Source: Candidatus Bathyarchaeota archaeon | Lineage (GTDB): Archaea > Thermoproteota > Bathyarchaeia > Bathyarchaeales > Bathycorpusculaceae | Direction of reading: 5' to 3' | NCBI GenBank assembly: GCA_026014735.1 | Contig: JAOZHT010000002.1 | Coordinates: 744,001-808,000 of the forward strand | DNA length: 64,000 bases | In this document: positions 1 to 64,000 of the stretch, one piece after another | Layout of the letters: the number at the start of each line of letters is the position of its first letter | How positions within the stretch are numbered: the stretch's first letter is position 1 | Translations under genes and position numbers: made by a program | The notes under the pieces: model-generated | What the model saw: only the letters and a program-made list of their open reading frames with translations | Databases searched by the model: none | What the model was told of the DNA's origin: nothing

Positions 1-523
1 CAAACTTGGATTCGGCGCCTGCGGTGATGCAGTGGCTATGGTGTCCTGCACCGATTTCGGGGTTAACGCGGACCGAGATGATGGGGGGCACCGAGATCTT
101 GAGGAGGCGATCCAGCTCTGATTGGGAATCCACGTTTATGGTTACGTTTGCGTCTGCAAGCATCTTAAGTTCGTCGTCTCGGACGCTGGTGCCCGTGTAG
201 AGGATGCGGTCGGGACTGAAGCCGGCGCTGAGTGCCAGAAAGACTTCTCCGGGGCTCACCGTATCAAGGTATGCGCCTTGACTGTGCAGTATCCGCAGCA
301 CGTTCAGGTTCGTGTTTGCCTTAGCTGCGTAATAGATGCGCACATACTTGTAGTTGTTAACTAAGGCGCCGTAGAGTCGGTCGTAATTGTCTCGGATACG
401 CTTCTCGCTAAGCACATAGAGTGGAGTATCGTACTTTTCTGATAGCTCCAAAGTGGAGCAGCCATCGAAGTAGAGAATACCTTTTCGCTCTTCGAGGGGT
501 TCACGAAGTTTTTTCTTTACCAT
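1..523 (-). CDS. lysA: Diaminopimelate decarboxylase, N-terminal part (cut by window edge)
   Basis: This open frame starts with ATG at 523 and runs off the left edge, so only about 174 N-terminal residues are seen. The enzyme decarboxylates meso-diaminopimelate to lysine with PLP, the last step of the pathway. The translation contains the PLP-lysine region of fold-III decarboxylases (YYAAKANTN) and the NPEIGAGHHSHCITAGAESK segment typical of LysA. It lies 29 bp downstream of asd on the same strand, so it closes a dapA-dapB-asd-lysA operon. The identification is firm; the C-terminal half, with the substrate-binding residues, is not visible. Confidence 0.93.
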   Translation of the reverse strand, partial: MVKKKLREPLEERKGILYFDGCSTLELSEKYDTPLYVLSEKRIRDNYDRLYGALVNNYKYVRIYYAAKANTNLNVLRILHSQGAYLDTVSPGEVFLALSAGFSPDRILYTGTSVRDDELKMLADANVTINVDSQSELDRLLKISVPPIISVRVNPEIGAGHHSHCITAGAESKF

Positions 524-552
524 GCGCAATCACCAATGAATAGAAGGGGCCA

Positions 553-1611
553 CTAAGCTAAGCCTTTAGCTACATACAACTCCGCGCTAAGGATGCCTCC
601 GCCGGCTGCGCCCCGGACAGTGTTATGGCTAAGGCACATGTACTTTATAGTCATGATTGGGTCCTTTCGAATTCTACCCACCACCACACTTTGGCCGCAT
701 CCTGCATCGCGGTCAAACCTTGGCTGAGGACGATTCTTTTCGTGACGCACGATTATGGGCTGCTGAGGAGCAGAGGGCAACTTGAGCCGCTGGGGTTCAC
801 CTTGGAAGCTGGTGAATGCCGCTTCAACCTGATCGATGGAGGGTTCCCTGTCGAGTTTAGCGAATACCGATTCGAGGTGTCCGTCTTTGACGTTAACGCG
901 GTTGCAGCTTGCGGTTGTCTTGAAATCAGCGGACCTTATTTGCGTGCCGTCGAATTCGCCCAGTATCTTGTTAGCTTCAGTTTCCATCTTGTCCTCCTCA
1001 CCGGAGATGAAGGGAACAACATTGTCGATGATGTCAAGCGAAGCCACGCCCGGGTAACCTGCACCACTGAGCGCCTGCATGGTGGTAACCATCACCTGCT
1101 TAATCCCGAACTGCATAAGCGGCGCTAAGGTGAGGGCAAGGCCGATGGTGCTGCAGTTGGGGTCGGTTGTGATGAATCCCTTCCAGCCGCGTTGCTTCTG
1201 CTGAACCTTGATAAGTTCAATGTGGCCTGGGTTAATTTCTGGGATAATCAAGGGCACATCCTTGTCCATGCGGTGTGCGCTTGCCTTACTGAAAACCGGG
1301 TACTTTGCCCCGAATTCGTTCTCGGTGGGGCCAGCTAAATCGCCCGGCAATGAGGTGAAGACCAAATCAAAGTCGCCTATCTGCTCACAGGACTTAACAT
1401 CTATGTTAGCCACTGGCATCTCGGCGATTTCCTTAGGTAACTCGGTTTCCATCAGCCAGGTGGCGGCGTCTTTGTATTTTTTGCCTGCGCTCCGCTCAGA
1501 GGCGGCTAGCACTGATATCTCAAACCAGGGATGGCCCTGCAGGAGCTGGATATACCTTTGTCCAACGGCGCCTGTTGCGCCTAAGATGGCGACTTTACGC
1601 TTATTTGACAT
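553..1611 (-). CDS. asd: Aspartate-semialdehyde dehydrogenase
   Basis: The 352-residue protein reduces aspartyl phosphate to aspartate semialdehyde with NADPH, the branch point to lysine, threonine and methionine. The N-terminus carries the nucleotide-binding GATGAVGQ (residues 11-18), and DPNCSTIG places the catalytic cysteine at residue 153. Length and motifs fit the archaeal/fungal branch of the family. It sits between dapB (69 bp upstream) and lysA (29 bp downstream), all reading leftward, which supports a lysine operon. A long open frame on the opposite strand (625-1128) is a shadow. Confidence 0.95.
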   Translation of the reverse strand: MSNKRKVAILGATGAVGQRYIQLLQGHPWFEISVLAASERSAGKKYKDAATWLMETELPKEIAEMPVANIDVKSCEQIGDFDLVFTSLPGDLAGPTENEFGAKYPVFSKASAHRMDKDVPLIIPEINPGHIELIKVQQKQRGWKGFITTDPNCSTIGLALTLAPLMQFGIKQVMVTTMQALSGAGYPGVASLDIIDNVVPFISGEEDKMETEANKILGEFDGTQIRSADFKTTASCNRVNVKDGHLESVFAKLDREPSIDQVEAAFTSFQGEPQRLKLPSAPQQPIIVRHEKNRPQPRFDRDAGCGQSVVVGRIRKDPIMTIKYMCLSHNTVRGAAGGGILSAELYVAKGLA

Positions 1612-1679
1612 TCCACATTCTTCCTTTGTCGGTTTTTCTTTATTGCTTCTCCAATAAAAAAGTTAATGGTATTTCGGGG

Positions 1680-2468
1680 TTAAGTTAATCCCAGCACATC
1701 AGCCATAGTGTACACTTTAGGCTCGGTTTGCCTGCTGACCCATTCCGCCGCATACACGGCGCCCTGAGCAAGCACGTTCCGCGAGAACGATGTGTGCTCG
1801 ATGCGCAGCATCTCATTGGGGCCAGCCACAACTAAGTTATGGATGCCTGCAACGCCGCCGGCGCGCATCGCAGTGATTTCTAGCTCCTCAGGTTGGCGCG
1901 GGCTAATTCCTTCCCTGCCCGATACGGTTCTGCTGTAACCACGCACGTTTGCGATGATTTCGCCGAGTTTCTTGGCGGTGCCGCTTGGCGCATCCTTTTT
2001 GCCCGTATGGTGGATTTCGCTTATGCTGAAGTCGTAGCCAGCGGGGAAGGCGCCGAGTTGCTCTGCAAGTTTGAAGAAGATGTTAACGCCGACGCTGTAG
2101 TTAGGCGAGAACACCGAGGGAACCTTGCCTAAAGCCGCCACAATTTGCCTGTTCTGTTCCGACGTGAAGCCTGTGGTGCCCAAGATGATGCGTTTGCCCA
2201 AATCCGCAACGAGGGGAATCCCCACGATGTCAGCGGCGGGCGCGGTGAAGCTAACATATACGTCGGCGTCCTGCACTGCCTGCGTTAGGTTCTCGCAGCT
2301 CTGAATATATGTGTCGAGGTGAAATCCAAAGTCGCTGAGGCATCTGCCGACGCAGGGGTTGCTGGGGGCTTCGGTGGCGCCGACGATTTGGTGGCCCTTA
2401 GCAAGGGCTTCAGCTATGATGGCTTGCCCCATTCTGCCTGCTGCGCCTGCGACGCAGAGCTTAACCAT
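1680..2468 (-). CDS. dapB: 4-hydroxy-tetrahydrodipicolinate reductase
   Basis: DapB reduces the DapA product with NAD(P)H to tetrahydrodipicolinate. Starting at ATG 2468, the protein has 262 residues, begins directly with a Rossmann motif (GAAGRMG, residues 8-14) and carries the catalytic HHTGKKDAPSGTA (His153/His154 and the following lysines). A longer frame begins at 2510, but the inner ATG fits the family and overlaps the dapA stop by 8 bp, a typical translational coupling. The DAP pathway steps between DapB and LysA (aminotransferase/epimerase or dehydrogenase) are not encoded next to it. Confidence 0.94.
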   Translation of the reverse strand: MVKLCVAGAAGRMGQAIIAEALAKGHQIVGATEAPSNPCVGRCLSDFGFHLDTYIQSCENLTQAVQDADVYVSFTAPAADIVGIPLVADLGKRIILGTTGFTSEQNRQIVAALGKVPSVFSPNYSVGVNIFFKLAEQLGAFPAGYDFSISEIHHTGKKDAPSGTAKKLGEIIANVRGYSRTVSGREGISPRQPEELEITAMRAGGVAGIHNLVVAGPNEMLRIEHTSFSRNVLAQGAVYAAEWVSRQTEPKVYTMADVLGLT

Positions 2469-3498
2469 ACGTGAGTCCCTCAGTGAAACGGGGATTGATG
2501 AGGCGATCATTGATGTCTACGTCGAAGCTTTCGCCTATGGGGTCAAGCACCTGCGGGTTGGCTTGGTAGACCTTGCGTGCATTCGCCAATACAATTTCAA
2601 GGCCCGCCTTAGTCATTTTACCCAGCGGTTGCCTGCAGGGCCCCGAGGGCATGCCTAAGACGTTCATGAGGGTCTTGAAGGGCAATGGATTGCGTGCTTT
2701 GCAGGCAACGGGGCCGTAGGGGGTTTCCTCCGTGGTCTTCACAGTGACCAAGCTGAAGAGGGGCTGAAGCGCCTGCGCGATGACGGCTGCGGCTTCCTCG
2801 TTGCCGTCTAGGCAGTAATGCACCATATCTGAAACTGCCTTTGGAGCCACATTGGAAACCACCGATATGACGCCGCTTGCAGCTATATCAGGCGAAACCA
2901 TCATAGTGTAGGTTTTGTCGTCGTCTCCGCTAAGGATAGTAAAGTTTTCTCCGCAGAGTTTACGGGTGAGCTCCATGTTTTTGAGGTCGCCTGTTGCTTC
3001 CTTGACGCAGCTTACGTTAGGATACTGGCTGTGCAGGATAGCGAGGTCCTGGGGGTAAAGCTGCGTGCCGGTTCTGCCGGGGATGATGTAGGGGATAACT
3101 TGGGTTTCGGGGAACCGCTTAGCGATGGGTTCGATGTATTCCCGCCGGATTTCTATGCTGCTGGGTCCGTTGTAATAGGGGTCAACCAGCAACACGGCGT
3201 CGACGCCTGCTTCGTGGGCGTGCTCGGTGCCTTCAAGGGCTTCCTGGGTGCTGTTGCTGCCTGTTCCGGCGATGGTTATGCAGCGTTTTTCGGAGTCTTC
3301 GTTGACCATTTCGATGACTTTGCTGTGTTCTTCCCATTGCAGCGTGGGGCTTTCGCCGGTTGTGCCGACGGCTAGGATGCCTGCTGCACCGTTTTTTATT
3401 TGGAATTCTACCAGTTGTGCTAGTCCTTCGTAATCGACGTGGCGATTACTCTTCATGGGGGTTATTAGGGCTGTGTAACATCCACTGAATGTTGCCAA
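2461..3498 (-). CDS. dapA: 4-hydroxy-tetrahydrodipicolinate synthase
   Basis: DapA condenses pyruvate with aspartate semialdehyde, the first committed step of lysine synthesis. GTTGES is at residues 45-50, the active-site tyrosine is in IPYIIPGRTG (Tyr137, with Arg142), and the Schiff-base lysine is in CVKEATGD (Lys166). At 345 residues it is about 50 longer than bacterial DapA, mainly at the C-terminus, so a related pyruvate-dependent aldolase cannot be excluded by sequence alone. The dapB-asd-lysA neighbours make the lysine role very likely. It is first in the operon and has a TATA-like promoter about 40 bp upstream. Confidence 0.93.
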   Translation of the reverse strand: MATFSGCYTALITPMKSNRHVDYEGLAQLVEFQIKNGAAGILAVGTTGESPTLQWEEHSKVIEMVNEDSEKRCITIAGTGSNSTQEALEGTEHAHEAGVDAVLLVDPYYNGPSSIEIRREYIEPIAKRFPETQVIPYIIPGRTGTQLYPQDLAILHSQYPNVSCVKEATGDLKNMELTRKLCGENFTILSGDDDKTYTMMVSPDIAASGVISVVSNVAPKAVSDMVHYCLDGNEEAAAVIAQALQPLFSLVTVKTTEETPYGPVACKARNPLPFKTLMNVLGMPSGPCRQPLGKMTKAGLEIVLANARKVYQANPQVLDPIGESFDVDINDRLINPRFTEGLTYG

Positions 3499-3540
3499 TT
3501 TTGTTTCCTTCTGTTAGGTGGGGAACTATTGGGGAATACA

Positions 3541-3550
3541 TATTTAAGTA
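3541..3550 (-). promoter_or_regulatory. TATA-like element of the lysine operon
   Basis: On the minus strand the AT-rich stretch reads CTTAAATATG and lies about 40 bp before the dapA ATG. This fits an archaeal TATA box with a short leader. The 150 bp between dapA and the ASCH gene contain no ORF. Confidence 0.5.
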
Positions 3551-3647
3551 TTACGTTTTACAGATATTTTTTACGAAAAACGGAAAAAAAGCGGCTGAAA
3601 CATGAAAAACAGCAACCAAACAAAAGTTTTCCGCACCGCCAAAACGC

Positions 3648-3965
3648 CTAAGGCGCAACAGAATAAGCCGTGAAAACCCCATCATAGCACCCATAAATCC
3701 GACGCAAATACCCCAGCGCATCCTCAAGACTAACCGCCGAAGGAACCACCGACCGAAAATTATCCTCCCGAATCACATCCCCCAGCCTCCCCGACTGCGT
3801 CGCCACAACCCTCAACTCAAGCCGAAACCGACCACACAGAAAAACCGCCACATCACCCCGCTGCGGATTACCCCTCCGCACATCCACCGTTTTTTTACCC
3901 TCCTTAAGCCACAGGTAAACTTCCTTCTTCGCCAGAAACGTCGGCACAGCAATCCTCCTGACCAT
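3648..3965 (-). CDS. ASCH/PUA-like domain protein
   Basis: This 105-residue protein has the pattern of an ASCH-type (PUA-like) RNA-binding fold: an N-terminal FLAKKEVYLWLKEGKKTVDV helix, then RRGNPQRGDVAVFLCGR, where family members use K/R and GD for ligand contact, then strand-rich sequence with LRVV. ASCH proteins are small single-domain proteins thought to bind RNA or modified nucleosides. No specific function can be assigned. It stands alone between the lysine operon and tRNA-Val. Confidence 0.6.
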   Translation of the reverse strand: MVRRIAVPTFLAKKEVYLWLKEGKKTVDVRRGNPQRGDVAVFLCGRFRLELRVVATQSGRLGDVIREDNFRSVVPSAVSLEDALGYLRRIYGCYDGVFTAYSVAP

Positions 3966-4078
3966 CTTGGTTTAGGCTAGAAAATAAACATTCGGTCAAA
4001 AAACGAATGGCTGCGCAGGGCCTTCGATTGGCAAGCAGGGCAAAGCTTTGATGTTTCGGAAGCAGTAGTAATGCGTTT

Positions 4079-4114
4079 CACTTAACGGGGTTAAGTACTT
4101 AAGGGGGTTAAGTG
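4079..4114. repeat. Nested TTAAG palindromes
   Basis: CACTTAAC (4079-4086) and GTTAAGTG (4107-4114) form an 8-bp inverted repeat around GGGG, the 12-bp palindrome TTAAGTACTTAA (4091-4102) and GGGGG. It lies about 65 bp beyond the 3' end of tRNA-Val and upstream of no obvious gene. It could be an operator or a structured 3' end of the tRNA precursor; the function is unknown. Confidence 0.6.
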
Positions 4115-4179
4115 ACGACCATCATTTAATGTACAGGCACTGCAGGCAATTATTTTGCGGCGCCAGAATAATAGAGGTG

Positions 4180-4257
4180 TGGTGGGCCGAGCCGGACTTG
4201 AACCGGCGACCTTTGGCTCGTAAAGCCAACGTCCTAACCAGGCTAGACGACCGGCCC
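4180..4257 (-). tRNA. tRNA-Val (anticodon TAC)
   Basis: On the minus strand a full cloverleaf can be drawn. The acceptor GGGCCGG pairs with TCGGCCC, the D arm is GTCT/GGAC, the anticodon stem TTGGC/GCCAA encloses TTTACGA (anticodon TAC), and the T arm is GCCGG/CCGGC with a normal TTCAAGT loop. Discriminator A is followed by an encoded CCA (4180-4182). No intron is seen. Confidence 0.95.
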
Positions 4258-4337
4258 ACGCGGGTTTGGACGCTTGGTTTTTAGGTGCCATAAACAGATG
4301 GCAAGGGTTAATATTAGAATTATGTTTCCGGGCGTGC

Positions 4338-4667
4338 CTATCTGGTTTTGAAGAGCGCATGAAACAGGTAAACGATGCCGACTGCGTTTATGGCTACCCG
4401 CACCACATTAAGCCAGACCTCATAGTAAATAATAATGCCTACACTCGTGCTCAGCGTATAAATGAGTACAAACAGGGCGAATGCTACCCCCCACTTCTTG
4501 GTGGACAGCAAAGCAGGAATCGAAATCACCCAGAGCCCGATTTCTATCCAGTTATTGAGGTCCTGCCAGTCGCCGCTTAAAATCAGCGTTGCCATCAAAA
4601 CGATGTTTATAACCATCCATGCCGCTAACGCGTAGAGCACCGCTGATTTTTTAATTGCATTTGCCAA
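4338..4667 (-). CDS. Small four-helix membrane protein
   Basis: The 109-residue protein is almost entirely hydrophobic, with about four membrane segments (roughly residues 8-28, 40-55, 60-80 and 85-105) separated by short polar turns (GDWQDLNN, STKKWG). It ends with a basic tail. I do not recognise a family; it may belong to small archaeal transporters or accessory membrane proteins. It is a single gene upstream of tRNA-Val on the same strand, with no clear operon partner. Confidence 0.55.
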   Translation of the reverse strand: MANAIKKSAVLYALAAWMVINIVLMATLILSGDWQDLNNWIEIGLWVISIPALLSTKKWGVAFALFVLIYTLSTSVGIIIYYEVWLNVVRVAINAVGIVYLFHALFKTR

Positions 4668-4794
4668 AGCTTATCCTCAACGCCTATTTGCGCAGGTTTC
4701 CATATAACCCTTGCCCCGCGGATGAAATGGTTTGAGGGGGTTTTGGGGAAATTTAATAATGCCGTAGCCTGACACGGTATAGCGGGAACCATAA

Positions 4795-6120
4795 TTGGGC
4801 ATACATTACTTTGAGGCTGCCATCCGGGAACACATCCAGCTTATCGTGGTCCTCGCCGCTGTCCTTATCGTTTACTTATCCATGGGAACCTACATTAACT
4901 GGGACGCCAAAACAGAGTTCGAAGCCGCTACAAGCGTGGTTAAGATGGGGTTCCCCTATCTTTCCAGCGGCTTAATCATCAATCAAGCCCCCTTAGGCTT
5001 CTACCTCATCGCCCCCGTGCTGCTGATATCGGGCATATCGTATCCCAACGCAGTCGGCTTTGTAACTGCATTTGGATTAGGCTGCGTTGTGCTCGTTTAC
5101 GTTTTAGGCACTTTGCTGTATGGAAAAAAGACGGGGCTGGTTGCAGCGGCGCTCTTCGGGCTGGTTCCCTGGCACGTGTTTATGTCCCGAGTCTACCTTA
5201 TCGATGCGCCCTGCCTGTTTTTTAGCTTGCTCTTTTTGGTGTTTGGGGTGTTAGCGGTGAAACAGAACTCTCAGAGGCTGATTGCTGCCTCAGGCTTCTT
5301 CTTCGCGTTAGCTTTCCTCACTAAGCTCTTCGCGGTTTTCTTGGCGGTACCCCTCTTGCTTGCGGTTATGCTGCAGCGAAAAGAGGGCTTCAAGCTAACC
5401 CCCAAGAAGGCACTGATTTTTCTGGCGCCCTCGTTTATTCTTCAGGCAATCTGGTACGGCGGCTTTGCTAACCAGCATTTCTTCGGCGTTTACTTCCCAA
5501 CCGACTTCATACATCCAGTAACCATCCCTGACCCCTCCTTGGTGTATCTGCCACGGCTCTTTGTCGAGAGCGCAGGATGGGTTTTGCCTGTCGCCGCCAC
5601 GTTTTCTCTTCTCCTGGCGATTTATTTTAGGCATATGATGCCAAAGGCGCTTCGGATGGACCTGCTCTGTGTCTTCACCATCTTGGCGGTTGCCGCCGTG
5701 GATTTGGTTTTGGTGTTTGGTCGGGGATTGCTGGTGCCCTACGTTAGCGCCTTCAAGTATACCTATGCTGCACTGCCGTTTCTATGCCTGCTCGCGGCGT
5801 CCCTAGCGGATAAAGCCGCGGTTCTGTTTGGTTCAGGGGGGCAGCGATGGCTAAAGGGTCTGCTTGCCGCCGGGGGGTTGCTGCTGGTGTTTGCCTCGCT
5901 GTTTGAGAGCACCGCTTTTCTTAACCACTCTGAACCCTACCCCCTGATTGATTTTAAGGTCGACTACGTCGGGCACTACTTCCCCTTCAACGTGTACACG
6001 TCTGTAAGCAGCTACTTCGCCCAGTGGCACTACTTTGCCCTGGCCCTAATCGTGCTGGCGCTGGCTTCCCCCATTGTTCTTGGCGCCCTCAAGCTGCGGC
6101 TTCGTTTCACCTCCAGCTAA
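4795..6120 (+). CDS. GT39-type membrane glycosyltransferase
   Basis: The 441-residue polytopic protein resembles dolichyl-phosphate-mannose protein mannosyltransferases and ArnT-like enzymes, which move a sugar from a polyprenyl phosphate to a protein or lipid outside the membrane. After the first membrane helix an extracellular loop has NWDAKTEFEAA, with the acidic residue expected near the catalytic site, followed by QAPLGFY and about ten more hydrophobic segments. TTG at 4795 is the likely start; the ATTTAATAAT stretch at about 4751 may be its TATA box. The 3' end overlaps the convergent MFS gene by 75 bp. Substrate unknown. Confidence 0.72.
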   Translation: MGIHYFEAAIREHIQLIVVLAAVLIVYLSMGTYINWDAKTEFEAATSVVKMGFPYLSSGLIINQAPLGFYLIAPVLLISGISYPNAVGFVTAFGLGCVVLVYVLGTLLYGKKTGLVAAALFGLVPWHVFMSRVYLIDAPCLFFSLLFLVFGVLAVKQNSQRLIAASGFFFALAFLTKLFAVFLAVPLLLAVMLQRKEGFKLTPKKALIFLAPSFILQAIWYGGFANQHFFGVYFPTDFIHPVTIPDPSLVYLPRLFVESAGWVLPVAATFSLLLAIYFRHMMPKALRMDLLCVFTILAVAAVDLVLVFGRGLLVPYVSAFKYTYAALPFLCLLAASLADKAAVLFGSGGQRWLKGLLAAGGLLLVFASLFESTAFLNHSEPYPLIDFKVDYVGHYFPFNVYTSVSSYFAQWHYFALALIVLALASPIVLGALKLRLRFTSS

Positions 6121-7320
6121 CCGCTTGCGCTTAAGCAACACAAAAATGGCTGCTGAAGAAACCAGCAGAACACTAAGCGAAGTAAACAAGCCCAGATAGC
6201 CAAGGGCGGTCGCTAAGATGACGCCGCTGATTATCGGGCCCAGCGTCTGCCCCACATCCATCATGGTGGAGAGGAACCCCAGTGAAGCCCCCACCAACGT
6301 GGCAGGCACCACTTCGCTGGCAAGCGGCGACGTGGATGAGAGTACAGTGGCGAAGGAAACGCCGTAGCCGATTGCAAGTAAGAGCAGGATGGGAAACTGG
6401 GTTGTGAAGGGAAAGGCGCCGACTAATATGCAGCTTGCCGTGATGCCTGCCAGGATGGGTTTTGTGCGGCCGATGCGGTCTGAGACGCGTCCGATGAGGG
6501 GGCGGGCGATGACTAACGCCGCGATTTGGCTGCCTGTGATGACGCCGATGGAGAAGATGTTAAGATTTGCTACGTCGGATAAGTAGCCGACCAAGAAAAA
6601 CTCTACGGCGCCAAAAACGTAGTACTGGGCGGCTTGAACGAAGCTAACGCCTAAGACTCCGCGGTTGCGTATGAGGGATAACCAGCCGCCAAACATCTTC
6701 CGGGTTGACTTCGCCGCAGGCAACTGCTGTTGGGGTCCGCTTCGGTTTTCTGCCAAAAACAGCAGCGAAATCACCAGGGCAGTGACGCCTGCCACCCCAA
6801 CGGCCAAGTACAAGCTGAAGTAGCTCTGGTTAGTCACAAACAGTATATAGCCGCCTAAAAACGGCGCCAATGCCCTGCCCACTGCCGTGGCGGAGTTAAA
6901 AAGTGATATGCGTTCGCCCCGTTTAGTGGGAAACATCTCGGCGATGGAGGCTTCGGCGACGGGGATGAACATGGCGGTTGCGAAGCCATGGTAGAACCGC
7001 ACAAGCGCCAGCGTCCACCATGTATCCACAAACAGGTACAGGAAGGGTGCTGAGGCAAAGAAGAAGGCGGCAAGCAAGAGGATTTTGCGTCTGCCAAAAA
7101 TGTCGGAGAGGGAGGCGGCGGGTAAGCTGACGAGTATACCGGGTATGGTTGAGGCGGAGGCGACGATGCCGAGTAAGTCGACGGGGGTGCCTAGGCTGGT
7201 GGCGAAGGGTTTAAGCACGGGGTTTTTGGACATGGTGGAGCTGAGGATGGCAAAGAAGCCTATCAAACATATTATGATGAAGAATGCTTTCCGTGTCTTG
7301 GTGGCTGCGAGCATACGCAT
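6046..7320 (-). CDS. Major facilitator superfamily transporter
   Basis: The 424-residue protein has twelve hydrophobic segments in two halves. The cytoplasmic loop between helices 2 and 3 (SLSDIFGRRKIL) is the MFS signature, repeated in the second half as GRVSDRIGRTKP. Such proteins usually export drugs or metabolites in exchange for protons; the substrate cannot be told. Its C-terminal 25 codons overlap the end of the convergent glycosyltransferase gene, so the two transcripts are antisense there. An alternative ATG lies two codons in. Confidence 0.87.
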   Translation of the reverse strand: MRMLAATKTRKAFFIIICLIGFFAILSSTMSKNPVLKPFATSLGTPVDLLGIVASASTIPGILVSLPAASLSDIFGRRKILLLAAFFFASAPFLYLFVDTWWTLALVRFYHGFATAMFIPVAEASIAEMFPTKRGERISLFNSATAVGRALAPFLGGYILFVTNQSYFSLYLAVGVAGVTALVISLLFLAENRSGPQQQLPAAKSTRKMFGGWLSLIRNRGVLGVSFVQAAQYYVFGAVEFFLVGYLSDVANLNIFSIGVITGSQIAALVIARPLIGRVSDRIGRTKPILAGITASCILVGAFPFTTQFPILLLLAIGYGVSFATVLSSTSPLASEVVPATLVGASLGFLSTMMDVGQTLGPIISGVILATALGYLGLFTSLSVLLVSSAAIFVLLKRKRLAGGETKPQLEGAKNNGGSQRQHD

Positions 7321-7441
7321 ACGCTAACCCTGACACAAATGCTTTGGTTCGCGTATTTGTTGTTTGTTGTATCAAAACTGAGAATGCGATTTATTAGGAC
7401 AGGGAACATTCCTATACAGGTTAACTTCCGAAGGCAGAACC

Positions 7442-8152
7442 TTGAGTAACCCCAAAGCCACCCGCAGAGAATACATAAAATCGGTAGTTGTCATAGCTGT
7501 CATCGTGATAGTTGTCTTCGGCTTCTTTGTCGGCATGCGTTTTGCCCTCAACACCGAGGTTCCCGTGCGGGTGGTTGAAAGCGGCAGCATGTGCGTGCCC
7601 TATGATGGCTTCTGCAACGGCTGGAGCCACCCTTTCGAGCAAACTCTCCACATCGGCGACATCATCGTTATTCAAGGCGTAGACCCCGAGACGTTAAACA
7701 CCGATTACCCCAACAGCGACGTCATCGTGTACCAGAACCCCACCGACCCCAACTCCACTCCCATCGTGCACCGCATAGTTTCAAGCTACGAGGTTAACGG
7801 CACACTGTATTTCCAAACTAAGGGTGATGGAAACAGCTTTGATAAGTGGCCCGCGGAGCCCACTGAAAGCGAATATGACTCCAACACGCTTTGGAATACG
7901 GGGCAAGGGGTCCCAGCGGATCTGGTTATCGGCAAAGTCGTTATGCGGATTCCATGGTTTGGGCATGTCACGTTGTTTCTACGGGGCAACGCCTGGGGGT
8001 TGCCGCTGATTATTGCTTTGATAGTTATTCTGTTAATCGTTGAGTTCGTGTTGCCTATTCTGAAAAGCAAGAAACCTGAGCAGGCACAGAACAGCGGCGA
8101 GGATGACCAAACAAAACCGCCTGTCCCCGCATCTGACAGCTTCTCTGTTTAA
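7442..8152 (+). CDS. Signal peptidase I, archaeal/ER type
   Basis: This 236-residue protein removes signal peptides from exported proteins, which fits the many secreted proteins in this window. An N-terminal membrane helix (about residues 13-33) is followed by ESGSM with the nucleophile Ser49, IVHRIV with His110 in the place of the bacterial lysine, and TKGDGN with the conserved Asp129. That Ser-His-Asp set is typical of archaeal and ER signal peptidases. A second membrane helix near residues 183-205 and a polar tail (QNSGEDDQTKPP) follow. The start is TTG; it overlaps the convergent VOC gene by 4 bp. Confidence 0.87.
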   Translation: MSNPKATRREYIKSVVVIAVIVIVVFGFFVGMRFALNTEVPVRVVESGSMCVPYDGFCNGWSHPFEQTLHIGDIIVIQGVDPETLNTDYPNSDVIVYQNPTDPNSTPIVHRIVSSYEVNGTLYFQTKGDGNSFDKWPAEPTESEYDSNTLWNTGQGVPADLVIGKVVMRIPWFGHVTLFLRGNAWGLPLIIALIVILLIVEFVLPILKSKKPEQAQNSGEDDQTKPPVPASDSFSV

Positions 8153-8580
8153 GGCGGCAGCGCAAGGTTGCCGTCGCTGTCTAGGCTCCAATAGGGGTTG
8201 TAAGCAACCTCGATGAGGTGCCCGTCGAGGTCTTTGAAGTAACCGCTATATCCGCCCCAGAAAACCTTCTGCGCAGGCTTTACCACAACTGCGCCGGACC
8301 GCTGTGCCTCTGCCAGCACCTCATCAACTTCCTGTGGGTTCTTGGCGTTTAGTGAAAGCGTGATTCCTGAAAAGCCGCTGCCCTCTGCAGGCACCGACGC
8401 GTCTGCTGCAAGGAGACTTCGGGGATACAACGCCAAAGCAAAGCTGCCTAAAGAAAAAACCGCTAGGTCTCCACTGCTTGCCGTCGACTTTTTCCAGCCG
8501 AGCCCTTTTTCGTAAAACCTAACTGCCCGCTCTAGATCGGCGACTCCTAGGGTTATCAACGTTAACTTCTGCCGCATCAA
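8149..8580 (-). CDS. VOC (glyoxalase-fold) family protein
   Basis: The 143 residues show two beta-alpha-beta-beta-beta modules of the vicinal-oxygen-chelate fold: LGVADLERAVRFYEKGLGW at the N-terminus and YSGYFKDLDGHLIEVAYNP at the C-terminus, with the metal-ligand glutamate in LIEVAYNP. Family members include glyoxalases, dioxygenases and resistance proteins, so only the fold is certain. The first metal ligand is not obvious. It stands alone between convergent and co-directional genes. Confidence 0.75.
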   Translation of the reverse strand: MMRQKLTLITLGVADLERAVRFYEKGLGWKKSTASSGDLAVFSLGSFALALYPRSLLAADASVPAEGSGFSGITLSLNAKNPQEVDEVLAEAQRSGAVVVKPAQKVFWGGYSGYFKDLDGHLIEVAYNPYWSLDSDGNLALPP

Positions 8581-8652
8581 ATATGCCTCATCAAATAGGC
8601 TGAGGGCTCAGCATATAAATGGTGTTAACTGGTCAATGTAAAAAATGGGGGC

Positions 8653-9216
8653 TTACCTGAGTAAGCGCATAACGAATTCTTGGCACTGCGTGTTTAAGTC
8701 GCTGCCCGAGTTCACCTTAGCCGCTGCATGTATAGTGTAGCTGCTGTCGCCTGGCAGAGGCGCCACATCCTTTAGGACCGCGGCTTGGTCGCTGTTGTCG
8801 ATTGCTATGTCGCCGTAGCCGAATGCCCCGATTACTGTGCCTTGCGGCGGGTTGAGGCTGTCTAGATATGCCTGTATGGTGGTGGCGGGTTTACCTGCGT
8901 AGATGGGGCCTCCAACGACGATGATGTCGTAGCCTACGGGGTTAGCGGCAACGTCGCTTTTAACGCCTGCCAATGTAACGTAGTAGCCTGAATCCTGTAT
9001 GTTAAAGCCAATGTATGAGGCGACATCTTTAGCGCGGCCGCTTAAACCTGGGTCGTAGACCACCAGTGCTTTGCCCTTTGCGCTGTCATTGGGCAAGGGG
9101 TGGGTGCCGGTGGCGAAGTTGCCGGCGGCGTCAAAGATAACTAAGCTAAACGCTGCGAAACCAACGATTACCAGAATGCCGATAACGGCTAGTATAACCT
9201 TTAAGATTTTATGCAT
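8653..9216 (-). CDS. Membrane-anchored flavodoxin-fold protein
   Basis: Starting at ATG 9216, which has a strong GGAGAGGAG ribosome binding site, the 187-residue protein begins with one membrane helix (about residues 5-28). A flavodoxin-like domain follows: ALVVYDPGLSGRAKDVA at the phosphate-binding loop position and DIIVVGGPIYAGKPA at the flavin-contact position. The frame is open 20 codons further upstream but without support. It lies 81 bp downstream of a second flavodoxin-like gene on the same strand. The role is probably FMN-dependent electron transfer at the membrane; the partner is unknown. Confidence 0.68.
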   Translation of the reverse strand: MHKILKVILAVIGILVIVGFAAFSLVIFDAAGNFATGTHPLPNDSAKGKALVVYDPGLSGRAKDVASYIGFNIQDSGYYVTLAGVKSDVAANPVGYDIIVVGGPIYAGKPATTIQAYLDSLNPPQGTVIGAFGYGDIAIDNSDQAAVLKDVAPLPGDSSYTIHAAAKVNSGSDLNTQCQEFVMRLLR

Positions 9217-9297
9217 AATCTCCTCTCCATCCCCCCTTCGCAGGGAATAAATAAAAAGCCTCTGCTCTAAATCCAAAATTTCCCCAAGGAACCCAGC

Positions 9298-9852
9298 CTA
9301 ACGAGCCTTCTGCGCCAGCTCCCTTGCCCAACTGCGGATTTCCTCTCTATCACGCAGGTCATAAACGCCTGGCTCCGTTTCTTTGAAGCCGTCGCTTTCC
9401 AGCTGGGGCCGAATCATCCCTAAGGTGCGGCGGAACAGCACATTCATCTTGCCATAGTCAAGGATGCCGCCGAAAAAGCCCACTGCAATCGGCTGTAGGC
9501 TGTACTTTGCGATTTTGTCGTCGAGGGATGCTTTTCGGATTTTCTCGACTTCCTCAGGTTTGCCTTCGCGTTGGGGAACCATCTTCATGGTGCAGGCGAA
9601 GACTGCATGTTTTTTGGCAGTGAGCTCTTTTTGGTGTTTTTTCAGAAAGTCCTCGGCTTCGCCGGTCCATTTGCCCATCTGCATGCCGCTGCCTACCACA
9701 ACTAGCCCATAGGGTGATAGGTCTTTGATTTTCTCTTTTTTCGCGTCCGCCACCTTAACTGAGAAGCCTTCGCTGCTTAGAACAGATGCGATTTCTTGGG
9801 CGGTCAACGCGGAGGCGCCGTATCGGGTGCCATAAACAATCAGAACTTCCAT
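9298..9852 (-). CDS. Flavodoxin-domain protein, HemG-like
   Basis: The 184-residue protein starts with a flavodoxin phosphate-binding loop (VYGTRYGASALTAQEIA) and continues with LVVVGSGMQMGKWTGEAEDF and FACTMKMVPQ, the order seen in HemG-type protoporphyrinogen oxidases and related archaeal flavodoxins. The C-terminus ends with a charged helix (REEIRSWARELAQKAR). A heme role is uncertain because no heme gene is nearby; general FMN redox chemistry is safer. It precedes the membrane-anchored flavodoxin gene by 81 bp. Confidence 0.72.
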   Translation of the reverse strand: MEVLIVYGTRYGASALTAQEIASVLSSEGFSVKVADAKKEKIKDLSPYGLVVVGSGMQMGKWTGEAEDFLKKHQKELTAKKHAVFACTMKMVPQREGKPEEVEKIRKASLDDKIAKYSLQPIAVGFFGGILDYGKMNVLFRRTLGMIRPQLESDGFKETEPGVYDLRDREEIRSWARELAQKAR

Positions 9853-9990
9853 GTCAATCCCTGCTTTTCCTTTAGTTAATCAAGTTTAATAAGTTTTTAT
9901 TCAGAAGGTTTATGCCTGAAAAAGTCAATGAGCGTCAGGAAAGTGTAAATCCCTCAGGCTACTCATCTACATTCATCCTTGGTGGTAAGT

Positions 9991-10365
9991 GTGGTTAAAC
10001 GACCTCATGCATCCTTCATGCTTAAACAGGCATTCAAGTCAACGTTCTCTAAGCCTGCGACGGAAAAATATCCTAAGGTGAAGCCAGAGTTACCGGAGAA
10101 GTTTCGGGGAGAACCCATCTTTGACTACTCCGCCTGCATCGGCTGCGGCTTATGCAGCAGAGATTGCCCCTCCCAAGCCATCGAGATGGTGACGGTCGAG
10201 GGCAAGAAGCGTCGTCCACAGCTTAACCTCTCAAAATGCATCTTCTGCTACCAATGCGCTGAGACATGCCCCAAAAAGGCGATAAGCAACTCTTGCCTCT
10301 ACGAGCTAGCCACAACTGACAAGTCCAACCTGGTTATGAAGCCTAAAGCCCCCTCAGAAACCTAA
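9991..10365 (+). CDS. 2[4Fe-4S] ferredoxin-type protein, NuoI/Ech-like
   Basis: This protein of about 124 residues carries two canonical clusters: CIGCGLCSRDCP and CIFCYQCAETCP. The N-terminus (LKQAFKSTFSKPATEKYP) resembles the start of NuoI/EchF-type subunits of membrane hydrogenases and complex I. I prefer GTG 9991, preceded by GGTGG, over the in-frame TTG 9979. No other hydrogenase or complex I subunits adjoin it, so it may act as a free electron carrier or join a complex encoded elsewhere. It precedes ftr, which suggests a link with one-carbon reduction. Confidence 0.8.
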   Translation: MVKRPHASFMLKQAFKSTFSKPATEKYPKVKPELPEKFRGEPIFDYSACIGCGLCSRDCPSQAIEMVTVEGKKRRPQLNLSKCIFCYQCAETCPKKAISNSCLYELATTDKSNLVMKPKAPSET

Positions 10366-10446
10366 TGTCTTGAGTTTAGCCTTCTGGGGCTGGAGCGGCT
10401 GCTTGGGGTTATCCTGAAAATTCGTCGAGTTGAAACCCCTAAAACC

Positions 10447-11511
10447 ATGAAAACTCTTAAATTATACAAACTGCAACTGAAAAGCAAGGTTGTCTCGTCA
10501 ATGGCCTCACACACTAAGCAGCTTGAAATCCAAGGCTACGATGAAAAAGAAAAGATGTATCTTGTCAAGTCACCCTCCGGCGAAATAGTTAAGGTTCAAG
10601 ATACATTTGCGGAGATGTTTCCGCTTTGGGCAGCCAGAGTCCTCATAACCGCTGCCAACCCGAAGTGGGCAGAAATCGCTGCCTCCATAACTACTGGATA
10701 CGCCACAAGCGTCATCGCCGCCTCAGCTGAGGCAGCCGTCGAACGCACCGTACCCGCCAGCGAGACCCCTGATAACCGACCCGGCATCCTTATTCAAATT
10801 TACAACAAAGACCGCTTTGAACTCAAGCATTCCCTCATGGGACGCATTGGACAATGCACCATGACCTGCCCCACCACCGCAGCCTTCAATGGGCTAGTGG
10901 GCAAACGTGTCCTGCTTATCGGAAGCAGCCTACGCTACTTCGGCGACGGCTTCCAGAAGAAAGCGCTGGTTGGCGGACGCAAATGCTGGAAAATACCCGT
11001 TATGGAAGGCGTCTTCCTTGTCGAGGACGGCTTTGGCGCCATGGAGGCTGTTGCAGGCGGCAACTTTATGATATTTGCAAAAACAGACGCTGAATGCCTA
11101 GCCGCGGCGGAGGCAGCAGCAGACGCCATTCGAGCTCAGGTCCCCGATGTCATCATGCCCTTCCCAGGCGGTCTATGCCGTTCCGGTAGCAAAGCTGGCT
11201 CGTTGAAATACAAGCTTAAAGCCTCAACTAACCAAACTTACTGTCCCACGCTCCGCACCATCGTGCCAGACACCGTGGTTCCGGAGGGATGCACAAGCGT
11301 TTTGGAAATCGTCATTAACGGTTTAACGTTGGATGCAGTTAAGAAGGCGATGGCGGTTGGTGTGCAGGCTTCTTTGGCGTGTCCGGGCATCATCAAAATC
11401 AGCGCGGGCAACTATGGTGGCAAGCTGGGTCCGTTTAAGGCGTACCTCAAAGACGCTATTGGCGTGCCGGAAGCGCCCGCGGAGAAGGCGCCTAAAGCAG
11501 CTAAAGCCTAA
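10447..11511 (+). CDS. ftr: Formylmethanofuran:tetrahydromethanopterin formyltransferase
   Basis: Ftr moves the formyl group from formylmethanofuran to tetrahydromethanopterin, the second step of the methyl branch of archaeal CO2 fixation or methanogenesis. The family signatures are plain: VQDTFAEMFPLWAARVLITA, SETPDNRPGILIQIYN, IGQCTMTCPTTAAFNG, PFPGGLCRSGSK and the C-terminal GIIKISAGNYGGKLG. The 354-residue frame is about 50 longer at the N-terminus than typical Ftr. ATG 10501 or ATG 10555 would give a more usual length, and none has a strong ribosome binding site. The gene suggests an H4MPT Wood-Ljungdahl pathway. Confidence 0.93.
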   Translation: MKTLKLYKLQLKSKVVSSMASHTKQLEIQGYDEKEKMYLVKSPSGEIVKVQDTFAEMFPLWAARVLITAANPKWAEIAASITTGYATSVIAASAEAAVERTVPASETPDNRPGILIQIYNKDRFELKHSLMGRIGQCTMTCPTTAAFNGLVGKRVLLIGSSLRYFGDGFQKKALVGGRKCWKIPVMEGVFLVEDGFGAMEAVAGGNFMIFAKTDAECLAAAEAAADAIRAQVPDVIMPFPGGLCRSGSKAGSLKYKLKASTNQTYCPTLRTIVPDTVVPEGCTSVLEIVINGLTLDAVKKAMAVGVQASLACPGIIKISAGNYGGKLGPFKAYLKDAIGVPEAPAEKAPKAAKA

Positions 11512-11586
11512 CCGGCTCTTTTTTGAGTCGCAACTTTTATCTGGCTGTCCCCAAGGATAGTTATTGAATTCGCTAAGTGAATTACT

Positions 11587-12855
11587 TTGAGTGCCTCCAA
11601 AAAAAGCTCCCTTGAACTATTCAGGCTAAGAAAAACCATCAATAACCTAGCCGGCAAAGAGGGCAGCCACACTGAACTCATCACCATCTATGTGCCGCCT
11701 GATAAACAAATCAGCGACGCCCTCAACCTGCTCCGCAACGAATACGGCACCGCCAGCAACATCAAATCCAACGTTACCCGCAAAAACGTGCTGGACGCCA
11801 TCGTGAAGGCGCAGCAGAAGCTTAAGCTCTTCAAGGACCCCGGCGAGAAGGGCATCGTGGTTTTCACGGGGGCGCTTCCGCAGGAGGGGGGCGGTGGACC
11901 CGGCACTGAGCGGATGGAGAGCTACGTGATTGTTCCCCCCGAGCCGATTCGAATTTTCCTTTACCGCTGCGATAACCGCTTCCACACCGAGCATCTGCAG
12001 GAGATGCTGCGGGAAAAAGAATCCTACGGCATCTTGCTGGTGGACGCCAACAATGCCACCATAGCTACCCTGCAGGGCAAGCACCTCAACATCGTTATGC
12101 AGATGTACAGCGGCGTCACGGGCAAAACCCGTGCTGGCGGCCAATCCGCGAGGCGTTATGAGCGGCTGCGGGACATGCAGCTAAACGAGTACTACCAGCG
12201 CGTCGCCCGGCATGCTGACGAAGTCTTTTTGCCGATGGAGAACCTTAAAGGCATCATATTGGGGGGTCCGGGGCCAACCAAGTATGACTTCGAGAAGGGC
12301 AGCTACCTGAACTATCAGTTGCAGGGCAAAATCCTTGAGGTAGTCGACACAGCCTACGTGGAGGAACAGGGCGTTAAGGAAGTGGTGGAGAAAGCTCCCG
12401 AAATCATGAAGAAGGTCCGCTACATCGAAGAGAAAGAAATCATGCAGAAATTCCTCTACGAAGTCGGACATGACAGCGGCCTTATCACCTACGGTGAAGC
12501 AGAGGTGCGGCGGCTCCTAAACGCGGGCGCCGTGCGGACGGTGTTGATGTCGGAGGAGCTGGATATGCAGCGGGTAACCGTGAAATGCAGCGCCTGCGGC
12601 TACCAGGAGGAACACACCGTTAAGGGCAAGATGCTCTCGGAGTTTGAGCAGGGACTGGTTGGGAAAGCCTGCAAAGGCTGCCAGGCGCCTTCATATGCGA
12701 TTGTGGATAAAAAAGACGTGGTGGACGACATCGCTGATCTAGCGGCGCTCTCTAACACTGACGTTGAGGTTATCTCTACTGAGACTGAAGAGGGTCAGAT
12801 GCTTAAGAACGCTTTCGGCGGCATAGCGGCGATTCTGCGGTTCAAGCAGAACTAA
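11587..12855 (+). CDS. prf1: Peptide chain release factor aRF1
   Basis: aRF1 recognises all three stop codons and triggers peptide release on the ribosome. NIKS, the stop-codon recognition loop, is at residues 58-61, and the catalytic GGQ is at 184-186 in TRAGGQSARR. The C-terminal domain holds a zinc-ribbon-like part with two CxxC pairs (KCSACGYQ and KACKGCQ). Its 422 residues match the family. The start is TTG 11587. It stands alone between ftr and a convergent oxidoreductase. Confidence 0.96.
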   Translation: MSASKKSSLELFRLRKTINNLAGKEGSHTELITIYVPPDKQISDALNLLRNEYGTASNIKSNVTRKNVLDAIVKAQQKLKLFKDPGEKGIVVFTGALPQEGGGGPGTERMESYVIVPPEPIRIFLYRCDNRFHTEHLQEMLREKESYGILLVDANNATIATLQGKHLNIVMQMYSGVTGKTRAGGQSARRYERLRDMQLNEYYQRVARHADEVFLPMENLKGIILGGPGPTKYDFEKGSYLNYQLQGKILEVVDTAYVEEQGVKEVVEKAPEIMKKVRYIEEKEIMQKFLYEVGHDSGLITYGEAEVRRLLNAGAVRTVLMSEELDMQRVTVKCSACGYQEEHTVKGKMLSEFEQGLVGKACKGCQAPSYAIVDKKDVVDDIADLAALSNTDVEVISTETEEGQMLKNAFGGIAAILRFKQN

Positions 12856-12983
12856 CCCTATTCTTTGTTTTCTTATCTTCTACCTTTTGGAAACCCTGCC
12901 GGTTCCATGGTTGTCTGCTAGACCCCTCTCTGGTCTATGCATCTAACCTCTAATAGGCGGCAGACAGAACCATAAATCCCGCC

Positions 12984-14378
12984 TTAGTGCTCGTGTTCAT
13001 GGTGATGCTCAGGATCCTGCAACGCGCCAAACGCGTTCTGTACCACCTCGTTTAGCGCCGGATGAATATGCATGCCCCTTGCGATGGGTCCGTAGTCGCC
13101 GTTGCCGCTTGCCATGGCATTGGTGATTTCCTGCAGCAGCACCGCGGCTTCGGGTCCGATGATGTGGGCGCCAAGGATTTTGCCGGTTTGCTGCTCCACG
13201 ATCACTTTCACGAAGCCCTCGGGGTCACCCATCGCGGCTCCCATCGCCGTGTCCCGGTAAAACGCCGTTCCGACGAGGATTTTATGCTTCTGCCTGGCTT
13301 CCGCTTCCTTTAAGCCCACCGCAGCAACCTGGGGATAAGTGAATACTCCATGGGGCGTCGCTGAGAAATCCATCTGCACCTTATGCTCATTTGTGGAGTT
13401 ATGCCACACGATGCCTGCCTCATAGTTGGCGGCGTGCTTAAACATCTGCTTGCCGATGGCGTCTCCGAAGGCAAAAATGTGCTTCTTGCTGGTTTCTAGG
13501 TACTCGTTGACTTCTATGAATCCTCGGCTGTCAAGTTTCACGCCGGTTTTCTCGGGGTGGAGCAAGTCGGCGTTGGAGACTCTGCCCGTGGCAACCATCA
13601 ATGCGTCGGCGGTGAAGGTTTTCTCTGAGCCGTCAAGGCGGCTTCTGGCAACCAGCGTTTTGCCGGCTGCGTCCTGTTTGGCTTCGATGGTGTCGTGGCC
13701 AAGGTAGAGGTCCATGCGTTTTGAGGCTTCGTTTTGCAGTAAACTGGAGATTTCTGGTTCCTCCTCGGGCAGCACGCGGTCGCCCCGGTGTACCACGGTG
13801 ACTTTGGTGCCGATGGCTGAGAAGAAGTGGCCGTATTCCATGCCGATGTAGCCTCCGCCCACAATGATGATGCTTCGGGGCTGACTCTGCAGCTGCAGCA
13901 CAGTGTCGCTGGTAAGGTAATCCACCGTTTCGATGCCCCTGATGGGGGGAATTGCGGTGCGGGCGCCCGAGCAGATAAAGATGGTTTTGGCTTTGAGGGT
14001 TTCGTTTCCCACCTGCATGGTGTAGTCTGAGATGAATTCGCCGGTTTGCTTATACCACTTCATTTCGGATGTGGCTTCGACGGCGGCGGCTTGCTGGCCC
14101 GTGTCGTGGGTGACGAGGGCATGCATGCGGTTCATGATGTTTTGGAAGTTCACGTTGTTGACGGTGGCGTTTATGCCCAGTTTATCTGCGCTTTGGATAC
14201 TGGAGAGGAGGTCAGCGGGGTAAATGAGCATCTTGCTGGGGACGCAGCCCACGTTTATGCAGGTGCCCCCCATCCTGCCATGCTCAACCAGTGCCACTTT
14301 AAAGCCCTGTTCGACGGCGGCGGAGGCAATCAGCATGCCTGACCCTGACCCAACTACTAGTATATCGAATTCTTCCAT
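12984..14378 (-). CDS. FAD-dependent pyridine nucleotide-disulfide oxidoreductase (Lpd/MerA-like)
   Basis: Starting at ATG 14378, preceded by GAGG, the protein has 464 residues. It has an FAD site (VVGSGSGMLIAS), the redox disulfide GGTCINVGC (Cys40, Cys45), an NAD(P) site (IIVGGGYIGMEYG), a second FAD motif (IFAFGDAIG) and a dimerisation domain ending in HIHPALNEVV with the active-site histidine. The family includes dihydrolipoamide dehydrogenase and mercuric reductase. No 2-oxoacid dehydrogenase genes adjoin it and no MerA C-terminal Cys pair is seen, so the substrate is open. The tail HHHEHEH may bind metal. Confidence 0.85.
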   Translation of the reverse strand: MEEFDILVVGSGSGMLIASAAVEQGFKVALVEHGRMGGTCINVGCVPSKMLIYPADLLSSIQSADKLGINATVNNVNFQNIMNRMHALVTHDTGQQAAAVEATSEMKWYKQTGEFISDYTMQVGNETLKAKTIFICSGARTAIPPIRGIETVDYLTSDTVLQLQSQPRSIIIVGGGYIGMEYGHFFSAIGTKVTVVHRGDRVLPEEEPEISSLLQNEASKRMDLYLGHDTIEAKQDAAGKTLVARSRLDGSEKTFTADALMVATGRVSNADLLHPEKTGVKLDSRGFIEVNEYLETSKKHIFAFGDAIGKQMFKHAANYEAGIVWHNSTNEHKVQMDFSATPHGVFTYPQVAAVGLKEAEARQKHKILVGTAFYRDTAMGAAMGDPEGFVKVIVEQQTGKILGAHIIGPEAAVLLQEITNAMASGNGDYGPIARGMHIHPALNEVVQNAFGALQDPEHHHEHEH

Positions 14379-14501
14379 TGAGAAAACCTCGGTATATACA
14401 GGTAAATGACTAATCAACGGCAAATAAACCTTTCAATTGCAGGCGCTTGCCGCAAAAAAAGCCTTTAAGCCCAGATGCCTAAACTGTCTTGATGATGTAA
14501 T

Positions 14502-14594
14502 ATGGCCAAAAATGATTTAACAGCCCAAGAGCAGAAGAAAAAGCAAGCCTACTACGGCAAGGGCGAGAAGAAAGCTAAAGAAGTCAAGAAGTAG
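14502..14594 (+). CDS. Possible 30-residue lysine-rich protein
   Basis: A short frame from ATG 14502 to TAG 14594 encodes 30 residues rich in lysine and glutamine (TAQEQKKKQAYYGKGEKKAK). Its 3' end overlaps the convergent primase-like gene by 11 bp. Very basic small proteins of this kind occur in archaea and may bind nucleic acid, but nothing here proves translation. No strong ribosome binding site is seen. Confidence 0.4.
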   Translation: MAKNDLTAQEQKKKQAYYGKGEKKAKEVKK

Positions 14595-15366
14595 CCGCCA
14601 AAAACTTGGGTAGGCAGCGCCTATCATGGAGGGCGTCGAAGGCTTCCAGTTCCTGCTTCTGCAGCGGCAACACTACACGCGACACTAAACCGTTGAGGCT
14701 GTGGGGCAGGCGGATGAGGCGGTACTCGCCCGAAGTCACCCACTCGTCAATGTTGAAACCCGCCGCCATGGCTTCTTTTGCCAGCGCCAGCCGCGCTTCA
14801 GTGCTTAAGCCATAGGCGTCCTCGTCGAGGACGTGGAGGTGAAAGCCCCTGCCCGAATAAACCACCCTCAGCTTGGAAAAGCGCCGCTCAAGATGCTCGT
14901 AGAGCCCGATGGCTTCATGCTTCACCATGTCCAGTTCCACTTCGCAGAAGCTCAGGCCCTGCCCCCGCTTCATCTTCTCCGCGAGGCTGCCGTGGATTGG
15001 GCAGGTGATGTTTTCGGGGTCCAAGTCAAACGCGAGTTCCTGACCGTCGGCTTTACCTTCTGGGGTGTAGCGGTTGCGGTCGTAGTAGACGGCTTCAGGC
15101 AGAAACTCCAACACCTGCGCCTGCACGTCGGCAAGGCCTTGGTACTCGTCGATTATGATGGTTGTTTGGGCGTCCTCGCGGTATTTTTCTGGAAAAATTT
15201 GTGTATGCCGCCCGATGATGACTGCGAATTTGGTGCCCGGGAGGTTTTGCCCAAACCACTCCGCCACGCTTCCCAAATCAAACTCTTCGGTGTAGAATTC
15301 TCGGCGCTCCTCCAAGGTGGCGTAACGCATACCGCTAGGCAAATAATACCGCGCCATAAGCTTCAC
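14584..15366 (-). CDS. priS: DNA primase small (catalytic) subunit-like protein
   Basis: The 260-residue protein belongs to the archaeo-eukaryotic primase family, which makes primers for replication. The catalytic aspartates are in LAFDLDPENI (Asp114, Asp116), and the nucleotide-binding motif is SGRGFHLHVLDEDAY (171-185), followed by RLIRLPHSLNGL. A short insertion with CPIHG and a later SFC may be a zinc knuckle. It is about 80-100 residues shorter than most archaeal PriS, mainly because the C-terminus ends soon after the third motif. It may be a compact PriS or a related repair polymerase. The large subunit is not adjacent. Confidence 0.8.
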   Translation of the reverse strand: MKLMARYYLPSGMRYATLEERREFYTEEFDLGSVAEWFGQNLPGTKFAVIIGRHTQIFPEKYREDAQTTIIIDEYQGLADVQAQVLEFLPEAVYYDRNRYTPEGKADGQELAFDLDPENITCPIHGSLAEKMKRGQGLSFCEVELDMVKHEAIGLYEHLERRFSKLRVVYSGRGFHLHVLDEDAYGLSTEARLALAKEAMAAGFNIDEWVTSGEYRLIRLPHSLNGLVSRVVLPLQKQELEAFDALHDRRCLPKFLAATS

Positions 15367-15449
15367 CTATGAGGAAAGCTTTCTCGCCGAAATCCTTTGC
15401 GGAAACACTAATATGTCCGCTTCCCCGCAGTTTATGTTGGTGAATTGTT

Positions 15450-15767
15450 TTGCCTTTTGATCCTGATTTTCAAACTAAACGCAAAGTTGTAAGTGAACAC
15501 AGTGGACACAAAGTCTGGGGGCCAGTGGAGCCTCCGACCAAGCTGGGTATCCACGGAACCAACGTGGCGGTGGATTGGGATGTCTGCGTGGGCGACGGCG
15601 TCTGCGCGGATGTCTGCCCCGTTTCCCTCTATGACATGGTGGATACGCCTGGGCATCCGCTGTCCAGCCGCAAAGCCGACCCCGCCCGAGAAGACACCTG
15701 CATCCAGTGCCTAGCCTGCGAGCTACAGTGCCCCGCCGCAGCCATAAAAATCACTCCTCCGCCCTAG
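15450..15767 (+). CDS. Zinc-containing 7Fe ferredoxin (Sulfolobus type)
   Basis: The 105-residue protein resembles Sulfolobus/Thermoplasma ferredoxin along its whole length. The N-terminal extension holds the zinc ligands His17, His20 and His35, with Asp77 as fourth ligand in KADPARE. The first cluster is CVGDGVCADVC, where Asp49 replaces the second cysteine, as in the [3Fe-4S] site of the model protein. The second is the [4Fe-4S] site CIQCLACELQCP. It is the likely electron carrier for 2-oxoacid:ferredoxin oxidoreductases. The start is TTG 15450 with GGTGA six bases upstream. Confidence 0.93.
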   Translation: MPFDPDFQTKRKVVSEHSGHKVWGPVEPPTKLGIHGTNVAVDWDVCVGDGVCADVCPVSLYDMVDTPGHPLSSRKADPAREDTCIQCLACELQCPAAAIKITPPP

Positions 15768-15822
15768 CCATTGTGGTAAATGTTATATGGGCAGGCGCTT
15801 GATTAACTGCTAGGCGCCAGCT

Positions 15823-16491
15823 ATGAGTGAGCCATCAAAAGCCAAAACCATAATCCTGCAGTCCCAGGATGCAAACGCCAAAATAACCGATGTCGTCGAA
15901 GGCATAATCTGCGGCATCATGGACGCCGGCGAAGTCAACGTCGTCGGCTTGGGCGACTCGATGTTTCTGGCCTGCAGCGCAATCAACATGGCCAGCGAAA
16001 TCGCCAAAGTCTACGTGGACGACATCGACATAGCCGCACTCGAGTTTCCCTCTTTGGGGAGGGTGCCGGCGGTTTCGGCGCATCTTTCCCAGAAAACCGC
16101 GGGGGATTACACTGCACTTGCTGAGGCCGAAGACAAAAAACTCGCCGACGTAACCGAGCAAACCATCAGCGTCAGCCGAGCATCCACCCTTGAGCGCCTC
16201 ATAACCATCTGTCTGCTGCGGCTTGCGCGTTTTGAGGAAGTTAAAATCGTGGCGGCAGGCGGCTCCATAAACGACGCCATCGCATTAGCGCTTAAGCTCA
16301 CGGGCGGGGCAATCTCCAGGGATGAGGTAGGCATCAAACTGTTCCATCTTCACAGCATCATCATGCGCAACGACCCCACCAAAAGCATCGCGGCAGTCTC
16401 AATTTATCTGCAGAAAGGCGTCACCGCACGCTACACGAAGCGGCAAAGCGAGCTGCTTAAGAAGCTGGAAATGGGGCAGTTGAGCAGCTAA
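15823..16491 (+). CDS. Two-domain Alba-like protein
   Basis: The 222 residues appear to hold two copies of an Alba-like alpha/beta unit. The first (about residues 10-75) has DVVEGIICGIMDAGEVNVVGLGDSMFLACSAINMA, quoted here as motif parts DVVEGIICGIM and VNVVGLGDSMFLA. The second (about 125-205) has TICLLRLARFEEVKIVAAGG and SINDAIALALKLT, followed by a strand pair ending in SIYLQKG. Alba proteins are dimeric DNA/RNA-binding chromatin proteins of about 90 residues; a tandem fusion would form the dimer within one chain. The assignment rests on pattern and predicted secondary structure, not on high identity. Confidence 0.55.
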   Translation: MSEPSKAKTIILQSQDANAKITDVVEGIICGIMDAGEVNVVGLGDSMFLACSAINMASEIAKVYVDDIDIAALEFPSLGRVPAVSAHLSQKTAGDYTALAEAEDKKLADVTEQTISVSRASTLERLITICLLRLARFEEVKIVAAGGSINDAIALALKLTGGAISRDEVGIKLFHLHSIIMRNDPTKSIAAVSIYLQKGVTARYTKRQSELLKKLEMGQLSS

Positions 16492-16551
16492 GATAAAACC
16501 CAGATGGACTAGATTTTTTATCAACGGTGGTAGCGTTAAGCATGTCGAGTT

Positions 16552-16845
16552 TTACTTTTCGAGAGTTTCACGGTAATGTAATTGCTTGAGCAGCTTTTCA
16601 AATTCTTCCCTTGCCTTACGTTCATAAAAAACTAAAAGACCAACGCAACCACCGAATATTCCTCCACCCACCATTGCTAAGGGTTGTCCAAATATCATGA
16701 AAACCGCAAGAAAAGCAGTACCAACGACACCTGTCACAAACATTCTTAAAGGTGTCTTTCGGACTATTTTTTCGACTATTTCTATTTGTTCTTGCAAATT
16801 TTGAGTACTTGATTTTTCAGACACCACAATGTCTCCCTGATTCAC
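16552..16845 (-). CDS. Small two-helix membrane protein
   Basis: The 97-residue protein has a polar N-terminal helix (QNLQEQIEIVEKIVRK), two adjacent glycine-rich membrane segments (about residues 33-53 and 57-73) and a charged C-terminal coiled-coil-like helix. I do not recognise a family. Such small hairpin membrane proteins may be subunits or scaffolds. It lies alone between the Alba-like gene and sod. Confidence 0.5.
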   Translation of the reverse strand: MNQGDIVVSEKSSTQNLQEQIEIVEKIVRKTPLRMFVTGVVGTAFLAVFMIFGQPLAMVGGGIFGGCVGLLVFYERKAREEFEKLLKQLHYRETLEK

Positions 16846-16961
16846 TATCGAATTGATGCCTATTTATTACTATGCTAAGAAGCACTGAAAACAAAGCCGC
16901 AGGGGGTATACTTAAGAAAGGGAAGGTTGATCAGCTAAAAAAGGGGTAACCCAAAAAAGGG

Positions 16962-17597
16962 TTATTTTATTAGGGCAAGGTTTTGGTTGACTTTGTCCCA
17001 GTTGACGAGGTTCCAGAAGGCTTCGATGAATTTGGGGCGCTCGTTTTTGTAGTCAAGGTAGTAGGCGTGTTCCCAGACGTCGAGTGCCATCACTATTTGG
17101 AAGTCGGGGAAAACGTTGACGTTGTGCTTCTCGATCTGCATGATTAAGGCTCGGTCCACGCATGGATGAACCGCCAGCGCCGCCCAGCCAGAGCCCTCCG
17201 TGCCCGCCGCAGTTGCCGAAAACATCTTTTTGAAGTTGTCGAAACCGCCGAATTGCTTGTCGATGATGTCTGCGATGGCTCCGCCGGGTGCGCCTCCGCC
17301 TCCTTTGCCTGCCGGCGCCATGTTCTCCCAGAATGTGGTGTGGAGCATGTGGCCGCCGATGTTGAAGCTGAGTTCTTTAGCGAGGGCTTTTAGGTATCCG
17401 AAGCTGACCCAGTAGTTGAGGGTATCTTTGTTTTCTTTGGCTTCGTCCATCATTTTGAAGAGGTTGTTGGCGCCATTCACGTAGGCTTGATGGTGCTTGC
17501 TGTGGTGGATTTTCAGTTGCTCCTCAGAGATGTAGGGAGCCAACGCGTTGTAGTCGTAGGGTAGTTTGGGTAGGGTAAACTGTTTAACTTTCTCCAT
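16962..17597 (-). CDS. sod: Fe/Mn superoxide dismutase
   Basis: This enzyme converts superoxide to hydrogen peroxide and oxygen. The N-terminal [13 protein letters not shown], then [13 protein letters not shown], and the C-terminal [11 protein letters not shown] provide the three histidines and one aspartate of the metal site; GSGWAAL is also conserved. The ATG at 17597 (211 residues) has GGTGA five bases upstream and is preferred to the GTG three codons earlier. It begins a run of oxygen-defence genes (rubrerythrin, flavodiiron protein). The metal cannot be told from the motifs with confidence. Confidence 0.95.
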
Positions 17598-17897
17598 AAA
17601 ACTCACCAGAAATCAACCTTTTCCAAAGCAGAAAACCCCTAATATACCTTGCCTTCAGGGAATGAAGCCAACATGCCAGCCTATCCGCGGCAACTGCAAG
17701 GAGCCGCCAACAAAGCCGCTGCATCTGCCCAGCAAAACCGATGCCCCGCCCATAAATGCCCAGAGCAGCCAAAAAAACCTCAGCAAACGCCTCAGTATAA
17801 ATAAGGGGCCTATCATTTGGCAAAGCAACAGCGCACCACGCTCTGGCAAGCTAGTGCTTATTACCATGCCTGCCTTTACATTTTATGGTGATTTTAA

Positions 17898-18401
17898 TTG
17901 TCTAAAACTGACGAGAACCTAAAAGCCGCCTTCGCAGGCGAATCCCAAGCAAACCGCCTCTACCTTGCGTTTGCCAAAGCCGCAGAGAAAGAGGGTTTCC
18001 CCCAGATTGCCAAGCTCTTCAAAGCCGCGGCGGAAGCCGAAACCATCCATGCCCACGCTCACCTCCGCGTGATGGGCAACGTTAAATCCACAGCGGAGAA
18101 CCTGAGCACCGCCGTTACAGGCGAAACCTACGAGTTCAAGCAAATGTACCCCCAATTCATCGAGCAAGCTAAAGCCGATGCAAACAAAGCCGCGCTTGTA
18201 AGCTTTGACTACGCCAACAAAGTCGAGCAGGTCCACGCGGAACTCTACCAGAAAGCAATCGAATCCGCTAAAGCCAAAAAGGACATGCCCTCAGCCCCCA
18301 TCTACGTGTGCCCAGTCTGCGGCGACACATTCGTGGGCGATGCCCCCGACAAATGCCCCGTCTGCGGTTTACCTAAAGCCCGATTCACAAAAATCGAGTA
18401 A
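17898..18401 (+). CDS. rbr: Rubrerythrin
   Basis: This peroxide-reducing diiron protein of anaerobes has 167 residues. The four-helix domain carries the ligand motifs GESQANRLY, EAETIHAHAH and DYANKVEQVHAE. The C-terminal rubredoxin-like domain has two CPxCG knuckles (CPVCGDTF and CPVCGLP) that hold one iron. The start is TTG 17898 with GGTGA upstream. It is divergent from sod, which suggests joint control of superoxide and peroxide removal. Confidence 0.94.
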   Translation: MSKTDENLKAAFAGESQANRLYLAFAKAAEKEGFPQIAKLFKAAAEAETIHAHAHLRVMGNVKSTAENLSTAVTGETYEFKQMYPQFIEQAKADANKAALVSFDYANKVEQVHAELYQKAIESAKAKKDMPSAPIYVCPVCGDTFVGDAPDKCPVCGLPKARFTKIE

Positions 18402-18406
18402 ACACT

Positions 18407-18430
18407 CTTTTTCAATTTTTTATTTTATCT
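18407..18430 (+). terminator. T-rich terminator after rubrerythrin
   Basis: Runs of T (CTTTTTC, ATTTTTTATTTTAT) follow six bases after the rubrerythrin stop. Archaeal RNA polymerase stops at such U-tracts, so this is a good intrinsic terminator. Confidence 0.55.
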
Positions 18431-18468
18431 AAAAAAGGTTTAGCGGCAGCTACAAAAAAGAGAAAGGG

Positions 18469-19656
18469 TTAGGTTTTGATTTTGCGGGCTATCTGTACGC
18501 CCCAGTCAAAGCAGCCCTTGAGTTCTTCCTCGCTGGGCACCCACTTCAGCTCCAAAGACGGCTCAGCAACCTCAAAACCCACTTCCTTTGCCATCTTCAC
18601 CATATCCTTCACTGCGCCGCCGCCCCAGCCAAACGAGCCAAAAAAGCTCCAGATTTTGCCTTTAGGCTTAAGCCCCGTGATGTAGGTGAGGAATCCGCCG
18701 ACGGTGGGGAACATGCCGTTGTTAAGTGTAGGCGACCCCACAAGGACCGCTTTGGCTTCAAGGATTTCGGTGACTCCCTCAGAATTGGGGCATGACCGCA
18801 GCTTAACCATCTTCACATCCACGCCTTCACTTGCGATTCCCTCCGCGATGGAACGCGCCATCTTATCGGTGCTATGCCACATCGTATCGTAGACTATGAC
18901 GGCTTTGTTTTTGGCTGCGCCGCTGCTCCACTGCAGATAGGCATTGATGATTTTCATGGGGTCCTTGCGCCAGATGACGCCGTGGCTTGGCGCGATGATG
19001 TCGATGGGGATTTTCATGGCGACGACCTCATGGATTTTGCGGGTGACAAGCGAACCCAGCGGCATCAGGATGTTCGCGTAGTAGGTGGTGGCTTCCTCCA
19101 TCAGCACATGCTCGTCAACTTGGTCATCGAACCGCTCAGAGGTGGCGAGGTGCTGACCAAACGCGTCGTTACACAACAAAACCTTATCCTCAACCAGATA
19201 AGTGAACATGCTGTCGGGCCAATGCAGCATCGGAGCCTCCACAAACCGCAGGGTCTTGCGGCCCAATTTGAGTTCATCACCTGACTTCACGGTTTCTATG
19301 CGGACAAACTCGCTGCCGAAATGCTTTATGATCTCTTCTTTGCCCCGCTGCGTCGAAAGGATCTTCGCGTTAGGCGCCAACTTGGCAATCACGGGCAAAC
19401 TGCTGGAATGATCCATCTCCACATGGTTAACGATGATGTAGTCGATTTTCTCAAGCGGAGTATGCTCCTTGATTTTACTAACAAGCTCACTGGCAAAGGG
19501 GTATTTGACGGTGTCAACAAGGACTGTTTTATCGTCCTCTATGAGGTAAGCGTTGTAGGTGGTGCCGCGGTTGGTTACGTAACCATGGAAGTCCCGTATG
19601 TCCCAGTCGACGACGCCGACCCAGCTTACGCCTTCTTTAAGGGTGACTTTAACCAT
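18469..19656 (-). CDS. fprA: Flavodiiron protein (F420H2 or rubredoxin:oxygen oxidoreductase)
   Basis: The 395-residue A-type flavoprotein reduces oxygen to water. The N-terminal metallo-beta-lactamase-like domain has the diiron ligands HVEMDH (His78, Glu80, Asp82, His83), His145 in MLHWPDSM, Asp164 in NDAFGQH and His225 in PSHGVIW. The C-terminal flavodoxin domain (about 250-395) has VIVYDTMWHSTDKMA at the FMN phosphate loop and SFGWGGGAV. In an archaeon with H4MPT chemistry, F420H2 may be the donor, but rubredoxin is also possible. It is divergent from the disulfide oxidoreductase gene. Confidence 0.93.
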   Translation of the reverse strand: MVKVTLKEGVSWVGVVDWDIRDFHGYVTNRGTTYNAYLIEDDKTVLVDTVKYPFASELVSKIKEHTPLEKIDYIIVNHVEMDHSSSLPVIAKLAPNAKILSTQRGKEEIIKHFGSEFVRIETVKSGDELKLGRKTLRFVEAPMLHWPDSMFTYLVEDKVLLCNDAFGQHLATSERFDDQVDEHVLMEEATTYYANILMPLGSLVTRKIHEVVAMKIPIDIIAPSHGVIWRKDPMKIINAYLQWSSGAAKNKAVIVYDTMWHSTDKMARSIAEGIASEGVDVKMVKLRSCPNSEGVTEILEAKAVLVGSPTLNNGMFPTVGGFLTYITGLKPKGKIWSFFGSFGWGGGAVKDMVKMAKEVGFEVAEPSLELKWVPSEEELKGCFDWGVQIARKIKT

Positions 19657-19713
19657 AATTTTATTCGCTCCAAAACAGGTAGAAGTCTATCAAAAAGAAC
19701 TCAGCGCCAACCT

Positions 19714-19721
19714 CTTATAAC
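19714..19721 (-). promoter_or_regulatory. BRE/TATA promoter of fprA
   Basis: On the minus strand CGAAAGTGTTATAAG gives a purine-rich BRE followed by TATA, about 58 bp before the fprA start. It lies back to back with the promoter of the disulfide oxidoreductase gene. Confidence 0.55.
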
Positions 19722-19747
19722 ACTTTCGTTTAGGCAGCAGCTTAAAG

Positions 19748-19755
19748 TTATATGC
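19748..19755 (+). promoter_or_regulatory. BRE/TATA promoter of the disulfide oxidoreductase gene
   Basis: CTTAAAG followed by TTATATGC fits a BRE/TATA pair about 60 bp before the TTG start. It is only about 27 bp from the divergent fprA TATA box. Confidence 0.5.
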
Positions 19756-19811
19756 TACAGAAACCAAGTATTCTGTGAAGCCGCAAGGCAGGTTTTGTGG
19801 AGGAAAAAATT

Positions 19812-20459
19812 TTGAGTTTACTACCTGACGACAAAAAAGAGCTCCTGAAAAAGGATTTCCAAGAGAAACTCGTGGACCCCGTTAAGCTAGTTATGTTTAC
19901 GCAGGAGACCGAGTGCCGCTACTGCAATGACACCCGCAGACTCACCGAAGACATCGTCGGCCTCAGCGACAAGTTATCTGCGGAAATCTATGACTTCGTA
20001 AAAGACGCCGACAAAGCCAAAGCACTGGGCATCGAGCGGATTCCAGCGTTGGCGGTGATCGGCAAAAAGGACTATGGCGTACGCATCTACGGCATCCCCT
20101 ACGGCTACGAACTGCAGACCCTAATCGAAGCCATAACCACCGTATCAAAAGGCACCACGGACCTCTCCGAGAAAACCAAAACAGTACTCAAAGACATCAT
20201 GGTGCCCGTGAACATCAAGGTCTTCGTAAGCCTCACCTGCCCACATTGCCCCTTCGCCGCCGCGGTGGCTCATAAACTCGCCGTGGAATGTGACCTCATC
20301 AAAGCCGACGTAATCGACAGCACAGAATTCCCCGACCTTGCCCTCAAATACAACGTTATAGGCGTCCCCAAAGTAATAATCAACGAAACAACCGACTTCG
20401 TGGGGGCATTCAACGAGGACCTCTTCGCCGAGCATGTGCTGCTGGGAACACTAAAATAA
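19812..20459 (+). CDS. pdo: Protein disulfide oxidoreductase, double thioredoxin fold
   Basis: The protein of about 215 residues has two thioredoxin/glutaredoxin units with active sites CRYC (residues 35-38) and CPHC (143-146), the hallmark of PDO proteins. These form, reduce or shuffle protein disulfides in the cytoplasm. The cis-prolines lie in RIPALAV and GVPKVII. I chose TTG 19812 because GTGGAGG stands eight bases upstream; a GTG at 19797 would add five residues. The opposite-strand frames are shadows. It closes the redox cluster starting with sod. Confidence 0.92.
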   Translation: MSLLPDDKKELLKKDFQEKLVDPVKLVMFTQETECRYCNDTRRLTEDIVGLSDKLSAEIYDFVKDADKAKALGIERIPALAVIGKKDYGVRIYGIPYGYELQTLIEAITTVSKGTTDLSEKTKTVLKDIMVPVNIKVFVSLTCPHCPFAAAVAHKLAVECDLIKADVIDSTEFPDLALKYNVIGVPKVIINETTDFVGAFNEDLFAEHVLLGTLK

Positions 20460-20510
20460 CAAGCGTAAACCAAAAAATGGTAATCTAAAAAAGGAAAAGG
20501 AAAGGCGGTT

Positions 20511-20750
20511 TTAGTGACCGCCGCAGCCGCAGCAGCTACCGCAGCTTTCGGTGTCTTCGCCTTCATGATGATGGTGATGGGTGTGGTGCTGGTCAGCTGA
20601 GACTTCAGCGTTAATGTAGAGTTCGGGTTCCTCCTCGAAAGCAGCTTTGCATCCGGGTGCACAGAAGTAGTAGGTTTTGCCTTTGTAAACGGTTTTCCAC
20701 TTTGCAGTCTTGGGGTCAACATCCATTTTGCAAACTAAGTCTATTGCCAT
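20511..20750 (-). CDS. YHS-domain metal-binding protein with His- and Cys-rich tail
   Basis: The first 46 of 79 residues form a YHS domain (VCKMDVDPKTA, YYFCAPGCKAAFEEEP), the small copper/heavy-metal binding module often linked to P-type ATPases. The tail is HHTHHHHHEGED followed by SCGSCCGCGGH, which offers many more metal ligands. It starts 36 bp after the copper ATPase gene on the same strand, so the two probably form an operon. It may act as a cytoplasmic copper chaperone or buffer for the pump. Confidence 0.85.
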   Translation of the reverse strand: MAIDLVCKMDVDPKTAKWKTVYKGKTYYFCAPGCKAAFEEEPELYINAEVSADQHHTHHHHHEGEDTESCGSCCGCGGH

Positions 20751-20786
20751 ACATAATTCACCTCCAAAACATTGGTTTTGGGTTAC

Positions 20787-23207
20787 TTAGAGTTTTGGTT
20801 TAAACCTCCGCAGAAGCGACGCATTCGTCACCACGGTAACGGAGCTGCTTGCCATAGCCGCCGCAGCCCATATGGGGTCAAAGAGAACATGCAGAATCGG
20901 ATAGAACGCGCCCGCCGCCAACGGTACAAGCAGGATGTTGTAGAAGAACGCCCAGAAGAGGTTCTGGCGAATCTTACGCATCGTAGCTTGGCTAAGCTGT
21001 ATGGCCACCACCACATCCCGCAGGTCATTTTTGATAAGCACAATGTCGCCTGTCTCCACCGCCACATCTGTGCCGGTGCCCACGGCGATGCCGATGTTTG
21101 CCTGCGCCAACGCGGGTGCATCGTTGATGCCGTCGCCCACCATAGCCACCACCTTGCCCTCTGCTTGAAGCCGCTTGATTTCGCTGGCTTTATCGCCGGG
21201 CAGCACCTCCGCCACCACGCGGTCAACCCCGACTTGGGCAGCGATGGCTTGGGCGGTGCGCTGGTTATCGCCTGTGAGCATGATGACTTCCAACCCCATC
21301 TCTCGAAGCGCATGTACGGCTTCGGCGGAATGCTCCTTTAACGTGTCCGCAACCGCTATTAGCCCGGCAGCTTTGCCGTCGACGGATAACAGCATCGCGG
21401 TTTTACCCTCTGCCTCAAACGCCGCCATCTTGGCCTCAAATTCGCTGATGGGAACGCTGTTGGCCTCCATGAGTTTGCGGTTGCCCAAAAGCACCCTTGC
21501 GGATCGGTATTGGACTTCGACGCCCTGCCCGGGGATGGCATTGAAGTCGTCAGGGTCCTCGAGGCTGAGGCCTTTTTTGGCGGCTAGTTTAACGATGGCT
21601 TCGCCCAGCGGATGCTCAGAGTTCTTCTCGGCGACGGCAGCGTACTCGAGAATCTGGGTTTGGGTGAAGGCTCTGTCAGCTACGATGTCGGTTACTTCCG
21701 GTTCACCCTTGGTGAGGGTGCCTGTTTTATCGAATACGACGGCTCGAAGCTTATGCGCCGTCTCCAGCGCCTCACCGCTTTTGATCAAGATCCCGTTTTC
21801 AGCGCCTTTTCCGACACCGACCATTATAGCTGTCGGAGTAGCCAGCCCCAAAGCGCAGGGGCAAGCGACAATCAACACGGCGATGAACACTGTAAGCGAG
21901 AAAATGTAGGTTTCCCCTACCAAAAAGTACCAGACAAACGCCGACAACGTCGCAATCGAGATGATGGCGGGAACAAAGTAGCCTGCCGCTATGTCGGCTA
22001 TCCGCTGCACAGGCGCCTTAGACGTCAACGCATCCTCAACGAGGCTGATGATTTGGGCTAATGCGGTGTCTTTTCCGACCTTCGTTGCCTCGAACTTGAG
22101 CACACCGGTCTTGTTGAAGGTGGCGCCAATCACCTGGTCGCCCTTGCGCTTCTCAACTGGGAGGCTCTCGCCCGTGATAACCTTCTCATCCACCCCCGAG
22201 TAACCCTCCACAACGACGCCGTCAACAGGGATTTTCTCGCCGGGACGCACAACCACCACATCGCCGACAACCACCTCCTCCACAGGCAACTCCACCTCGA
22301 CGCCGCCATGGATCACACGGGCGGTTTTCGCCTGCAGCCCCATGATTTTCCGAATAGCCTCCGAGGTTCGGCCCTTGGCGACGGCGTCTAGTAGTTTGCC
22401 GATTAAGATGAAGGTCATAATCATCGTGGAGGTGTCGAAGAATACGGCTCCGCTGGGGAAAATACTGGGGGCAAAAGTGACGACGGCACTGTATATGTAT
22501 GCGGTGGAGGTGCCCATCGCGATGAGGGTATCCATGTTGGCGGTTTTGTTGCGTAATCCCTTGTAGGCGCCGACATAGAAGGTCCAACCTACCACGAACT
22601 GCACGGGCGTAGCCAGGATGAACATTAAGATGTTGTTTTGCTCCATCGGCAGAGGCGAAAACCACATCAAAACCATAATGGGAACAGTTAACGAGATGCT
22701 GGCGACTAAGAGCAGTTTGAGGTGGCGGATGTGGCTTTGGCGCGCCTTAGCTTCTGCATCCAACGCGGTCTTCTGCTGCGGCTCAACCACGTCGTAGCCC
22801 ACGTCGCGGATGGCTTTTTTGATGGCGGGTAGGCTTATCTGCTGGGGGTTATATTCGACAAGCACGTTTTCCAGGGCGAAGTTCACGATGGCGCTGTAGA
22901 TGCCTTCTTTGGGCTGGAGGGCTTTCTCGATGGTTTTAGCGCAGTTAATGCAGGTCATGCCTGCGATTTGCAACGCCACTTTTTCGTGGATTACTCGGTA
23001 GCCGATTTGGTTGATGGTGTCTTCGATGGTTTTCTGGCTGATGAGGTCGGGGTTGTAGTCGATGATGGCTTTCTCCGCGGCTAAGTTAACGGTGGCTTGG
23101 ACGACGCCGCTTTGTTTGCTGAGGGCTTTCTCTATGGCGCGTGCGCAGTTTACGCAGCTCATGCCGCCGATGCTTAGGACGATTTTTCTGGTTTTTTGTG
23201 TGCTCAA
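20787..23207 (-). CDS. copA: Copper-exporting P-type ATPase
   Basis: The 806-residue P1B-ATPase pumps Cu+ out of the cell. It has two N-terminal HMA domains (GMSCVNC with Cys18/Cys21; GMTCINC with Cys86/Cys89), about eight membrane helices, the ion-binding CPC in [12 protein letters not shown], the phosphorylation site DKTGTLT, the [10 protein letters not shown] histidine-proline motif and [12 protein letters not shown]. The start is TTG 23207. It is followed by the YHS protein. Silver could also be a substrate, but CPC plus the HMA pair is standard for copper. Confidence 0.96.
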
Positions 23208-23256
23208 AAAATGGTGCCCCCTCTGGTTGGTGTATGTTTAATGTGGTTTAGCAACC

Positions 23257-23287
23257 GATATAAGTATTTCTAAATAAGATATATCTT
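23257..23287 (-). promoter_or_regulatory. copA promoter with upstream palindrome
   Basis: On the minus strand CTTATATC (23257-23264) is a TATA box about 50 bp before the TTG start. The perfect 12-bp palindrome AAGATATATCTT (23276-23287) lies just upstream of it and could bind a metal-responsive repressor or activator. No regulator gene is adjacent. Confidence 0.5.
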
Positions 23288-23348
23288 CTCAATAATAAAC
23301 TAGGGGCAAAGCCAACACTACCCACACCCCAACAAACCAAACAAGCCC

Positions 23349-23624
23349 TCAATCAATCCGCTTAATAATATGATACCCAAACTGCGTCTTCACAGGCCCA
23401 GAAACCTGCCCCTTCTCAAGCGCAAACGCAGCCTTCTCAAACTCCTTAACCATCTTGCCGCGGGTAAAAGTTCCCAGGTCTCCGCCCTTCTTGCCTGAAG
23501 AGCAAAGAGAAACCTGCTTGGCGACTTCGCCGAATTTTTCTCCCTTGTCAAGGCGTGCTTTAACTGCGTTGGCTTCTGTGAGGGTTTTGACGAGTATGTG
23601 GCAGCAATGTGCTTTGGTTGACAT
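23349..23624 (-). CDS. Parvulin-type peptidyl-prolyl isomerase
   Basis: Starting at ATG 23624 the protein has 91 residues, the usual size of free-standing archaeal parvulins. These speed proline cis/trans isomerisation during folding. It shows [10 protein letters not shown] with the conserved histidine, [24 protein letters not shown] and GYHIIKR. The frame is open 42 codons further upstream, but that part is unlike the family. It is a single cytoplasmic gene. Confidence 0.9.
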
Positions 23625-23857
23625 GGCTTTTTCTTTGGGTAAATGGGCATATAACTCTTCCCTGAACACGGGGGCTTTTCCATGGATTTGAGCGTAATGT
23701 GTAGGTTTAGTTAAACCTTTACATGGATCATTTGGGGTGGACTGCTGCAAATTTACATTTAGCTGTTAAATCGTCGGGTATGCGTGCAGGCGCTACTTCG
23801 AAGTTCGAAGTAACCAAGGCAGATACCGTTAATACAAAAGCAACCCATAGGTTAGCC

Positions 23858-23968
23858 ATGCAAAGCAAGAACACAATCGAAAACATCGACGAGGAACAAC
23901 AACTCGACCGCATCACAGCCGAGCAACTGGCAAGAATAATCGAGTTCCTGCGCAACCTAGAAGATTAA
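23858..23968 (+). CDS. Possible small acidic helical protein
   Basis: A frame from ATG 23858 encodes 36 residues, ending in a clear amphipathic helix (ITAEQLARIIEFLRNLED). An upstream ATG at 23780 is in frame and would give 62 residues. It has the look of a small regulatory or adaptor peptide; translation is unproven and no family is recognised. Confidence 0.38.
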   Translation: MQSKNTIENIDEEQQLDRITAEQLARIIEFLRNLED

Positions 23969-24057
23969 CCTCCCTTTTAGCCAGGCACCTAAAAATTGCT
24001 TTAATGCCACAATATATGAATTCAGTCTAGAAACTATAGGATAAACAGGGTAGAGAA

Positions 24058-24339
24058 TTAGGCTGCCATAACCAGCACCCACTTCACGGAGCCGCAGTTT
24101 CGGCACGGCGGGAACGTCTCAGATTTAGAGAGGGGTATGGTGGATTTCTCGCCTTTTGCCTTACAGAAGTGAGCGTATAGGCCTGACTGCGGGTTCTTTT
24201 CGCCTGTTCGGAAAAACTTTTGTTTTTTCGGTTCCTTGGCTGCTTTTTTGGTCGGGGTTGCTTTTGGTTTTGCGGTTTTGGGGGTTTTTGCTGCTGGTTT
24301 TGGTTTGGCTGGTTTAGTTTTTTTCTGTGGCATCTGCAA
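24058..24339 (-). CDS. YjzC-like protein with Lys/Pro/Ala-rich arm
   Basis: The 93-residue protein has a basic low-complexity N-terminus of about 40 residues (repeats of KPAKPK and KTAKPK type). A compact C-terminal unit follows, FFRTGEKNPQSGLYAHFC, IPLSKSETFPPCRNCG and VKWVL, with three cysteines and one histidine that could hold zinc. The GEKxPxSGxY...FPPC layout resembles the small bacterial YjzC family of unknown function. The basic arm suggests nucleic-acid contact, by inference. Confidence 0.6.
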   Translation of the reverse strand: MQMPQKKTKPAKPKPAAKTPKTAKPKATPTKKAAKEPKKQKFFRTGEKNPQSGLYAHFCKAKGEKSTIPLSKSETFPPCRNCGSVKWVLVMAA

Positions 24340-24405
24340 TCGTTTATTGTTGGGCGGTATTTGATTATAAGCTTTGCTAAGGGCTCGGTTTCAGTAAAGA
24401 GGCAG

Positions 24406-25020
24406 CTAGAGGACTTTCATGAGGGTTTCCATGTTGAATATGGTGTTTGCGCAGCCGTTTTTGATCAGCGGAATACCTTGGCCGGGCATCTCCATGCTTT
24501 CAAGCAGGTGGCTCATCAGCTTCATTTCTTCCCCGCATGCCACGCCCACAATGCCCTCATAGCAGCTGCTTTTGAGGATTTTTGGGATACAGGAGCCGCC
24601 GGGCAAAAGGTAGACGTCATATCCTCTGCTGCGGGCATACTGGTCGGCTTTGTTCACTAAGCAGTCCTCGGAGCAATGCGCGCACGTATAGGAGGGAATG
24701 TTGGCGTCAAAGTTAGCTTTACATCGGCTATCCATGTATTTGCGGCTGCAATGCGGCAGAAAAAGCGCTCTTTTCTTGGTTTGAACAAACCGTTCCCGCT
24801 CCATCATGTTGATTGCCTGCAGATCAAGCAGGTCCTCAAGTAGAAGCACAGCGTCAGATAGGTTAAGACCCGTGGCTTCTTGGATTCGGAATTTCTCGAT
24901 AAGGTCATGAGCGGTTTTAAAGAAGGTTTTATGCATGCCCCTTTGGTAGCTAATCAACGTTAACTCGGTGAAGAAAAAACGCGGAACCTTCGATAAATCG
25001 AAAGTGAACTTATAGGGCAT
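24406..25020 (-). CDS. DUF116 family protein
   Basis: The 204-residue protein shows the cysteine-rich pattern of DUF116: FLPHCSRKYMDSRC, YTCAHCSEDCLVNKADQYA, then LLPGGSC, VGVACGEEMKLM, and a C-terminal GCANTIFNMETLMKVL. The conserved cysteines suggest a metal or Fe-S site, and family members are found in anaerobes near biotin/lipoate-like or formate metabolism genes, but no function is proven. It overlaps nothing and is followed by no partner gene. Confidence 0.75.
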   Translation of the reverse strand: MPYKFTFDLSKVPRFFFTELTLISYQRGMHKTFFKTAHDLIEKFRIQEATGLNLSDAVLLLEDLLDLQAINMMERERFVQTKKRALFLPHCSRKYMDSRCKANFDANIPSYTCAHCSEDCLVNKADQYARSRGYDVYLLPGGSCIPKILKSSCYEGIVGVACGEEMKLMSHLLESMEMPGQGIPLIKNGCANTIFNMETLMKVL

Positions 25021-25056
25021 AAGGTAGATAGAGTTTTTTGAGACTTAAAAGAATAC

Positions 25057-25359
25057 CTATGGGGGCACATGTGGATCGGAAGGTTTTTTCTTATCTGCAT
25101 CCGAACCCAAAAGGTCCCGGATGTCTTTGAGGTCCCCGCGGAGCCGCTCCACCTCAGCTTCAAGGTCGCTGGCCCGTGACTCAACATCCTGCTTTAACTG
25201 TTCAAGGCCACCGTTAAGTTCAGATCCGGATTCAAGCCGCTGCAGGTTCTGATGAAGCTTTGCGGTTACCTGCCGCAGATTCACCTCTACCTGTTTGAGT
25301 TTAGCAACGGTCTCCTTGATCGGGGGCGCACCTTTACGTTCAACGTTGGATTTATCCAT
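25057..25359 (-). CDS. Predicted coiled-coil protein
   Basis: About 100 residues from ATG 25359 form one long heptad-rich helix (KETVAKLKQVEVNLRQVTAK, LEQLKQDVESRASDLEAEVE) followed by a proline-rich polar tail (KKKPSDPHVPP). I do not recognise a family. It lies between tfb and the DUF116 gene, all reading leftward, and could be in the tfb transcript. Such proteins may act as scaffolds. Confidence 0.55.
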   Translation of the reverse strand: MDKSNVERKGAPPIKETVAKLKQVEVNLRQVTAKLHQNLQRLESGSELNGGLEQLKQDVESRASDLEAEVERLRGDLKDIRDLLGSDADKKKPSDPHVPP

Positions 25360-25396
25360 TAGTGGACAGCCCAAAAAGTAAATGGTGGAAAGGGAG

Positions 25397-26371
25397 CTAA
25401 ATGCTTATCTGGAACATCAAGCGCTCCACAAGTTCCTTGTAGCGATTCCGAATAGTCACCTCAGTAACCTGCGCGATCTCCGCGATTTCCCGCTGTGTCT
25501 TGCGCTCCCCCGTCAAAACCGACGCCACATAACTTGCCGCAGCAGCAATGCCTGTTGGTCCTCTACCCGACGTCAACTTGAGTTCTTTAGCTGAAGCCAA
25601 AATTTTATGGGCAATCTCCTCAACTTTTCCCTGCATGGTAAGTTGGTTGGAGAATTTGGTGATGTATTGACTGGGCCGTAGCGGCGGGATGGCGTAGTTG
25701 AGTTCGCGGATGAGGAAGCGGTAGCTTCGCCCCACCTCTTTCTTGTTAACTGTGGATGCCTGCGAAATCTCATCAAGTGTGCGGGGTAACCCGCATTGCC
25801 TGCAAGCCAAGTAAAGCGCCGCTGACGTGACGCCCTGGATGGATCTTCCGCGGATAAGCCGTTCCTTGACGGCTTTGCGGTAAATGACCGAGGCGGTTTC
25901 CAGGATGTTTTTAGGCAAATTGAGGTTATTGGATATCTTGGTGATTTCTGAGAGAGCAAACGCGAGGTTACGTTCAGTTGCATCTGAAACGCGGATGCGG
26001 CGCTGCCATTTGCGGAGGCGGTAAACCTGCGCTTTCTGCCCCGGCGAGAGGCTTTTGCCATAGATGTCGCGGTCATGCCAATCGATGGTTGTGGATAAGC
26101 CTTTATCATGTATGGTGTAGGTTAAGGGGGCGCCGACGCGGGTGCGTTTGGAGCGTTGCTCATCGTCGAAGGCACGCCACTCGGGGCCTCGATCCGTGAG
26201 TTTTTGCTGCACAACCACGCCGCAGTCCATACAGACGATTTCGGCGGCTTCAGAATCATGCATAAGGCGGACGCTTCCGCATTCAGGGCATGCTCGAGCT
26301 TTAGGAGGCTCGGTTCGGTTTGGAGTTTGCTCTTGATCTACTTCATCTTGTAACTTGCTGTCTCTGATCAT
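25397..26371 (-). CDS. tfb: Transcription initiation factor TFB
   Basis: TFB recruits RNA polymerase to TBP-bound promoters. The N-terminal zinc ribbon uses Cys28, Cys31, Cys47 and Cys50 ([13 protein letters not shown]), followed by the B-finger region (GPEWRAF) and two cyclin folds (about residues 120-220 and 225-320) with [17 protein letters not shown] and [16 protein letters not shown]; the final helix-turn-helix ([12 protein letters not shown]) reads the BRE. The length of 324 is normal. It overlaps the end of gar1 by 29 bp, a conserved archaeal gene pair. Confidence 0.97.
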
Positions 26372-26627
26372 TCTCTCTTTTACTCCGGTTTGATTTCGAG
26401 AGAAGCAAGTATGTCGGTTTATTGACTAACCTAGCGGGGTCTTTAACGGTGGGTTTAATCACTGCATACGGAGCTGAGACTGGACCAATAATATCAAAAA
26501 CTCTACCAACAACGTTGAGGTTCTCATCGACGACTTGGAGGCCGATTTTCGGGGGATTTTCTGTTTTTACAATAGCGTTTCCTGAAGGAGATACATTTGT
26601 TATCCTGCCCAATTTTTGCAAACGCAA
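26343..26627 (-). CDS. gar1: H/ACA RNA-protein complex component Gar1
   Basis: The 94-residue protein is a small beta-barrel with [37 protein letters not shown] and a basic tail. Gar1 helps the pseudouridine synthase Cbf5 in guide-RNA-directed modification of rRNA and tRNA. It directly precedes and overlaps tfb, an order known from many archaea. Confidence 0.9.
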
Positions 26628-26720
26628 TTCCCCTCTCGAAACATGTACGAGACCGTATCAGCGCATTTAAACTTTCTGGCATCCATAGACTCCATGGTAC
26701 AAGTCGATGTTTTTCCAGTC

Positions 26721-26735
26721 GAAAGCTTATTAAAT
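26721..26735 (+). promoter_or_regulatory. BRE/TATA promoter of the L7Ae-S28e-L24e operon
   Basis: GAAAGCTTATTAAAT combines a purine-rich BRE and a TATA-like stretch about 47 bp upstream of the L7Ae ATG. A GGTGAGGC ribosome binding site follows at about 26768. Confidence 0.55.
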
Positions 26736-26781
26736 GTGAAGTGCGAGTATGACTGTGCCTTAAAAGGGTGAGGCTAAGAAT

Positions 26782-27162
26782 ATGTCAAAACCATTCTATG
26801 TAAAATATGAAGTCCCAAAAGAACTCGTAGATGCAGCCTATGAAGCCCTAACGATTGCTTCAAAATCAGGATCAGTTAGGAAAGGAACCAACGAAGCCAC
26901 CAAAGCCGTGGAACGCAGCCAAGCAAAACTCATCGTCATCGCCGAAGACGTCGACCCCCCAGAAGTCATCGCGCACCTCCCACTCCTCTGTGACGAACGC
27001 AAAATCCCATACGTCTTTGTTCCAAGCAAAGAGCAACTCGGCAAATCCATCGGCATCGATGTTCCATGTGCAGCAGCTTGCGTCATGAGAGAAGGCGAAG
27101 CAGCCGGCTTAATCAAAGAAATCGTAACACGGATCGACCAGGTTAAACGAGGCACTCAGTGA
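26782..27162 (+). CDS. rpl7ae: Ribosomal protein L7Ae
   Basis: The 126-residue protein binds kink-turns in 23S rRNA, box C/D and H/ACA guide RNAs and RNase P. Family motifs are [55 protein letters not shown] and a basic C-terminus. It leads a three-gene operon with S28e (1 bp gap) and L24e. Confidence 0.96.
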
Positions 27163-27163
27163 T

Positions 27164-27385
27164 ATGAGTAGCAAAGATGGTGCGGAAGATCAAGTTCCCG
27201 CGGAAGTCATTCAGATCATCGGTCGCACAGGTGTAACGGGCGAAATCACTCAGGTCCGCGTCCGTATCATGGAAGGCAAAGACAAGGGCAGAATCATCAC
27301 ACGCAACGTTAAAGGACCAGTCCGCGTTCAAGACATCCTGATGCTACGAGAAACTGAGCGGGAAGCAAAGAAAATCACCAGATAA
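27164..27385 (+). CDS. rps28e: Ribosomal protein S28e
   Basis: This 73-residue OB-fold protein of the small subunit shows [33 protein letters not shown] and the C-terminal [15 protein letters not shown]. It begins one base after the L7Ae stop, so translation is probably coupled. Confidence 0.96.
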
Positions 27386-27406
27386 ACCTGATAGGAGATA
27401 TGTGTC

Positions 27407-27604
27407 ATGCCAAAACCGAGAAAATGTTCGTTCTGTGGTGCTGAATTCCCAGCTGGCACAGGCATGATGTACGTTAAAAACGACGGCTCAATCCTCTGGT
27501 TTGATTCTAGCAAATGCAAGAAAAGCAGCTTAGAATTCAAACGCGACGCACGCAAGCTAAAGTGGACTCAGTACTTCGGTAAAGAAGAAAAAGGCAAAGG
27601 GTAA
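27407..27604 (+). CDS. rpl24e: Ribosomal protein L24e
   Basis: The 65-residue protein has the zinc-binding pattern CSFCGAEFPAGTGMMYV and DSSKCKKSSLEFKRDARKLK, typical of archaeal L24e. A GGAGATATGTG stretch upstream serves as ribosome binding site. In many archaea ndk and infB follow; here the operon ends with a T-rich stretch instead. Confidence 0.95.
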   Translation: MPKPRKCSFCGAEFPAGTGMMYVKNDGSILWFDSSKCKKSSLEFKRDARKLKWTQYFGKEEKGKG

Positions 27605-27616
27605 ACTAACCCCCCG

Positions 27617-27650
27617 TTTTCTACGATTCCCAAACTTTTCTTATTTTTTC
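27617..27650 (+). terminator. T-rich terminator of the ribosomal protein operon
   Basis: Pyrimidine runs (CGTTTTC, ACTTTTCTTATTTTTTC) lie 13-46 bp after the L24e stop and fit archaeal intrinsic termination. Confidence 0.5.
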
Positions 27651-27896
27651 AGTTATCGGAAGATTTTTTCGTTTAAAGTCGCTGTGGAAGAAGTTGATGT
27701 TACTAATTCGTGGCGATTTTGCTGCAGCAGGAACTTGACTGCTTAAGTTAACCGTAAACTGCTTATGCGGCATTTTAGGAAGCGCCCTTCGCATAGCTGC
27801 CCTTTTGTATCCAGGTTAGCAAACGGTTCTTTGCAAATCAGGCAAATTAGGCTTCCCAAAAAAGGTTATCTCACATGCAATCCCAGACATCGAAGC

Positions 27897-28868
27897 ATGA
27901 AAACGGCTTCAAGAAAGCATGCGGCCGCCATAGCGCTGGTTGCGTTGGCTTTAGCGGCGAACCTATTCCTGCTCGCCACAGCTTCAGCCCAATCCCCGGA
28001 AACCATACAAACCGATTTCCTGGGCCTTGTCAATGTGGAACGCGTCAGCCTCGGCTTATCCCCTCTCACCGCTAACCCACAACTGGAAGCCGCCGCGTAC
28101 CTGCACTCCAAAGATATGGGTGACAACAACTACTTCTCCCATACCTCGATGGATGGAACCCAGTTTAGCCAGAGAATCACCAATGCAGGCTACAAGTGGG
28201 TTGCCGCCGCCGAGAACATCGCTATGGCTTATGGCGTGCCATCCGCCGCTAAAGTTTATGATATGTGGAAAAACTCCCCGGGCCACTATGCTAACATGAT
28301 AGGCAACTACCTTGACGCGGGCTTAGGCGTTTACAGCATAAACGGCTACACCTACTACACGCTGGATTTGGGACGCAGCCAACCCCCCTCGCCCACGCAG
28401 ACGCCTAAACCATCATCTTCTCCCACGCCGACCCCGCAGCCGACGGCAGCGCCAACCCCTACGCAAACGCCAACGCCCACTCCGCCCTCGCCTACACCAA
28501 AGCCGCCGACCCCGACGCCTACCCCAACAACATCCACCCCAGACCCCACCGCAAACCCCACGCCGACACATACACCAACCCCCACCCCGCCTCCGCCCAC
28601 CCCCAAACCAACACTTAGCTCAACAGCACCAACCTTCACAGCGTCACCGACGCCAACGTCGGCTCCGACTGAAACCTCGACAAACCATCTTCCAACACCC
28701 AGCGCCACTCCAACCCCATCGCCCACAAACCTCACCTCAGCGCCCCCGACATCAACCCCCGCTATTCCCGAGTTGCCCGGCCTCGCCCTAGTAGCGATGA
28801 CGCTTCTGGCGCTTATAGTCGCGGTCTCAATAAAGACAAAAAACAGGGAATCAGGTAGCCATCAGTGA
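27897..28868 (+). CDS. Secreted CAP-domain protein with Thr/Pro stalk and membrane anchor
   Basis: From ATG 27897 the protein has 323 residues. A signal peptide ends near ATASAQ (residue 32). A CAP/SCP (PR-1-like) domain follows to about residue 160 ([65 protein letters not shown]). A stalk of about 120 residues of Pro-Thr repeats then leads to [20 protein letters not shown], a C-terminal membrane helix. The stalk probably spans an S-layer and may be O-glycosylated. The frame extends 44 codons upstream, but without a signal peptide. Confidence 0.85.
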
Positions 28869-29008
28869 GAATGCCGCGTACAAAAGACCTGTTTGGTACT
28901 GAGCTATGCTTTAGAGCAGGGGTTCCAGTTTATGGACGGCTTGTTCGCGGGCTTGGTGCTAAATAACGCCGTATCATACCCTTCTGCAAACACAAAAAGG
29001 TAAACTCT

Positions 29009-29425
29009 ATGCAAAAAACCAAACTGTTCACAATAACCCTCTTGGCGGCGCTTCTGGTCTGCAGTGCATTCTCATTTGCTGCTGCACAAGAAGAAATACC
29101 GCCCGCAACCCCCAACCCAGACGCAACCGTCAACCCAGACGAAACCATTAACCCTGACGGCGCACGTACAATGGATAACCAAACAAGCAGCAGCGATAAC
29201 ACTACCCAAGACGGCACAAGCACCGACGACAACACAACTGACACCACGGGTCAAGAACCCATCCTATACGGCGGCGAAATATACGCCAATGGCCTCGCAG
29301 AAGACGACACAGCCAAAGACAACACTGGTCTCTACATCACCATTGTCGGCGCAGTTGCAGCAATCGCTGTTGGCGGCGCCATCGGCGCAGTTTACTACCG
29401 CAAACACGCCAAAGCCCAAAATTAA
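29009..29425 (+). CDS. Small cell-surface protein with C-terminal anchor
   Basis: The 138-residue protein has a signal peptide (to about AAAQ, residue 27), a short triple repeat of NPDxT/NPDET type, a Ser/Thr/Asn/Asp-rich region with several N-glycosylation sequons (NQTSS, DNTTQ, DNTTD), and a C-terminal glycine-rich membrane helix (YITIVGAVAAIAVGGAIGAV) with a basic end. No enzymatic domain is seen. It follows the CAP protein gene and probably forms part of the cell surface. Confidence 0.65.
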   Translation: MQKTKLFTITLLAALLVCSAFSFAAAQEEIPPATPNPDATVNPDETINPDGARTMDNQTSSSDNTTQDGTSTDDNTTDTTGQEPILYGGEIYANGLAEDDTAKDNTGLYITIVGAVAAIAVGGAIGAVYYRKHAKAQN

Positions 29426-29445
29426 ACTGAAAGCTCCATAACCGC

Positions 29446-29467
29446 TCTTTTTGTTTCTCCCTTTTTT
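29446..29467 (+). terminator. T-rich terminator
   Basis: CTTTTTGTTTCTCCCTTTTT lies 20 bp after the stop of the small surface protein gene, as expected for an archaeal U-tract terminator. Confidence 0.5.
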
Positions 29468-29577
29468 ATTGGTGCATTTTTAACGGTTGGTTGTTGGCTG
29501 CGTGCAGTCACATATTTTAATTAATCATCCAAGCCGAAAAGTAATATTGCAGCGTTTTCTGGAGGTGAAGTGAAAGA

Positions 29578-29733
29578 ATGTCAGAGGATTTAAAGCGTAC
29601 TGCGCCTCGCGTGACGGTTCCTGAGCCTGAAATGACGGAAAACAAAAAGTTCAGGTGCCCCCTTGACCAGCAGGTCTACGATAATAAGGAGGATTATGAG
29701 GCGCACTGCAAGGAGGAGCATGATGTGTTATAA
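29578..29733 (+). CDS. 51-residue C2H2-like zinc-finger protein
   Basis: ATG 29578 follows a strong GGAGGTGA ribosome binding site and opens a 51-residue frame. The C-terminal half reads FRCPLDQQVYDNKEDYEAHC then KEEH, the shape of a single C2H2 finger. One of the two cysteines of the first pair is replaced by Asp, but a cysteine stands next to the first histidine. Archaea carry many one-finger proteins of this size. A TATA-like ATATTTTAATTA lies near 29512. Confidence 0.7.
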   Translation: MSEDLKRTAPRVTVPEPEMTENKKFRCPLDQQVYDNKEDYEAHCKEEHDVL

Positions 29734-29795
29734 AAACCGCAAACTAGATTTTGCCTTATGCTTTGGTGAATCTGTTTGCGGATAACTGGTTTTTT

Positions 29796-29954
29796 TTATC
29801 GGATGGCTTCGTCTAGTTTGGAGTTGCGTTTTGTCCGGGTGACTTCCTGGAAAAGTTCTATACATTCCTCTTTAGTTGGTGCTTCGACGGCTATGCTGCC
29901 GTAGGCGCCTATGTCTATTCTGTATTTTTTTCTTTCGCCTTCGATTTGGCTCAT
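29796..29954 (-). CDS. Small protein, 52 residues, unknown
   Basis: On the minus strand ATG 29954 follows GGGAGAGGGG, an excellent ribosome binding site, and opens a 52-residue frame: a strand pair (KKYRIDIGAYGSIAVEAPT) then a helix (KEECIELFQEVTRT) and a basic end. The mixed beta-alpha composition with few low-complexity residues looks like a real folded protein. No family is recognised. It is convergent with the zinc-finger gene. Confidence 0.6.
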   Translation of the reverse strand: MSQIEGERKKYRIDIGAYGSIAVEAPTKEECIELFQEVTRTKRNSKLDEAIR

Positions 29955-30021
29955 TTACCCCTCTCCCTTCAATTATTACTCACTTTTGGAGTATAGATTG
30001 TTTAACTATTTATGTACTCTA

Positions 30022-30789
30022 TTATAAGGTTAATCCCTGTTCACCAAGAAAAGACGCCAGCCTCTTAGAATTAAACACCACAAACACTGCATACCGCATA
30101 TAACGCCCCACCTTAGGAATCAACCCCGCCGCATCCGTTCCCAACTTGCACGTCAAAGCAAACTCAAACAACCCCAGCGCCTCCACATCAAAAACATCGC
30201 GATCAAGACGAGTACGCTCCAACGTCCCATTAACCAGCTCCTTGGATGCACGCAACACCACCAAACGATCCAGAAGCGACTGCTGCCAGGCTAAAAACCT
30301 CCCCACCTGCGCCTCCGCCAACTCAGCCTGCAAACCCTCTGCATCCTTAGAAGTCACCCTAACACTTAACGGCAACCCCTCCACGATTGCGTAGGCTTCA
30401 GCGAATTTTTTAAGCGCAACGCCTTTGCCGCCTAAAAGCTGCCTCTGCAGAGCCGCCAGCGAAACCGTGGCGTAGAGTGGCTTTGGCTCCAAAACGCCCA
30501 CGTCCACCAGCAACCGCTCAGCTTCCACTTTGGCAACGTAGCCTTTAAGCACCGAGCCGGCTTCAACATCCTCCGCGGATACGGGGCAAATCCCGATTTC
30601 TTTTCGGATAAAACTGGTGGCCACCACCTCGTCTTCGCCGGCAACGGAAATCTGCACCCAGTGGCCTGGGGTGTTGCCTAAAACTTTGAATTCAACCTCT
30701 AAATCCTCAAATTGGCTCTGCAGCAACTCGTCTACTGCTTTGAGTTGTGACCCGTGATATGTTTTAACCATCAAAGTGAATGTTGTCAT
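30022..30789 (-). CDS. Archaeal conserved protein, probably DUF2110
   Basis: The 255-residue cytoplasmic protein shows QLKAVDELLQSQFEDLEVEF, LGNTPGHWVQISVAGEDE and an OB-like middle (GSVLKGYVAKVEAERLLVDVG). It overlaps the upstream HD-domain gene by 4 bp, and that overlaps tfe by 8 bp. I connect it with the archaeal DUF2110 family by memory of its pattern and context; function unknown, though the tight link with TFE suggests transcription or RNA metabolism. Confidence 0.6.
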   Translation of the reverse strand: MTTFTLMVKTYHGSQLKAVDELLQSQFEDLEVEFKVLGNTPGHWVQISVAGEDEVVATSFIRKEIGICPVSAEDVEAGSVLKGYVAKVEAERLLVDVGVLEPKPLYATVSLAALQRQLLGGKGVALKKFAEAYAIVEGLPLSVRVTSKDAEGLQAELAEAQVGRFLAWQQSLLDRLVVLRASKELVNGTLERTRLDRDVFDVEALGLFEFALTCKLGTDAAGLIPKVGRYMRYAVFVVFNSKRLASFLGEQGLTL

Positions 30790-31316
30790 GGCGCCTCGCC
30801 TAGCATACCTGTTATTTCCTCGTGGAGGTTTCTAACTCTTTCTGCAGCTTGCATTTTGCCTTTGCATTGGAGCTTAGCAATTTCGGCTTCTATGGGCACT
30901 ACGGCTCCGTCGTCGATGCGTTTGTCGGCGTAGCACACGATTTTTTCCTCCAATGTCTGGGGCACATATACGTCTTGGGGCCAACCCAGCGCCTCTGCCT
31001 CCTTCTGGGTGATGCCTGCACCGACGTGCCGCTTAATGATGTCCACTATGGGCTGGGGCAACTGCAGGGATTGGGCAAGCTGGGCGCCCACTAAAGAATG
31101 ATTCACCGTGTTGGTTTTTGCGCGGCCGAGGTCATGGAGAACTGCACCTGCCTCCACCAACTCCACATTAACCCTGAAATGTCGCTTCTGCAGCTTCTGC
31201 GCGAGTTGTTTAGCGTAGTCAGCAACGGCTAGGCAGTGGTTGACTACCTGGGATGGTACACCGCTTTCCAGTAGAAGCGTGGTAGCTTGCTCCCTTGTGG
31301 GAAGCCGCTTATTCAC
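30786..31316 (-). CDS. HD-domain phosphohydrolase
   Basis: The 176-residue protein has the HD metal site: HCLAVADYAKQLA with the first histidine, VLHDLGRAKT with the His-Asp pair, HSLVGAQLA and RHVGAGITQKEA, ending with CYADKRIDD. It fits the archaeal HDIG-type family annotated as TIGR00295. Likely substrates are nucleotides or phosphoesters; none is proven. It overlaps tfe (8 bp) and the following gene (4 bp), so all three are co-translated. Confidence 0.83.
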   Translation of the reverse strand: MNKRLPTREQATTLLLESGVPSQVVNHCLAVADYAKQLAQKLQKRHFRVNVELVEAGAVLHDLGRAKTNTVNHSLVGAQLAQSLQLPQPIVDIIKRHVGAGITQKEAEALGWPQDVYVPQTLEEKIVCYADKRIDDGAVVPIEAEIAKLQCKGKMQAAERVRNLHEEITGMLGEAP

Positions 31317-31821
31317 CGAGTTCCTTCCTTAGAATCTCCACTTTCACCGAGAGCTTCTCAATCATGGCCTCGTTTGAAAAATGCACCAGTGGTTTACCGC
31401 AGCCGCTACAGTGGAAAACCAGCTCCACGGCTTCCTCGAAGGGGATGCGTTTGCATTCGTTGCTTCCGCAGTAGTAGAAGTCATGGGTTCGCTCGTACTC
31501 CAATCGCACGTTAAGTTTCTCCAGAACCCGCCGCTTCTGGCTCAATATGAAGCCTTCAAGCTGGTCAGGCTGGAGTTTCCAGTGGAAAATGAACCAGCCG
31601 GTTTTGGGGTCGCGTGTGCGGCGGAGGCTGACCAGTGAGTGGTCGTAGAGTTTGTAGAGGATTTTGCGCACCGAGTTGAGGCGTATGCCGGTTTTGTTGG
31701 CGATTTCGTCGTCGGTGATTTCCTCAACGCTCTTGAGGTGCTCGATAAGCTTAACCGCGTCTTCTTCACCTAAAGCCAAAGCGACCTTGGTGAGAGTTGC
31801 ATCATCAATAGTTGATAACAT
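31309..31821 (-). CDS. tfe: Transcription factor E, alpha subunit
   Basis: TFE helps open the promoter during initiation. The 170-residue protein has an N-terminal extended winged helix (EITDDEIANKTGIRLNSVRK, ILYKLYDHSLVSLRRTRDP) and a C-terminal zinc ribbon (YYCGSNECKRI, FHCSGCGKPL). A charged helix ends the protein. It heads the tfe-HD-DUF2110 overlap chain and lies 80 bp from trm56. Confidence 0.94.
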   Translation of the reverse strand: MLSTIDDATLTKVALALGEEDAVKLIEHLKSVEEITDDEIANKTGIRLNSVRKILYKLYDHSLVSLRRTRDPKTGWFIFHWKLQPDQLEGFILSQKRRVLEKLNVRLEYERTHDFYYCGSNECKRIPFEEAVELVFHCSGCGKPLVHFSNEAMIEKLSVKVEILRKELGE

Positions 31822-31901
31822 AATCTCTGATTATCCTGTTTTGCACCTTAAATAATGCGTCATGCCCAAATAAAACTCTTCTTACAGCAACCACCAAAAC
31901 T

Positions 31902-32480
31902 CTATATATGCTTGATTTCCTTGCCGCGAGCCTTAGGGACAACGCTGATTTTGGCGCATTCAAAAGATTCCGCGAGTTCTCTGCCCTCGAAGAAGCGGTC
32001 AAGGAAAATTGCCAGCGCCGAACACTCAGAATGCGGCTGATTCCCCACGGCGACGTTAAAGTCCGAAACCTCCTCGGAGTAGAATTCGCCGGGGACCTTT
32101 TGGCTGCCCACCAGCAGCATCACGTCTTTGCCTGTTGCCTTGATGCGGGAGAGGACATCACTGCTCTGGATATTCTCGCCGTAAACCGTCAAATGCACAA
32201 CCACGCCGCCCGCTGCTTTCCAGTCCTGCACGGCGCGCCGCCAGGATGTGCCCATTTCAAAGTGGAAGCTGCCTCCCCAACTTGAGGTGATTTTGGAGAC
32301 GGTTTGCTCGATATGGGGGTCAACGGTGTCAGCTAGGATGAAGCCTGAAGCAGAAAGCGCCCGCGCCGTCAACGCCACATGCGTGGTTAACCTTACGTCT
32401 CGTTGGATGCGGTGGCCCCAGCGTAGCACAACCAGTTTTGGGCTGCTATGGGCTGGTTGGGTGGAGTTGGAATTTTCCAT
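31902..32480 (-). CDS. trm56: tRNA (cytidine(56)-2'-O)-methyltransferase
   Basis: This archaeal SPOUT enzyme methylates C56 in the T loop of tRNAs with S-adenosylmethionine. The family motifs LRWGHRIQRDVRLTTHVALT, LLVGSQKVPGEFY and FNVAVGNQPHSECSALAIFL are present. The length of 192 is typical. Its start lies inside the end of hflX (35-bp overlap). One tRNA in this window, tRNA-Thr, has an altered T loop next to the target base. Confidence 0.93.
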   Translation of the reverse strand: MENSNSTQPAHSSPKLVVLRWGHRIQRDVRLTTHVALTARALSASGFILADTVDPHIEQTVSKITSSWGGSFHFEMGTSWRRAVQDWKAAGGVVVHLTVYGENIQSSDVLSRIKATGKDVMLLVGSQKVPGEFYSEEVSDFNVAVGNQPHSECSALAIFLDRFFEGRELAESFECAKISVVPKARGKEIKHI

Positions 32481-33702
32481 TTAGATCCTGCACTTTCCTT
32501 TTAACTTGCTCTGTCACCGCCGGGTTCGCCTCAAAGACGACATGCACCGAGTCGCCAGTGTACTCTTCATTGTGGAGGTCGGTTTTCTGATGCACCCACG
32601 AGAGAAACGGCATAACGTTGCCGCTGAGGGGAACCGTGAATTCTGCCTGCACATAATTCTCCAGCACCCGCAGGATATGGCGTTTTAGCTCCTCGAGGTT
32701 GGTTTGGCATTTGGCGGACAGCAATATGGGGTTTTTTACTTTGTCTTTGAGCGCTAAGAGTTTTTCCTGTTGCTCCTCGGGTTTGATGAGGTCGATTTTG
32801 TTTAGCGCCGTCACTATAGGTATGCCTGAGGCGTCGAGGCGCGTGATGGTGTCTAGGCACACGTTGTTTTTCTTTTCTATGACGTCAAGGGGCTCGCTTA
32901 GGTCAACCACCAGCACAATCAAGTCGGAGAAGATGGTTTCCTCCAGCGTAGAGTGGAAGGCTTCGATGAGGCCAATGGGGAGGCGGTCGATGAATCCCAC
33001 GGTGTCAGTTAAGAGGAAGCGGCGGTTACTGAACTCTATCATGCGGGTCTGGGTGGAAAGCGTGGTGAAGAGGCTCTTATCAACCTGCGCTGTCTCCATC
33101 GCTAAGGAGTTGAAAAGGGTGCTTTTACCCGAGCTAGTGTAGCCCGCCAGCGAAATCGTTAGAAAACCCAGTTCCGTGCGGCGTTCCCGCTGCAGCACCC
33201 GTTTCTCTCGGATATGAACAAGTTTTTTGAGGATTGTTTGAACCTGCCGTTTTATGGCGTCCCTGTACACGTCTGCTTCGTAAACGCCAAGGCCCATGAA
33301 ACCCGGCTGCTCGCTGCCCCGGGAGAGCCGCACTTTCTCTCGGGCATGTTTAAGTTCGTTTTTAAGCGTGGCAAGCTGAATCTGCATCTGCGCCTCTGTG
33401 GTGGTGGCGCGTCTGTTGAAGAGTTCAAGGATAAGTTGGAAGCGGTCGATGACTTCGACGTGGGTGGCTTTGGCGAGGTTGTAGGTCTGCCTTGTCCGCA
33501 GGGCATTGTCAAAGATGACTTTGTCCGCGCCTGCTTGCTCAACCATCGCTGCGAGTTCCTCGACTTTGCCCGCGCCGATTTGGTAGCGTGCATCGGGGCG
33601 CCTTGTCTGCTCCATGACTCCGACGATTTCGTAGCCCGCGGACAACGCGAGGCTCTTAAGCTCCTCTAAGGTGGATTCTTCACGATTCAAACGCCGCTGC
33701 AC
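32446..33702 (-). CDS. hflX: GTPase HflX
   Basis: HflX is a ribosome-associated GTPase that splits stalled ribosomes. The N-terminal domain (about 1-170) ends with the glycine-rich and coiled-coil region (RATTTEAQMQIQLATLKNEL, SRGSEQPGFMGLG). The G domain has GYTSSGKS (187-194), DTVGF (233-237), NKID (301-304) and SAK. The start is GTG 33702, overlapping the MBF1 stop by one base. It overlaps trm56 at its other end, so MBF1-HflX-Trm56 form a translation-related operon. Confidence 0.94.
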   Translation of the reverse strand: MQRRLNREESTLEELKSLALSAGYEIVGVMEQTRRPDARYQIGAGKVEELAAMVEQAGADKVIFDNALRTRQTYNLAKATHVEVIDRFQLILELFNRRATTTEAQMQIQLATLKNELKHAREKVRLSRGSEQPGFMGLGVYEADVYRDAIKRQVQTILKKLVHIREKRVLQRERRTELGFLTISLAGYTSSGKSTLFNSLAMETAQVDKSLFTTLSTQTRMIEFSNRRFLLTDTVGFIDRLPIGLIEAFHSTLEETIFSDLIVLVVDLSEPLDVIEKKNNVCLDTITRLDASGIPIVTALNKIDLIKPEEQQEKLLALKDKVKNPILLSAKCQTNLEELKRHILRVLENYVQAEFTVPLSGNVMPFLSWVHQKTDLHNEEYTGDSVHVVFEANPAVTEQVKRKVQDLNGKFQLHPTSP

Positions 33703-34235
33703 TAAGATGGCTTTCGTTTACCGGAGGCCTCCTCATTATTCTTGCCCATCTCAATGAGGTCTCCCAAAGTTAAGCCACCGCCACCAGATTTAGAGGGTGC
33801 AGTTGTGACTTTCTCGTCGGCAATCGGAACCATCAACTTGATTTTCAAAACATGCTCCAGCCGCGCCGCAAGGGAATTGTTGGGGGCGACCTTGCCGGTT
33901 TCGATGTGGCGAAGCAGCGAGGCTTTCTCGTTGATTTTTTTGCCTAAATCCTCATGGGATAGCCCCAGTTTTTCTCTGGCTTGACGGATTTTTTGGGCGT
34001 AGTCCTCAACGACTTCCTGGCTGATTTGTACCTGGGCAACCGGGGGCTTCTTCATGATTAGGGGGATATGCGCGTAGGATTTGGTGGGGCTAGCAACGGT
34101 GGCTGGTGCTTCTTCGCCGGGGTAGAGGACTCTGCCGTGTTTGCTGCATTCAACACAAACTGTTAGGGCGGCGCCTTCGATAACTGCCCGTACGGGTTCA
34201 GAGTGGATTTTTCGTCCGCAGACTTCGCATCGCAT
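33702..34235 (-). CDS. mbf1: Multiprotein bridging factor 1 (MBF1)
   Basis: The 177-residue archaeal MBF1 has an N-terminal zinc ribbon (RCEVCGRKIHSEP, TVCVECSKHG) and a C-terminal helix-turn-helix (QKIRQAREKLGLSHEDLGKK, INEKASLLRHIETGKVAP). Archaeal MBF1 binds the small ribosomal subunit and is thought to act in translation rather than as the eukaryotic coactivator. It is first in the operon with hflX. Confidence 0.92.
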   Translation of the reverse strand: MRCEVCGRKIHSEPVRAVIEGAALTVCVECSKHGRVLYPGEEAPATVASPTKSYAHIPLIMKKPPVAQVQISQEVVEDYAQKIRQAREKLGLSHEDLGKKINEKASLLRHIETGKVAPNNSLAARLEHVLKIKLMVPIADEKVTTAPSKSGGGGLTLGDLIEMGKNNEEASGKRKPS

Positions 34236-34320
34236 GGGGAATGTTCACCTTTCAGTGAGTTTATAATGTTGTACTGTTTATACTTGTCGAATTAACCTCA
34301 ACTGTAGCCATGGTGAATGG

Positions 34321-34788
34321 ATGGAGAACGAAAAACAACGGGTCCGCTGCATCGCAGACTACCAATTCGGCAAGGGCGTAGGCGCTAAACTGTTCCCCGA
34401 GGACATAGAGATTGTGCTGTCGCCTCGGACCGGCAGAATCCGCTACATTAACCTCGCTGGCGAGCGGCTGGCTACGTTGCGCCCCACCGATGGGCGGCTC
34501 TCCCTTAGTGTCAAAGCCGCAAAGACCCTGGCCGCAGAGGTTTCGGAAGCTAAATGCTTTGTCACGGTAAAAAACGACGTAGCCCCCTACATTGCAAGGG
34601 GAGGCGACGTGTTCGCGGTGCATGTGGTGGCGGTGGACGAGGAGGTCCGCGCCAAAGACGAAGTCATCTCAGTAGACGAGAACAGGCAGGTGCTGGCGGT
34701 TGGACGCGCCTTGCTCTCCGCCGAGGAAATCCGCGCCTTCAAAACCGGCGTCGCCGTCAAAACACGGCATGGCAGCACCGAAAGTTAA
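34321..34788 (+). CDS. PUA-domain protein
   Basis: The 155-residue protein has a C-terminal PUA domain (about residues 75-150): CFVTVKNDVAPYIARGGDVF, then VISVDENRQVLAVGRALLSA and a final strand. The N-terminal part (QFGKGVGAKLFPED, SPRTGRIRYINLAGERLATL) resembles the pre-PUA domain of archaeosine transglycosylase-like proteins. It probably binds RNA. It lies 45 bp before the NAC gene, an order common in archaea. Confidence 0.82.
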   Translation: MENEKQRVRCIADYQFGKGVGAKLFPEDIEIVLSPRTGRIRYINLAGERLATLRPTDGRLSLSVKAAKTLAAEVSEAKCFVTVKNDVAPYIARGGDVFAVHVVAVDEEVRAKDEVISVDENRQVLAVGRALLSAEEIRAFKTGVAVKTRHGSTES

Positions 34789-34833
34789 GTATATCAAGCC
34801 GTAGCGTAGAATAAGGTGGTATGGTGAACTCGA

Positions 34834-35196
34834 TTGCATAAACGCATGAATCCCCGTGAGCAGAAACGCATGATGCAGCGGATGGGCATGAACATGGATA
34901 GCGTGCCCGACGTGCAGCAAGTCATCATCCGAACCTCCAGCAAAGACATCGTCATCGACGAGCCCGAAGTGGCGATTCTGGCGGTTCAGGGACAAAAGAT
35001 GTATCAGGTTATCGGCGGACAAGTCAGCGAGCAGGCGCCCTCGGCGCGGACATCTGGTGCAGCAGCCAAGCCCAGCTTCAGCGAGGAGGACGTGCAGCTC
35101 GTCGCGGACCAAACCGGCAAGAGCCTCGAGAAAGCCAAAGAGGCACTCATAGAAGCCGACGGCGACTTAGCCAAAGCGATCCTGCTGCTCCAATAA
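34834..35196 (+). CDS. nac: Nascent polypeptide-associated complex protein
   Basis: The 120-residue alpha-NAC homolog binds emerging chains at the ribosome exit. The NAC domain (about residues 10-65) includes DVQQVIIRTSSKDIVIDEPE, and a UBA domain closes the protein (EEDVQLVADQTGKSLEKAKE, LIEADGDLAKAILLLQ). The start is TTG 34834, with GGTGA six bases upstream; ATG 34846 is a possible alternative. Confidence 0.94.
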   Translation: MHKRMNPREQKRMMQRMGMNMDSVPDVQQVIIRTSSKDIVIDEPEVAILAVQGQKMYQVIGGQVSEQAPSARTSGAAAKPSFSEEDVQLVADQTGKSLEKAKEALIEADGDLAKAILLLQ

Positions 35197-35288
35197 TTCT
35201 TTTCTTCCTTTTATCAGAATCTTTTTTAAACATTAAGTTTCCCAAAATCTTATATTTAAATAAAAATCTACTCATAGTAGGGAGTAAG

Positions 35289-37277
35289 TTGAGAAAAACC
35301 TCATCGATCCTGCTGGCAATAACAATTTTGTTTACTCTAGCCGCTTTCCCGATCGCTTCCCCAGCTACCGCACAACCAATAACCATTAACCCAGACGGAA
35401 GCATTAACCCCCCATCGGCACCGCTAAATCGAAACGGCAGCCTCTATACCTTAACCTCCGACCTGAGCAGCCCAATAGATGTAAAATCAAGCAACATAAT
35501 CCTCGACGGCAAAGGGTACACTATAATCGGTGATGGAAGCGCTGTTGCAGTAGAGTTAGAATGCGAAAATGTTACTGTTCAAAATTTTAGGTTGGTTGAT
35601 TGGAAATGTGGCGTTTTGGGCGTTTATGATAATAACACGGTGGAAAACTGCGTTATTAAGGGATGTAGCGATTACGCCCTAAAAATCTACGCTCAATATT
35701 ACATTATAATTGGAAACGACATCGAAAACAATGCTGGCGCAATCTTGATTGGACCGGGCGGACTAAACTATATTGCAGGAAACAAAATAGTCAATAACCA
35801 ACACGGCCTTTGTTTCTACGACTCCGGTAATCTAGTTGTTCAAAACATTATCGAAAACTGCACCAAAAGCGCCGTTGTTCTTATTGCTCAAGCGTGGAAC
35901 CAAATGATTTACAGCAACAACTTCATTAACAACACAGAAGAGCTTGACGATGGAACAATCAGTAATCGCGGAAGACCTGCGCAGAGCCAAATTTTGCCTT
36001 GGGACAACGGTGTAAGTGGCAACTACTGGAGCGACTACACAGAAGAAAAAGACAACTTGGGCATTGGAACAGTGCCAAAGATAATATTTACAAATTATGA
36101 TGTTATCGCTCCGGATTTTAGTTTTTTTGACCGTTACCCCCTTACCTCACAAGTTAATATTGACAAGCCAATTCCAGCTGTGCCATACTACATGACCAAG
36201 CAGGCTGCTGTGGCTCCCAACTTAAGCAGTCAAGCAAAGGCAGTATCTTTCTTTAATGACACAATTGGGCTTGACCTGAAAACGTATACTCCAGTACTTT
36301 CCTCATTTTACGATCAAACCTCTATTGCTCCAGACAAGATGTCGACACCTTTAGCCGGTCAGTCTACTGAATACCTAGAGTATGAGCTTCAAAGTAATGA
36401 GCAAGGACCTGTTGAAGCAAGGGTCATAGTGGTCGATGGCAACCTCGTTTACTGCGATTTGTTCTGTTATGGAAAAATTTTATTTGCCAACAGCAGCTTA
36501 AGCAACAACTCGGAAAAGGCACAAAGCATCCTTCATAACTACTACGTTTGGACTGATGACCCAGAAGTCGAGCAAATGTCACTTAATGTTGGATCCGCGA
36601 ACAGTTCAATTGTGATTTCGAGTAACTTGTTGTTTGTTGGAAGAAATGGAACATGGCAGCATTTTCTCAATTCCTATACTCGGCAGTCATTTGACTGGTA
36701 CCATCACGTTAATGGGGCTGACTATACAGGAGTTGACTTATTTTTTGAAGAAGGAAGAGAAAACATGCATGAAATCTTTTTTTCAGACACCCGATCACTC
36801 TACCAAATAGGAGATTCTTCAATAAGTATTTCAGAGGAGCAGGCAATCGACATTGCAGAAAATTATGTTAAAGGTTATAGCTACAAGGCGCCCCTGGGTG
36901 CAACTGAATCTGCCGTTGTAAGCGGCTTAGAAATTAGTAATGGTTCCACAGCAAGTTTAGCGACAGCTCTGCGGGACCCCAAAACGCTTTTTCCCTGCTG
37001 GGTCGTGCAGGTTCCTCTTGATAAAACCTACCCTGACTACACTAATGCCATAACAGTGAGGGTTTGGGCTGATTCGGGGCGAGTAATGGATGCCCTACGT
37101 CAAGTATCTACTCCTTTGTATGATGAAAATTACGCCTCACTATGGAGGGCATTTTCCTATTTTTCACAGTTGATTGTTATCGGGGCAGTTTTGGTTTTAG
37201 GTGTCGTCTTAGTCATAGTTGGACTTTTGCAAAAAAGAAAAAAGGAAACAGCCCAGCCGTCAAAAATAACCAACTAA
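35289..37277 (+). CDS. Secreted NosD-like beta-helix protein with C-terminal anchor
   Basis: The 662-residue protein has a signal peptide (to about PATAQ). A right-handed beta-helix of NosD/CASH type follows (about 50-300), with repeated N-rich turns (NIILDGKGYTIIGDGSAV, NNTVENCVIKGCSDYALKI, NFINNTEEL) and the family ending NGVSGNYWSDYTEEKDNLGI. A large region of unknown fold (300-630) and a C-terminal membrane helix (VIGAVLVLGVVLVIVGLL) complete it. Such proteins bind glycans at the surface. The coding sequence is more AT-rich than its neighbours. The start is TTG 35289. Confidence 0.78.
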   Translation: MRKTSSILLAITILFTLAAFPIASPATAQPITINPDGSINPPSAPLNRNGSLYTLTSDLSSPIDVKSSNIILDGKGYTIIGDGSAVAVELECENVTVQNFRLVDWKCGVLGVYDNNTVENCVIKGCSDYALKIYAQYYIIIGNDIENNAGAILIGPGGLNYIAGNKIVNNQHGLCFYDSGNLVVQNIIENCTKSAVVLIAQAWNQMIYSNNFINNTEELDDGTISNRGRPAQSQILPWDNGVSGNYWSDYTEEKDNLGIGTVPKIIFTNYDVIAPDFSFFDRYPLTSQVNIDKPIPAVPYYMTKQAAVAPNLSSQAKAVSFFNDTIGLDLKTYTPVLSSFYDQTSIAPDKMSTPLAGQSTEYLEYELQSNEQGPVEARVIVVDGNLVYCDLFCYGKILFANSSLSNNSEKAQSILHNYYVWTDDPEVEQMSLNVGSANSSIVISSNLLFVGRNGTWQHFLNSYTRQSFDWYHHVNGADYTGVDLFFEEGRENMHEIFFSDTRSLYQIGDSSISISEEQAIDIAENYVKGYSYKAPLGATESAVVSGLEISNGSTASLATALRDPKTLFPCWVVQVPLDKTYPDYTNAITVRVWADSGRVMDALRQVSTPLYDENYASLWRAFSYFSQLIVIGAVLVLGVVLVIVGLLQKRKKETAQPSKITN

Positions 37278-37512
37278 ACAGCCGCTAAATCCTTTTTTGG
37301 TCGTAAGGAACTTGAATACTATCGCGGGGTTCTACCCTCTTTTGCGTGTCTATTTGGCGCTGCAGATAGCTATAGTGGCAAGGTTAGCTGGCAAGATTCA
37401 ACGGTACCCATGTATTTAACAGCTAGGCGGGTTTGTCAAGAAATGTAGACTAAGCTTTGTCAAGAAACCTATACAAGAACCCATAAATCCCCATCTAAAT
37501 CCACCTTTAACT

Positions 37513-38352
37513 ATGAACGCTGCTAAGAAGAGTTCCTCTTTGCTCCTGTCCAGCATTCTCCTAACCTTCTTAGCAGCCTCCACTTTCTCCATGCTCCCCG
37601 CGGAGGCAACGGTGACGCCTTCAGTTCCAGCCTTCACCCTTAAACTGGTCAACCACACCTACGACACCGCCGCTACAACCTCCACCGACCCCTACACTGG
37701 TCAACCCGTAACCAACCCGGGCAGTCACATAGAATGGGTAACCGCGGACTTCACCATCATAAATCAGCACTATGATGTCCAGCAAGAAGGCGGCTACAAT
37801 CTGGTCAGCGGGCTCCAGTATGCCCTTCGGTACAGAGGGCACTTCTCTGACCAAAACTGGATTCCCCTAAACTATGCTGGAAGCTACCGTTTCCCAAGCC
37901 AAGATGAAGCCCAAACCGTGATTTCAGTGGGCATAAACATGGATTCAAGGGCAGATTTCCTATTGCCCTATGACCAAAAACCCAACTACCAAATCGAGGT
38001 TACCGCGGGCGGCACAGTGGATTTCCAGGTTCAAGCCCTAATAGGCACCGCCAGCCATAATCCCCTGATTCCCTTTAGCGGATGGGTGTTTAATGGAACA
38101 GAAAGCGGCTGGAGCAGCCCCCAAACCGTAGCCCTTGGAGAGACGATAAACTACCCGTTACCAAACGTGCTAGCTGACTTTGCAGACCCCTCGACTTCCA
38201 TGGCGCCCCATTTTCAAACGAACGGTTTAGAGGGGACCGATTTGTGGATGGTTTGCACGGTGGTGTCGGTTGCCGCCGTGGCTGTGCTGGTTGCAGTTGT
38301 GTTTATTTTGTTGCAGAGCAAGAAGGCAAACAGTAGAGGCGGCAGCGGCTAA
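37513..38352 (+). CDS. Surface protein with C-terminal membrane anchor
   Basis: The 279-residue protein has a signal peptide (to about PAEATV), a beta-rich extracellular part (FTLKLVNHTYDTAATTSTDP, GSHIEWVTADFTI, GGTVDFQVQALIG) and a C-terminal helix (VVSVAAVAVLVAVVFILLQ) with a basic end. I do not recognise a named domain; a very similar architecture is common in surface proteins of this group. It follows the NosD-like gene by 235 bp that hold no ORF. Confidence 0.6.
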   Translation: MNAAKKSSSLLLSSILLTFLAASTFSMLPAEATVTPSVPAFTLKLVNHTYDTAATTSTDPYTGQPVTNPGSHIEWVTADFTIINQHYDVQQEGGYNLVSGLQYALRYRGHFSDQNWIPLNYAGSYRFPSQDEAQTVISVGINMDSRADFLLPYDQKPNYQIEVTAGGTVDFQVQALIGTASHNPLIPFSGWVFNGTESGWSSPQTVALGETINYPLPNVLADFADPSTSMAPHFQTNGLEGTDLWMVCTVVSVAAVAVLVAVVFILLQSKKANSRGGSG

Positions 38353-38365
38353 CTCGCGCGGCAGA

Positions 38366-38429
38366 TGCATGCCAGCAGCCAATAGCAGCCTGCAGGTGCA
38401 GGGGAAAAGCTGCCTCTGCTGTGCATGCA
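38366..38429. other. Structured intergenic hairpin
   Basis: TGCATGC-C-AGCAG (38366-38378) pairs with CTGCT-GT-GCATGCA (38416-38429), giving 12 base pairs with a small internal loop. Inside, GCAGC/GCTGC and CTGC/GCAG can form further stems. The element stands 13 bp after the stop of the surface protein gene. It may be an RNA terminator or a small structured RNA; there is no protein frame. Confidence 0.5.
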
Positions 38430-38460
38430 ATCAGAGGATGGGTCAACAAGCCCGCATTCG

Positions 38461-38504
38461 TCTACCCTATATATAGAGGGGGGGTAGAGGTGGCAGAGCA
38501 ACAG
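38461..38504. repeat. TATA/G7 element, copy 1, behind the fluoride operon
   Basis: TATATATA (38468-38475) is followed by GA, seven Gs (38478-38484), TAGAGG and AGCAACAG (38497-38504). TCTACCC (38461-38467) and GGGTAGA (38482-38488) form a 7-bp inverted repeat. The element touches the stop codon of the DUF190 gene, the last gene of the fluoride operon. Very similar copies follow the arsenic operon at 52089-52130 and 52143-52184. Confidence 0.65.
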
Positions 38505-38816
38505 TTAGATGACGTAGGTTTCCTGTATGGTGACTAAGCCGTCGTCGCCCACGATTTGCTTAAGCTCAGATAGCAGCGGCTCCAGCTTCTCCTCTTGGTC
38601 CACAACCTCGATGATCAGAGGCATATTCACCGTGACTCCTTCAAGACGCAAAGTGGATTTGCCCCGTTTGCCAAAGCCATTCACACCCGTCCAAACCGTC
38701 GCGCCCTCTACGCCTGCCTTGCGCAGAAAATCCATAATCAGGTCCTGAAGCCGTTTGCCGCCTACTTCATCGTTGCGTTTGATGCGAATCGTTAAATCCC
38801 ACATTTTCTGCCTCAA
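38505..38816 (-). CDS. DUF190 family protein, partner of the fluoride channel
   Basis: The 103-residue PII-like (GlnB-fold) protein belongs to DUF190, often encoded beside CrcB: RIKRNDEVGGKRLQDLIMDF, GATVWTGVNGFGKRG, then VNMPLIIEVVDQEEKL. It probably senses or regulates fluoride export. It overlaps crcB by 4 bp and is the last gene of the operon; the G-rich element directly follows it. Confidence 0.85.
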   Translation of the reverse strand: MRQKMWDLTIRIKRNDEVGGKRLQDLIMDFLRKAGVEGATVWTGVNGFGKRGKSTLRLEGVTVNMPLIIEVVDQEEKLEPLLSELKQIVGDDGLVTIQETYVI

Positions 38817-39202
38817 CGAATCAGCCTCTCCATCACGGCGTCGCCCAGCAATCTGCCGCCGACCAAGGCGCCAAGCGACAAGCCGACGTTTGCTAGGATA
38901 TTGAGTGCCATCAGCATTAAACGGTTGCTCTCCAGCAGATTGGTGGTTTCCAGCGCAAACGAGGACATCGTGGTGAAGGAGCCGCAGAAACCCACCGCTG
39001 CAAACAACGTGTATTTCGCATCCAAATTAAACGCCACCGACAGCACCGAGAACACCCCCAAAATAAAGCTGCCCAAAACGTTAACCACCAAAACATTCAG
39101 GGGTAACCCATAGAACGCCACAGGAGACTCCACCATGCGGTACCGCAGAAACGCGCCTACCACCGCACCCGCCGCCAAGAGAGCAAACTCAATCCACTTC
39201 AT
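38813..39202 (-). CDS. crcB: Fluoride channel CrcB/Fluc
   Basis: The 129-residue protein has four membrane helices with the Fluc signatures GAVVGAFLRYRM, NVLGSFILGVFS and GFCGSFTTMSSFALET. Two subunits form a channel that lets fluoride out. The single-gene form suggests a homodimer. It overlaps the DUF190 gene by 4 bp. I see no fluoride riboswitch upstream. Confidence 0.92.
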   Translation of the reverse strand: MKWIEFALLAAGAVVGAFLRYRMVESPVAFYGLPLNVLVVNVLGSFILGVFSVLSVAFNLDAKYTLFAAVGFCGSFTTMSSFALETTNLLESNRLMLMALNILANVGLSLGALVGGRLLGDAVMERLIR

Positions 39203-39342
39203 GCTTTACCATCCATTTTTGCGGTAGGCATTATCAGCATCCCTTTGGCTGCGGTTCTGGCGTCTGCCACGGCTAATGCCATAGCCAAAACAAAAGCCGC
39301 AGTAAATGTATTAAAACCTTCCCAGCCAGCATTCAGCGCCAA
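39199..39342 (-). CDS. Possible 47-residue ORF overlapping the crcB start
   Basis: A frame from TTG 39342 to TGA 39199 encodes 47 residues with a hydrophobic middle (FTAAFVLAMALAVADA). Its TGA overlaps the crcB ATG by the four bases typical of coupled genes. The frame is open upstream to 39381 without ATG or GTG. It could be a leader peptide, a small membrane protein or chance. No strong ribosome binding site is seen. Confidence 0.3.
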   Translation of the reverse strand: MALNAGWEGFNTFTAAFVLAMALAVADARTAAKGMLIMPTAKMDGKA

Positions 39343-39428
39343 ATATGCAACCTGGGCAGATACGGCAGCTTCTGGTGTGGGCTAATCCTTAATAGGCTAA
39401 ACCAAAATATTGAGCCAGAGGAGCAAAC

Positions 39429-40355
39429 ATGGCAGCGCAACCATCGGATCTGGCAGTGGTGGGGCATTTCTCAGTTGACACCCTGGTGCTGCCAACCCGC
39501 AAAGCCCCCTTCACAGTTTTAGGTGGAGCAGCAGCATACACTGCCTTCGCCGCCAAACATCTCGACGCATCCGCAAGCGTCATCAGCAGAGTCGGCTCAG
39601 GCTTCCCCCAAGCGTACCTGTGGTGGCTACAGCAGGAAGGCATCGACGTATCCGCCGTCACCTTCCACCCCGAGGAAGCCACAACAGCCTATGAACTAAC
39701 CTACGGCGTGGATTTTGCCGAACGCACCCTTAAACTCAAAAGCAAAGGCGCACCCCTAAACGCAGAGGACATCCCAAGGGGCTTCCGCGCCAAAGCAATC
39801 CACCTGGCTCCCATAGCCAACGAAATCAGCCTCGAAGTCGCCATGCAACTCAAAGCCTGCGCAGACACACTCTGCTTAGATCCGCAGGGAATGACCCGAT
39901 GTTTCGACGAGCAAGGAAACGTCCATGACGGCGCAATGGTGGATAACGAAATTTTTGGTTTAATCAACATCTTCAAGTCCTCCCAAAACGAAATCTTCAC
40001 CCTCACAGGCGAAAGCGAACTCAAACCCGCCATCCGCGTCCTCCATGACATCGGGGTAGAAACAGTCATCGTCACCATGGGCGCGAAGGGATCGGTGCTC
40101 TCGTTGGGTGGCGCACAATACAACGTCGCGGCATGCCCCTCGCAGGTAGTGGTGGATCCCACTGGGGCAGGAGATGTTTTCATCGGCGCCTTCCTTGCTG
40201 AGTATCTGCGCCAGAAAGAGACGCTCTGGTGCGCATCAGTGGGCTCCGCAGCTGCTTCATTGGTGGTGGAAGGCATTGGCTCAACCTACTTTGGCAGCAA
40301 AGAGGAGGTTTACCGCAGAGCCAATCTACTCTACGAAAAGGAACTTAAGCAATAG
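39429..40355 (+). CDS. PfkB-family sugar or nucleoside kinase
   Basis: The 308-residue protein is a ribokinase-like kinase: VVGHFSVDTL at the N-terminus, LGGAAAYTAFAAKHL for substrate binding, TMGAKGSVL and DPTGAGDVF (from residue 243, catalytic base Asp249). A substrate cannot be fixed; archaeal members use ribose, nucleosides, ADP-ribose-like sugars or inositol. It is 38 bp from a small zinc-protein gene and may share a transcript with it. Confidence 0.84.
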   Translation: MAAQPSDLAVVGHFSVDTLVLPTRKAPFTVLGGAAAYTAFAAKHLDASASVISRVGSGFPQAYLWWLQQEGIDVSAVTFHPEEATTAYELTYGVDFAERTLKLKSKGAPLNAEDIPRGFRAKAIHLAPIANEISLEVAMQLKACADTLCLDPQGMTRCFDEQGNVHDGAMVDNEIFGLINIFKSSQNEIFTLTGESELKPAIRVLHDIGVETVIVTMGAKGSVLSLGGAQYNVAACPSQVVVDPTGAGDVFIGAFLAEYLRQKETLWCASVGSAAASLVVEGIGSTYFGSKEEVYRRANLLYEKELKQ

Positions 40356-40393
40356 CCATATAACAGCGTAGTTAAACACTGATAGTTTGAGAC

Positions 40394-40600
40394 GTGATTT
40401 GTTTGGGTCGCATAGAGAAAGGCGAAAAATGCAGCGTCTGCGGCGCAGAAGCACTCCGCTCCTTATCCGCGGATAAAGTGAAAGCAGCCGGCATGAAGGC
40501 TGGCAACGATAAACGTGCGTATCTCTGCAAGGAACACTACAAGGAATACAAGAAGAAAAGCAAGAAAGAAAAGACCCTTGACAAATGGCGCTATGGTTAA
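40394..40600 (+). CDS. Small putative zinc-binding protein
   Basis: The 68-residue protein has CSVCGAEALRSLS near the N-terminus and YLCKEHYKEYKKKSKKEK at the end: two cysteines plus a Cys-His pair that could bind one zinc, followed by a strongly basic tail. The start is GTG 40394. It lies 15 bp upstream of thrS and may be co-transcribed. RNA binding is a guess from charge. Confidence 0.62.
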   Translation: MICLGRIEKGEKCSVCGAEALRSLSADKVKAAGMKAGNDKRAYLCKEHYKEYKKKSKKEKTLDKWRYG

Positions 40601-40615
40601 GAGGCAGATTATTCT

Positions 40616-42517
40616 ATGCGGATTTTGCAACTTCACTCTAACTACATCAACTTCAAACCCATAGAGAAAGAAATCAACATCGCTGAGGAAGCCTCCAAAG
40701 AGGAAACCCGAGTTGAAGAAGTCGTGGTGCTCTTCATCGCCGTCGAGGAAGGAGACAACGCCTCGCTGGCGCAGAAAGCCATCGATGACGCACGCGCTTT
40801 TCTAGGCAAACTCAAAGTTAACCGCATCCTCATTTACCCCTTCGCGCACCTCAGCAGCAACCTCTCCCAGCCCTCACAGGCTCTCGCCATAATCAAAGAC
40901 ATGGAAGCCTACGCCAAGCAGAAGGGCATAGAAACATACCGCGCACCCTTCGGCTGGAACAAGCAATTCACCATCTCCATTAAAGGTCATCCGCTGGCTG
41001 AGATGGCACGCAGCTACGCTCCCCAAGCAGCCGCATCAGCGCAGGCTCAGGTGCCCTGCGAAGGCAAAAAAGAGGAGGAACCCGTTTCTGCGGCGCTTAA
41101 AGCCGAGGACACCATGAAATCCTACTGGCATGTCCTGCAAACCGACGGCTCACTTGTGCCCGTTGAGGAATTCAAGTTCAAGGGACATGGCAACCTCCAG
41201 AAATTCAGCAACTACGAAATAAAGAAAACCCGCGCAGTCACAGCGATGCCACCGCATGTTCCACTCATGAAGCGCCTCGAAATCGCTGATTATGAACCCG
41301 GAAGCGACCCCGGCAACATCCGCTGGTACCCCAAAGGACGCATGATGAAATCGCTGCTTGAGCAGTACGTGAGCGCACGCGTGGCAGAATACGGCGGAAT
41401 GGAAGTCGAAACCCCCATCATGTATGACTTCAACCACCCCAGCCTCTCCAGCTACCTTAACCGCTTCCCCGCCCGCCAATACGTGCTTAAATCTGAGGAT
41501 AAAGAGCTGTTTCTGCGGTTCGCCGCCTGCTTTGGGCAGTTCTTGATGGCTCATGACGCCCAGTTCAGCTACAAGCAGATGCCTGTTAAACTCTACGAGC
41601 TTACCCGCTACAGTTTCCGCCGGGAAAAAAGCGGCGAAGTCGTGGGGCTTAAGCGGCTCCGCGCCTTCACGATGCCGGATTGCCATGCCTTCTGCACGGA
41701 CCTTGAGCAGGCAAAGAAGGAGTTCATGGTGCGCTTTGACCTGTGCCTGAGCGTGCTAGACAGCATTGGCTTGGTAAAAGACGACTATGAAATCGCGATG
41801 CGCTTCACCAAGGACTTCTACGCTGAAAACAAAGACTTCATCACTGGCTTGGTGGCGAAATTCGGCAAACCCATTCTCGCTGAAGTGTGGAATGAACGCT
41901 TCTTCTACTTCGCCCTGAAATGGGACCTAAACTTCGTGGACAACCAGGACAAAGCCGCTGCGCTCAGCACTGACCAAATCGACGTGGAAAACGCTAAACG
42001 CTACGGCATAACCTACGTGGACGAGAAAGGCGAAAAGCAGTACCCGCTGATTCTTCATTGCAGCCCAAGCGGCGCCATCGAACGAGACATATACGCGCTC
42101 CTTGAGAAGGCTTACCGCGAGCAGATGACGGGGAAAGCGCCTATGCTGCCGCTTTGGCTATCGCCAACTCAGGTGCGGCTGATTCCAATATCCGACAAGT
42201 TCCTCGACAAAGTAGGGGAAATCGCAAAAGAAATCGCCCAGCACTGCATCCGCGTGGACATCGATGACTCAGCCTCGACGCTTCAGAAGAAAATCCGTGA
42301 AGCAGAGCAGGAATGGGTGCCCTACACCGTGGTGGTGGGGGAGAAAGAAGTTGAGTCGGGGTTGCTTTCGGTGCGTGACCGCGAAGTGCGTGGTAAACAG
42401 GAAGCGCTCTCGGTGCATCAGCTGGTTGAGAAGGTGTCAGAGAAAACCTTTGGCAAACCCTTTAAGCCGCTGCCGCTGCCCATGTACCTCTCTAAGCGTC
42501 CGCAGTTCCACGGCTAA
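40616..42517 (+). CDS. thrS: Threonyl-tRNA synthetase, archaeal type
   Basis: The 633-residue enzyme charges tRNA-Thr. The N-terminal 140 residues form the archaeal D-aminoacyl-deacylase-like editing domain (MRILQLHSNYINFKPIEKE, GHPLAEMARSYAP) that removes serine. The class II catalytic domain follows (WYPKGRMMKSLLEQYV, RFPARQYVLKSEDKELFLRF, YSFRREKSGEV), then the anticodon-binding domain (about 520-633; WLSPTQVRLIPIS). tRNA-Thr(GGT) is encoded later in this window. Confidence 0.95.
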   Translation: MRILQLHSNYINFKPIEKEINIAEEASKEETRVEEVVVLFIAVEEGDNASLAQKAIDDARAFLGKLKVNRILIYPFAHLSSNLSQPSQALAIIKDMEAYAKQKGIETYRAPFGWNKQFTISIKGHPLAEMARSYAPQAAASAQAQVPCEGKKEEEPVSAALKAEDTMKSYWHVLQTDGSLVPVEEFKFKGHGNLQKFSNYEIKKTRAVTAMPPHVPLMKRLEIADYEPGSDPGNIRWYPKGRMMKSLLEQYVSARVAEYGGMEVETPIMYDFNHPSLSSYLNRFPARQYVLKSEDKELFLRFAACFGQFLMAHDAQFSYKQMPVKLYELTRYSFRREKSGEVVGLKRLRAFTMPDCHAFCTDLEQAKKEFMVRFDLCLSVLDSIGLVKDDYEIAMRFTKDFYAENKDFITGLVAKFGKPILAEVWNERFFYFALKWDLNFVDNQDKAAALSTDQIDVENAKRYGITYVDEKGEKQYPLILHCSPSGAIERDIYALLEKAYREQMTGKAPMLPLWLSPTQVRLIPISDKFLDKVGEIAKEIAQHCIRVDIDDSASTLQKKIREAEQEWVPYTVVVGEKEVESGLLSVRDREVRGKQEALSVHQLVEKVSEKTFGKPFKPLPLPMYLSKRPQFHG

Positions 42518-42535
42518 ATAAAACCTGCCTAAATG

Positions 42536-42573
42536 AATCGTATGTATCGCAGAGATAATGTATATGTACGATT
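42536..42573. promoter_or_regulatory. Inverted repeat around the ilvE promoter
   Basis: AATCGTA (42536-42542) and TACGATT (42567-42573) flank an AT-rich TATA-like stretch (ATAATGTATATG). The ilvE ATG is 39 bp downstream. The layout fits a repressor site over the promoter. Confidence 0.4.
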
Positions 42574-42611
42574 GGACAATATGAAAAAGCAATCCAAGAA
42601 GGAATAAACAA

Positions 42612-43499
42612 ATGAGCAACGAATTGCAAATCTACATAGACGGCAAATACTTCCCAAAATCAGAAGCCAAAATCAGCGTCTATGACCACGGGTTCCTCTA
42701 CGGCGACGGCGTGTTCGAGGGAATCCGCGCCTACAACGGCTACGTGTTCAAACTTAAAGAACACATAGACCGCCTATACCGAAGCGCCCACGCCATAATG
42801 CTAAACATCCCCCTGTCCAAAGAGCAGATGGTAGAAGCAGTCGTTGAGACCCTGCGCAGAAACGGCATGAAAGACAGCTACATCCGCCTCGTCGTTTCAC
42901 GCGGCGTCGGCGACCTCGGGCTGGATCCCCGTAAATGCCCCAAATCCAGCGTAATCATTATCGCTGACTCAATAAACATCAAAGCAGGCAACGCCAAAGA
43001 AGTCGGCGTCACAGCCGTGTTCACTTGGGTCCGCAGAAACCCCGTTGACGCGACGACCCACGAAGTTAAATCCCTCAACTACCTTAACAGCGTGCTTGGC
43101 AAAATCGAAGCCAACGCATACGGAGCCGACGAAGCCATCTGTCTTGAACCCGGCAGCGGCTTAGTCGCGGAGGGAGTCGGCGAAAACGTCTTCATCGTCA
43201 AAGGCGATCAAGTCCTCACCCCGCCCAGCAGCACCGGCGCCTTGGAAGGCATCACCTCAGACGCCATAATTGCACTCTGCGAGAAACTCAAAATCAAAGT
43301 CACGGCCACCAACCTTACGCCCTTTATGATATTCACCGCCGACGAAGCCTTCTTCACGGGAACCGCCATGGAAGTGGTGCCAATCCGAGAAGTCAACAAA
43401 CGCGTAATCGGCGACGGCAAACCCGGCTCAGTCACCAAGCGGCTGATGGCTGAGTTCCACAAAATAATCGAAGATCCAGCTAACGGAACAAAAATCTAA
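42612..43499 (+). CDS. ilvE: Branched-chain amino acid aminotransferase
   Basis: The 295-residue fold-IV PLP enzyme swaps the amino group between glutamate and branched-chain 2-oxo acids. Motifs: DHGFLYGDGVFEGIRAYNG, the PLP lysine in HEVKSLNYLNS (Lys153), EGVGENVFIVKG and FFTGTAMEVVPI. The length is normal. It is convergent with another aminotransferase gene 31 bp away. Confidence 0.93.
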   Translation: MSNELQIYIDGKYFPKSEAKISVYDHGFLYGDGVFEGIRAYNGYVFKLKEHIDRLYRSAHAIMLNIPLSKEQMVEAVVETLRRNGMKDSYIRLVVSRGVGDLGLDPRKCPKSSVIIIADSINIKAGNAKEVGVTAVFTWVRRNPVDATTHEVKSLNYLNSVLGKIEANAYGADEAICLEPGSGLVAEGVGENVFIVKGDQVLTPPSSTGALEGITSDAIIALCEKLKIKVTATNLTPFMIFTADEAFFTGTAMEVVPIREVNKRVIGDGKPGSVTKRLMAEFHKIIEDPANGTKI

Positions 43500-43530
43500 A
43501 AAAGTAAGCCGTAGCTTGCCGCTGCGGTTT

Positions 43531-44733
43531 CTACTTCTTTTTCATGAAATTTTCCAGTGCATCATAGGCTTCGGTTAGCACATCAATGGGCGGCAGAAAC
43601 ACGATGCGTGCGTGTCCCTTACCGTAGACCGCATCGAAGCCTGAGCCATTCACGATAAGCACGCCTGTGGCTTTAAGCAGCTCCACCACGAAGTCCTTGT
43701 CGGTTTTCCATCTGGCGCCAACATCTGCAATTTTGGGGAAGATGTAGAATGCGCCTTCAGGTCGGGTGGTGCTTATGCCCTCGATTTCGTTTAGGCGCTT
43801 ATAGCTGAAGTCGCGTCTCTGGCGCAAACGGTCAACGATGTCTTTGACAAAATCCTGGGGTCCATTAAGCGCGGCGGTCGCGGCGATCTGCACGGGGGTG
43901 TTGGCGCAGATGCGGATGCGGCATTGCTTCTCCACGCCGTCTTTGAGCGCCCGGAACGCTTTACCCTCGCCTTTAAAGTACATGTAGCCCAGCCGCCACC
44001 CAGTCATCTGGTAAACCTTCGAGAAGCCATTGAGACCCACCACGGGCACATCCTTGGTTACTTCTGCGGCGCTGACAAAATCCTTCTCGTAGGTAAGTTG
44101 ATCATAGATTTCGTCGCTGAGCACTGGCAGGTCATATTCGCCTGCGACGTCAAGGATTTCCTTGACGGTTTTGCGGCCATAAACGGCGCCCGTGGGGTTG
44201 TTGGGGTTTATTATGACGATGGCTCGGGTGCGCGGCGTGATTTTGCTTCGGAGGTCATCGATGTTAGGCTGCCAGCCTTCCTCTTCGATGGTTTGGTAGC
44301 TGACGGGGGTGCCGTCGAAGAACTTGGTGTAGCTGCTATACGGGGGATAGGTGGGGCCCGGAAAGAGGATTTCGTCTCCCCGCTCGACGATGGCGCCAAG
44401 CAGCATCTCGATGCCCTCTGAGATGCCCTCGGTGACCAGTACGTCGTCGGCTGTGATGTCGACGTTGTTAACTTTCTTTTCTTTGTTCGCCACAGCCTGT
44501 CGCAGTTCAGGCAACCCTTCGCTGGGGCTGTAGTAGTTGTCTTCTTTGGCGATGGCGTGGCACAATGCCTCCTTGAGGCTCGGCGGCGTTTTAAAGTCGA
44601 AGGCTGCCGGGTCGCCGATGTTTAGGTAATAGATTTTTCTGCCTTTCTTGATGAGTTCCTGCGTATGCACAATGACATCGCGTATGGCATACTCGATGTT
44701 TGCTGCGCGGTTCGTGACTTTAATGGGAGCCAA
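43531..44733 (-). CDS. Class I aminotransferase, alanine/aspartate type
   Basis: The 400-residue fold-I PLP enzyme shows YYSPSEGLPELRQAV, INPNNPTGA (176-183), the PLP-contacting aspartate in SDEIYDQL (Asp207) and the PLP lysine in GFSKVYQMTGWRLGY (Lys239). It resembles archaeal AlaT-like alanine aminotransferases. LL-diaminopimelate aminotransferase is a related fold-I family and the DAP pathway here lacks that step locally, but the sequence does not favour it. Promoter unclear. Confidence 0.85.
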   Translation of the reverse strand: MAPIKVTNRAANIEYAIRDVIVHTQELIKKGRKIYYLNIGDPAAFDFKTPPSLKEALCHAIAKEDNYYSPSEGLPELRQAVANKEKKVNNVDITADDVLVTEGISEGIEMLLGAIVERGDEILFPGPTYPPYSSYTKFFDGTPVSYQTIEEEGWQPNIDDLRSKITPRTRAIVIINPNNPTGAVYGRKTVKEILDVAGEYDLPVLSDEIYDQLTYEKDFVSAAEVTKDVPVVGLNGFSKVYQMTGWRLGYMYFKGEGKAFRALKDGVEKQCRIRICANTPVQIAATAALNGPQDFVKDIVDRLRQRRDFSYKRLNEIEGISTTRPEGAFYIFPKIADVGARWKTDKDFVVELLKATGVLIVNGSGFDAVYGKGHARIVFLPPIDVLTEAYDALENFMKKK

Positions 44734-44925
44734 AGTGCGTTACCTGTAACCAAAACAGGTGCATACCCCAAAAAATAAAGGTTCCTAACCTAACCGCTTA
44801 ATTACAGACCATCAACATTGACCCCCGAGTGGTATTTGGCTTCTTATTCTGCCGCTTGCTTGTTTTAGCCACCGATAATGCTGCATAGGCTCGTAGACGA
44901 TACCGTTAATCGTTGAGCAGAAATG

Positions 44926-44935
44926 GATAAATACA
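44926..44935 (+). promoter_or_regulatory. TATA-like element of the large surface protein gene
   Basis: GATAAATACA lies 46 bp before the ATG at 44981. The inverted repeat CTCT...AGAG around 44944-44960 follows it. The rest of the 247-bp gap holds no ORF. Confidence 0.4.
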
Positions 44936-44980
44936 AAGGGTCACTCTCTTTTATTAGAGAAATTTTTAGGAAGAATTCAA

Positions 44981-47647
44981 ATGCAAAAGATTTTAAAATC
45001 AGCTTTTTCCATGGCTTTTTTAACAACGATAATTGCATCTTCAATAGTGCTTCTACCTCCCGTTGAAGCTCACACTCCCCCCTGGCGCATCAACAGTTAC
45101 GCTTACCTTTTCGCTGCACCTGACCCTGTCGGTGTGAACCAAAATGTCTACATCTCTATGTGGATCGATGTTTCTTTGCCCGGCTCTATGGTAACAAATA
45201 ACATCAGACGAGAAAACTACACCTTAACCATCACTGCACCCGACGGAACCGTGGAGACAATGCATTGGGACGTTGTGGACGACACGACAAACGTTCAATC
45301 CATCTCTTATGTGCCCGATCAAGTCGGCAACTACACAATCACATTCACCTACGGCGGGCAAGTCTACCGATGGAATGACAAACCAACTTCCCCCTACTAT
45401 GTTAGTGGTCTAGGAACCAACGCCATCTATGAAAACGACACTTACGGGCCAGCATCAAAAACCATAACCTTGACTGTACAAGAGGAACCAATACAGCCAA
45501 TCACAGTGTATCCGCTGCCAACCGAGTACTGGTCACGCCCCATAGAGGGACAGAACCTAAATTGGGCCACTATTGCATCTCAATGGCTGCGAGGCAACTA
45601 CTTTGGCACCTTCCAGATGTCGATAAACTATAACCTTTGGCAAAGAGACGGCGCCGCACCAAACAGCGCACATGTCCTGTGGACCAAACCACTCGAATAT
45701 GGCGGCGTCGTAGGGGGCACATCAGCTATCCCAGACGTAACAGAATACTCCGGCGGATCATACGAGGGCAGATTCCAAAACACCATCATAATGAACGGCA
45801 TGATCTTTGTTCAGTTGCCACTGGGCCACTCTGGCAACGGTGGAGGATACGCATGCTACAACCTACTCACAGGCGAACAGATCTGGTACCGAAGTGACCT
45901 TAACGCATACGTCAACAACTCAGCAACCACCTCAACTTTGATTGCAGCCCCCTCCTTTGCTCAGCTGCTGGACTTCGAATCGCCTAACCAGCATGGAGTC
46001 GTCGGAGGCGTACTCTGGCAGAGCTCAACCGTCGGCACCGGCGCCGCTGCATACACTGTTTGGCAAGCCATTGATGGATTCACTGGAAAATGGATGTACA
46101 ACCTAACCAACATTCCCACAGGCACAGACGTGTACACTACCCAAGGCGAACTTGTCCGCTATGTACTCGGCTACAACACCACCTCCAAGGTAGGCTGGCT
46201 GGCGCTTTGGAACAGCACTCAGGCGCTTCTAGCCATCGGCACAGGATACAACATCAACAGCTGGCGACCCGTAGGCAACGTCATCAACGGAAGCACCGCT
46301 TACTCGTGGAACTATACTTTCACTGGAGACATAACTGGTTCAACTGCACCCGCCATCTTCTCAGTGTTACCTGGCGATATTTTGCTTGGCAGAAGCAGCA
46401 ACTTGGCTCCCGGAGTTGGCGCAAGATTCACCGACAATCCCTTCACCATGTGGGCGCTAAACCTTAACTCCTCCAATGGAGCGGTGGCGGCGCTGAAGTG
46501 GGTGAAGAGCTACGCGGCACCCGAAGGCGGCAACTTGACTCTCAGATTAGGACCCACCGACCCAGTGAACCGTGTCTGGACAATGAACGATGTCGAATAC
46601 ATGCAGTGGAGAGGCTTCAACTTAGATACAGGCGCCGAGGCATGGGGACCAACCGACACTAACTTCCGCAGTCTGCAGTTCTTCGGCAGCGGCGAAGGCG
46701 GTGGACCCAGAGGCGTAACAGCATACGGCAACATCTACGTGCAGGGCTTTGGTGGCGAACTCTTCTGCTACAGCACCGCAGACGGCAGCCTTCTTTGGCG
46801 CTACAACAACACCAACAGCGGTCTTGAAACAGCTTGGGGTCTACGTCCCATCTTCATATCTGCAATCGCTGAGGGCAAAGTCTACGCTTTCAACAACGAG
46901 CACTCACCCAACGCGCCCCTCTACAGAGGCAACAAAGTCTACTGCTTAAACGCAACCACCGGAGCGGAAATCTGGACTCTGATGGGCTGGTCAGGCCAAA
47001 CAGGCGGGCAAGGCGGCTCCACAGCGGTTCTTGCTGACGGCTACCTATCCTACTACAACTACTATGACAACAACATGTACGTGGTCGGCAAGGGCTCGAG
47101 TGCAACCACCATTTCAGCTGGACCTAAATCCTCCGCTATGGGCAACGCCGTGCTCCTGGAAGGCAAAGTAATCGACACCTCCCCTGGAACACGAGAAAAC
47201 GAGGTTGCCACCCGATTCCCCGAAGGCGTCGCCGCAGTCAACGACATAAGCCAAAACATCTGGATGGAATACATTTACATGCAGAAGCCTCGGCCAACCA
47301 ACGCAACCGGCGTCCCAGTTGTCTTAAGCGTTGTGGATGCAAACGGTAACTACCGCGAAATCGGCAACGTCACCACTGACCTCGACGGATTCTATAGCTA
47401 CGTCTGGACTCCTGACATCGAAGGCGCCTACACCGCATACGCAAGCTTCGCCGGCTCAGACTCATATTGGCCGTCACATGCCGTCACCGCATTCAACATT
47501 GCCTCGCCATCAACCACAGCTTCCCCGACCGCGCCGCCACAGGAAGGCATAGCCGACACCTACTTCCTAGCCGCAGTCATCGGAATAATCGCCGCCATCG
47601 TGATAGTTGGCGTAATACTGGCAGTCCTAGTGAGCAGAAGACACTAA
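44981..47647 (+). CDS. Large secreted PQQ-like beta-propeller protein with membrane anchor
   Basis: The 888-residue protein has a signal peptide (to about PPVEAH). An Ig-like domain (about 30-170; NYTLTITAPDGTVETMHWDV) is followed by a PQQ-enzyme-like propeller (about 180-700), whose blades show CYNLLTGEQIWY, LFCYSTADGSLLWRYNNT and YCLNATTGAEIW. A C-terminal Ig-like domain (VDANGNYREIGNVTTDLDG), a short Pro/Thr linker and a membrane helix (FLAAVIGIIAAIVIVGVIL) complete it. Many N-glycosylation sequons support export. A cell-surface binding role is likely; no catalytic residues are seen. Confidence 0.85.
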   Translation: MQKILKSAFSMAFLTTIIASSIVLLPPVEAHTPPWRINSYAYLFAAPDPVGVNQNVYISMWIDVSLPGSMVTNNIRRENYTLTITAPDGTVETMHWDVVDDTTNVQSISYVPDQVGNYTITFTYGGQVYRWNDKPTSPYYVSGLGTNAIYENDTYGPASKTITLTVQEEPIQPITVYPLPTEYWSRPIEGQNLNWATIASQWLRGNYFGTFQMSINYNLWQRDGAAPNSAHVLWTKPLEYGGVVGGTSAIPDVTEYSGGSYEGRFQNTIIMNGMIFVQLPLGHSGNGGGYACYNLLTGEQIWYRSDLNAYVNNSATTSTLIAAPSFAQLLDFESPNQHGVVGGVLWQSSTVGTGAAAYTVWQAIDGFTGKWMYNLTNIPTGTDVYTTQGELVRYVLGYNTTSKVGWLALWNSTQALLAIGTGYNINSWRPVGNVINGSTAYSWNYTFTGDITGSTAPAIFSVLPGDILLGRSSNLAPGVGARFTDNPFTMWALNLNSSNGAVAALKWVKSYAAPEGGNLTLRLGPTDPVNRVWTMNDVEYMQWRGFNLDTGAEAWGPTDTNFRSLQFFGSGEGGGPRGVTAYGNIYVQGFGGELFCYSTADGSLLWRYNNTNSGLETAWGLRPIFISAIAEGKVYAFNNEHSPNAPLYRGNKVYCLNATTGAEIWTLMGWSGQTGGQGGSTAVLADGYLSYYNYYDNNMYVVGKGSSATTISAGPKSSAMGNAVLLEGKVIDTSPGTRENEVATRFPEGVAAVNDISQNIWMEYIYMQKPRPTNATGVPVVLSVVDANGNYREIGNVTTDLDGFYSYVWTPDIEGAYTAYASFAGSDSYWPSHAVTAFNIASPSTTASPTAPPQEGIADTYFLAAVIGIIAAIVIVGVILAVLVSRRH

Positions 47648-47666
47648 AATCAGCTGTCAAACCCCA

Positions 47667-47698
47667 TTTTTCCCTTTTTTTGTTTGTTAAAATTTTTT
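47667..47698 (+). terminator. T-rich terminator
   Basis: Three T-runs (ATTTTTCCC, CTTTTTTTG, AATTTTTTAA) lie within 20-50 bp after the large surface protein gene. This is a strong archaeal-type terminator. Confidence 0.55.
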
Positions 47699-47748
47699 AA
47701 CATTCTCGCAACCGAATTATTTTTCCAAGAAAAAAAAATTTAGGAGGG

Positions 47749-48219
47749 TTACTTGGTTGCCGTTGCCCTTTTCTTTTCGTTATGGATTTTCTTGGATAGC
47801 CACATGCCCTCTGCCATAAACAGCACGGTTGCGATTGCGGTGGGGGAGATGAGGTAATAGAGGTAGATGCTGGGTGCCTGTCCCTCCACGATTAGCGGGT
47901 ACGCTAGGAGCCCCATTTCGATGATGAGGATGCCCATAAAAAAGAAGGAGTAGAAGATAAGCCGCGGCACCAATGTTCTGCCGACCCAGAGGTGTCCGCT
48001 GACGTTGACTTTCTCCTTGACTGCGTATTCCCCGTATTGGGTTTTTGTCAGTAAGCCTAAGCCTTCGAGTTTCTGCAGGTGCCAGTGTGCGATGCTGGGG
48101 CTGGTGAGGTTGGTGGCGCGCATTACTTCGCGGGGCCCTACGGATTTGCCTTCTTTGACGATGTAGGTGTATACGTTAAGCGTGGTGCCTTCGAGGTCTT
48201 CTGCGGCTATGTTGGTCAC
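47749..48219 (-). CDS. Membrane-bound winged-helix regulator
   Basis: The 156-residue protein has an N-terminal winged helix (about residues 8-70: VYTYIVKEGKSVGPREVMRA, SPSIAHWHLQKLEGLGLLTK) and then two membrane helices (about 85-105 and 115-140), ending in a basic tail. It overlaps the upstream gene for a secreted protein by 4 bp. I infer a one-component regulator that keeps its DNA-binding domain at the membrane and may respond to its extracytoplasmic partner. Confidence 0.72.
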   Translation of the reverse strand: MTNIAAEDLEGTTLNVYTYIVKEGKSVGPREVMRATNLTSPSIAHWHLQKLEGLGLLTKTQYGEYAVKEKVNVSGHLWVGRTLVPRLIFYSFFFMGILIIEMGLLAYPLIVEGQAPSIYLYYLISPTAIATVLFMAEGMWLSKKIHNEKKRATATK

Positions 48220-49445
48220 GGCTCTATCCTCGGTGCAATGGTTACTTCTATGGGTGAGTTTCCCTGCTGGAAGGTTTCGCCGTCGCCTAGGATGGAATTG
48301 TATAGGTAGCCGGTTGCTGTCTTGTCGAAGGTTAGCTCTTTGACTTGGGTGGCGGTTGAGAGCGTGTCGTAGAAGGTGCCGTTGACTGGCCAGTTAGTGA
48401 TGTAGTTTGAGACTGAAGCGTACAATGCAAGCTTTCCCGATGCGAGCGCTGTGAGGCCATTGCTGTATGCGGATTGGGTGCTGTTAAACATGATGAGTCT
48501 TGACTCATGCGGACCAAACACTTGGCTGCCCCAAGCGCCAGGTATCCATTTGAGTGCTCTACCGCAGCCCCAGTCGCCCCATGTGGGTAACGCTGTTATG
48601 GGACCAACGGTTGCGTTCATGTTTCTGTATGGAAGCTGCTGGATGGTTAATGCCAAATCTACGAGTAGGTTGGATGCTGCAGTCATTGGTTGGGTCTTTT
48701 CAACTGTTACTCTGCCGGTTACGTCAACCCAGGCTCCGTTGATGTACATCATTGTGAGGATGTGGTTGCCGCTTTGGTCGTAATATTCTGTGATGGGTAC
48801 GCCCTCAAACCAGATGCCTGTGTCGCTTGCGTTGTCTGGGAGGTCGGGGATTGTGGCGTTGATTGTGTGGTCGCCGCTGAAGGATTCAATTTCATGTGGG
48901 TTTAGGGGTCCTTGGAAAGTAACGTTGTTCCAGGAAGCCGAGGTGATGCCAAATAAGCACTCGGGGTAGCCCACTTCAATTAGTGTTCCGTTCGCATCTT
49001 CATAGTAGGTGTTGGGAATCCAGGTGATGTTCACCCATTCGCCGTCAAGGTAGACTCCGTCGATTATTCCGCCGAATTGTCTGTGTGAACCGAAAGGATT
49101 GCTGGAGCGTAAGCCGTTATCATAGATGGTGCCGCCTAAGATGGAGTCCTGCACGGAGATGTCTTGTGCGGCTGCAAAGCCAAGCTCGTAGATGGTTGCT
49201 GCTTCATCGGATAAATTCGTAACGTTAAGGACGACATTGTAGGTTACCGGGTCTGGGTATTCTGCGTTTGAAGCGTTAAGGTCAAAGTTTGCGTAGACGA
49301 CGTCGACGCTGAAGCCAGCTTTGGTTCCCTCTGCAACAGTGGGGTAAGGCTGGATGTTGGGTACAATCAGCATTGGCGCTGCGTATGCGATGCCGATGCC
49401 GAAGGCTAAAACCGCGATTAGGATCATTGAGAGTGATTTTTTCAT
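48216..49445 (-). CDS. Secreted protein coupled to the membrane regulator
   Basis: From ATG 49445 the protein has 409 residues. It has a signal peptide or N-terminal anchor (SMILIAVLAFGIGIAYAAPM), an Ig-like or LEA-like beta domain (GFSVDVVYANFDLNASNAEY, YNVVLNVTNLSDEAATIYEL) and a long extracellular region with several sequons (NVTF, NATI, NASD, NSTQ). It lacks a C-terminal anchor. Its stop overlaps the start of the membrane winged-helix gene, so the two are coupled. Function unknown. The frame upstream of 49445 is unlike a signal peptide. Confidence 0.68.
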   Translation of the reverse strand: MKKSLSMILIAVLAFGIGIAYAAPMLIVPNIQPYPTVAEGTKAGFSVDVVYANFDLNASNAEYPDPVTYNVVLNVTNLSDEAATIYELGFAAAQDISVQDSILGGTIYDNGLRSSNPFGSHRQFGGIIDGVYLDGEWVNITWIPNTYYEDANGTLIEVGYPECLFGITSASWNNVTFQGPLNPHEIESFSGDHTINATIPDLPDNASDTGIWFEGVPITEYYDQSGNHILTMMYINGAWVDVTGRVTVEKTQPMTAASNLLVDLALTIQQLPYRNMNATVGPITALPTWGDWGCGRALKWIPGAWGSQVFGPHESRLIMFNSTQSAYSNGLTALASGKLALYASVSNYITNWPVNGTFYDTLSTATQVKELTFDKTATGYLYNSILGDGETFQQGNSPIEVTIAPRIEP

Positions 49446-49598
49446 TTTTTCACCACACGCTGTATCGTCTAAACCGCTCTTAGCTCTATTCGCCGAACAC
49501 TTCCGTTCGAGCACCCGAACACCCTTTTAATCAAGGCAAAACAACGCAGAGGAAGCATATACAGCTTCGTAAAAAAGAAAAAAGCGGACACAAGCCGC

Positions 49599-51047
49599 CT
49601 AATAGGACCTTGCGAAGTACACGACTTCTTTGGCTTCCTTCCCGCAATGCACACAGCCAGATGTTGGAACCTCTTTCTGGAAGGGCCGAATGCGGATGGT
49701 TGCGCAGGTCTCGTCTTTAATTTTTGCTTCGCACTCTGGGCTGCCGCACCATGCTGCCTTGACAAAGCCGCCTTTGCCTTCAACCACCGCCTTGAATTCC
49801 TCATAGTTTGAGGCAACGCTGGTTTTGTCAGCTAAAACAGCGCGGGCTTTCAATAGCAGGTTATCCTGTATTTGCTGGAGCAGGCTTTGGGCGGTTGCGA
49901 GTATATCGGCGTCCTTCACGAAGGCTTTCTGTCCGGTGTCGCGGCGAACCATAACCACCTGCCCGTTTTTGACGTCTCGGGGGCCCACCTCGACACGAAG
50001 CGGGACGCCTTTGAGTTCCCACTGGTTAAATTTCCAGCCCGGCGTGTATTCGCCGCGGTCGTCGAGGAAAACGCTGATGCCGCTTGCGGTGAGGTCTGCT
50101 TGGATTTGTTTGGTTTTGGCGGCGATGGCTTCTGCCTCCAGCCCCTTGAATGGGATGGGCACGATGACCACCTGAACAGGCGCCACTTTAGGCGGCATAA
50201 TGAGGCCTTTGTCGTCGCCGTGGATCATAATCATGGCGCCAATCAAGCGCGTGGTGATGCCCCAGCTGGTCTGCCACACATAATGGTCAGCTTTGTCTTC
50301 GCCGATGTATTTCACGTCGAAGACCTTGGCGAAGTGCTGGCCCAAGTTGTGGCTGGTGCCCATCTGCAGTGCCTTGCCGTCAGGCATAATGGATTCCAGC
50401 GCTGTGGTGTAGAGGGCGCCTGCGAATTTTTCGCTCTCGCTCTTGGTGCCGATGAGCACGGGTATGGCGAGGTAATTCTCTATCATGTCGCGGTACATGT
50501 TCAGTGCCCACATGACTTCGGCTTCGGCTTCCTCGGCGGTGGCGTGTGCGGTGTGGCCTTCCTGCCAGAGGAACTCGCGTGTGCGCAGAAACAGTTTGGT
50601 GGCTTTGGTTTCCCATCTTACGATGTTGCACCACTGGTTGATCTTCAGCGGCAGGTCGCGCCAGCTGCGTATCCACTTGCTAAACATCGCGTACATGATG
50701 GTTTCGCTGGTGGGACGCACCGCCAACCGCTCATCCAGAGGCGTCTCGCCGCCAACGGTTATCCACGCGACTTCTGGAGTGAACCCCTCAAAGTGCTCGG
50801 CTTCCTTTTTAAGGAAGGCTTCGGGGATGAACATGGGGAAGTAGGTGTTTCGGTGCCCTGTTGCCTTGATTTTTTCGTTGACGACGGCTTGGATTTTTTC
50901 CCAGACCGCGTAGGCGTCGGGGCGGATAATCATGCAGCCCTTTACAGGCGCGTAATCAGCTAACTCGGCTTTAAGGACAACTTCAACGTACCATTCGCTG
51001 AAATCAACATTCTTCTTAACGGTAACACCAGTATCAGACATAGCCAA
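49599..51047 (-). CDS. proS: Prolyl-tRNA synthetase, archaeal/eukaryotic type
   Basis: The 482-residue class II enzyme charges tRNA-Pro. It has DFSEWYVEVVLKAELADYAP at the N-terminus, VAWITVGGETPLDERLAVRP, SETIMYAMFSKWIRSWRDLP, RTREFLWQEGHTAHAT, then the anticodon-binding domain and the C-terminal zinc-binding extension with GCVHCGKEAKEVVYFARSY. The tail ends in Tyr, as in this subgroup. A 363-residue open frame on the opposite strand is a shadow. Confidence 0.96.
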   Translation of the reverse strand: MAMSDTGVTVKKNVDFSEWYVEVVLKAELADYAPVKGCMIIRPDAYAVWEKIQAVVNEKIKATGHRNTYFPMFIPEAFLKKEAEHFEGFTPEVAWITVGGETPLDERLAVRPTSETIMYAMFSKWIRSWRDLPLKINQWCNIVRWETKATKLFLRTREFLWQEGHTAHATAEEAEAEVMWALNMYRDMIENYLAIPVLIGTKSESEKFAGALYTTALESIMPDGKALQMGTSHNLGQHFAKVFDVKYIGEDKADHYVWQTSWGITTRLIGAMIMIHGDDKGLIMPPKVAPVQVVIVPIPFKGLEAEAIAAKTKQIQADLTASGISVFLDDRGEYTPGWKFNQWELKGVPLRVEVGPRDVKNGQVVMVRRDTGQKAFVKDADILATAQSLLQQIQDNLLLKARAVLADKTSVASNYEEFKAVVEGKGGFVKAAWCGSPECEAKIKDETCATIRIRPFQKEVPTSGCVHCGKEAKEVVYFARSY

Positions 51048-51165
51048 TCTCTTCTTTTCCAGTGTTATGCTATGTGCTGCATATAAAACCCTAACGGATA
51101 AGCTCAGGTAATGCTATGGAAGAGAAGGATGGCTGCAGGCCGGTTTTGCCTTTAGGAGACCACCG

Positions 51166-51894
51166 CTAAACATACTTTTTTTCGTTGTCACAGTACCAAC
51201 GTTGATACTGCTGGATATAGCGGATTGGGCTTCTGCAGGAGGGGCACGTCGGCGTTGAGGTTGGCGGCGGTGGAGGCGGAGGAGGCAGCGGCGTCTCTGC
51301 GGTTTGTGTTAGTGGGGCTCCGCATGAGGTACAGAATTTTGAGGTCTGATCGTTTGCTGCTCTGCACTGTGGGCAATTCCCCTGAGAGAAAGCTGCGGAA
51401 GCTGATTGCGTAGGGGGAGCTGCTTTTGCTAAAGAGGGCGCGTTTTGCATGTTTGCCTTTGCTTGATTAATAGCTGCGACCCATTCTTGGTTGCTGTTGC
51501 CGCCGCCTACGACATAGGCGTGTACGGGTTTGCTGGTTCCAGTGCAGTCAACATGGATGTATGATTCACCCATCTTTTTACCTGCTTCAACGAAAGTTAA
51601 GTTTTCAAGGGGAATATAGTAGCTGCCTTCACGGGTTGCGAACTCGTCGAGTTCTGCCTTGGACACTGAGCTCTTTACCGCTTGAGCTGCAAAGACGCCG
51701 CCGACTCCCCATGCAAGCGCATGTGAAGCGCTGCCTTTTGAGATGTATACAAGCCGCTTATTGGTTAAAATCAGCGTTCCCAACTCGGCGAATGCACCTG
51801 CTTTCAACCCGAAAGATGGAGGAGAACGAGATTCATGATCCTTAACGCCTGATTCCTGTCTTAATATGACTTCGACTTCAGACAACGATGGCAC
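51166..51894 (-). CDS. Zinc-ribbon protein with PH/GRAM-like N-terminal domain
   Basis: The 242-residue protein has an N-terminal beta-rich domain (about 1-140; GTLILTNKRLVYISKG is the GRAM/PH-like signature), an Ala/Pro linker, a zinc ribbon (CPQCRAANDQTSKFCTSCG), a polyproline stretch (nine prolines) and a second ribbon-like end (CPSCRSPIRY, RWYCDNEKKYV). It is cytoplasmic. Bacterial and archaeal proteins of this design are of unknown function. The start is GTG 51894. Confidence 0.65.
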   Translation of the reverse strand: MPSLSEVEVILRQESGVKDHESRSPPSFGLKAGAFAELGTLILTNKRLVYISKGSASHALAWGVGGVFAAQAVKSSVSKAELDEFATREGSYYIPLENLTFVEAGKKMGESYIHVDCTGTSKPVHAYVVGGGNSNQEWVAAINQAKANMQNAPSLAKAAPPTQSASAAFSQGNCPQCRAANDQTSKFCTSCGAPLTQTAETPLPPPPPPPPTSTPTCPSCRSPIRYIQQYQRWYCDNEKKYV

Positions 51895-51919
51895 CTATGA
51901 TTAAGGGGCGTGTTAGCGC

Positions 51920-51927
51920 TTTAAATC
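51920..51927 (-). promoter_or_regulatory. TATA-like element of the zinc-ribbon protein gene
   Basis: On the minus strand GATTTAAA lies about 26 bp before the GTG start at 51894. The remaining stretch to 52088 has no ORF; it holds the direct repeat CCAATCA and GTGAAT/ATTCAC arms of unclear meaning. Confidence 0.4.
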
Positions 51928-52088
51928 TTTAGTGAATCGCCAATCAATGTGGCTTTGGGGGGCAGATTGCCTGCTTGCCTAGTCAGAGTCCAGTGTACCC
52001 TATGTTCTGATTGACACGGAAAATATTCACCAATCATTGGAGAGGTTTATCTGTTGGCTGCTAAGACTTGGCTTTCTGCACGGTTCCG

Positions 52089-52130
52089 CCTTTATATAAG
52101 GGGAGGGAGGTAGTGGTGGAGCAGCAGACG
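52089..52130. repeat. TATA/G-rich element, copy 2
   Basis: CCTTTATATAAGG runs into GGGAGGGAGGTAG, then TGGTGGAGCAGCAGACG. It has the same order as the copies at 38461 and 52143: palindromic TATA core, purine-rich G tract with TAG, then AGCA(A/G)CAG. It is the more divergent of the three. Confidence 0.5.
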
Positions 52131-52142
52131 CCCGCAGCTATG

Positions 52143-52184
52143 TCTCTATAAATAGAGGGGGGGTAGATAGGTGCAAGCAACAGA
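52143..52184. repeat. TATA/G7 element, copy 3, behind the arsenic operon
   Basis: CTCTATAAATAGAG (palindromic) leads into seven Gs, TAGA, GGTG and AGCAACAG. Over the TATA-G7-TAGA part it differs from the copy at 38461 by one base. It ends 16 bp from the arsM stop codon, the last gene of the minus-strand arsenic operon. Confidence 0.65.
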
Positions 52185-52200
52185 GACAAGCGTCTAACCG

Positions 52201-52965
52201 TTACTGTTTTGTTGCCTCTATCTTTATGCTTTCAAGGGGCAAACCATTATACTGCAACTCGCTGATTTCCCTGTCTTCCCCGAGGATGTTAACCTTGAAA
52301 CCTGCCGCCTTAATCTTAGCCAAGTAATCATCCCTATGCATCGCGCCAGAGACACAGCCGCAGAGCAGCCCCTCATCTTCAAGCTGCTCATCGCTTAGCT
52401 GCCCCAGCAAAACAATGTCGGAAACATACATTCTGCCGCCGCTGCGCAGCACACGATGGGCTTCGCTGAAGACTTTGGCTTTGTCGGGTGCAAGGTTAAT
52501 GACGCAGTTGCTGATTATAACATCGATTGAGCCATCTTCAAGGGGCATGTTTTCTATGTCGCCAAGCCGAAACTCGACGTTTCCGTAGCCATGCTGCTTG
52601 GCAAGCCGCCTTGCCTTAACAACCATCGCTTCAGTCATATCTAACCCGATGACCCTGCCTGCTTCCCCGACTTTTCTGGAAGCCAAGAAGCAGTCAAAGC
52701 CTGCGCCGCTGCCCAAATCAAGCACCACATCGCCCTCTCGGAGGCTGCCAAAGGCAGTTGGGTTGCCGCAGCCTAAGCCAAGATTCGCCTCGGGAACAGC
52801 GTTCATTTCTTCATCGCTGTAGCCGATGCTGCCTGAGATTTTCTTCTTGGTTGCCTCGTCAAGCGCGCCGCAGCCGCATTGGCAACAGGAGTTGCCTGTG
52901 TTCACGGCGATTTTTCCGTAGGCATTTTTAACGATTTTCTTCACATCTTTTTCCATATGATTCAT
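52201..52965 (-). CDS. arsM: Arsenite S-adenosylmethionine methyltransferase
   Basis: The 254-residue enzyme methylates As(III) with SAM. The SAM site is [16 protein letters not shown]. The arsenic-binding cysteines known from the family match Cys66 (GLGCGNP), Cys154 (ISNCVINL) and Cys202/Cys204 (LLCGCVSG). An additional CCQCGCG stands near residue 27. Its ATG overlaps the acr3 stop (ATGA), so it ends an arsR-acr3-arsM operon. Two TATA/G-rich elements follow it. Confidence 0.95.
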
Positions 52966-54020
52966 CTCTTTTGGTTATCGCTTTGACCATTGGTACCTGA
53001 CAGCTTTTTGCGCCGTCTTAATGCGATAGATACCAAGGTGAGCATAACAGGAATTTCGATAAGTGGTCCAACCACCGTTGACACGGCAACCATGGGCATT
53101 GATGCAAAAGCTGTCAGCGCTATCGCAATGGCTAACTCGAAGTTGCGCCCCGTGCTGTGGAATGCCATGGTTGAGGAGTCCTGGTAATTGTAGCCCATGC
53201 GGCGGGTGGTAAAGTATACGACGTTAAAGAGCAGAAAGAAGAACAAAGTGACGGGGATAGCCATCTGCCAGACAATGGAGGGGTTATCGATGATTACACC
53301 ACCTCTTAAAGCAAACATGACCACCATCGTTGCCAGCAGCGCCAAGAGCTGTAGCGTGTCAAAGTAGGGTATGAGTTTTTTGTTGAGCCACTGCTGGGAT
53401 TTGTGCTTGATAACTTCCCTTCTTGTTATGGCACCCAGCAGCAGAGGCAACCCCAGATAGAGGAGTATGCTTTCGCCAATCGTGACTATGTCGATGCTTA
53501 TGTAAGTGCCCACCAATACGGCGATGAACAGCGGCGTGGCGATTATCTGGATAATGGAGTTCCACGCCATAAGAACAATTCCCAACGGCCCATTTCCCTT
53601 GCAGAGGTCAGTCCAAACAAGCACCATGGCAATACAGGGGGCCACACCCAGCAAAATCAGTCCAGTCCACAGGTACCTTGCCGTTTGAAGATCAATTAAA
53701 CCCAAAGAGGGAAAGATGACCTCAAAGAAGAGATAGCCCAAGGCAAAGAGTAGAAAGGGATTTATCAGGTAATTGAAAAAAACGATAATGGAGGTTTGCT
53801 TTGGACTCTTGACGGCCTGCTTGAGCTCGCCGATCTCGATTTTAGTCATGGCTGGATAAATCATAAAGAAAAGACCAATAGGAATGCCGATTTGAAGGGT
53901 TGCACTGAATTCAGGGAAGTATTTGCCTAGTGCAAGCCCAATTACGATGGCTATTGCGATCCAAAGCGCAAGTAGTTTGCTAACCCAGTTTAGCGTCTCT
54001 GGTTTTTCTTCGCAAGCCAT
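52962..54020 (-). CDS. acr3: Arsenite efflux pump, ACR3 family
   Basis: From ATG 54020, which has AAGGTGA five bases upstream, the protein has 352 residues and ten membrane helices. ACR3 features include [37 protein letters not shown] with the essential cysteine, and the C-terminal [11 protein letters not shown]. It exports arsenite by proton exchange. The frame is open to 54053, overlapping arsR, but the inner start is better supported. Confidence 0.94.
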
Positions 54021-54033
54021 TTGGGTCACCTTA

Positions 54034-54357
54034 TCAGCAGAAAGCGTTTTCAAAGGCTTCTTTTGTTAAAGTGTTTACTAACTCGCCTGATAATGCATCG
54101 ACCACTTCAAATATGCGTTGGTCCACGATGGAGTACATTCGTTTTGTCCCATCTTTGCGGCAGCGAATTATGCCAGCGTCCTTGAGAATTTTTAGGTGGC
54201 GGGAGACGAGGGGCTGGATGAGGTTTAGGTGTGGGACGATTTCGCAGACGCATTTTTCGCCGTCGCGTAGGTAGGCGATTATTTCTAGCCTGATTGGGTC
54301 TGAGAGGGCGTGGAAGACTGTGGATTTGAAGCGGTTTTGGTTATCGATGGTTGACAT
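54034..54357 (-). CDS. arsR: ArsR-family arsenite-responsive repressor
   Basis: The 107-residue winged-helix repressor carries the As(III) sensor CVCEI (Cys36, Cys38) in helix 3, after ALSDPIRLEIIAYLRDGEK. LNLIQPLVSRHLKILKDAGI is the recognition part. Arsenite binding releases it from DNA. It is first in the arsR-acr3-arsM operon and divergent from the ferredoxin-arsC pair; its likely operator lies between. Confidence 0.95.
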   Translation of the reverse strand: MSTIDNQNRFKSTVFHALSDPIRLEIIAYLRDGEKCVCEIVPHLNLIQPLVSRHLKILKDAGIIRCRKDGTKRMYSIVDQRIFEVVDALSGELVNTLTKEAFENAFC

Positions 54358-54378
54358 GAGTTATCAACACAAATTAAC

Positions 54379-54408
54379 TTCATAACAATATTTAAAAGTT
54401 GTTATGAA
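54379..54408. promoter_or_regulatory. ArsR-type operator over a divergent promoter
   Basis: TTCATAACAA (54379-54388) and TTGTTATGAA (54399-54408) are perfect 10-bp inverted arms. The 10-bp spacer TATTTAAAAG is itself TATA-like on both strands. It lies 22 bp from the arsR start and 25 bp from the ferredoxin start, so one bound ArsR dimer could block both transcription units. Confidence 0.8.
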
Positions 54409-54433
54409 CATAATCTTTGCAAGGAGAAAAAAC

Positions 54434-54721
54434 ATGCCAGAAAACACATACCAAGGAATCCCCCGCAACAAAATCCCCTGGGACCCCAAAATAGACTACA
54501 CCAAATGCACCACCTGCGGCAAATGCATAGAGTTCTGCCACACGCACGCCTTCAAACTAAAAGAAGTCAACGGCAACAAAAGAACAGTCGTTAACCCAAA
54601 CCACTGCGTCGTTTTCTGCCGAGGATGCGAAGATATTTGTCCAGCAGGCGCCATATCTCATCCTAACGAAGAGGTAACTCGCAAAGTAATAGATAGTTTA
54701 CGAGGCGAGCAGAAACCATGA
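54434..54721 (+). CDS. Ferredoxin of the arsenic locus
   Basis: From ATG 54434, with AAGGAG seven bases upstream, the 95-residue protein has two Fe-S motifs: CTTCGKCIEFCH (Cys25, 28, 31, 35) and CVVFCRGCEDICP (Cys58, 62, 65, 69). The second has an extra residue between the first two cysteines. Its stop overlaps arsC by 4 bp and it lies under the ArsR-type operator, so it is inferred to supply electrons for arsenic reduction or for recycling the reductase. Confidence 0.85.
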   Translation: MPENTYQGIPRNKIPWDPKIDYTKCTTCGKCIEFCHTHAFKLKEVNGNKRTVVNPNHCVVFCRGCEDICPAGAISHPNEEVTRKVIDSLRGEQKP

Positions 54722-55209
54722 AGAAACAAAAAATTCTTTTCATCTGCACCCACAATTCTGCTCGGTCACAGATGGCTGAAGGACTCCTAAGACACATCTA
54801 TGGAGAAAAATATGAGGTTTTCAGTGCAGGCACAAACCCAACAAAAATTAATCCTTTAGCGATTAAAGCCCTAGCTGAAATAGGAATCGACATCTCAAAG
54901 CAGCACTCCAAAGGCTTAGAAGAATTCAGCGAAACAGAAATCGATTTAGCAGTCTCCGTTTGCCAAAGCAGCGCCAAAGTCCTCTGTACACTCTGCTCAT
55001 CGCCCGTAACAGCCCTGGGTAGGCCACTGATAATTAATGCGAAATTACACAAAACCAAAGATTATTTTGTGAAGGGTTTTCAAGATCCCTCTGAAGCGGA
55101 AGGGTCAGAAGAAGAGCGGCTTTCAGCATTTCGACAGGTACGAGACGAAATCAAGGGGTGGATAATCGCGTTTTTTGCTAATCTAAACGTCAACCAACCT
55201 GTTCGGTGA
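54718..55209 (+). CDS. arsC: Arsenate reductase, low-molecular-weight phosphatase fold
   Basis: The 163-residue protein has the P-loop CTHNSARS (Cys10, Asn13, Arg16), followed by Cys82 and Cys90/Cys93, which match the Cys10/Cys82/Cys89 relay of thioredoxin-coupled ArsC, and KGFQDPSEAEG with the catalytic aspartate. It reduces arsenate to arsenite for export by ACR3. The electron donor may be thioredoxin or the linked ferredoxin. It ends near a convergent gene. Confidence 0.9.
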   Translation: MKKQKILFICTHNSARSQMAEGLLRHIYGEKYEVFSAGTNPTKINPLAIKALAEIGIDISKQHSKGLEEFSETEIDLAVSVCQSSAKVLCTLCSSPVTALGRPLIINAKLHKTKDYFVKGFQDPSEAEGSEEERLSAFRQVRDEIKGWIIAFFANLNVNQPVR

Positions 55210-55234
55210 TAGAAATACACCCATCCTAAGCGGC

Positions 55235-56026
55235 CTATTCCTTTTCTATTTCGATCTTTACGGTCTTTACGTCATCAGTTCCATGCAGGGATGAGAGCAT
55301 GCCCAGTATCATGTTTTGAAGGATCATCTGGGGGAAATCCTTCAAGGGGACCTTAACACCGTTTACTTCTATGATGAACTTCTCTTTTACAGTGAGCGGG
55401 CAGCCTTTTGTTTTAGATTTACCGGAAACTATGGCTTTGGCGTTCTCGTAGCATGTAACGTATCCACATTCTCCGACGGGGTGACAAAATGCACAATTCT
55501 TAAGATTAGGCAACATCACAAATGCCTTTTCTTCAACTACGTTGGCGAGTTCTTCTGCTTGACATTCGATATTAAAAAGAGGAATCTCAAAGGCAGATAC
55601 CTGTGTTTGATCTTTTGTTTCTGCCACTGAACCGGAAATGGCAATGGCAAGTCCATCTGAAAAAGAAGCGGCTTCCAAAGCGGTTTTGGCAACAATAATT
55701 TTTGCAAAGACTTTCTCCTTATCAAAGCCCTCTAAGAGAACATAATCCATTTCATCTAAGAAAGGAACCAACTCATTCAAGCATAGTTTCTTTTTAATGA
55801 ACATGGCCGTCTGAGCAAGCGGTGAGGCAACAACGATTTCTTCACTCGCCGCCCTAAATTCCATAGTTTCCCCAGAACCTTCAGGAATCCCTAATGCTTC
55901 TATGCTCTTCATTTCTTTGATCATAGCCACATGATGGCCTCTGCTCTTGAGAACCGAAACTAACTTTTGGATTACAGCTTTATTTTCGGAATGATCGCCG
56001 CCAACTACCGCTACAAATTTGGGCAT
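55235..56026 (-). CDS. MobB-like protein with degenerate P-loop and Fe-S domain
   Basis: From ATG 56026 (GGGAG six bases upstream) the protein has 263 residues. The N-terminus (FVAVVGGDHSENKAVIQKLV, then GHHVAMIKEM) has the shape of MobB-type P-loop proteins, but the Walker A GK(S/T) is lost. The middle keeps LLEGFDKE and AIAISGSV. The C-terminus has CAFCHPVGECGYVTCYENAK followed by GCP, a four-cysteine motif as in 4Fe-4S domains of CODH/ACS-type proteins. It may take part in molybdo- or tungstopterin cofactor handling; this is inference. Confidence 0.6.
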   Translation of the reverse strand: MPKFVAVVGGDHSENKAVIQKLVSVLKSRGHHVAMIKEMKSIEALGIPEGSGETMEFRAASEEIVVASPLAQTAMFIKKKLCLNELVPFLDEMDYVLLEGFDKEKVFAKIIVAKTALEAASFSDGLAIAISGSVAETKDQTQVSAFEIPLFNIECQAEELANVVEEKAFVMLPNLKNCAFCHPVGECGYVTCYENAKAIVSGKSKTKGCPLTVKEKFIIEVNGVKVPLKDFPQMILQNMILGMLSSLHGTDDVKTVKIEIEKE

Positions 56027-56114
56027 TATTATCTCCCTTGGCAAACAAAGAGGCGGTAGGGTATTTAAATTTCAAAAATAGGTCAATTCGGGAAAACGTT
56101 GAGGCTGTTTGTAA

Positions 56115-56267
56115 CTACCCAAGAGAGCCACGGATCGCGTCTGCTTTTAACCTTAGAAAATCCAGGGCGTCTTCATAATCAAGGCAGCTATCGCCAGCCT
56201 TTTCAGGATTTGAAAGAGAGCATCGCCCATCCCTGTAGTTGATACATGTTTTCTTGTCGCAGAAAAT
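56115..56267 (-). CDS. Possible 50-residue Cys-rich protein with ATT start
   Basis: On the minus strand a frame with clear protein character (CDKKTCINYRDGRCSLSNPE, then CLDYEDALDFLRLKADAI) ends at TAG 56115. It has no ATG, GTG or TTG before the upstream stop. The best start is ATT 56267; a GAGGTGG lies about 17 bp before it. The four cysteines could form a metal site. It may be a true gene with a rare start, or the remains of one. It is downstream of the membrane protein gene on the same strand. Confidence 0.45.
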   Translation of the reverse strand: MFCDKKTCINYRDGRCSLSNPEKAGDSCLDYEDALDFLRLKADAIRGSLG

Positions 56268-56299
56268 CGGAGTTAAGGGGCGCCCACCTCAAAGGGGGA

Positions 56300-56920
56300 T
56301 TAGGGGATTTTTGGTTGTTTCTGTGTGCCCATGCCGTACCAGAAGAAAACCTTCACCACTATAGCCGTTAAGACTGCGGCGAGGATTCTAGCGAGAACTG
56401 TCAATGCAAAGCCAGTGATTCCGGTGACGACGTTGGCTGGTGACATCTGGAATATGGTGAAGAGCACTATGCCGCCGACTGCTGCTGCAATGGTGCCTGC
56501 GATGAGGATTCTTTTGAAGTCATCCGAGCGCTTGTTGAGGGCGCCTGCCATGTAACCGATTAGCATTGGGCTTAGGATGTAGGCTATCAGGACTGTGCCG
56601 GAGCCAGCCGCGCCATGGAAGCTGCCGGACCAATAAAGCGCATAGAAGGTGCCCATCAGAAACCCTGAGGCGCCGCCTGCCCATTGATTCCAAAGCAACC
56701 CAAGCGCTAAGGGCACCCCTACAATTACGGTAAGTTCAGTTATCTCCATTGTGAGGCCGAGGACTATGCCGGGTTCTCCGCCGATTAGGGATTGGAGTTT
56801 TGAAATCAATACGATAACGAATACGGCGACGACGGGTAGGATTACTCCGAAGATGAGGTCGTTTTTTGTCCATTTTTTCCAGTTAAGGCTCACATGGGGC
56901 ACCTGCAAGATATCTATCAT
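56300..56920 (-). CDS. Membrane protein with six predicted helices
   Basis: The 206-residue protein has about six membrane segments: FGVILPVVAVFVIVLIS, LTVIVGVPLALGLLW, FLMGTFYALYW, VLIAYILSPMLIGYMAGAL, IAAAVGGIVLFTIF and LTVLARILAAVLTAIVV. The glycine-rich style is that of ECF-type S components or small permeases, but no family signature is recognised. A TATA-rich stretch (TTTATATATATTT on the minus strand) directly precedes the ATG. The 206 bp upstream hold no ORF. Confidence 0.6.
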   Translation of the reverse strand: MIDILQVPHVSLNWKKWTKNDLIFGVILPVVAVFVIVLISKLQSLIGGEPGIVLGLTMEITELTVIVGVPLALGLLWNQWAGGASGFLMGTFYALYWSGSFHGAAGSGTVLIAYILSPMLIGYMAGALNKRSDDFKRILIAGTIAAAVGGIVLFTIFQMSPANVVTGITGFALTVLARILAAVLTAIVVKVFFWYGMGTQKQPKIP

Positions 56921-57135
56921 TCCATAAATATATATAAATTTTGTTATATAGTCTCTACCGTGTCAAACAACTGAACTCAAGACCTGGCAAGAAGAAAACA
57001 ATGCAAAGTTTCGGTTTTTAAAAAACAAACTGAGCCGCAGGGCGACAGAATTCAGGCAAAGCGGGGTTAAACCTCTTTTTTAAGCACAGCAGATATAAGG
57101 AAGTCCACCAATATTTCGGCAAAGAAGTGTCAGTC

Positions 57136-57315
57136 ATGTCAGAGAAGTTGTCATTAGTCACATGTACAAGCTGCGGAAAACCGATTCCACCGGGCAGCGA
57201 ATCCACAAAGTTCCTGTGCCCCAACTGCGGCGAAATCCAGATTAAACGCGACGGCAAATGCCGAAAGTTCGGTCGGCTCTACCGATGCCCCAAATGCGGG
57301 TTCCAAGGACCATAA
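57136..57315 (+). CDS. Zinc finger protein of the HVO_2753 type
   Basis: From ATG 57136 the protein has 59 residues with four CxxC/CPxCG pairs: CTSCGKPI, CPNCGEIQ, the single CRK and CPKCGFQGP at the end. This layout of two zinc sites matches the small archaeal zinc finger protein known from Haloferax as HVO_2753. GTG 57127 is an alternative start. It lies 12 bp before the aEF1B gene; this pairing is common in archaea and suggests a role in translation. Confidence 0.85.
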   Translation: MSEKLSLVTCTSCGKPIPPGSESTKFLCPNCGEIQIKRDGKCRKFGRLYRCPKCGFQGP

Positions 57316-57327
57316 GAGGCAAAAAAC

Positions 57328-57606
57328 ATGGGCGCAATTCTGGTAGTCTACAAGGTTTTCCCCGAAGACATAGTTGAGGACTTTGAGCCCCTTAAAGAAA
57401 AAATCAAAGCCATAATCCCTGAGCATAGCTCAGTTGAAGGCTGGGGAACAGAAGACGTTGCATTCGGCCTTAAAGCGCTCCTGGTTCAGCTTCGTTTTCC
57501 CGAAGACAAAATGGGCTTAGTCGATGAATTCGAAACTGCCCTAAGCAAAATCCCCGGGGTCAGCCAAGCTCAGAGCTTCAACATCCGCAGGACAAGCCGA
57601 GACTAA
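57328..57606 (+). CDS. ef1b: Translation elongation factor aEF1B
   Basis: The 92-residue protein is the nucleotide exchange factor for aEF1A. It shows the ferredoxin-like fold pattern ILVVYKVFPEDIVEDFEPLK, then VEGWGTEDVAFGLKALLVQL and the C-terminal VSQAQSFNIRR. Length and context with the zinc finger gene fit. Confidence 0.94.
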   Translation: MGAILVVYKVFPEDIVEDFEPLKEKIKAIIPEHSSVEGWGTEDVAFGLKALLVQLRFPEDKMGLVDEFETALSKIPGVSQAQSFNIRRTSRD

Positions 57607-57680
57607 ACAGGTTTTTATACAAAAACCACCATTTTCTTCTTAAGCAAGCATCTGAAGGTTTCTGGTGCTACGCTTTAAAG

Positions 57681-57690
57681 TTTATATACA
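57681..57690 (+). promoter_or_regulatory. TATA box of cdc48
   Basis: TTTATATACA preceded by the purine-rich TTTAAAG lies about 61 bp before the ATG at 57751. A GGAG ribosome binding site follows at about 57738. Confidence 0.6.
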
Positions 57691-57750
57691 ATAAATCGCC
57701 ATTCTCAAACACATACCCTCGAGTAACACAATTATCTGGAGAAAAATTCT

Positions 57751-59955
57751 ATGAGTGAAGTTCAACTGCGCGTCGGAGACGCACGGCAAAGAGATGTCGG
57801 CAGAGGAATCGCCCGCATCGACCAACGCACCATGCAGAAATTAGGCATCAGCGCTGGAGACGTAATTGAAATCATAAACAAACGCACCACAAGCGCTATT
57901 GCTTGGCCAGCATACAGCGAAGACCAGAACCGGGACATCATCCGCATCGACGGGTTCACCCGTAAGAACAGCGGCGTAGCCATTAACGAGTACGTGGTGG
58001 TTCGCCCCGCTAAAGTGAAAACTGCCATGTCGTTGACGCTTGCGCCGGTGGATATGCGCCTTAACGTGGATGAGGACTTCACCAACTTCGTCAAGAACCG
58101 CCTAATGGAACGCACCCTAGTAGAGGGCGACACCACATTGGTTATGATGCTGGGACATGCCATCCCCTTCACGGTTTCCAAAACGCGGCCGCATGGCATC
58201 ATCAAAGTCACAACTGAAACCCGCCTCACCATCCTCAACGAACCCGCCCCCGAAGGTAAAGGGTTACCCCGCACAACCTACGAGGACATCGGTGGACTCC
58301 ACGAGGAAATCCAGCGGGTCCGAGAAATGGTTGAGCTACCGCTTCGCCACCCCGAACTTTTCCAGCGACTCGGGATTGAGCCACCAAAGGGTGTGCTGCT
58401 GCATGGTCCGCCGGGCTGCGGCAAAACGTTGCTGGCAAGGGCAGTGGCTAACGAATCCGAAGCCAACTTCTACAGCATCAACGGCCCGGAAATCATGAGC
58501 AAATTCTACGGCGAATCCGAAGCGAGGCTACGCGAGATATTCCAGCAGGCCCAGCAGAACGCGCCCAGCATAATCTTCGTGGATGAACTCGATGCAATTG
58601 CTCCGAAACGGGAGGAAGTCACCGGTGAAGTTGAAAGACGCGTCGTCGCGCAGCTTTTAGCCTTGATGGATGGACTTTCAGGCAGAGGCAACGTTATCGT
58701 TATAGGCGCAACTAACCGCCCCGGAGCACTTGACCCCGCGCTACGTAGACCAGGCCGCTTTGACCGCGAAATAGAAATCAGTGTACCTGACAAAAAAGGG
58801 CGATATGAAGTCCTGCAAATACACACCCGCGGCATGCCGCTTCACGGCGTTGACGTCCCTGAAGAACAAAAAACAGGACAAGACGTTGACCTAAAGAAAC
58901 TTGCAGGCATGACGCATGGCTACACTGGCGCCGACCTCTCCGCGCTGAGCAGAGAAACCGCCATGAAGGCGCTGCGCAGATATCTGCCCCAGATTAACCT
59001 TGAGGAAGAACGTATACCCCCCGCGGTGCTTGAAAAGATGGAGGTCACCATGGATGATTTCGTGGGCGCCTACAAGGAAGTAACTCCGACGGCTATGCGT
59101 GAAGTCTACATTGAAGTCTCCACCGTGCACTGGGATGATGCAGGCGGATTAGATGATGTTAAGCAGCACCTCAAAGAAGCCGTGGAGTGGCCACTTAAAA
59201 ACCCCGAGATGTTCACTCGCCTAGGCATCCGTCCGCCAAAAGGCATCTTGATGTATGGTCCGCCGGGCTGCGGCAAAACGCTGCTGGCAAGGGCAGTTGC
59301 AACGGAAAGCGAAGCCAACTTTATCTCCATTAAAGGCCCTGAAGTGTTCAGTAAATGGGTCGGTGAATCCGAAAAAGCAATCCGCGAAGTCTTCCGTAAA
59401 GCCCGCATGGCAGCGCCCGCAGTGATATTCCTCGATGAAATCGATTCGCTGACTCCTCGACGCGGCATGGGTATGAGTGACAGTGGCGTCTCTGAACGCG
59501 TCATCAGCCAACTTCTCACCGAGATGGACGGGATAACGACCCTTCAAGACATCGTGGTTATCGCAGCTACCAATCGCCCCGACATGGTTGACTCCGCGGT
59601 TATCCGCCCCGGACGCTTCGACCGCCTCATATATGTGCCTGAACCAGACGATAAAAGCCGACTGCAGATCTTTAAAATCTACACCAAAGGCATGCCTATC
59701 AATCCCGACGTGGACGTAAACCAGCTTGCAATGATGACAAAGTACTACAGTGGCGCAGACATCGAATCGCTGTGCCGCGAAGCCGCCATGCATAGTCTTC
59801 GCCACGACGTGAACGCCCGAGAAGTCCACATGAAGGATTTCCAAGATGCCATGAAGGAGATGGGCCCCTCGATTACGCCGGATATGGAGAAGTGGTATAA
59901 GAGCTTCATGCAGCAAATCCGACAAGTACAAAAGCCAGCAACCCCAGTTGCATAA
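57751..59955 (+). CDS. cdc48: Cdc48/VCP-type AAA ATPase (VAT)
   Basis: The 734-residue protein unfolds proteins and feeds the proteasome. The N domain (about 1-185) has the double-psi barrel start [21 protein letters not shown]1 has Walker A GPPGCGKT at 219-226 and Walker [14 protein letters not shown]2 has GPPGCGKT at 503-510 and [12 protein letters not shown], each followed by an arginine-finger region ([12 protein letters not shown] and [11 protein letters not shown]). The D1 and D2 Walker A regions are almost identical at the DNA level (see findings). A small winged-helix gene overlaps its end. Confidence 0.96.
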
Positions 59956-59971
59956 CAGAAGTGACCGCTTG

Positions 59972-60202
59972 ATGCCACAGATGAAAACATGGAAAACCCG
60001 CCCAGCATTCTCCTATATACTGGAGGTTCTCCAGAAAAAAGGAGACATGACCGACGACGACCTCTACGAGCAAATCAAAGACGAATACGAGGACCTGGGC
60101 TTTAAGGACTTCAACGAGTTACTTATGGACTTGGAAGTCAGCGGTAAAGTCCGCACTTCCTCGATGGCGCGGGGCAAACGCAGAGTAGAACTGGTCCAGT
60201 AA
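59972..60202 (+). CDS. Small winged-helix protein next to cdc48
   Basis: From ATG 59972 the protein has 76 residues: FSYILEVLQKKGDMTDDDLY, then FKDFNELLMDLEVSGKVRTS and a basic end (RGKRRVELVQ). This is a compact winged helix as found in small archaeal DNA-binding proteins. Earlier starts (TTG 59948) would overlap cdc48. It probably shares the cdc48 transcript. Confidence 0.7.
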   Translation: MPQMKTWKTRPAFSYILEVLQKKGDMTDDDLYEQIKDEYEDLGFKDFNELLMDLEVSGKVRTSSMARGKRRVELVQ

Positions 60203-60353
60203 AGGGCAAACCCCTTCCTGTTTTTGCGGCTCCAACTGATTGCCTTTTCTTTGGGGGCTATTTTTCTTTCTTTTGGTGGCCATGACCCAGATATGAAGAT
60301 GTGCATAGAAGATACTGCTTCAGTTGAGGTTTGAAAAGCAGGCGGAGGTGAGT

Positions 60354-60430
60354 TGGAGCCTTCGGCGGGATTTGGACCCGCGACCATTACCTTACCAAGG
60401 TAACGCCCCACCGGGCTAGGCTACGAAGGC
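60354..60430 (-). tRNA. tRNA-Thr (anticodon GGT) with altered T loop
   Basis: On the minus strand the acceptor GCCTTCG/CGAAGGC, D arm GCCT/GGGC, anticodon stem TTACC/GGTAA with loop TTGGTAA (anticodon GGT) and T stem GCGGG/CCCGC form a regular cloverleaf. Discriminator T and encoded CCA follow. The T loop reads TCCAAAT, so position 55 is C instead of the nearly invariant U. Confidence 0.93.
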
Positions 60431-60548
60431 GAATTATGTCTCTGCCCCCAACACAAATGCGATAATAAATAAAATGCTTGCGGTCAACATGCCTCATCTC
60501 AACGGCAAAACAATCAGATATAGGCTTTAAACCGCGGGTTGGGGCGGC

Positions 60549-60560
60549 AAATAAATATTA
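60549..60560 (+). promoter_or_regulatory. TATA element of tRNA-Leu
   Basis: AAATAAATATTAAA lies about 37-48 bp before the mature tRNA-Leu, the usual place for an archaeal tRNA promoter. Confidence 0.55.
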
Positions 60561-60596
60561 AAGGAGGCAGAACTATCTCCATACGCGCATACAAGT

Positions 60597-60684
60597 GCAG
60601 GGGTCTCCAAGCCAGGTCAACGGAGTAGGGCTTAGGACCCTATCGCGTAGGCGTTCGTGGGTTCGAATCCCACCCCCTGCACCA
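60597..60684 (+). tRNA. tRNA-Leu (anticodon TAG)
   Basis: Class II tRNA with acceptor GCAGGGG/CCCCTGC, anticodon stem TAGGG/CCCTA with loop CTTAGGA (anticodon TAG), a long variable arm and T arm GTGGG/CCCAC with a normal TTCGAAT loop. Discriminator A and CCA (60682-60684) are encoded. It is the likely integration target of the element that begins right after it. Confidence 0.95.
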
Positions 60685-60740
60685 TAATGTTGAAAATAGA
60701 AGGGGGTTTGTCCAAATGGCGATAACCCTAGAAAACAACA

Positions 60741-60899
60741 CTAAACAAGTCCTCCAGCATTTTCAAGAGCACCAGACCGCACCAGTAAATTAAGCGTTGA
60801 TTTAATGTTCTTGTGTCTGAGCCGTTTCTGCAGCAGAACTATATTTCGTGTTTTACCGTATTCTCGTAGGGCGTCTTGTCTTTGAGTTTTTGTAGTCAT
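60741..60899 (-). CDS. Integrase C-terminal fragment, catalytically dead
   Basis: ATG 60899 starts four bases after the integrase stop and opens 52 residues. LLQKRLRHKNIKSTLNLL copies the integrase segment RLGHKNIKNTLIYIQL, but the nucleophilic tyrosine position is leucine. The rest (ALREYGKTRN, then LVRSGALENAGGLV) is looser. It may be a decayed duplicate or a small regulator of recombination. Being behind the integrase on the same strand, it could be co-translated. Confidence 0.55.
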   Translation of the reverse strand: MTTKTQRQDALREYGKTRNIVLLQKRLRHKNIKSTLNLLVRSGALENAGGLV

Positions 60900-60903
60900 T
60901 TCT

Positions 60904-62205
60904 TTAGCACTTCCTTTTCCTAAACAGTTTATGCCCGTCAAAATCGCATACGAAATCAAAGCCAGCCTCGATTAGAACGCATGCTTCAGCCTCAGTCTTT
61001 GCCACCTTAGAGATGTAGTCTATTTCGTCTTTGAAAAGTGCCTCTTCGAGTTGAATGTAAATCAGCGTATTTTTGATGTTTTTGTGGCCAAGCCGTTTCA
61101 TCACGTAGATTACGTCTTTGGTGCGGTGATAATCCATTGTGCCACCCCAAGTTCGCAACGTCTTAAACATGATTCTTTTTAGCCGTGGATTATTGAGTTT
61201 AGCGGCTAAGCTTGTGCGTTGTCGTTCAAAGTTAATTCTGAAACTATCAAGGTCCATCTCTGGCGGGGCAAAATAGTATTTTCCGTATGATCGTGGTAGG
61301 TTATGTAGCATTCCAACTAGCTTTTGGCTCATGTTAAAGATTCTTGGGTTACTGTTTTTTTCAGGCGTAATGTTTACGGTGTTGGTTTCAAAGTCGAAAT
61401 AGTCCTCATCGCAATGCCAGATTTCCCCGGGTCGAGCACGTGTCTCTTTTAGTAGCTGCAAGAATACGCCGACTTTAAGGCTGCAACCTGCTATCAGTTG
61501 ATCGATTTCGGTTTCTTTGGGAACAAACGGTATCTTTGCAATGCCAGTATAGATTGGTCTTGTCCATGTTCCGCCAACCATTGTTAAATAATTGCTGTAA
61601 GCGTCGACTGCATTGCCTTTTCTGCCTTCGCACCATTTCTGTTTTGAAATAATTGTCTTCACCGATTCTGGGTCGTAAAAGTCTGCTTCGCGTCGCCAAA
61701 GAATCTTTAGCAGTCTTGTGCGTCCATGTATTGTTGATGGTCGATAGCCTTCCTTCTGTAGATACCACTCGTATTTGGCAAGTGTTGTGTTGATGTCAAA
61801 GGTTTCTTTCCGCAGAATTACAGTTTGCTGTATTTCTGCAACCAAGTTTTTCGCTTCCTCTGCGCATATTTGGCGAGAAGGTAGTATGTCCAGATCGCTT
61901 TTTAATTTCTTCGTTTCAATAGATAGGTCATCTTTCAACAGGTTTTTTGCCGTTTCAACGCCTACAGGATCACTAAAACGCAAACCACATCGACGACAAA
62001 GCCAACGCTGGATAGGCTCTCCAAACATCGGCGAGTAGGTTCCATCGCGCCAAACAGTCGTAGTTTTAGGTCCACATTTGGGGCAAGTTGGGTTTAGGGG
62101 GCTGCTGCCGGCAGAGCCGTCTGCTGACTCTGACTTACGAGATTTGGAACCGGCTTTAGTGCCAAATATGCCGTCTGGAGAAGGCTTAGATGTAAGTTCA
62201 GCCAT
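60904..62205 (-). CDS. Tyrosine recombinase/integrase with N-terminal zinc ribbon
   Basis: The 433-residue protein has a polar N-terminus, a zinc ribbon (CPKCG with Cys41/44 and CRRCG with Cys70/73), a core-binding helical domain (about 130-225) and the catalytic domain. Active-site candidates are Arg258 (TRARPGE), Lys348 and Arg351 (FKTLRTWGG, with Lys in place of the usual His), His374 (LGHKNIKN) and the nucleophile Tyr383 (LIYIQL). It points toward tRNA-Leu, the likely attachment site. The zinc ribbon probably helps DNA binding. Confidence 0.87.
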   Translation of the reverse strand: MAELTSKPSPDGIFGTKAGSKSRKSESADGSAGSSPLNPTCPKCGPKTTTVWRDGTYSPMFGEPIQRWLCRRCGLRFSDPVGVETAKNLLKDDLSIETKKLKSDLDILPSRQICAEEAKNLVAEIQQTVILRKETFDINTTLAKYEWYLQKEGYRPSTIHGRTRLLKILWRREADFYDPESVKTIISKQKWCEGRKGNAVDAYSNYLTMVGGTWTRPIYTGIAKIPFVPKETEIDQLIAGCSLKVGVFLQLLKETRARPGEIWHCDEDYFDFETNTVNITPEKNSNPRIFNMSQKLVGMLHNLPRSYGKYYFAPPEMDLDSFRINFERQRTSLAAKLNNPRLKRIMFKTLRTWGGTMDYHRTKDVIYVMKRLGHKNIKNTLIYIQLEEALFKDEIDYISKVAKTEAEACVLIEAGFDFVCDFDGHKLFRKRKC

Positions 62206-62218
62206 TCCCTCCCACCGC

Positions 62219-62494
62219 CTAGTTTAGACTTACAGTTTTGTGGTTGCCAAAAAAGAGGATAGGTTTGCCTTTGACGTCCTGCAGATAGGTTACTGGGAAC
62301 ATTTTTTGGAATATGTCGAGGGCTGCCTGGTTCTCAAAGACTGGTACTGCATACTGCGGCGCCTTCTCTAAGTGTTCTTGGCAAAATGGAGCAGAGAGCT
62401 GTGTTCTGCCGCTCTCATAGAAAACATAGCCACAGAAACCCGCAGTTGGGTTTCCGCAGACAATGCAACGTTTGCGATTCAGCCTTCTCCTCAA
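62219..62494 (-). CDS. Small Cys-rich protein of the element
   Basis: The 91-residue protein has CIVCGNPTAGFCG and FCQEHLEKAPQYA, so three cysteines plus a Cys-His pair that could bind one zinc. A C-terminal beta-strand unit (PILFFGNHKTVSL) follows. No family is recognised. It lies between the integrase (13 bp) and a further small gene (12 bp) on the same strand, in one operon. Confidence 0.6.
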   Translation of the reverse strand: MRRRLNRKRCIVCGNPTAGFCGYVFYESGRTQLSAPFCQEHLEKAPQYAVPVFENQAALDIFQKMFPVTYLQDVKGKPILFFGNHKTVSLN

Positions 62495-62506
62495 GGTCTC
62501 CGCTTC

Positions 62507-62794
62507 CTACTTGAAGAATTGGTCGTCTCGCATGTTTTCGCTGATTTGGATATAGCGGCGTTTTTTGCAGAAATCCAAAATTTTAGTTAGCAACGGGTCA
62601 TTGCCAGCCGTGAACTCTTTTTTGAAGCCGATCCGTCCGGTTTGAACTCTTATCTCAATGATTCCATCGTTGCTAAGCAGCTGGTAGAAACCCAATTTTT
62701 CCCCAGCATATTCCTCAAGGACATCCCAGTCCTCAATTAAATTTACCAACTTATTGTCACCTAAACCGTCTTGCAGGCTAGGCATAAAAAGCAT
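62507..62794 (-). CDS. Small protein of the element, unknown
   Basis: The 95-residue protein has acidic and aromatic character (LVNLIEDWDVLEEYAGEKLG, YQLLSNDGIIEIRVQTGRIG) and a basic C-terminal helix (FCKKRRYIQISENM). I do not recognise a family. A GTGAT stands before ATG 62794. A 19-bp palindrome is 10 bp upstream of the start, where it could control expression. Confidence 0.5.
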   Translation of the reverse strand: MLFMPSLQDGLGDNKLVNLIEDWDVLEEYAGEKLGFYQLLSNDGIIEIRVQTGRIGFKKEFTAGNDPLLTKILDFCKKRRYIQISENMRDDQFFK

Positions 62795-62803
62795 CTATCA
62801 CTG

Positions 62804-62822
62804 CAAAGCCATGATGGCTTTG
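62804..62822. promoter_or_regulatory. 19-bp palindrome in the leader of a small-gene operon
   Basis: CAAAGCCAT-G-ATGGCTTTG is a perfect palindrome around one base, 10 bp before ATG 62794 on the minus strand. TTTATATG at 62855-62862 (minus strand) would be the TATA box. A further CAAAGCC stands at 62834. It may be an operator or a hairpin over the leader. Confidence 0.6.
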
Positions 62823-62909
62823 TAAGCGCCGCAAAGCCAAGTGTCAAAAAACGTACATATAAACAGCAGTTAAGGAGGCTACCTTGGATTGGTTCCGAAA
62901 AGTGAGCCA

Positions 62910-63053
62910 TTAGGCCTTCTGTAGAGTGATTTTGTCCCCGTCTAAAACCCAAACAACTCTGTCTGTTTCTGTTAATTGAAGTTTATCCCTTACTTCGCTA
63001 GGAACTGTTGTTTGGAACCTGCTTGTTAAATTGGTCACGGCTAGAATTTTCAA
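62910..63053 (-). CDS. AbrB/MazE-type DNA-binding protein
   Basis: TTG 63053 opens a 47-residue frame, LTSRFQTTVPSEVRDKLQLT then VVWVLDGDKITLQKA, the swapped-hairpin AbrB fold in one short chain. Such proteins are dimeric regulators, often antitoxins, but no toxin gene adjoins it. It is one of two DNA-binding regulators of the element. Confidence 0.75.
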   Translation of the reverse strand: MKILAVTNLTSRFQTTVPSEVRDKLQLTETDRVVWVLDGDKITLQKA

Positions 63054-63173
63054 ATAGACCACACGTTGTACTTATGAAAATCAATATTAATTGTTAATGA
63101 AATGGAAATAATATAAATAATGAAAATAATGAAAGTATTAACAAACCGCTAAAAAGCGGGCGAGGCGATTAAG

Positions 63174-63350
63174 ATTAGCGAAAAAAAAGAGAAACCAATA
63201 ACCGAATGCATCGAAGTCACCGGCATGGAACCAAACAAACGACGCCTAATATTCATAGACGGCATGAACAGAAACGGATTCTCAGCATTTATCAAACACA
63301 CACAAAACAACCAAACATATTACGTCTTCATCTACGAAAAAGCACTCTAA
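63174..63350 (+). CDS. Possible small protein with ATT start
   Basis: A frame ending at TAA 63350 has good protein character (RRLIFIDGMNRNGFSAFIKH, then QTYYVFIYEKAL). The first ATG is 63225 (41 residues), but the coding pattern begins earlier (KPITECIEVTGMEPNK), and the only start with a ribosome binding site (GAGG, eight bases upstream) is ATT 63174 (58 residues). It is the only plus-strand gene of the element. No family is recognised. Confidence 0.45.
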   Translation: MSEKKEKPITECIEVTGMEPNKRRLIFIDGMNRNGFSAFIKHTQNNQTYYVFIYEKAL

Positions 63351-63352
63351 AA

Positions 63353-63730
63353 TCAGGAAAGCAAATCGATTAACTCTGCAAGCTGCTCATCCGTGGCGTT
63401 CTCAAGAAACTCTTCAATGTTCTTCTGGTCAAGTTTCAAAGCGGCTTTTCCTTTAAGGGTAATTTTGTATAGTTCTGAAGGCCACCCGGGCTTAGTGACT
63501 TTTTCGCCCTCTTTGGCGATCCATCCACCCCTTTCGAGCACATCTACCCGTCTGTAGATCGTCTTAACGTCTTTATTCCTAAAACCCTTCGCACTCTTAA
63601 CTATCAGAAACAAGTCATATTTTGCTAAAAGCTGCCCCGAGAAAAGAATCAGCAGTATGACGCGGTTTAGGGTTGCCTCTTTTCCACTAAACACCTTAAG
63701 CGGTGTACCCTTACTTTTCTTCCGCGCCAA
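63353..63730 (-). CDS. Winged-helix (PadR-like) regulator of the element
   Basis: The 125-residue protein has a basic start, a winged helix (LLILFSGQLLAKYDLFLIVK, RNKDVKTIYRRVDVLERGGW, then SELYKITLKGKAALKL) and an acidic C-terminal helix pair (EEFLENATDEQLAELIDLLS) for dimerisation. The pattern is PadR-like. Two 13-bp palindromes lie about 105 and 235 bp upstream of its start and may be its operators. Confidence 0.72.
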   Translation of the reverse strand: MARKKSKGTPLKVFSGKEATLNRVILLILFSGQLLAKYDLFLIVKSAKGFRNKDVKTIYRRVDVLERGGWIAKEGEKVTKPGWPSELYKITLKGKAALKLDQKNIEEFLENATDEQLAELIDLLS

Positions 63731-63835
63731 AGTTCACTACTCCCCCTAAAGCTTTGGAAGGAATATAGATGGCGTCGGAACTAGGCTATCACATTAACCC
63801 ATGCATTTTAAGTCGTTTTGTCTGAGGCAAAATAA

Positions 63836-63852
63836 TTCTAGTCTAGAAATGC
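63836..63852. repeat. Left copy of a 17-bp inverted repeat (palindromic core)
   Basis: TTCTAGTCTAGAAATGC is the exact reverse complement of 63964-63980. Its first 13 bases form the palindrome TTCTAG-T-CTAGAA. A possible TATA box (TTTAAATA, near 63879-63887) lies between the copies. The 270 bp from 63731 to the edge hold no ORF. Confidence 0.65.
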
Positions 63853-63963
63853 CCTGAGGTAAAATTCAAGAAGGCGCCTTTAAATAGCAACTTTGCTAGG
63901 TCTATGTAAAAAATAACAAGACACCGATAGCTTTAGAATGAATTTTGCCGAAGTCTAATTGGT

Positions 63964-63980
63964 GCATTTCTAGACTAGAA
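63964..63980. repeat. Right copy of the 17-bp inverted repeat
   Basis: GCATTTCTAGACTAGAA mirrors the copy at 63836-63852 exactly, 111 bp away. The core TTCTAG-A-CTAGAA is again palindromic, as expected for a dimeric repressor. Confidence 0.65.
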
Positions 63981-64000
63981 ACGTTTTGACGGGTACTTTT

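Follow-up and report, generated by a model that had tools for sequence, protein, structure and literature searches.

The fluoride and arsenic operons and the elements behind them

The window, i.e., the whole stretch of 64,000 nucleotides analysed here, carries a fluoride operon and an arsenic operon, both on the minus strand (Table 1). The identity of the first is backed by Pfam and Rfam through a fluoride riboswitch, CrcB and DUF190, and that of the second through ArsR, an SBF-type (Acr3-like) transporter and a methyltransferase. A first-pass annotation had described two strong copies of a TATA- and G-rich element behind these operons, at 38461-38504 and 52143-52184, and both are found there. 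The pattern GAGGGGGGGTAGA-N8-AGCAACAG is present at 38476-38504 and at 52155-52183. Even when three mismatches are allowed, the window holds these two matches only and 100 dinucleotide shuffles hold none, and the shared copies are genuine rather than due to chance. A looser copy reported at the arsenic locus is equally genuine, since the segments 52090-52127 and 52143-52184 are the two halves of a 97-bp tandem dimer, the first of them diverged. The fluoride-side copy ends at 38504 and abuts the DUF190 stop codon, and the arsenic-side copy ends at 52183, 17 bp from the arsM stop codon. Together with its upstream part, the fluoride element nearly fills the gap between two convergent stop codons, from 38353 to 38504. 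The first-pass annotation held neither a fourth window copy, located at 17790-17831 between the superoxide dismutase and rubrerythrin genes, nor the periodic array that precedes the 38461 and 17790 copies, nor the 131 matches in the genome.

Table 1. Elements of the family in the window and the operons that they face (positions counted from the first nucleotide of the window).
Feature	Position	Strand	Details
Class I element between the starts of superoxide dismutase and rubrerythrin	17688..17831	+	array score 47.7; motifs at 17690, 17721, 17752, 17783; TATA at 17795; AGCAACAG at 17824-17831
Class I element (array and module) facing the DUF190 stop	38359..38504	+	array score 32.6, shuffled best 19
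Four 12-bp motifs at 31-bp spacing	38361..38465	+	starts 38361, 38392, 38423 (weak), 38454
TATA core of the fluoride copy	38467..38476	+	CTATATATAG
AGCAACAG block of the fluoride copy	38497..38504	+	
Fluoride operon, in front of the class I copy	38505..39295	-	riboswitch 39218-39295; crcB 38813-39202; DUF190 38505-38816
Class II element, tandem module dimer facing the arsM stop	52089..52184	+	
First (diverged) dimer unit	52090..52127	+	CTTTATATAAGGGG...AGCAGCAG
Palindromic TATA core of the second dimer unit	52146..52155	+	CTATAAATAG
Initiator-like block	52176..52183	+	AGCAACAG, about 25 nt from the TATA centre
Arsenic operon, in front of the class II copy	52201..54357	-	arsR 54034-54357; SBF transporter 52962-54053; arsM 52201-52965

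A dispersed family built on one module

The copies belong to a family whose module is laid out as CTATAAATAGA, G6-7, TAG, a variable stretch of 8 bp and AGCAACAG. The family is short and multicopy (43-150 bp; 131 units in the genome according to a sequence model of the 43-bp unit) and comes without a transposase gene. With the same model, 9 of 31 congeners hold 2-19 units each and the others none. The 22-bp core occurs at 71 places in the genome at three mismatches or fewer, and the reversed pattern at none. Statistics computed in Python refer to stretches of about 0.36-0.43 Mb that were selected mostly near copies; less bias attaches to the window, the motif-only search and the dimer-half search. 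Two classes are built on this one module: class I, with the fluoride copy and the copy at 17790, and class II, with the arsenic copy.

No Rfam 15 covariance model matches the element or the repeat referred to below as module B, and a known RNA family was dropped as an explanation for want of a match. No description of such repeats was found in the literature searched. A general promoter signature was also set aside, since the upstream regions of the three tRNA genes of the window are without a TATA box plus G-run.

A 31-bp motif array upstream of class I units

Class I units are devoid of the first half of the dimer and carry, upstream of the module, four dyad-like 12-bp motifs (RCARNYGCMYAR) placed 31 bp apart. 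Counted from the unit start, motif occurrence is highest at -101, -70, -39 and -8 (z of 7.8, 5.7, 6.3 and 8.3, respectively, against other positions), and 54 of 60 intervals measure 31 bp. The last motif spans -8 to +3 and abuts the TATA box, which begins at +7. Within-copy autocorrelation upstream of class I units peaks at 62 and 31 bp, with no such peaks in three control stretches. The motif was first spotted at one phase in about ten copies, and the remaining phases and the constant spacing emerged independently. An initial proposal that GCGGCA sets the left end of the element was only partly right and gave way to the 31-bp register. Self-complementarity reaches 43% in the 8-bp frame GCANNYGC and 37% in a 10-bp frame, against 21% in 10-bp spacer windows. 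The 19-bp spacers are nearly unrelated among loci (30% identity against 27% when shuffled); a CRISPR-like mini-array was considered and tentatively set aside, although the spacers are unique.

The array can be retrieved independently of the TATA box. A search with three motifs at 31 bp, in which TATA is not part of the pattern, returns 24 matches in the present genome (G000; some loci twice), three in congener G009 and none in 30 other genomes, with none for the reversed control. The loci that this search adds to the TATA loci, all three of G009 among them, continue into a TATA-G module at or close to the expected register, the TATA box being degenerate at one of them (C2:256514). In congener G013, the rpS19e element retains most of the array.

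The 31-bp period is near the roughly 30 bp of DNA that an archaeal histone dimer wraps, and the array could be bound by a chromosome-organising protein (histone-, Alba- or SegB-like), the TATA-like core being part of the binding site and not a promoter. The scattered distribution of the units would agree with this proposal, as SegB sites are likewise scattered over chromosomes (PMC12284271). However, SegB sites are 13-bp palindromes found mostly inside genes (PMC12284271), whereas nearly all units described here are intergenic, and such a protein would leave unexplained why a TATA box is followed by a start-like block at promoter distance. A role of this kind is regarded as improbable.

Some class I elements deviate after the G-run, where the block is AGAGAAAAAATCGCA-like instead of AGCAACAG and A-rich at the place where a promoter should melt. 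This variant is found in G000 at C1:428117 (-), C1:814289 (+), C2:308607 (+) and C3:210461 (+), and in G009 at L196, L198 and L200. In G000, at C2:320999 (+) and C2:333051 (-), the stop codons of two related nucleotidyltransferase-like genes are each faced by a class I element, and G006 and G013 hold a unit at a place that matches these sites.

Tandem dimers of class II

Class II elements, including the arsenic copy, are dimers that share 80-96% identity over up to 97 bp between unlinked loci. A query made of the first half and the linker alone retrieves 39 dimer loci, in which the TATA of the first unit varies and the TATA-G core of the second unit is intact in 28. Because dimers gathered in this way mostly keep the core of the second unit, its conservation is not merely an effect of detection. 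No inverted repeat is formed by the two ends of the dimer, CTTTATATAAGG and GCAACAG.

Placement relative to genes

Genes called by a simple codon-usage caller, which makes the counts approximate, place 43 of 82 units in front of a gene start and 39 in front of the end of a facing gene. Start-facing units lie at least 46 bp from the start, with the one exception of the C1:199493 copy, which overlaps it, and stop-facing units come as near as 0 bp. Within 25 bp of the facing stop codon there are 18 units, i.e., 18 of the 39 that face an end, and ten of these are at 4 bp or less. Equally good explanations of the close-to-stop pattern are a function at the 3′ end and the insertion or survival of units in spare DNA, with proximal promoters left free.

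The neighbouring genes are mostly housekeeping genes, and include those for rpS19e, aIF1 (SUI1), a prefoldin subunit, rubrerythrin, superoxide dismutase, a nucleotidyltransferase, an adenylate-kinase-like ATPase and IF-2. It had been suggested that the element is a common 3′ control element for toxic-ion resistance, and neither part of this suggestion is borne out. Because the neighbours are such genes as rpS19e, SUI1, the prefoldin subunit, rubrerythrin, superoxide dismutase, the adenylate-kinase-like ATPase and IF-2, nothing ties the element to toxic ions. Behind orthologous DUF190 genes, it is mostly absent or unrecognisable, only G011 having a weak, facing TATA-G element, at both of its paralogs. 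Likewise, no clear arsM ortholog in the congeners is faced by the element, and G014 has one in the other orientation. Toxic-ion specificity was dropped on the strength of these neighbours and orthologs, which removes the link as a false lead. Specificity for 3′ ends is contradicted by the start-facing units: about half of the copies occupy places unrelated to operon ends, the kind of placement that the first-pass annotation had named as refuting its suggestion.

A second proposal of the first-pass annotation was that, read on the minus strand, each copy is a C-rich, hairpin-forming 3′ end. A minus-strand control element of this type would fold or bind a protein at the end of the mRNA and thereby set termination or stability. 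The 18 units within 25 bp of a facing stop codon are in its favour, as are the two or three such placements that recur in congeners (see below). Yet the minus-strand fold energies are like those of shuffled sequences (z from -1.8 to +0.4, including -0.65, -1.41, +0.36 and -0.38), and no enrichment of T-runs (U-runs on the mRNA strand) is detected downstream of the copies; with neither a stable hairpin nor a U-run, an intrinsic terminator was dropped. No consensus RNA fold common to the monomers was found, in an alignment that is itself weak. Since this reading also leaves the upstream array without a role and does not fit the units pointing at gene starts, a 3′ control element is very improbable.

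Conservation of position among congeners

Positional conservation was assessed on 42 congener loci sampled solely for holding a unit. A neighbouring gene is shared with a G000 unit at 13 of them and at none of the other 29. Turnover is high, because most congeners are without the module and 29 of the 42 congener units share no neighbour. Conservation is nevertheless partial rather than nil: eight of the 42 units share their gene end with a G000 unit, some directly behind stop codons, against a rough expectation of about 1 (151 flanking gene ends of about 5,800). The count of eight discounts L229, which lies at a very different distance, and includes the nucleotidyltransferase site of G006, the strand of which was confirmed by eye. 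The two distances of such a pair are 47 and 53 bp for the AK6-like kinase, 81 and 90 bp for rpS19e, and 107 and 114 bp for a reductase; behind stop codons, they are 1 and 7 bp for a small gene and 0 and 6 bp for the nucleotidyltransferase. Two further same-end pairs agree less (92 and 166, and 250 and 212).

The module as a candidate core promoter

The module is best accounted for by the plus-strand reading, which the first-pass annotation had already put forward: a TATA box followed, about 25 nt from its centre, by a conserved start-like block. A box like the archaeal TATA consensus is kept in nearly all units, both in this genome and in relatives, with variation among CTATAAATA, CTTTATATA, CTTTAAATA and CTATATATA, in a sample in which detection favours such units. 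The AGCAACAG block (or a TCGCA block) stands at near-constant spacing and is conserved beside a variable 8-bp stretch. The bases before TATA (TGAGCC or TTGACC), which the last motif overlaps in class I, are weakly conserved and form no convincing BRE. Judged from sequence, the module is probably a dispersed archaeal core promoter, placed in class I under a phased, Lrp-like operator array, and a probability of about 0.58 is assigned to this reading. It is further likely that the core-promoter module was partly spread by duplication, a mixture of the promoter and repeat readings.

In the corresponding model, the TATA box, the G-run and the initiator-like AGCAACAG would constitute the core promoter, with AGCAACAG at the distance of an archaeal transcription start. 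In class I, a dimeric regulator, probably Lrp-like, would bind the four dyad-like sites, three helical turns apart, and wrap about 105 bp of DNA; the site that abuts the TATA box would let it activate or block the recruitment of TBP and TFB. The core module of class II is a tandem dimer spread by duplication. Rightward transcription would lead to a gene start at roughly half of the loci; at the others, among them the fluoride and arsenic operons, it would run antisense to the facing gene. The observations establish the family, its two classes, the 31-bp array, the position of the TATA box and a partial conservation of placement; that the module is transcribed, in which direction, under which regulator and with what effect on resistance to fluoride or arsenic is inferred. 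Several features speak against a promoter. A G-run and a GC-rich second half are not typical of DNA that has to melt for transcription, some half of the copies are directed at a gene end, and at rpS19e, aIF1 and some other loci another TATA-like box stands between element and gene.

Among the closest known parallels to class I are archaeal Lrp arrays, such as the control regions of Ss-LrpB, Ptr2 and LysM: their imperfect dyads are spaced by two or three turns on one helix face, some 100 bp of DNA is wrapped, and a proximal site lies at a constrained position a few bp from the BRE (PMC2995911). In contrast to these arrays, there are here four sites in a strict 31-bp register, at about 25-30 loci of which a good part is not before a gene start, and the motif has a GCANNYGC heart.

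For the stop-adjacent subset, antisense transcription behind operons is possible, because 18 of the 82 units have a facing stop codon no more than 25 bp away and two or three such placements recur in congeners. A bolder version would be a genus-limited regulon of more than 100 TATA promoters, part of them (class I) with four operators phased at three turns and a conserved subset behind stop codons, through which one regulator would direct antisense RNA against many operons, including those for fluoride and arsenic; this version is unlikely. Bathyarchaeia are abundant and largely uncultured. A sequence-defined element that occurs in such numbers and carries so strict a 31-bp array would make a start on the cis-regulatory grammar of this group, and its loci would offer concrete targets for environmental transcriptomes. 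The element would also test for genome-wide Lrp-like wrapping arrays in archaea and whether antisense promoters behind stop codons serve a purpose.

Mobility as an alternative

The family could alternatively be a non-autonomous mobile repeat (MITE- or BOX-like), in which the TATA-G core would mainly be a recognition site for the copying machinery and placement behind stop codons a tolerated insertion. Such mobility would account for the 80-96% identity of class II dimers at unlinked loci, for composites with module B at fixed spacing and for the patchy spread within the genus. It would also fit the fluoride copy, which occupies nearly the whole gap between two stop codons, and the distances kept from gene starts but not from stops. 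The congener intergenic DNA is too diverged for empty sites or target site duplications to show. On the other side, there are no terminal inverted repeats, and no linked transposase was found: the sole Y1_Tnp gene, split over two frames (G000 C1:148408-148696), lies elsewhere, with no copy of the present module or of module B in its fetched locus. Furthermore, class I spacers are unrelated between loci while the motif register is kept, and placement between species is conserved more often than the rough expectation. Mobility alone is rather unlikely to explain the family.

Among known repeats, BOX, RUP and SPRITE of Streptococcus pneumoniae are also short, partly modular and lineage-restricted, and SPRITE is enriched near gene 3′ ends (PMC3049150). 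However, BOX and RUP have reported terminal inverted repeats, target-site duplication and folding, whereas the present elements have neither inverted ends nor a stable fold, and the TATA box is what they conserve best. Promoters able to act on neighbouring genes are carried by dispersed repeats such as Correia elements and other prokaryotic MITEs (PMC10969869). These repeats differ from the family in their inverted ends and sigma-70 promoters, the promoter here being an archaeal TATA one, and class I copies are not copies of one another outside the motifs. REP/BIME sequences with RAYT transposases share more than 100 intergenic copies, occurrence as singles and tandem pairs, and location near many gene ends; a REP/RAYT origin was dropped, as there is no palindromic hairpin and no linked Y1 transposase (RAYT).

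Other repeats and individual loci

Module B is a 134-bp dispersed intergenic repeat that ends in GGTTGTTGTTGTGTAAAGAGGGGTCCCCCACAACAACAACTATAGAAAA and contains an inverted repeat. It is found at G000 C2:672458-672590 and about 40 other places (e.g., L107 and L108), alone or at fixed offsets from the module of the present family, and a relative of it adjoins DUF190 in G011. Another dispersed repeat of the congeners has a CTATAGGGGGTAGG-like core and a TATTAGAAA...GCAGAAAC arm (L149, L147, L152, L133 and L165; G013, G024, G025 and G014); it lies behind DUF190, facing the stop codon, in three genomes and behind arsM in G014.

At C1:197238-202584 of G000 (L192), a unit overlaps the start of a small gene that is followed by a terminase-like ATPase, identified by our own reading of the sequence rather than by a database match, and a ParA-like gene is near. 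A provirus promoter was considered for this copy (C1:199493) and dropped, the other copies not being near such a gene. The L192 site is common to CALMWK (L073), where the orientation is the same, and to G029 (L131), where it is opposite.
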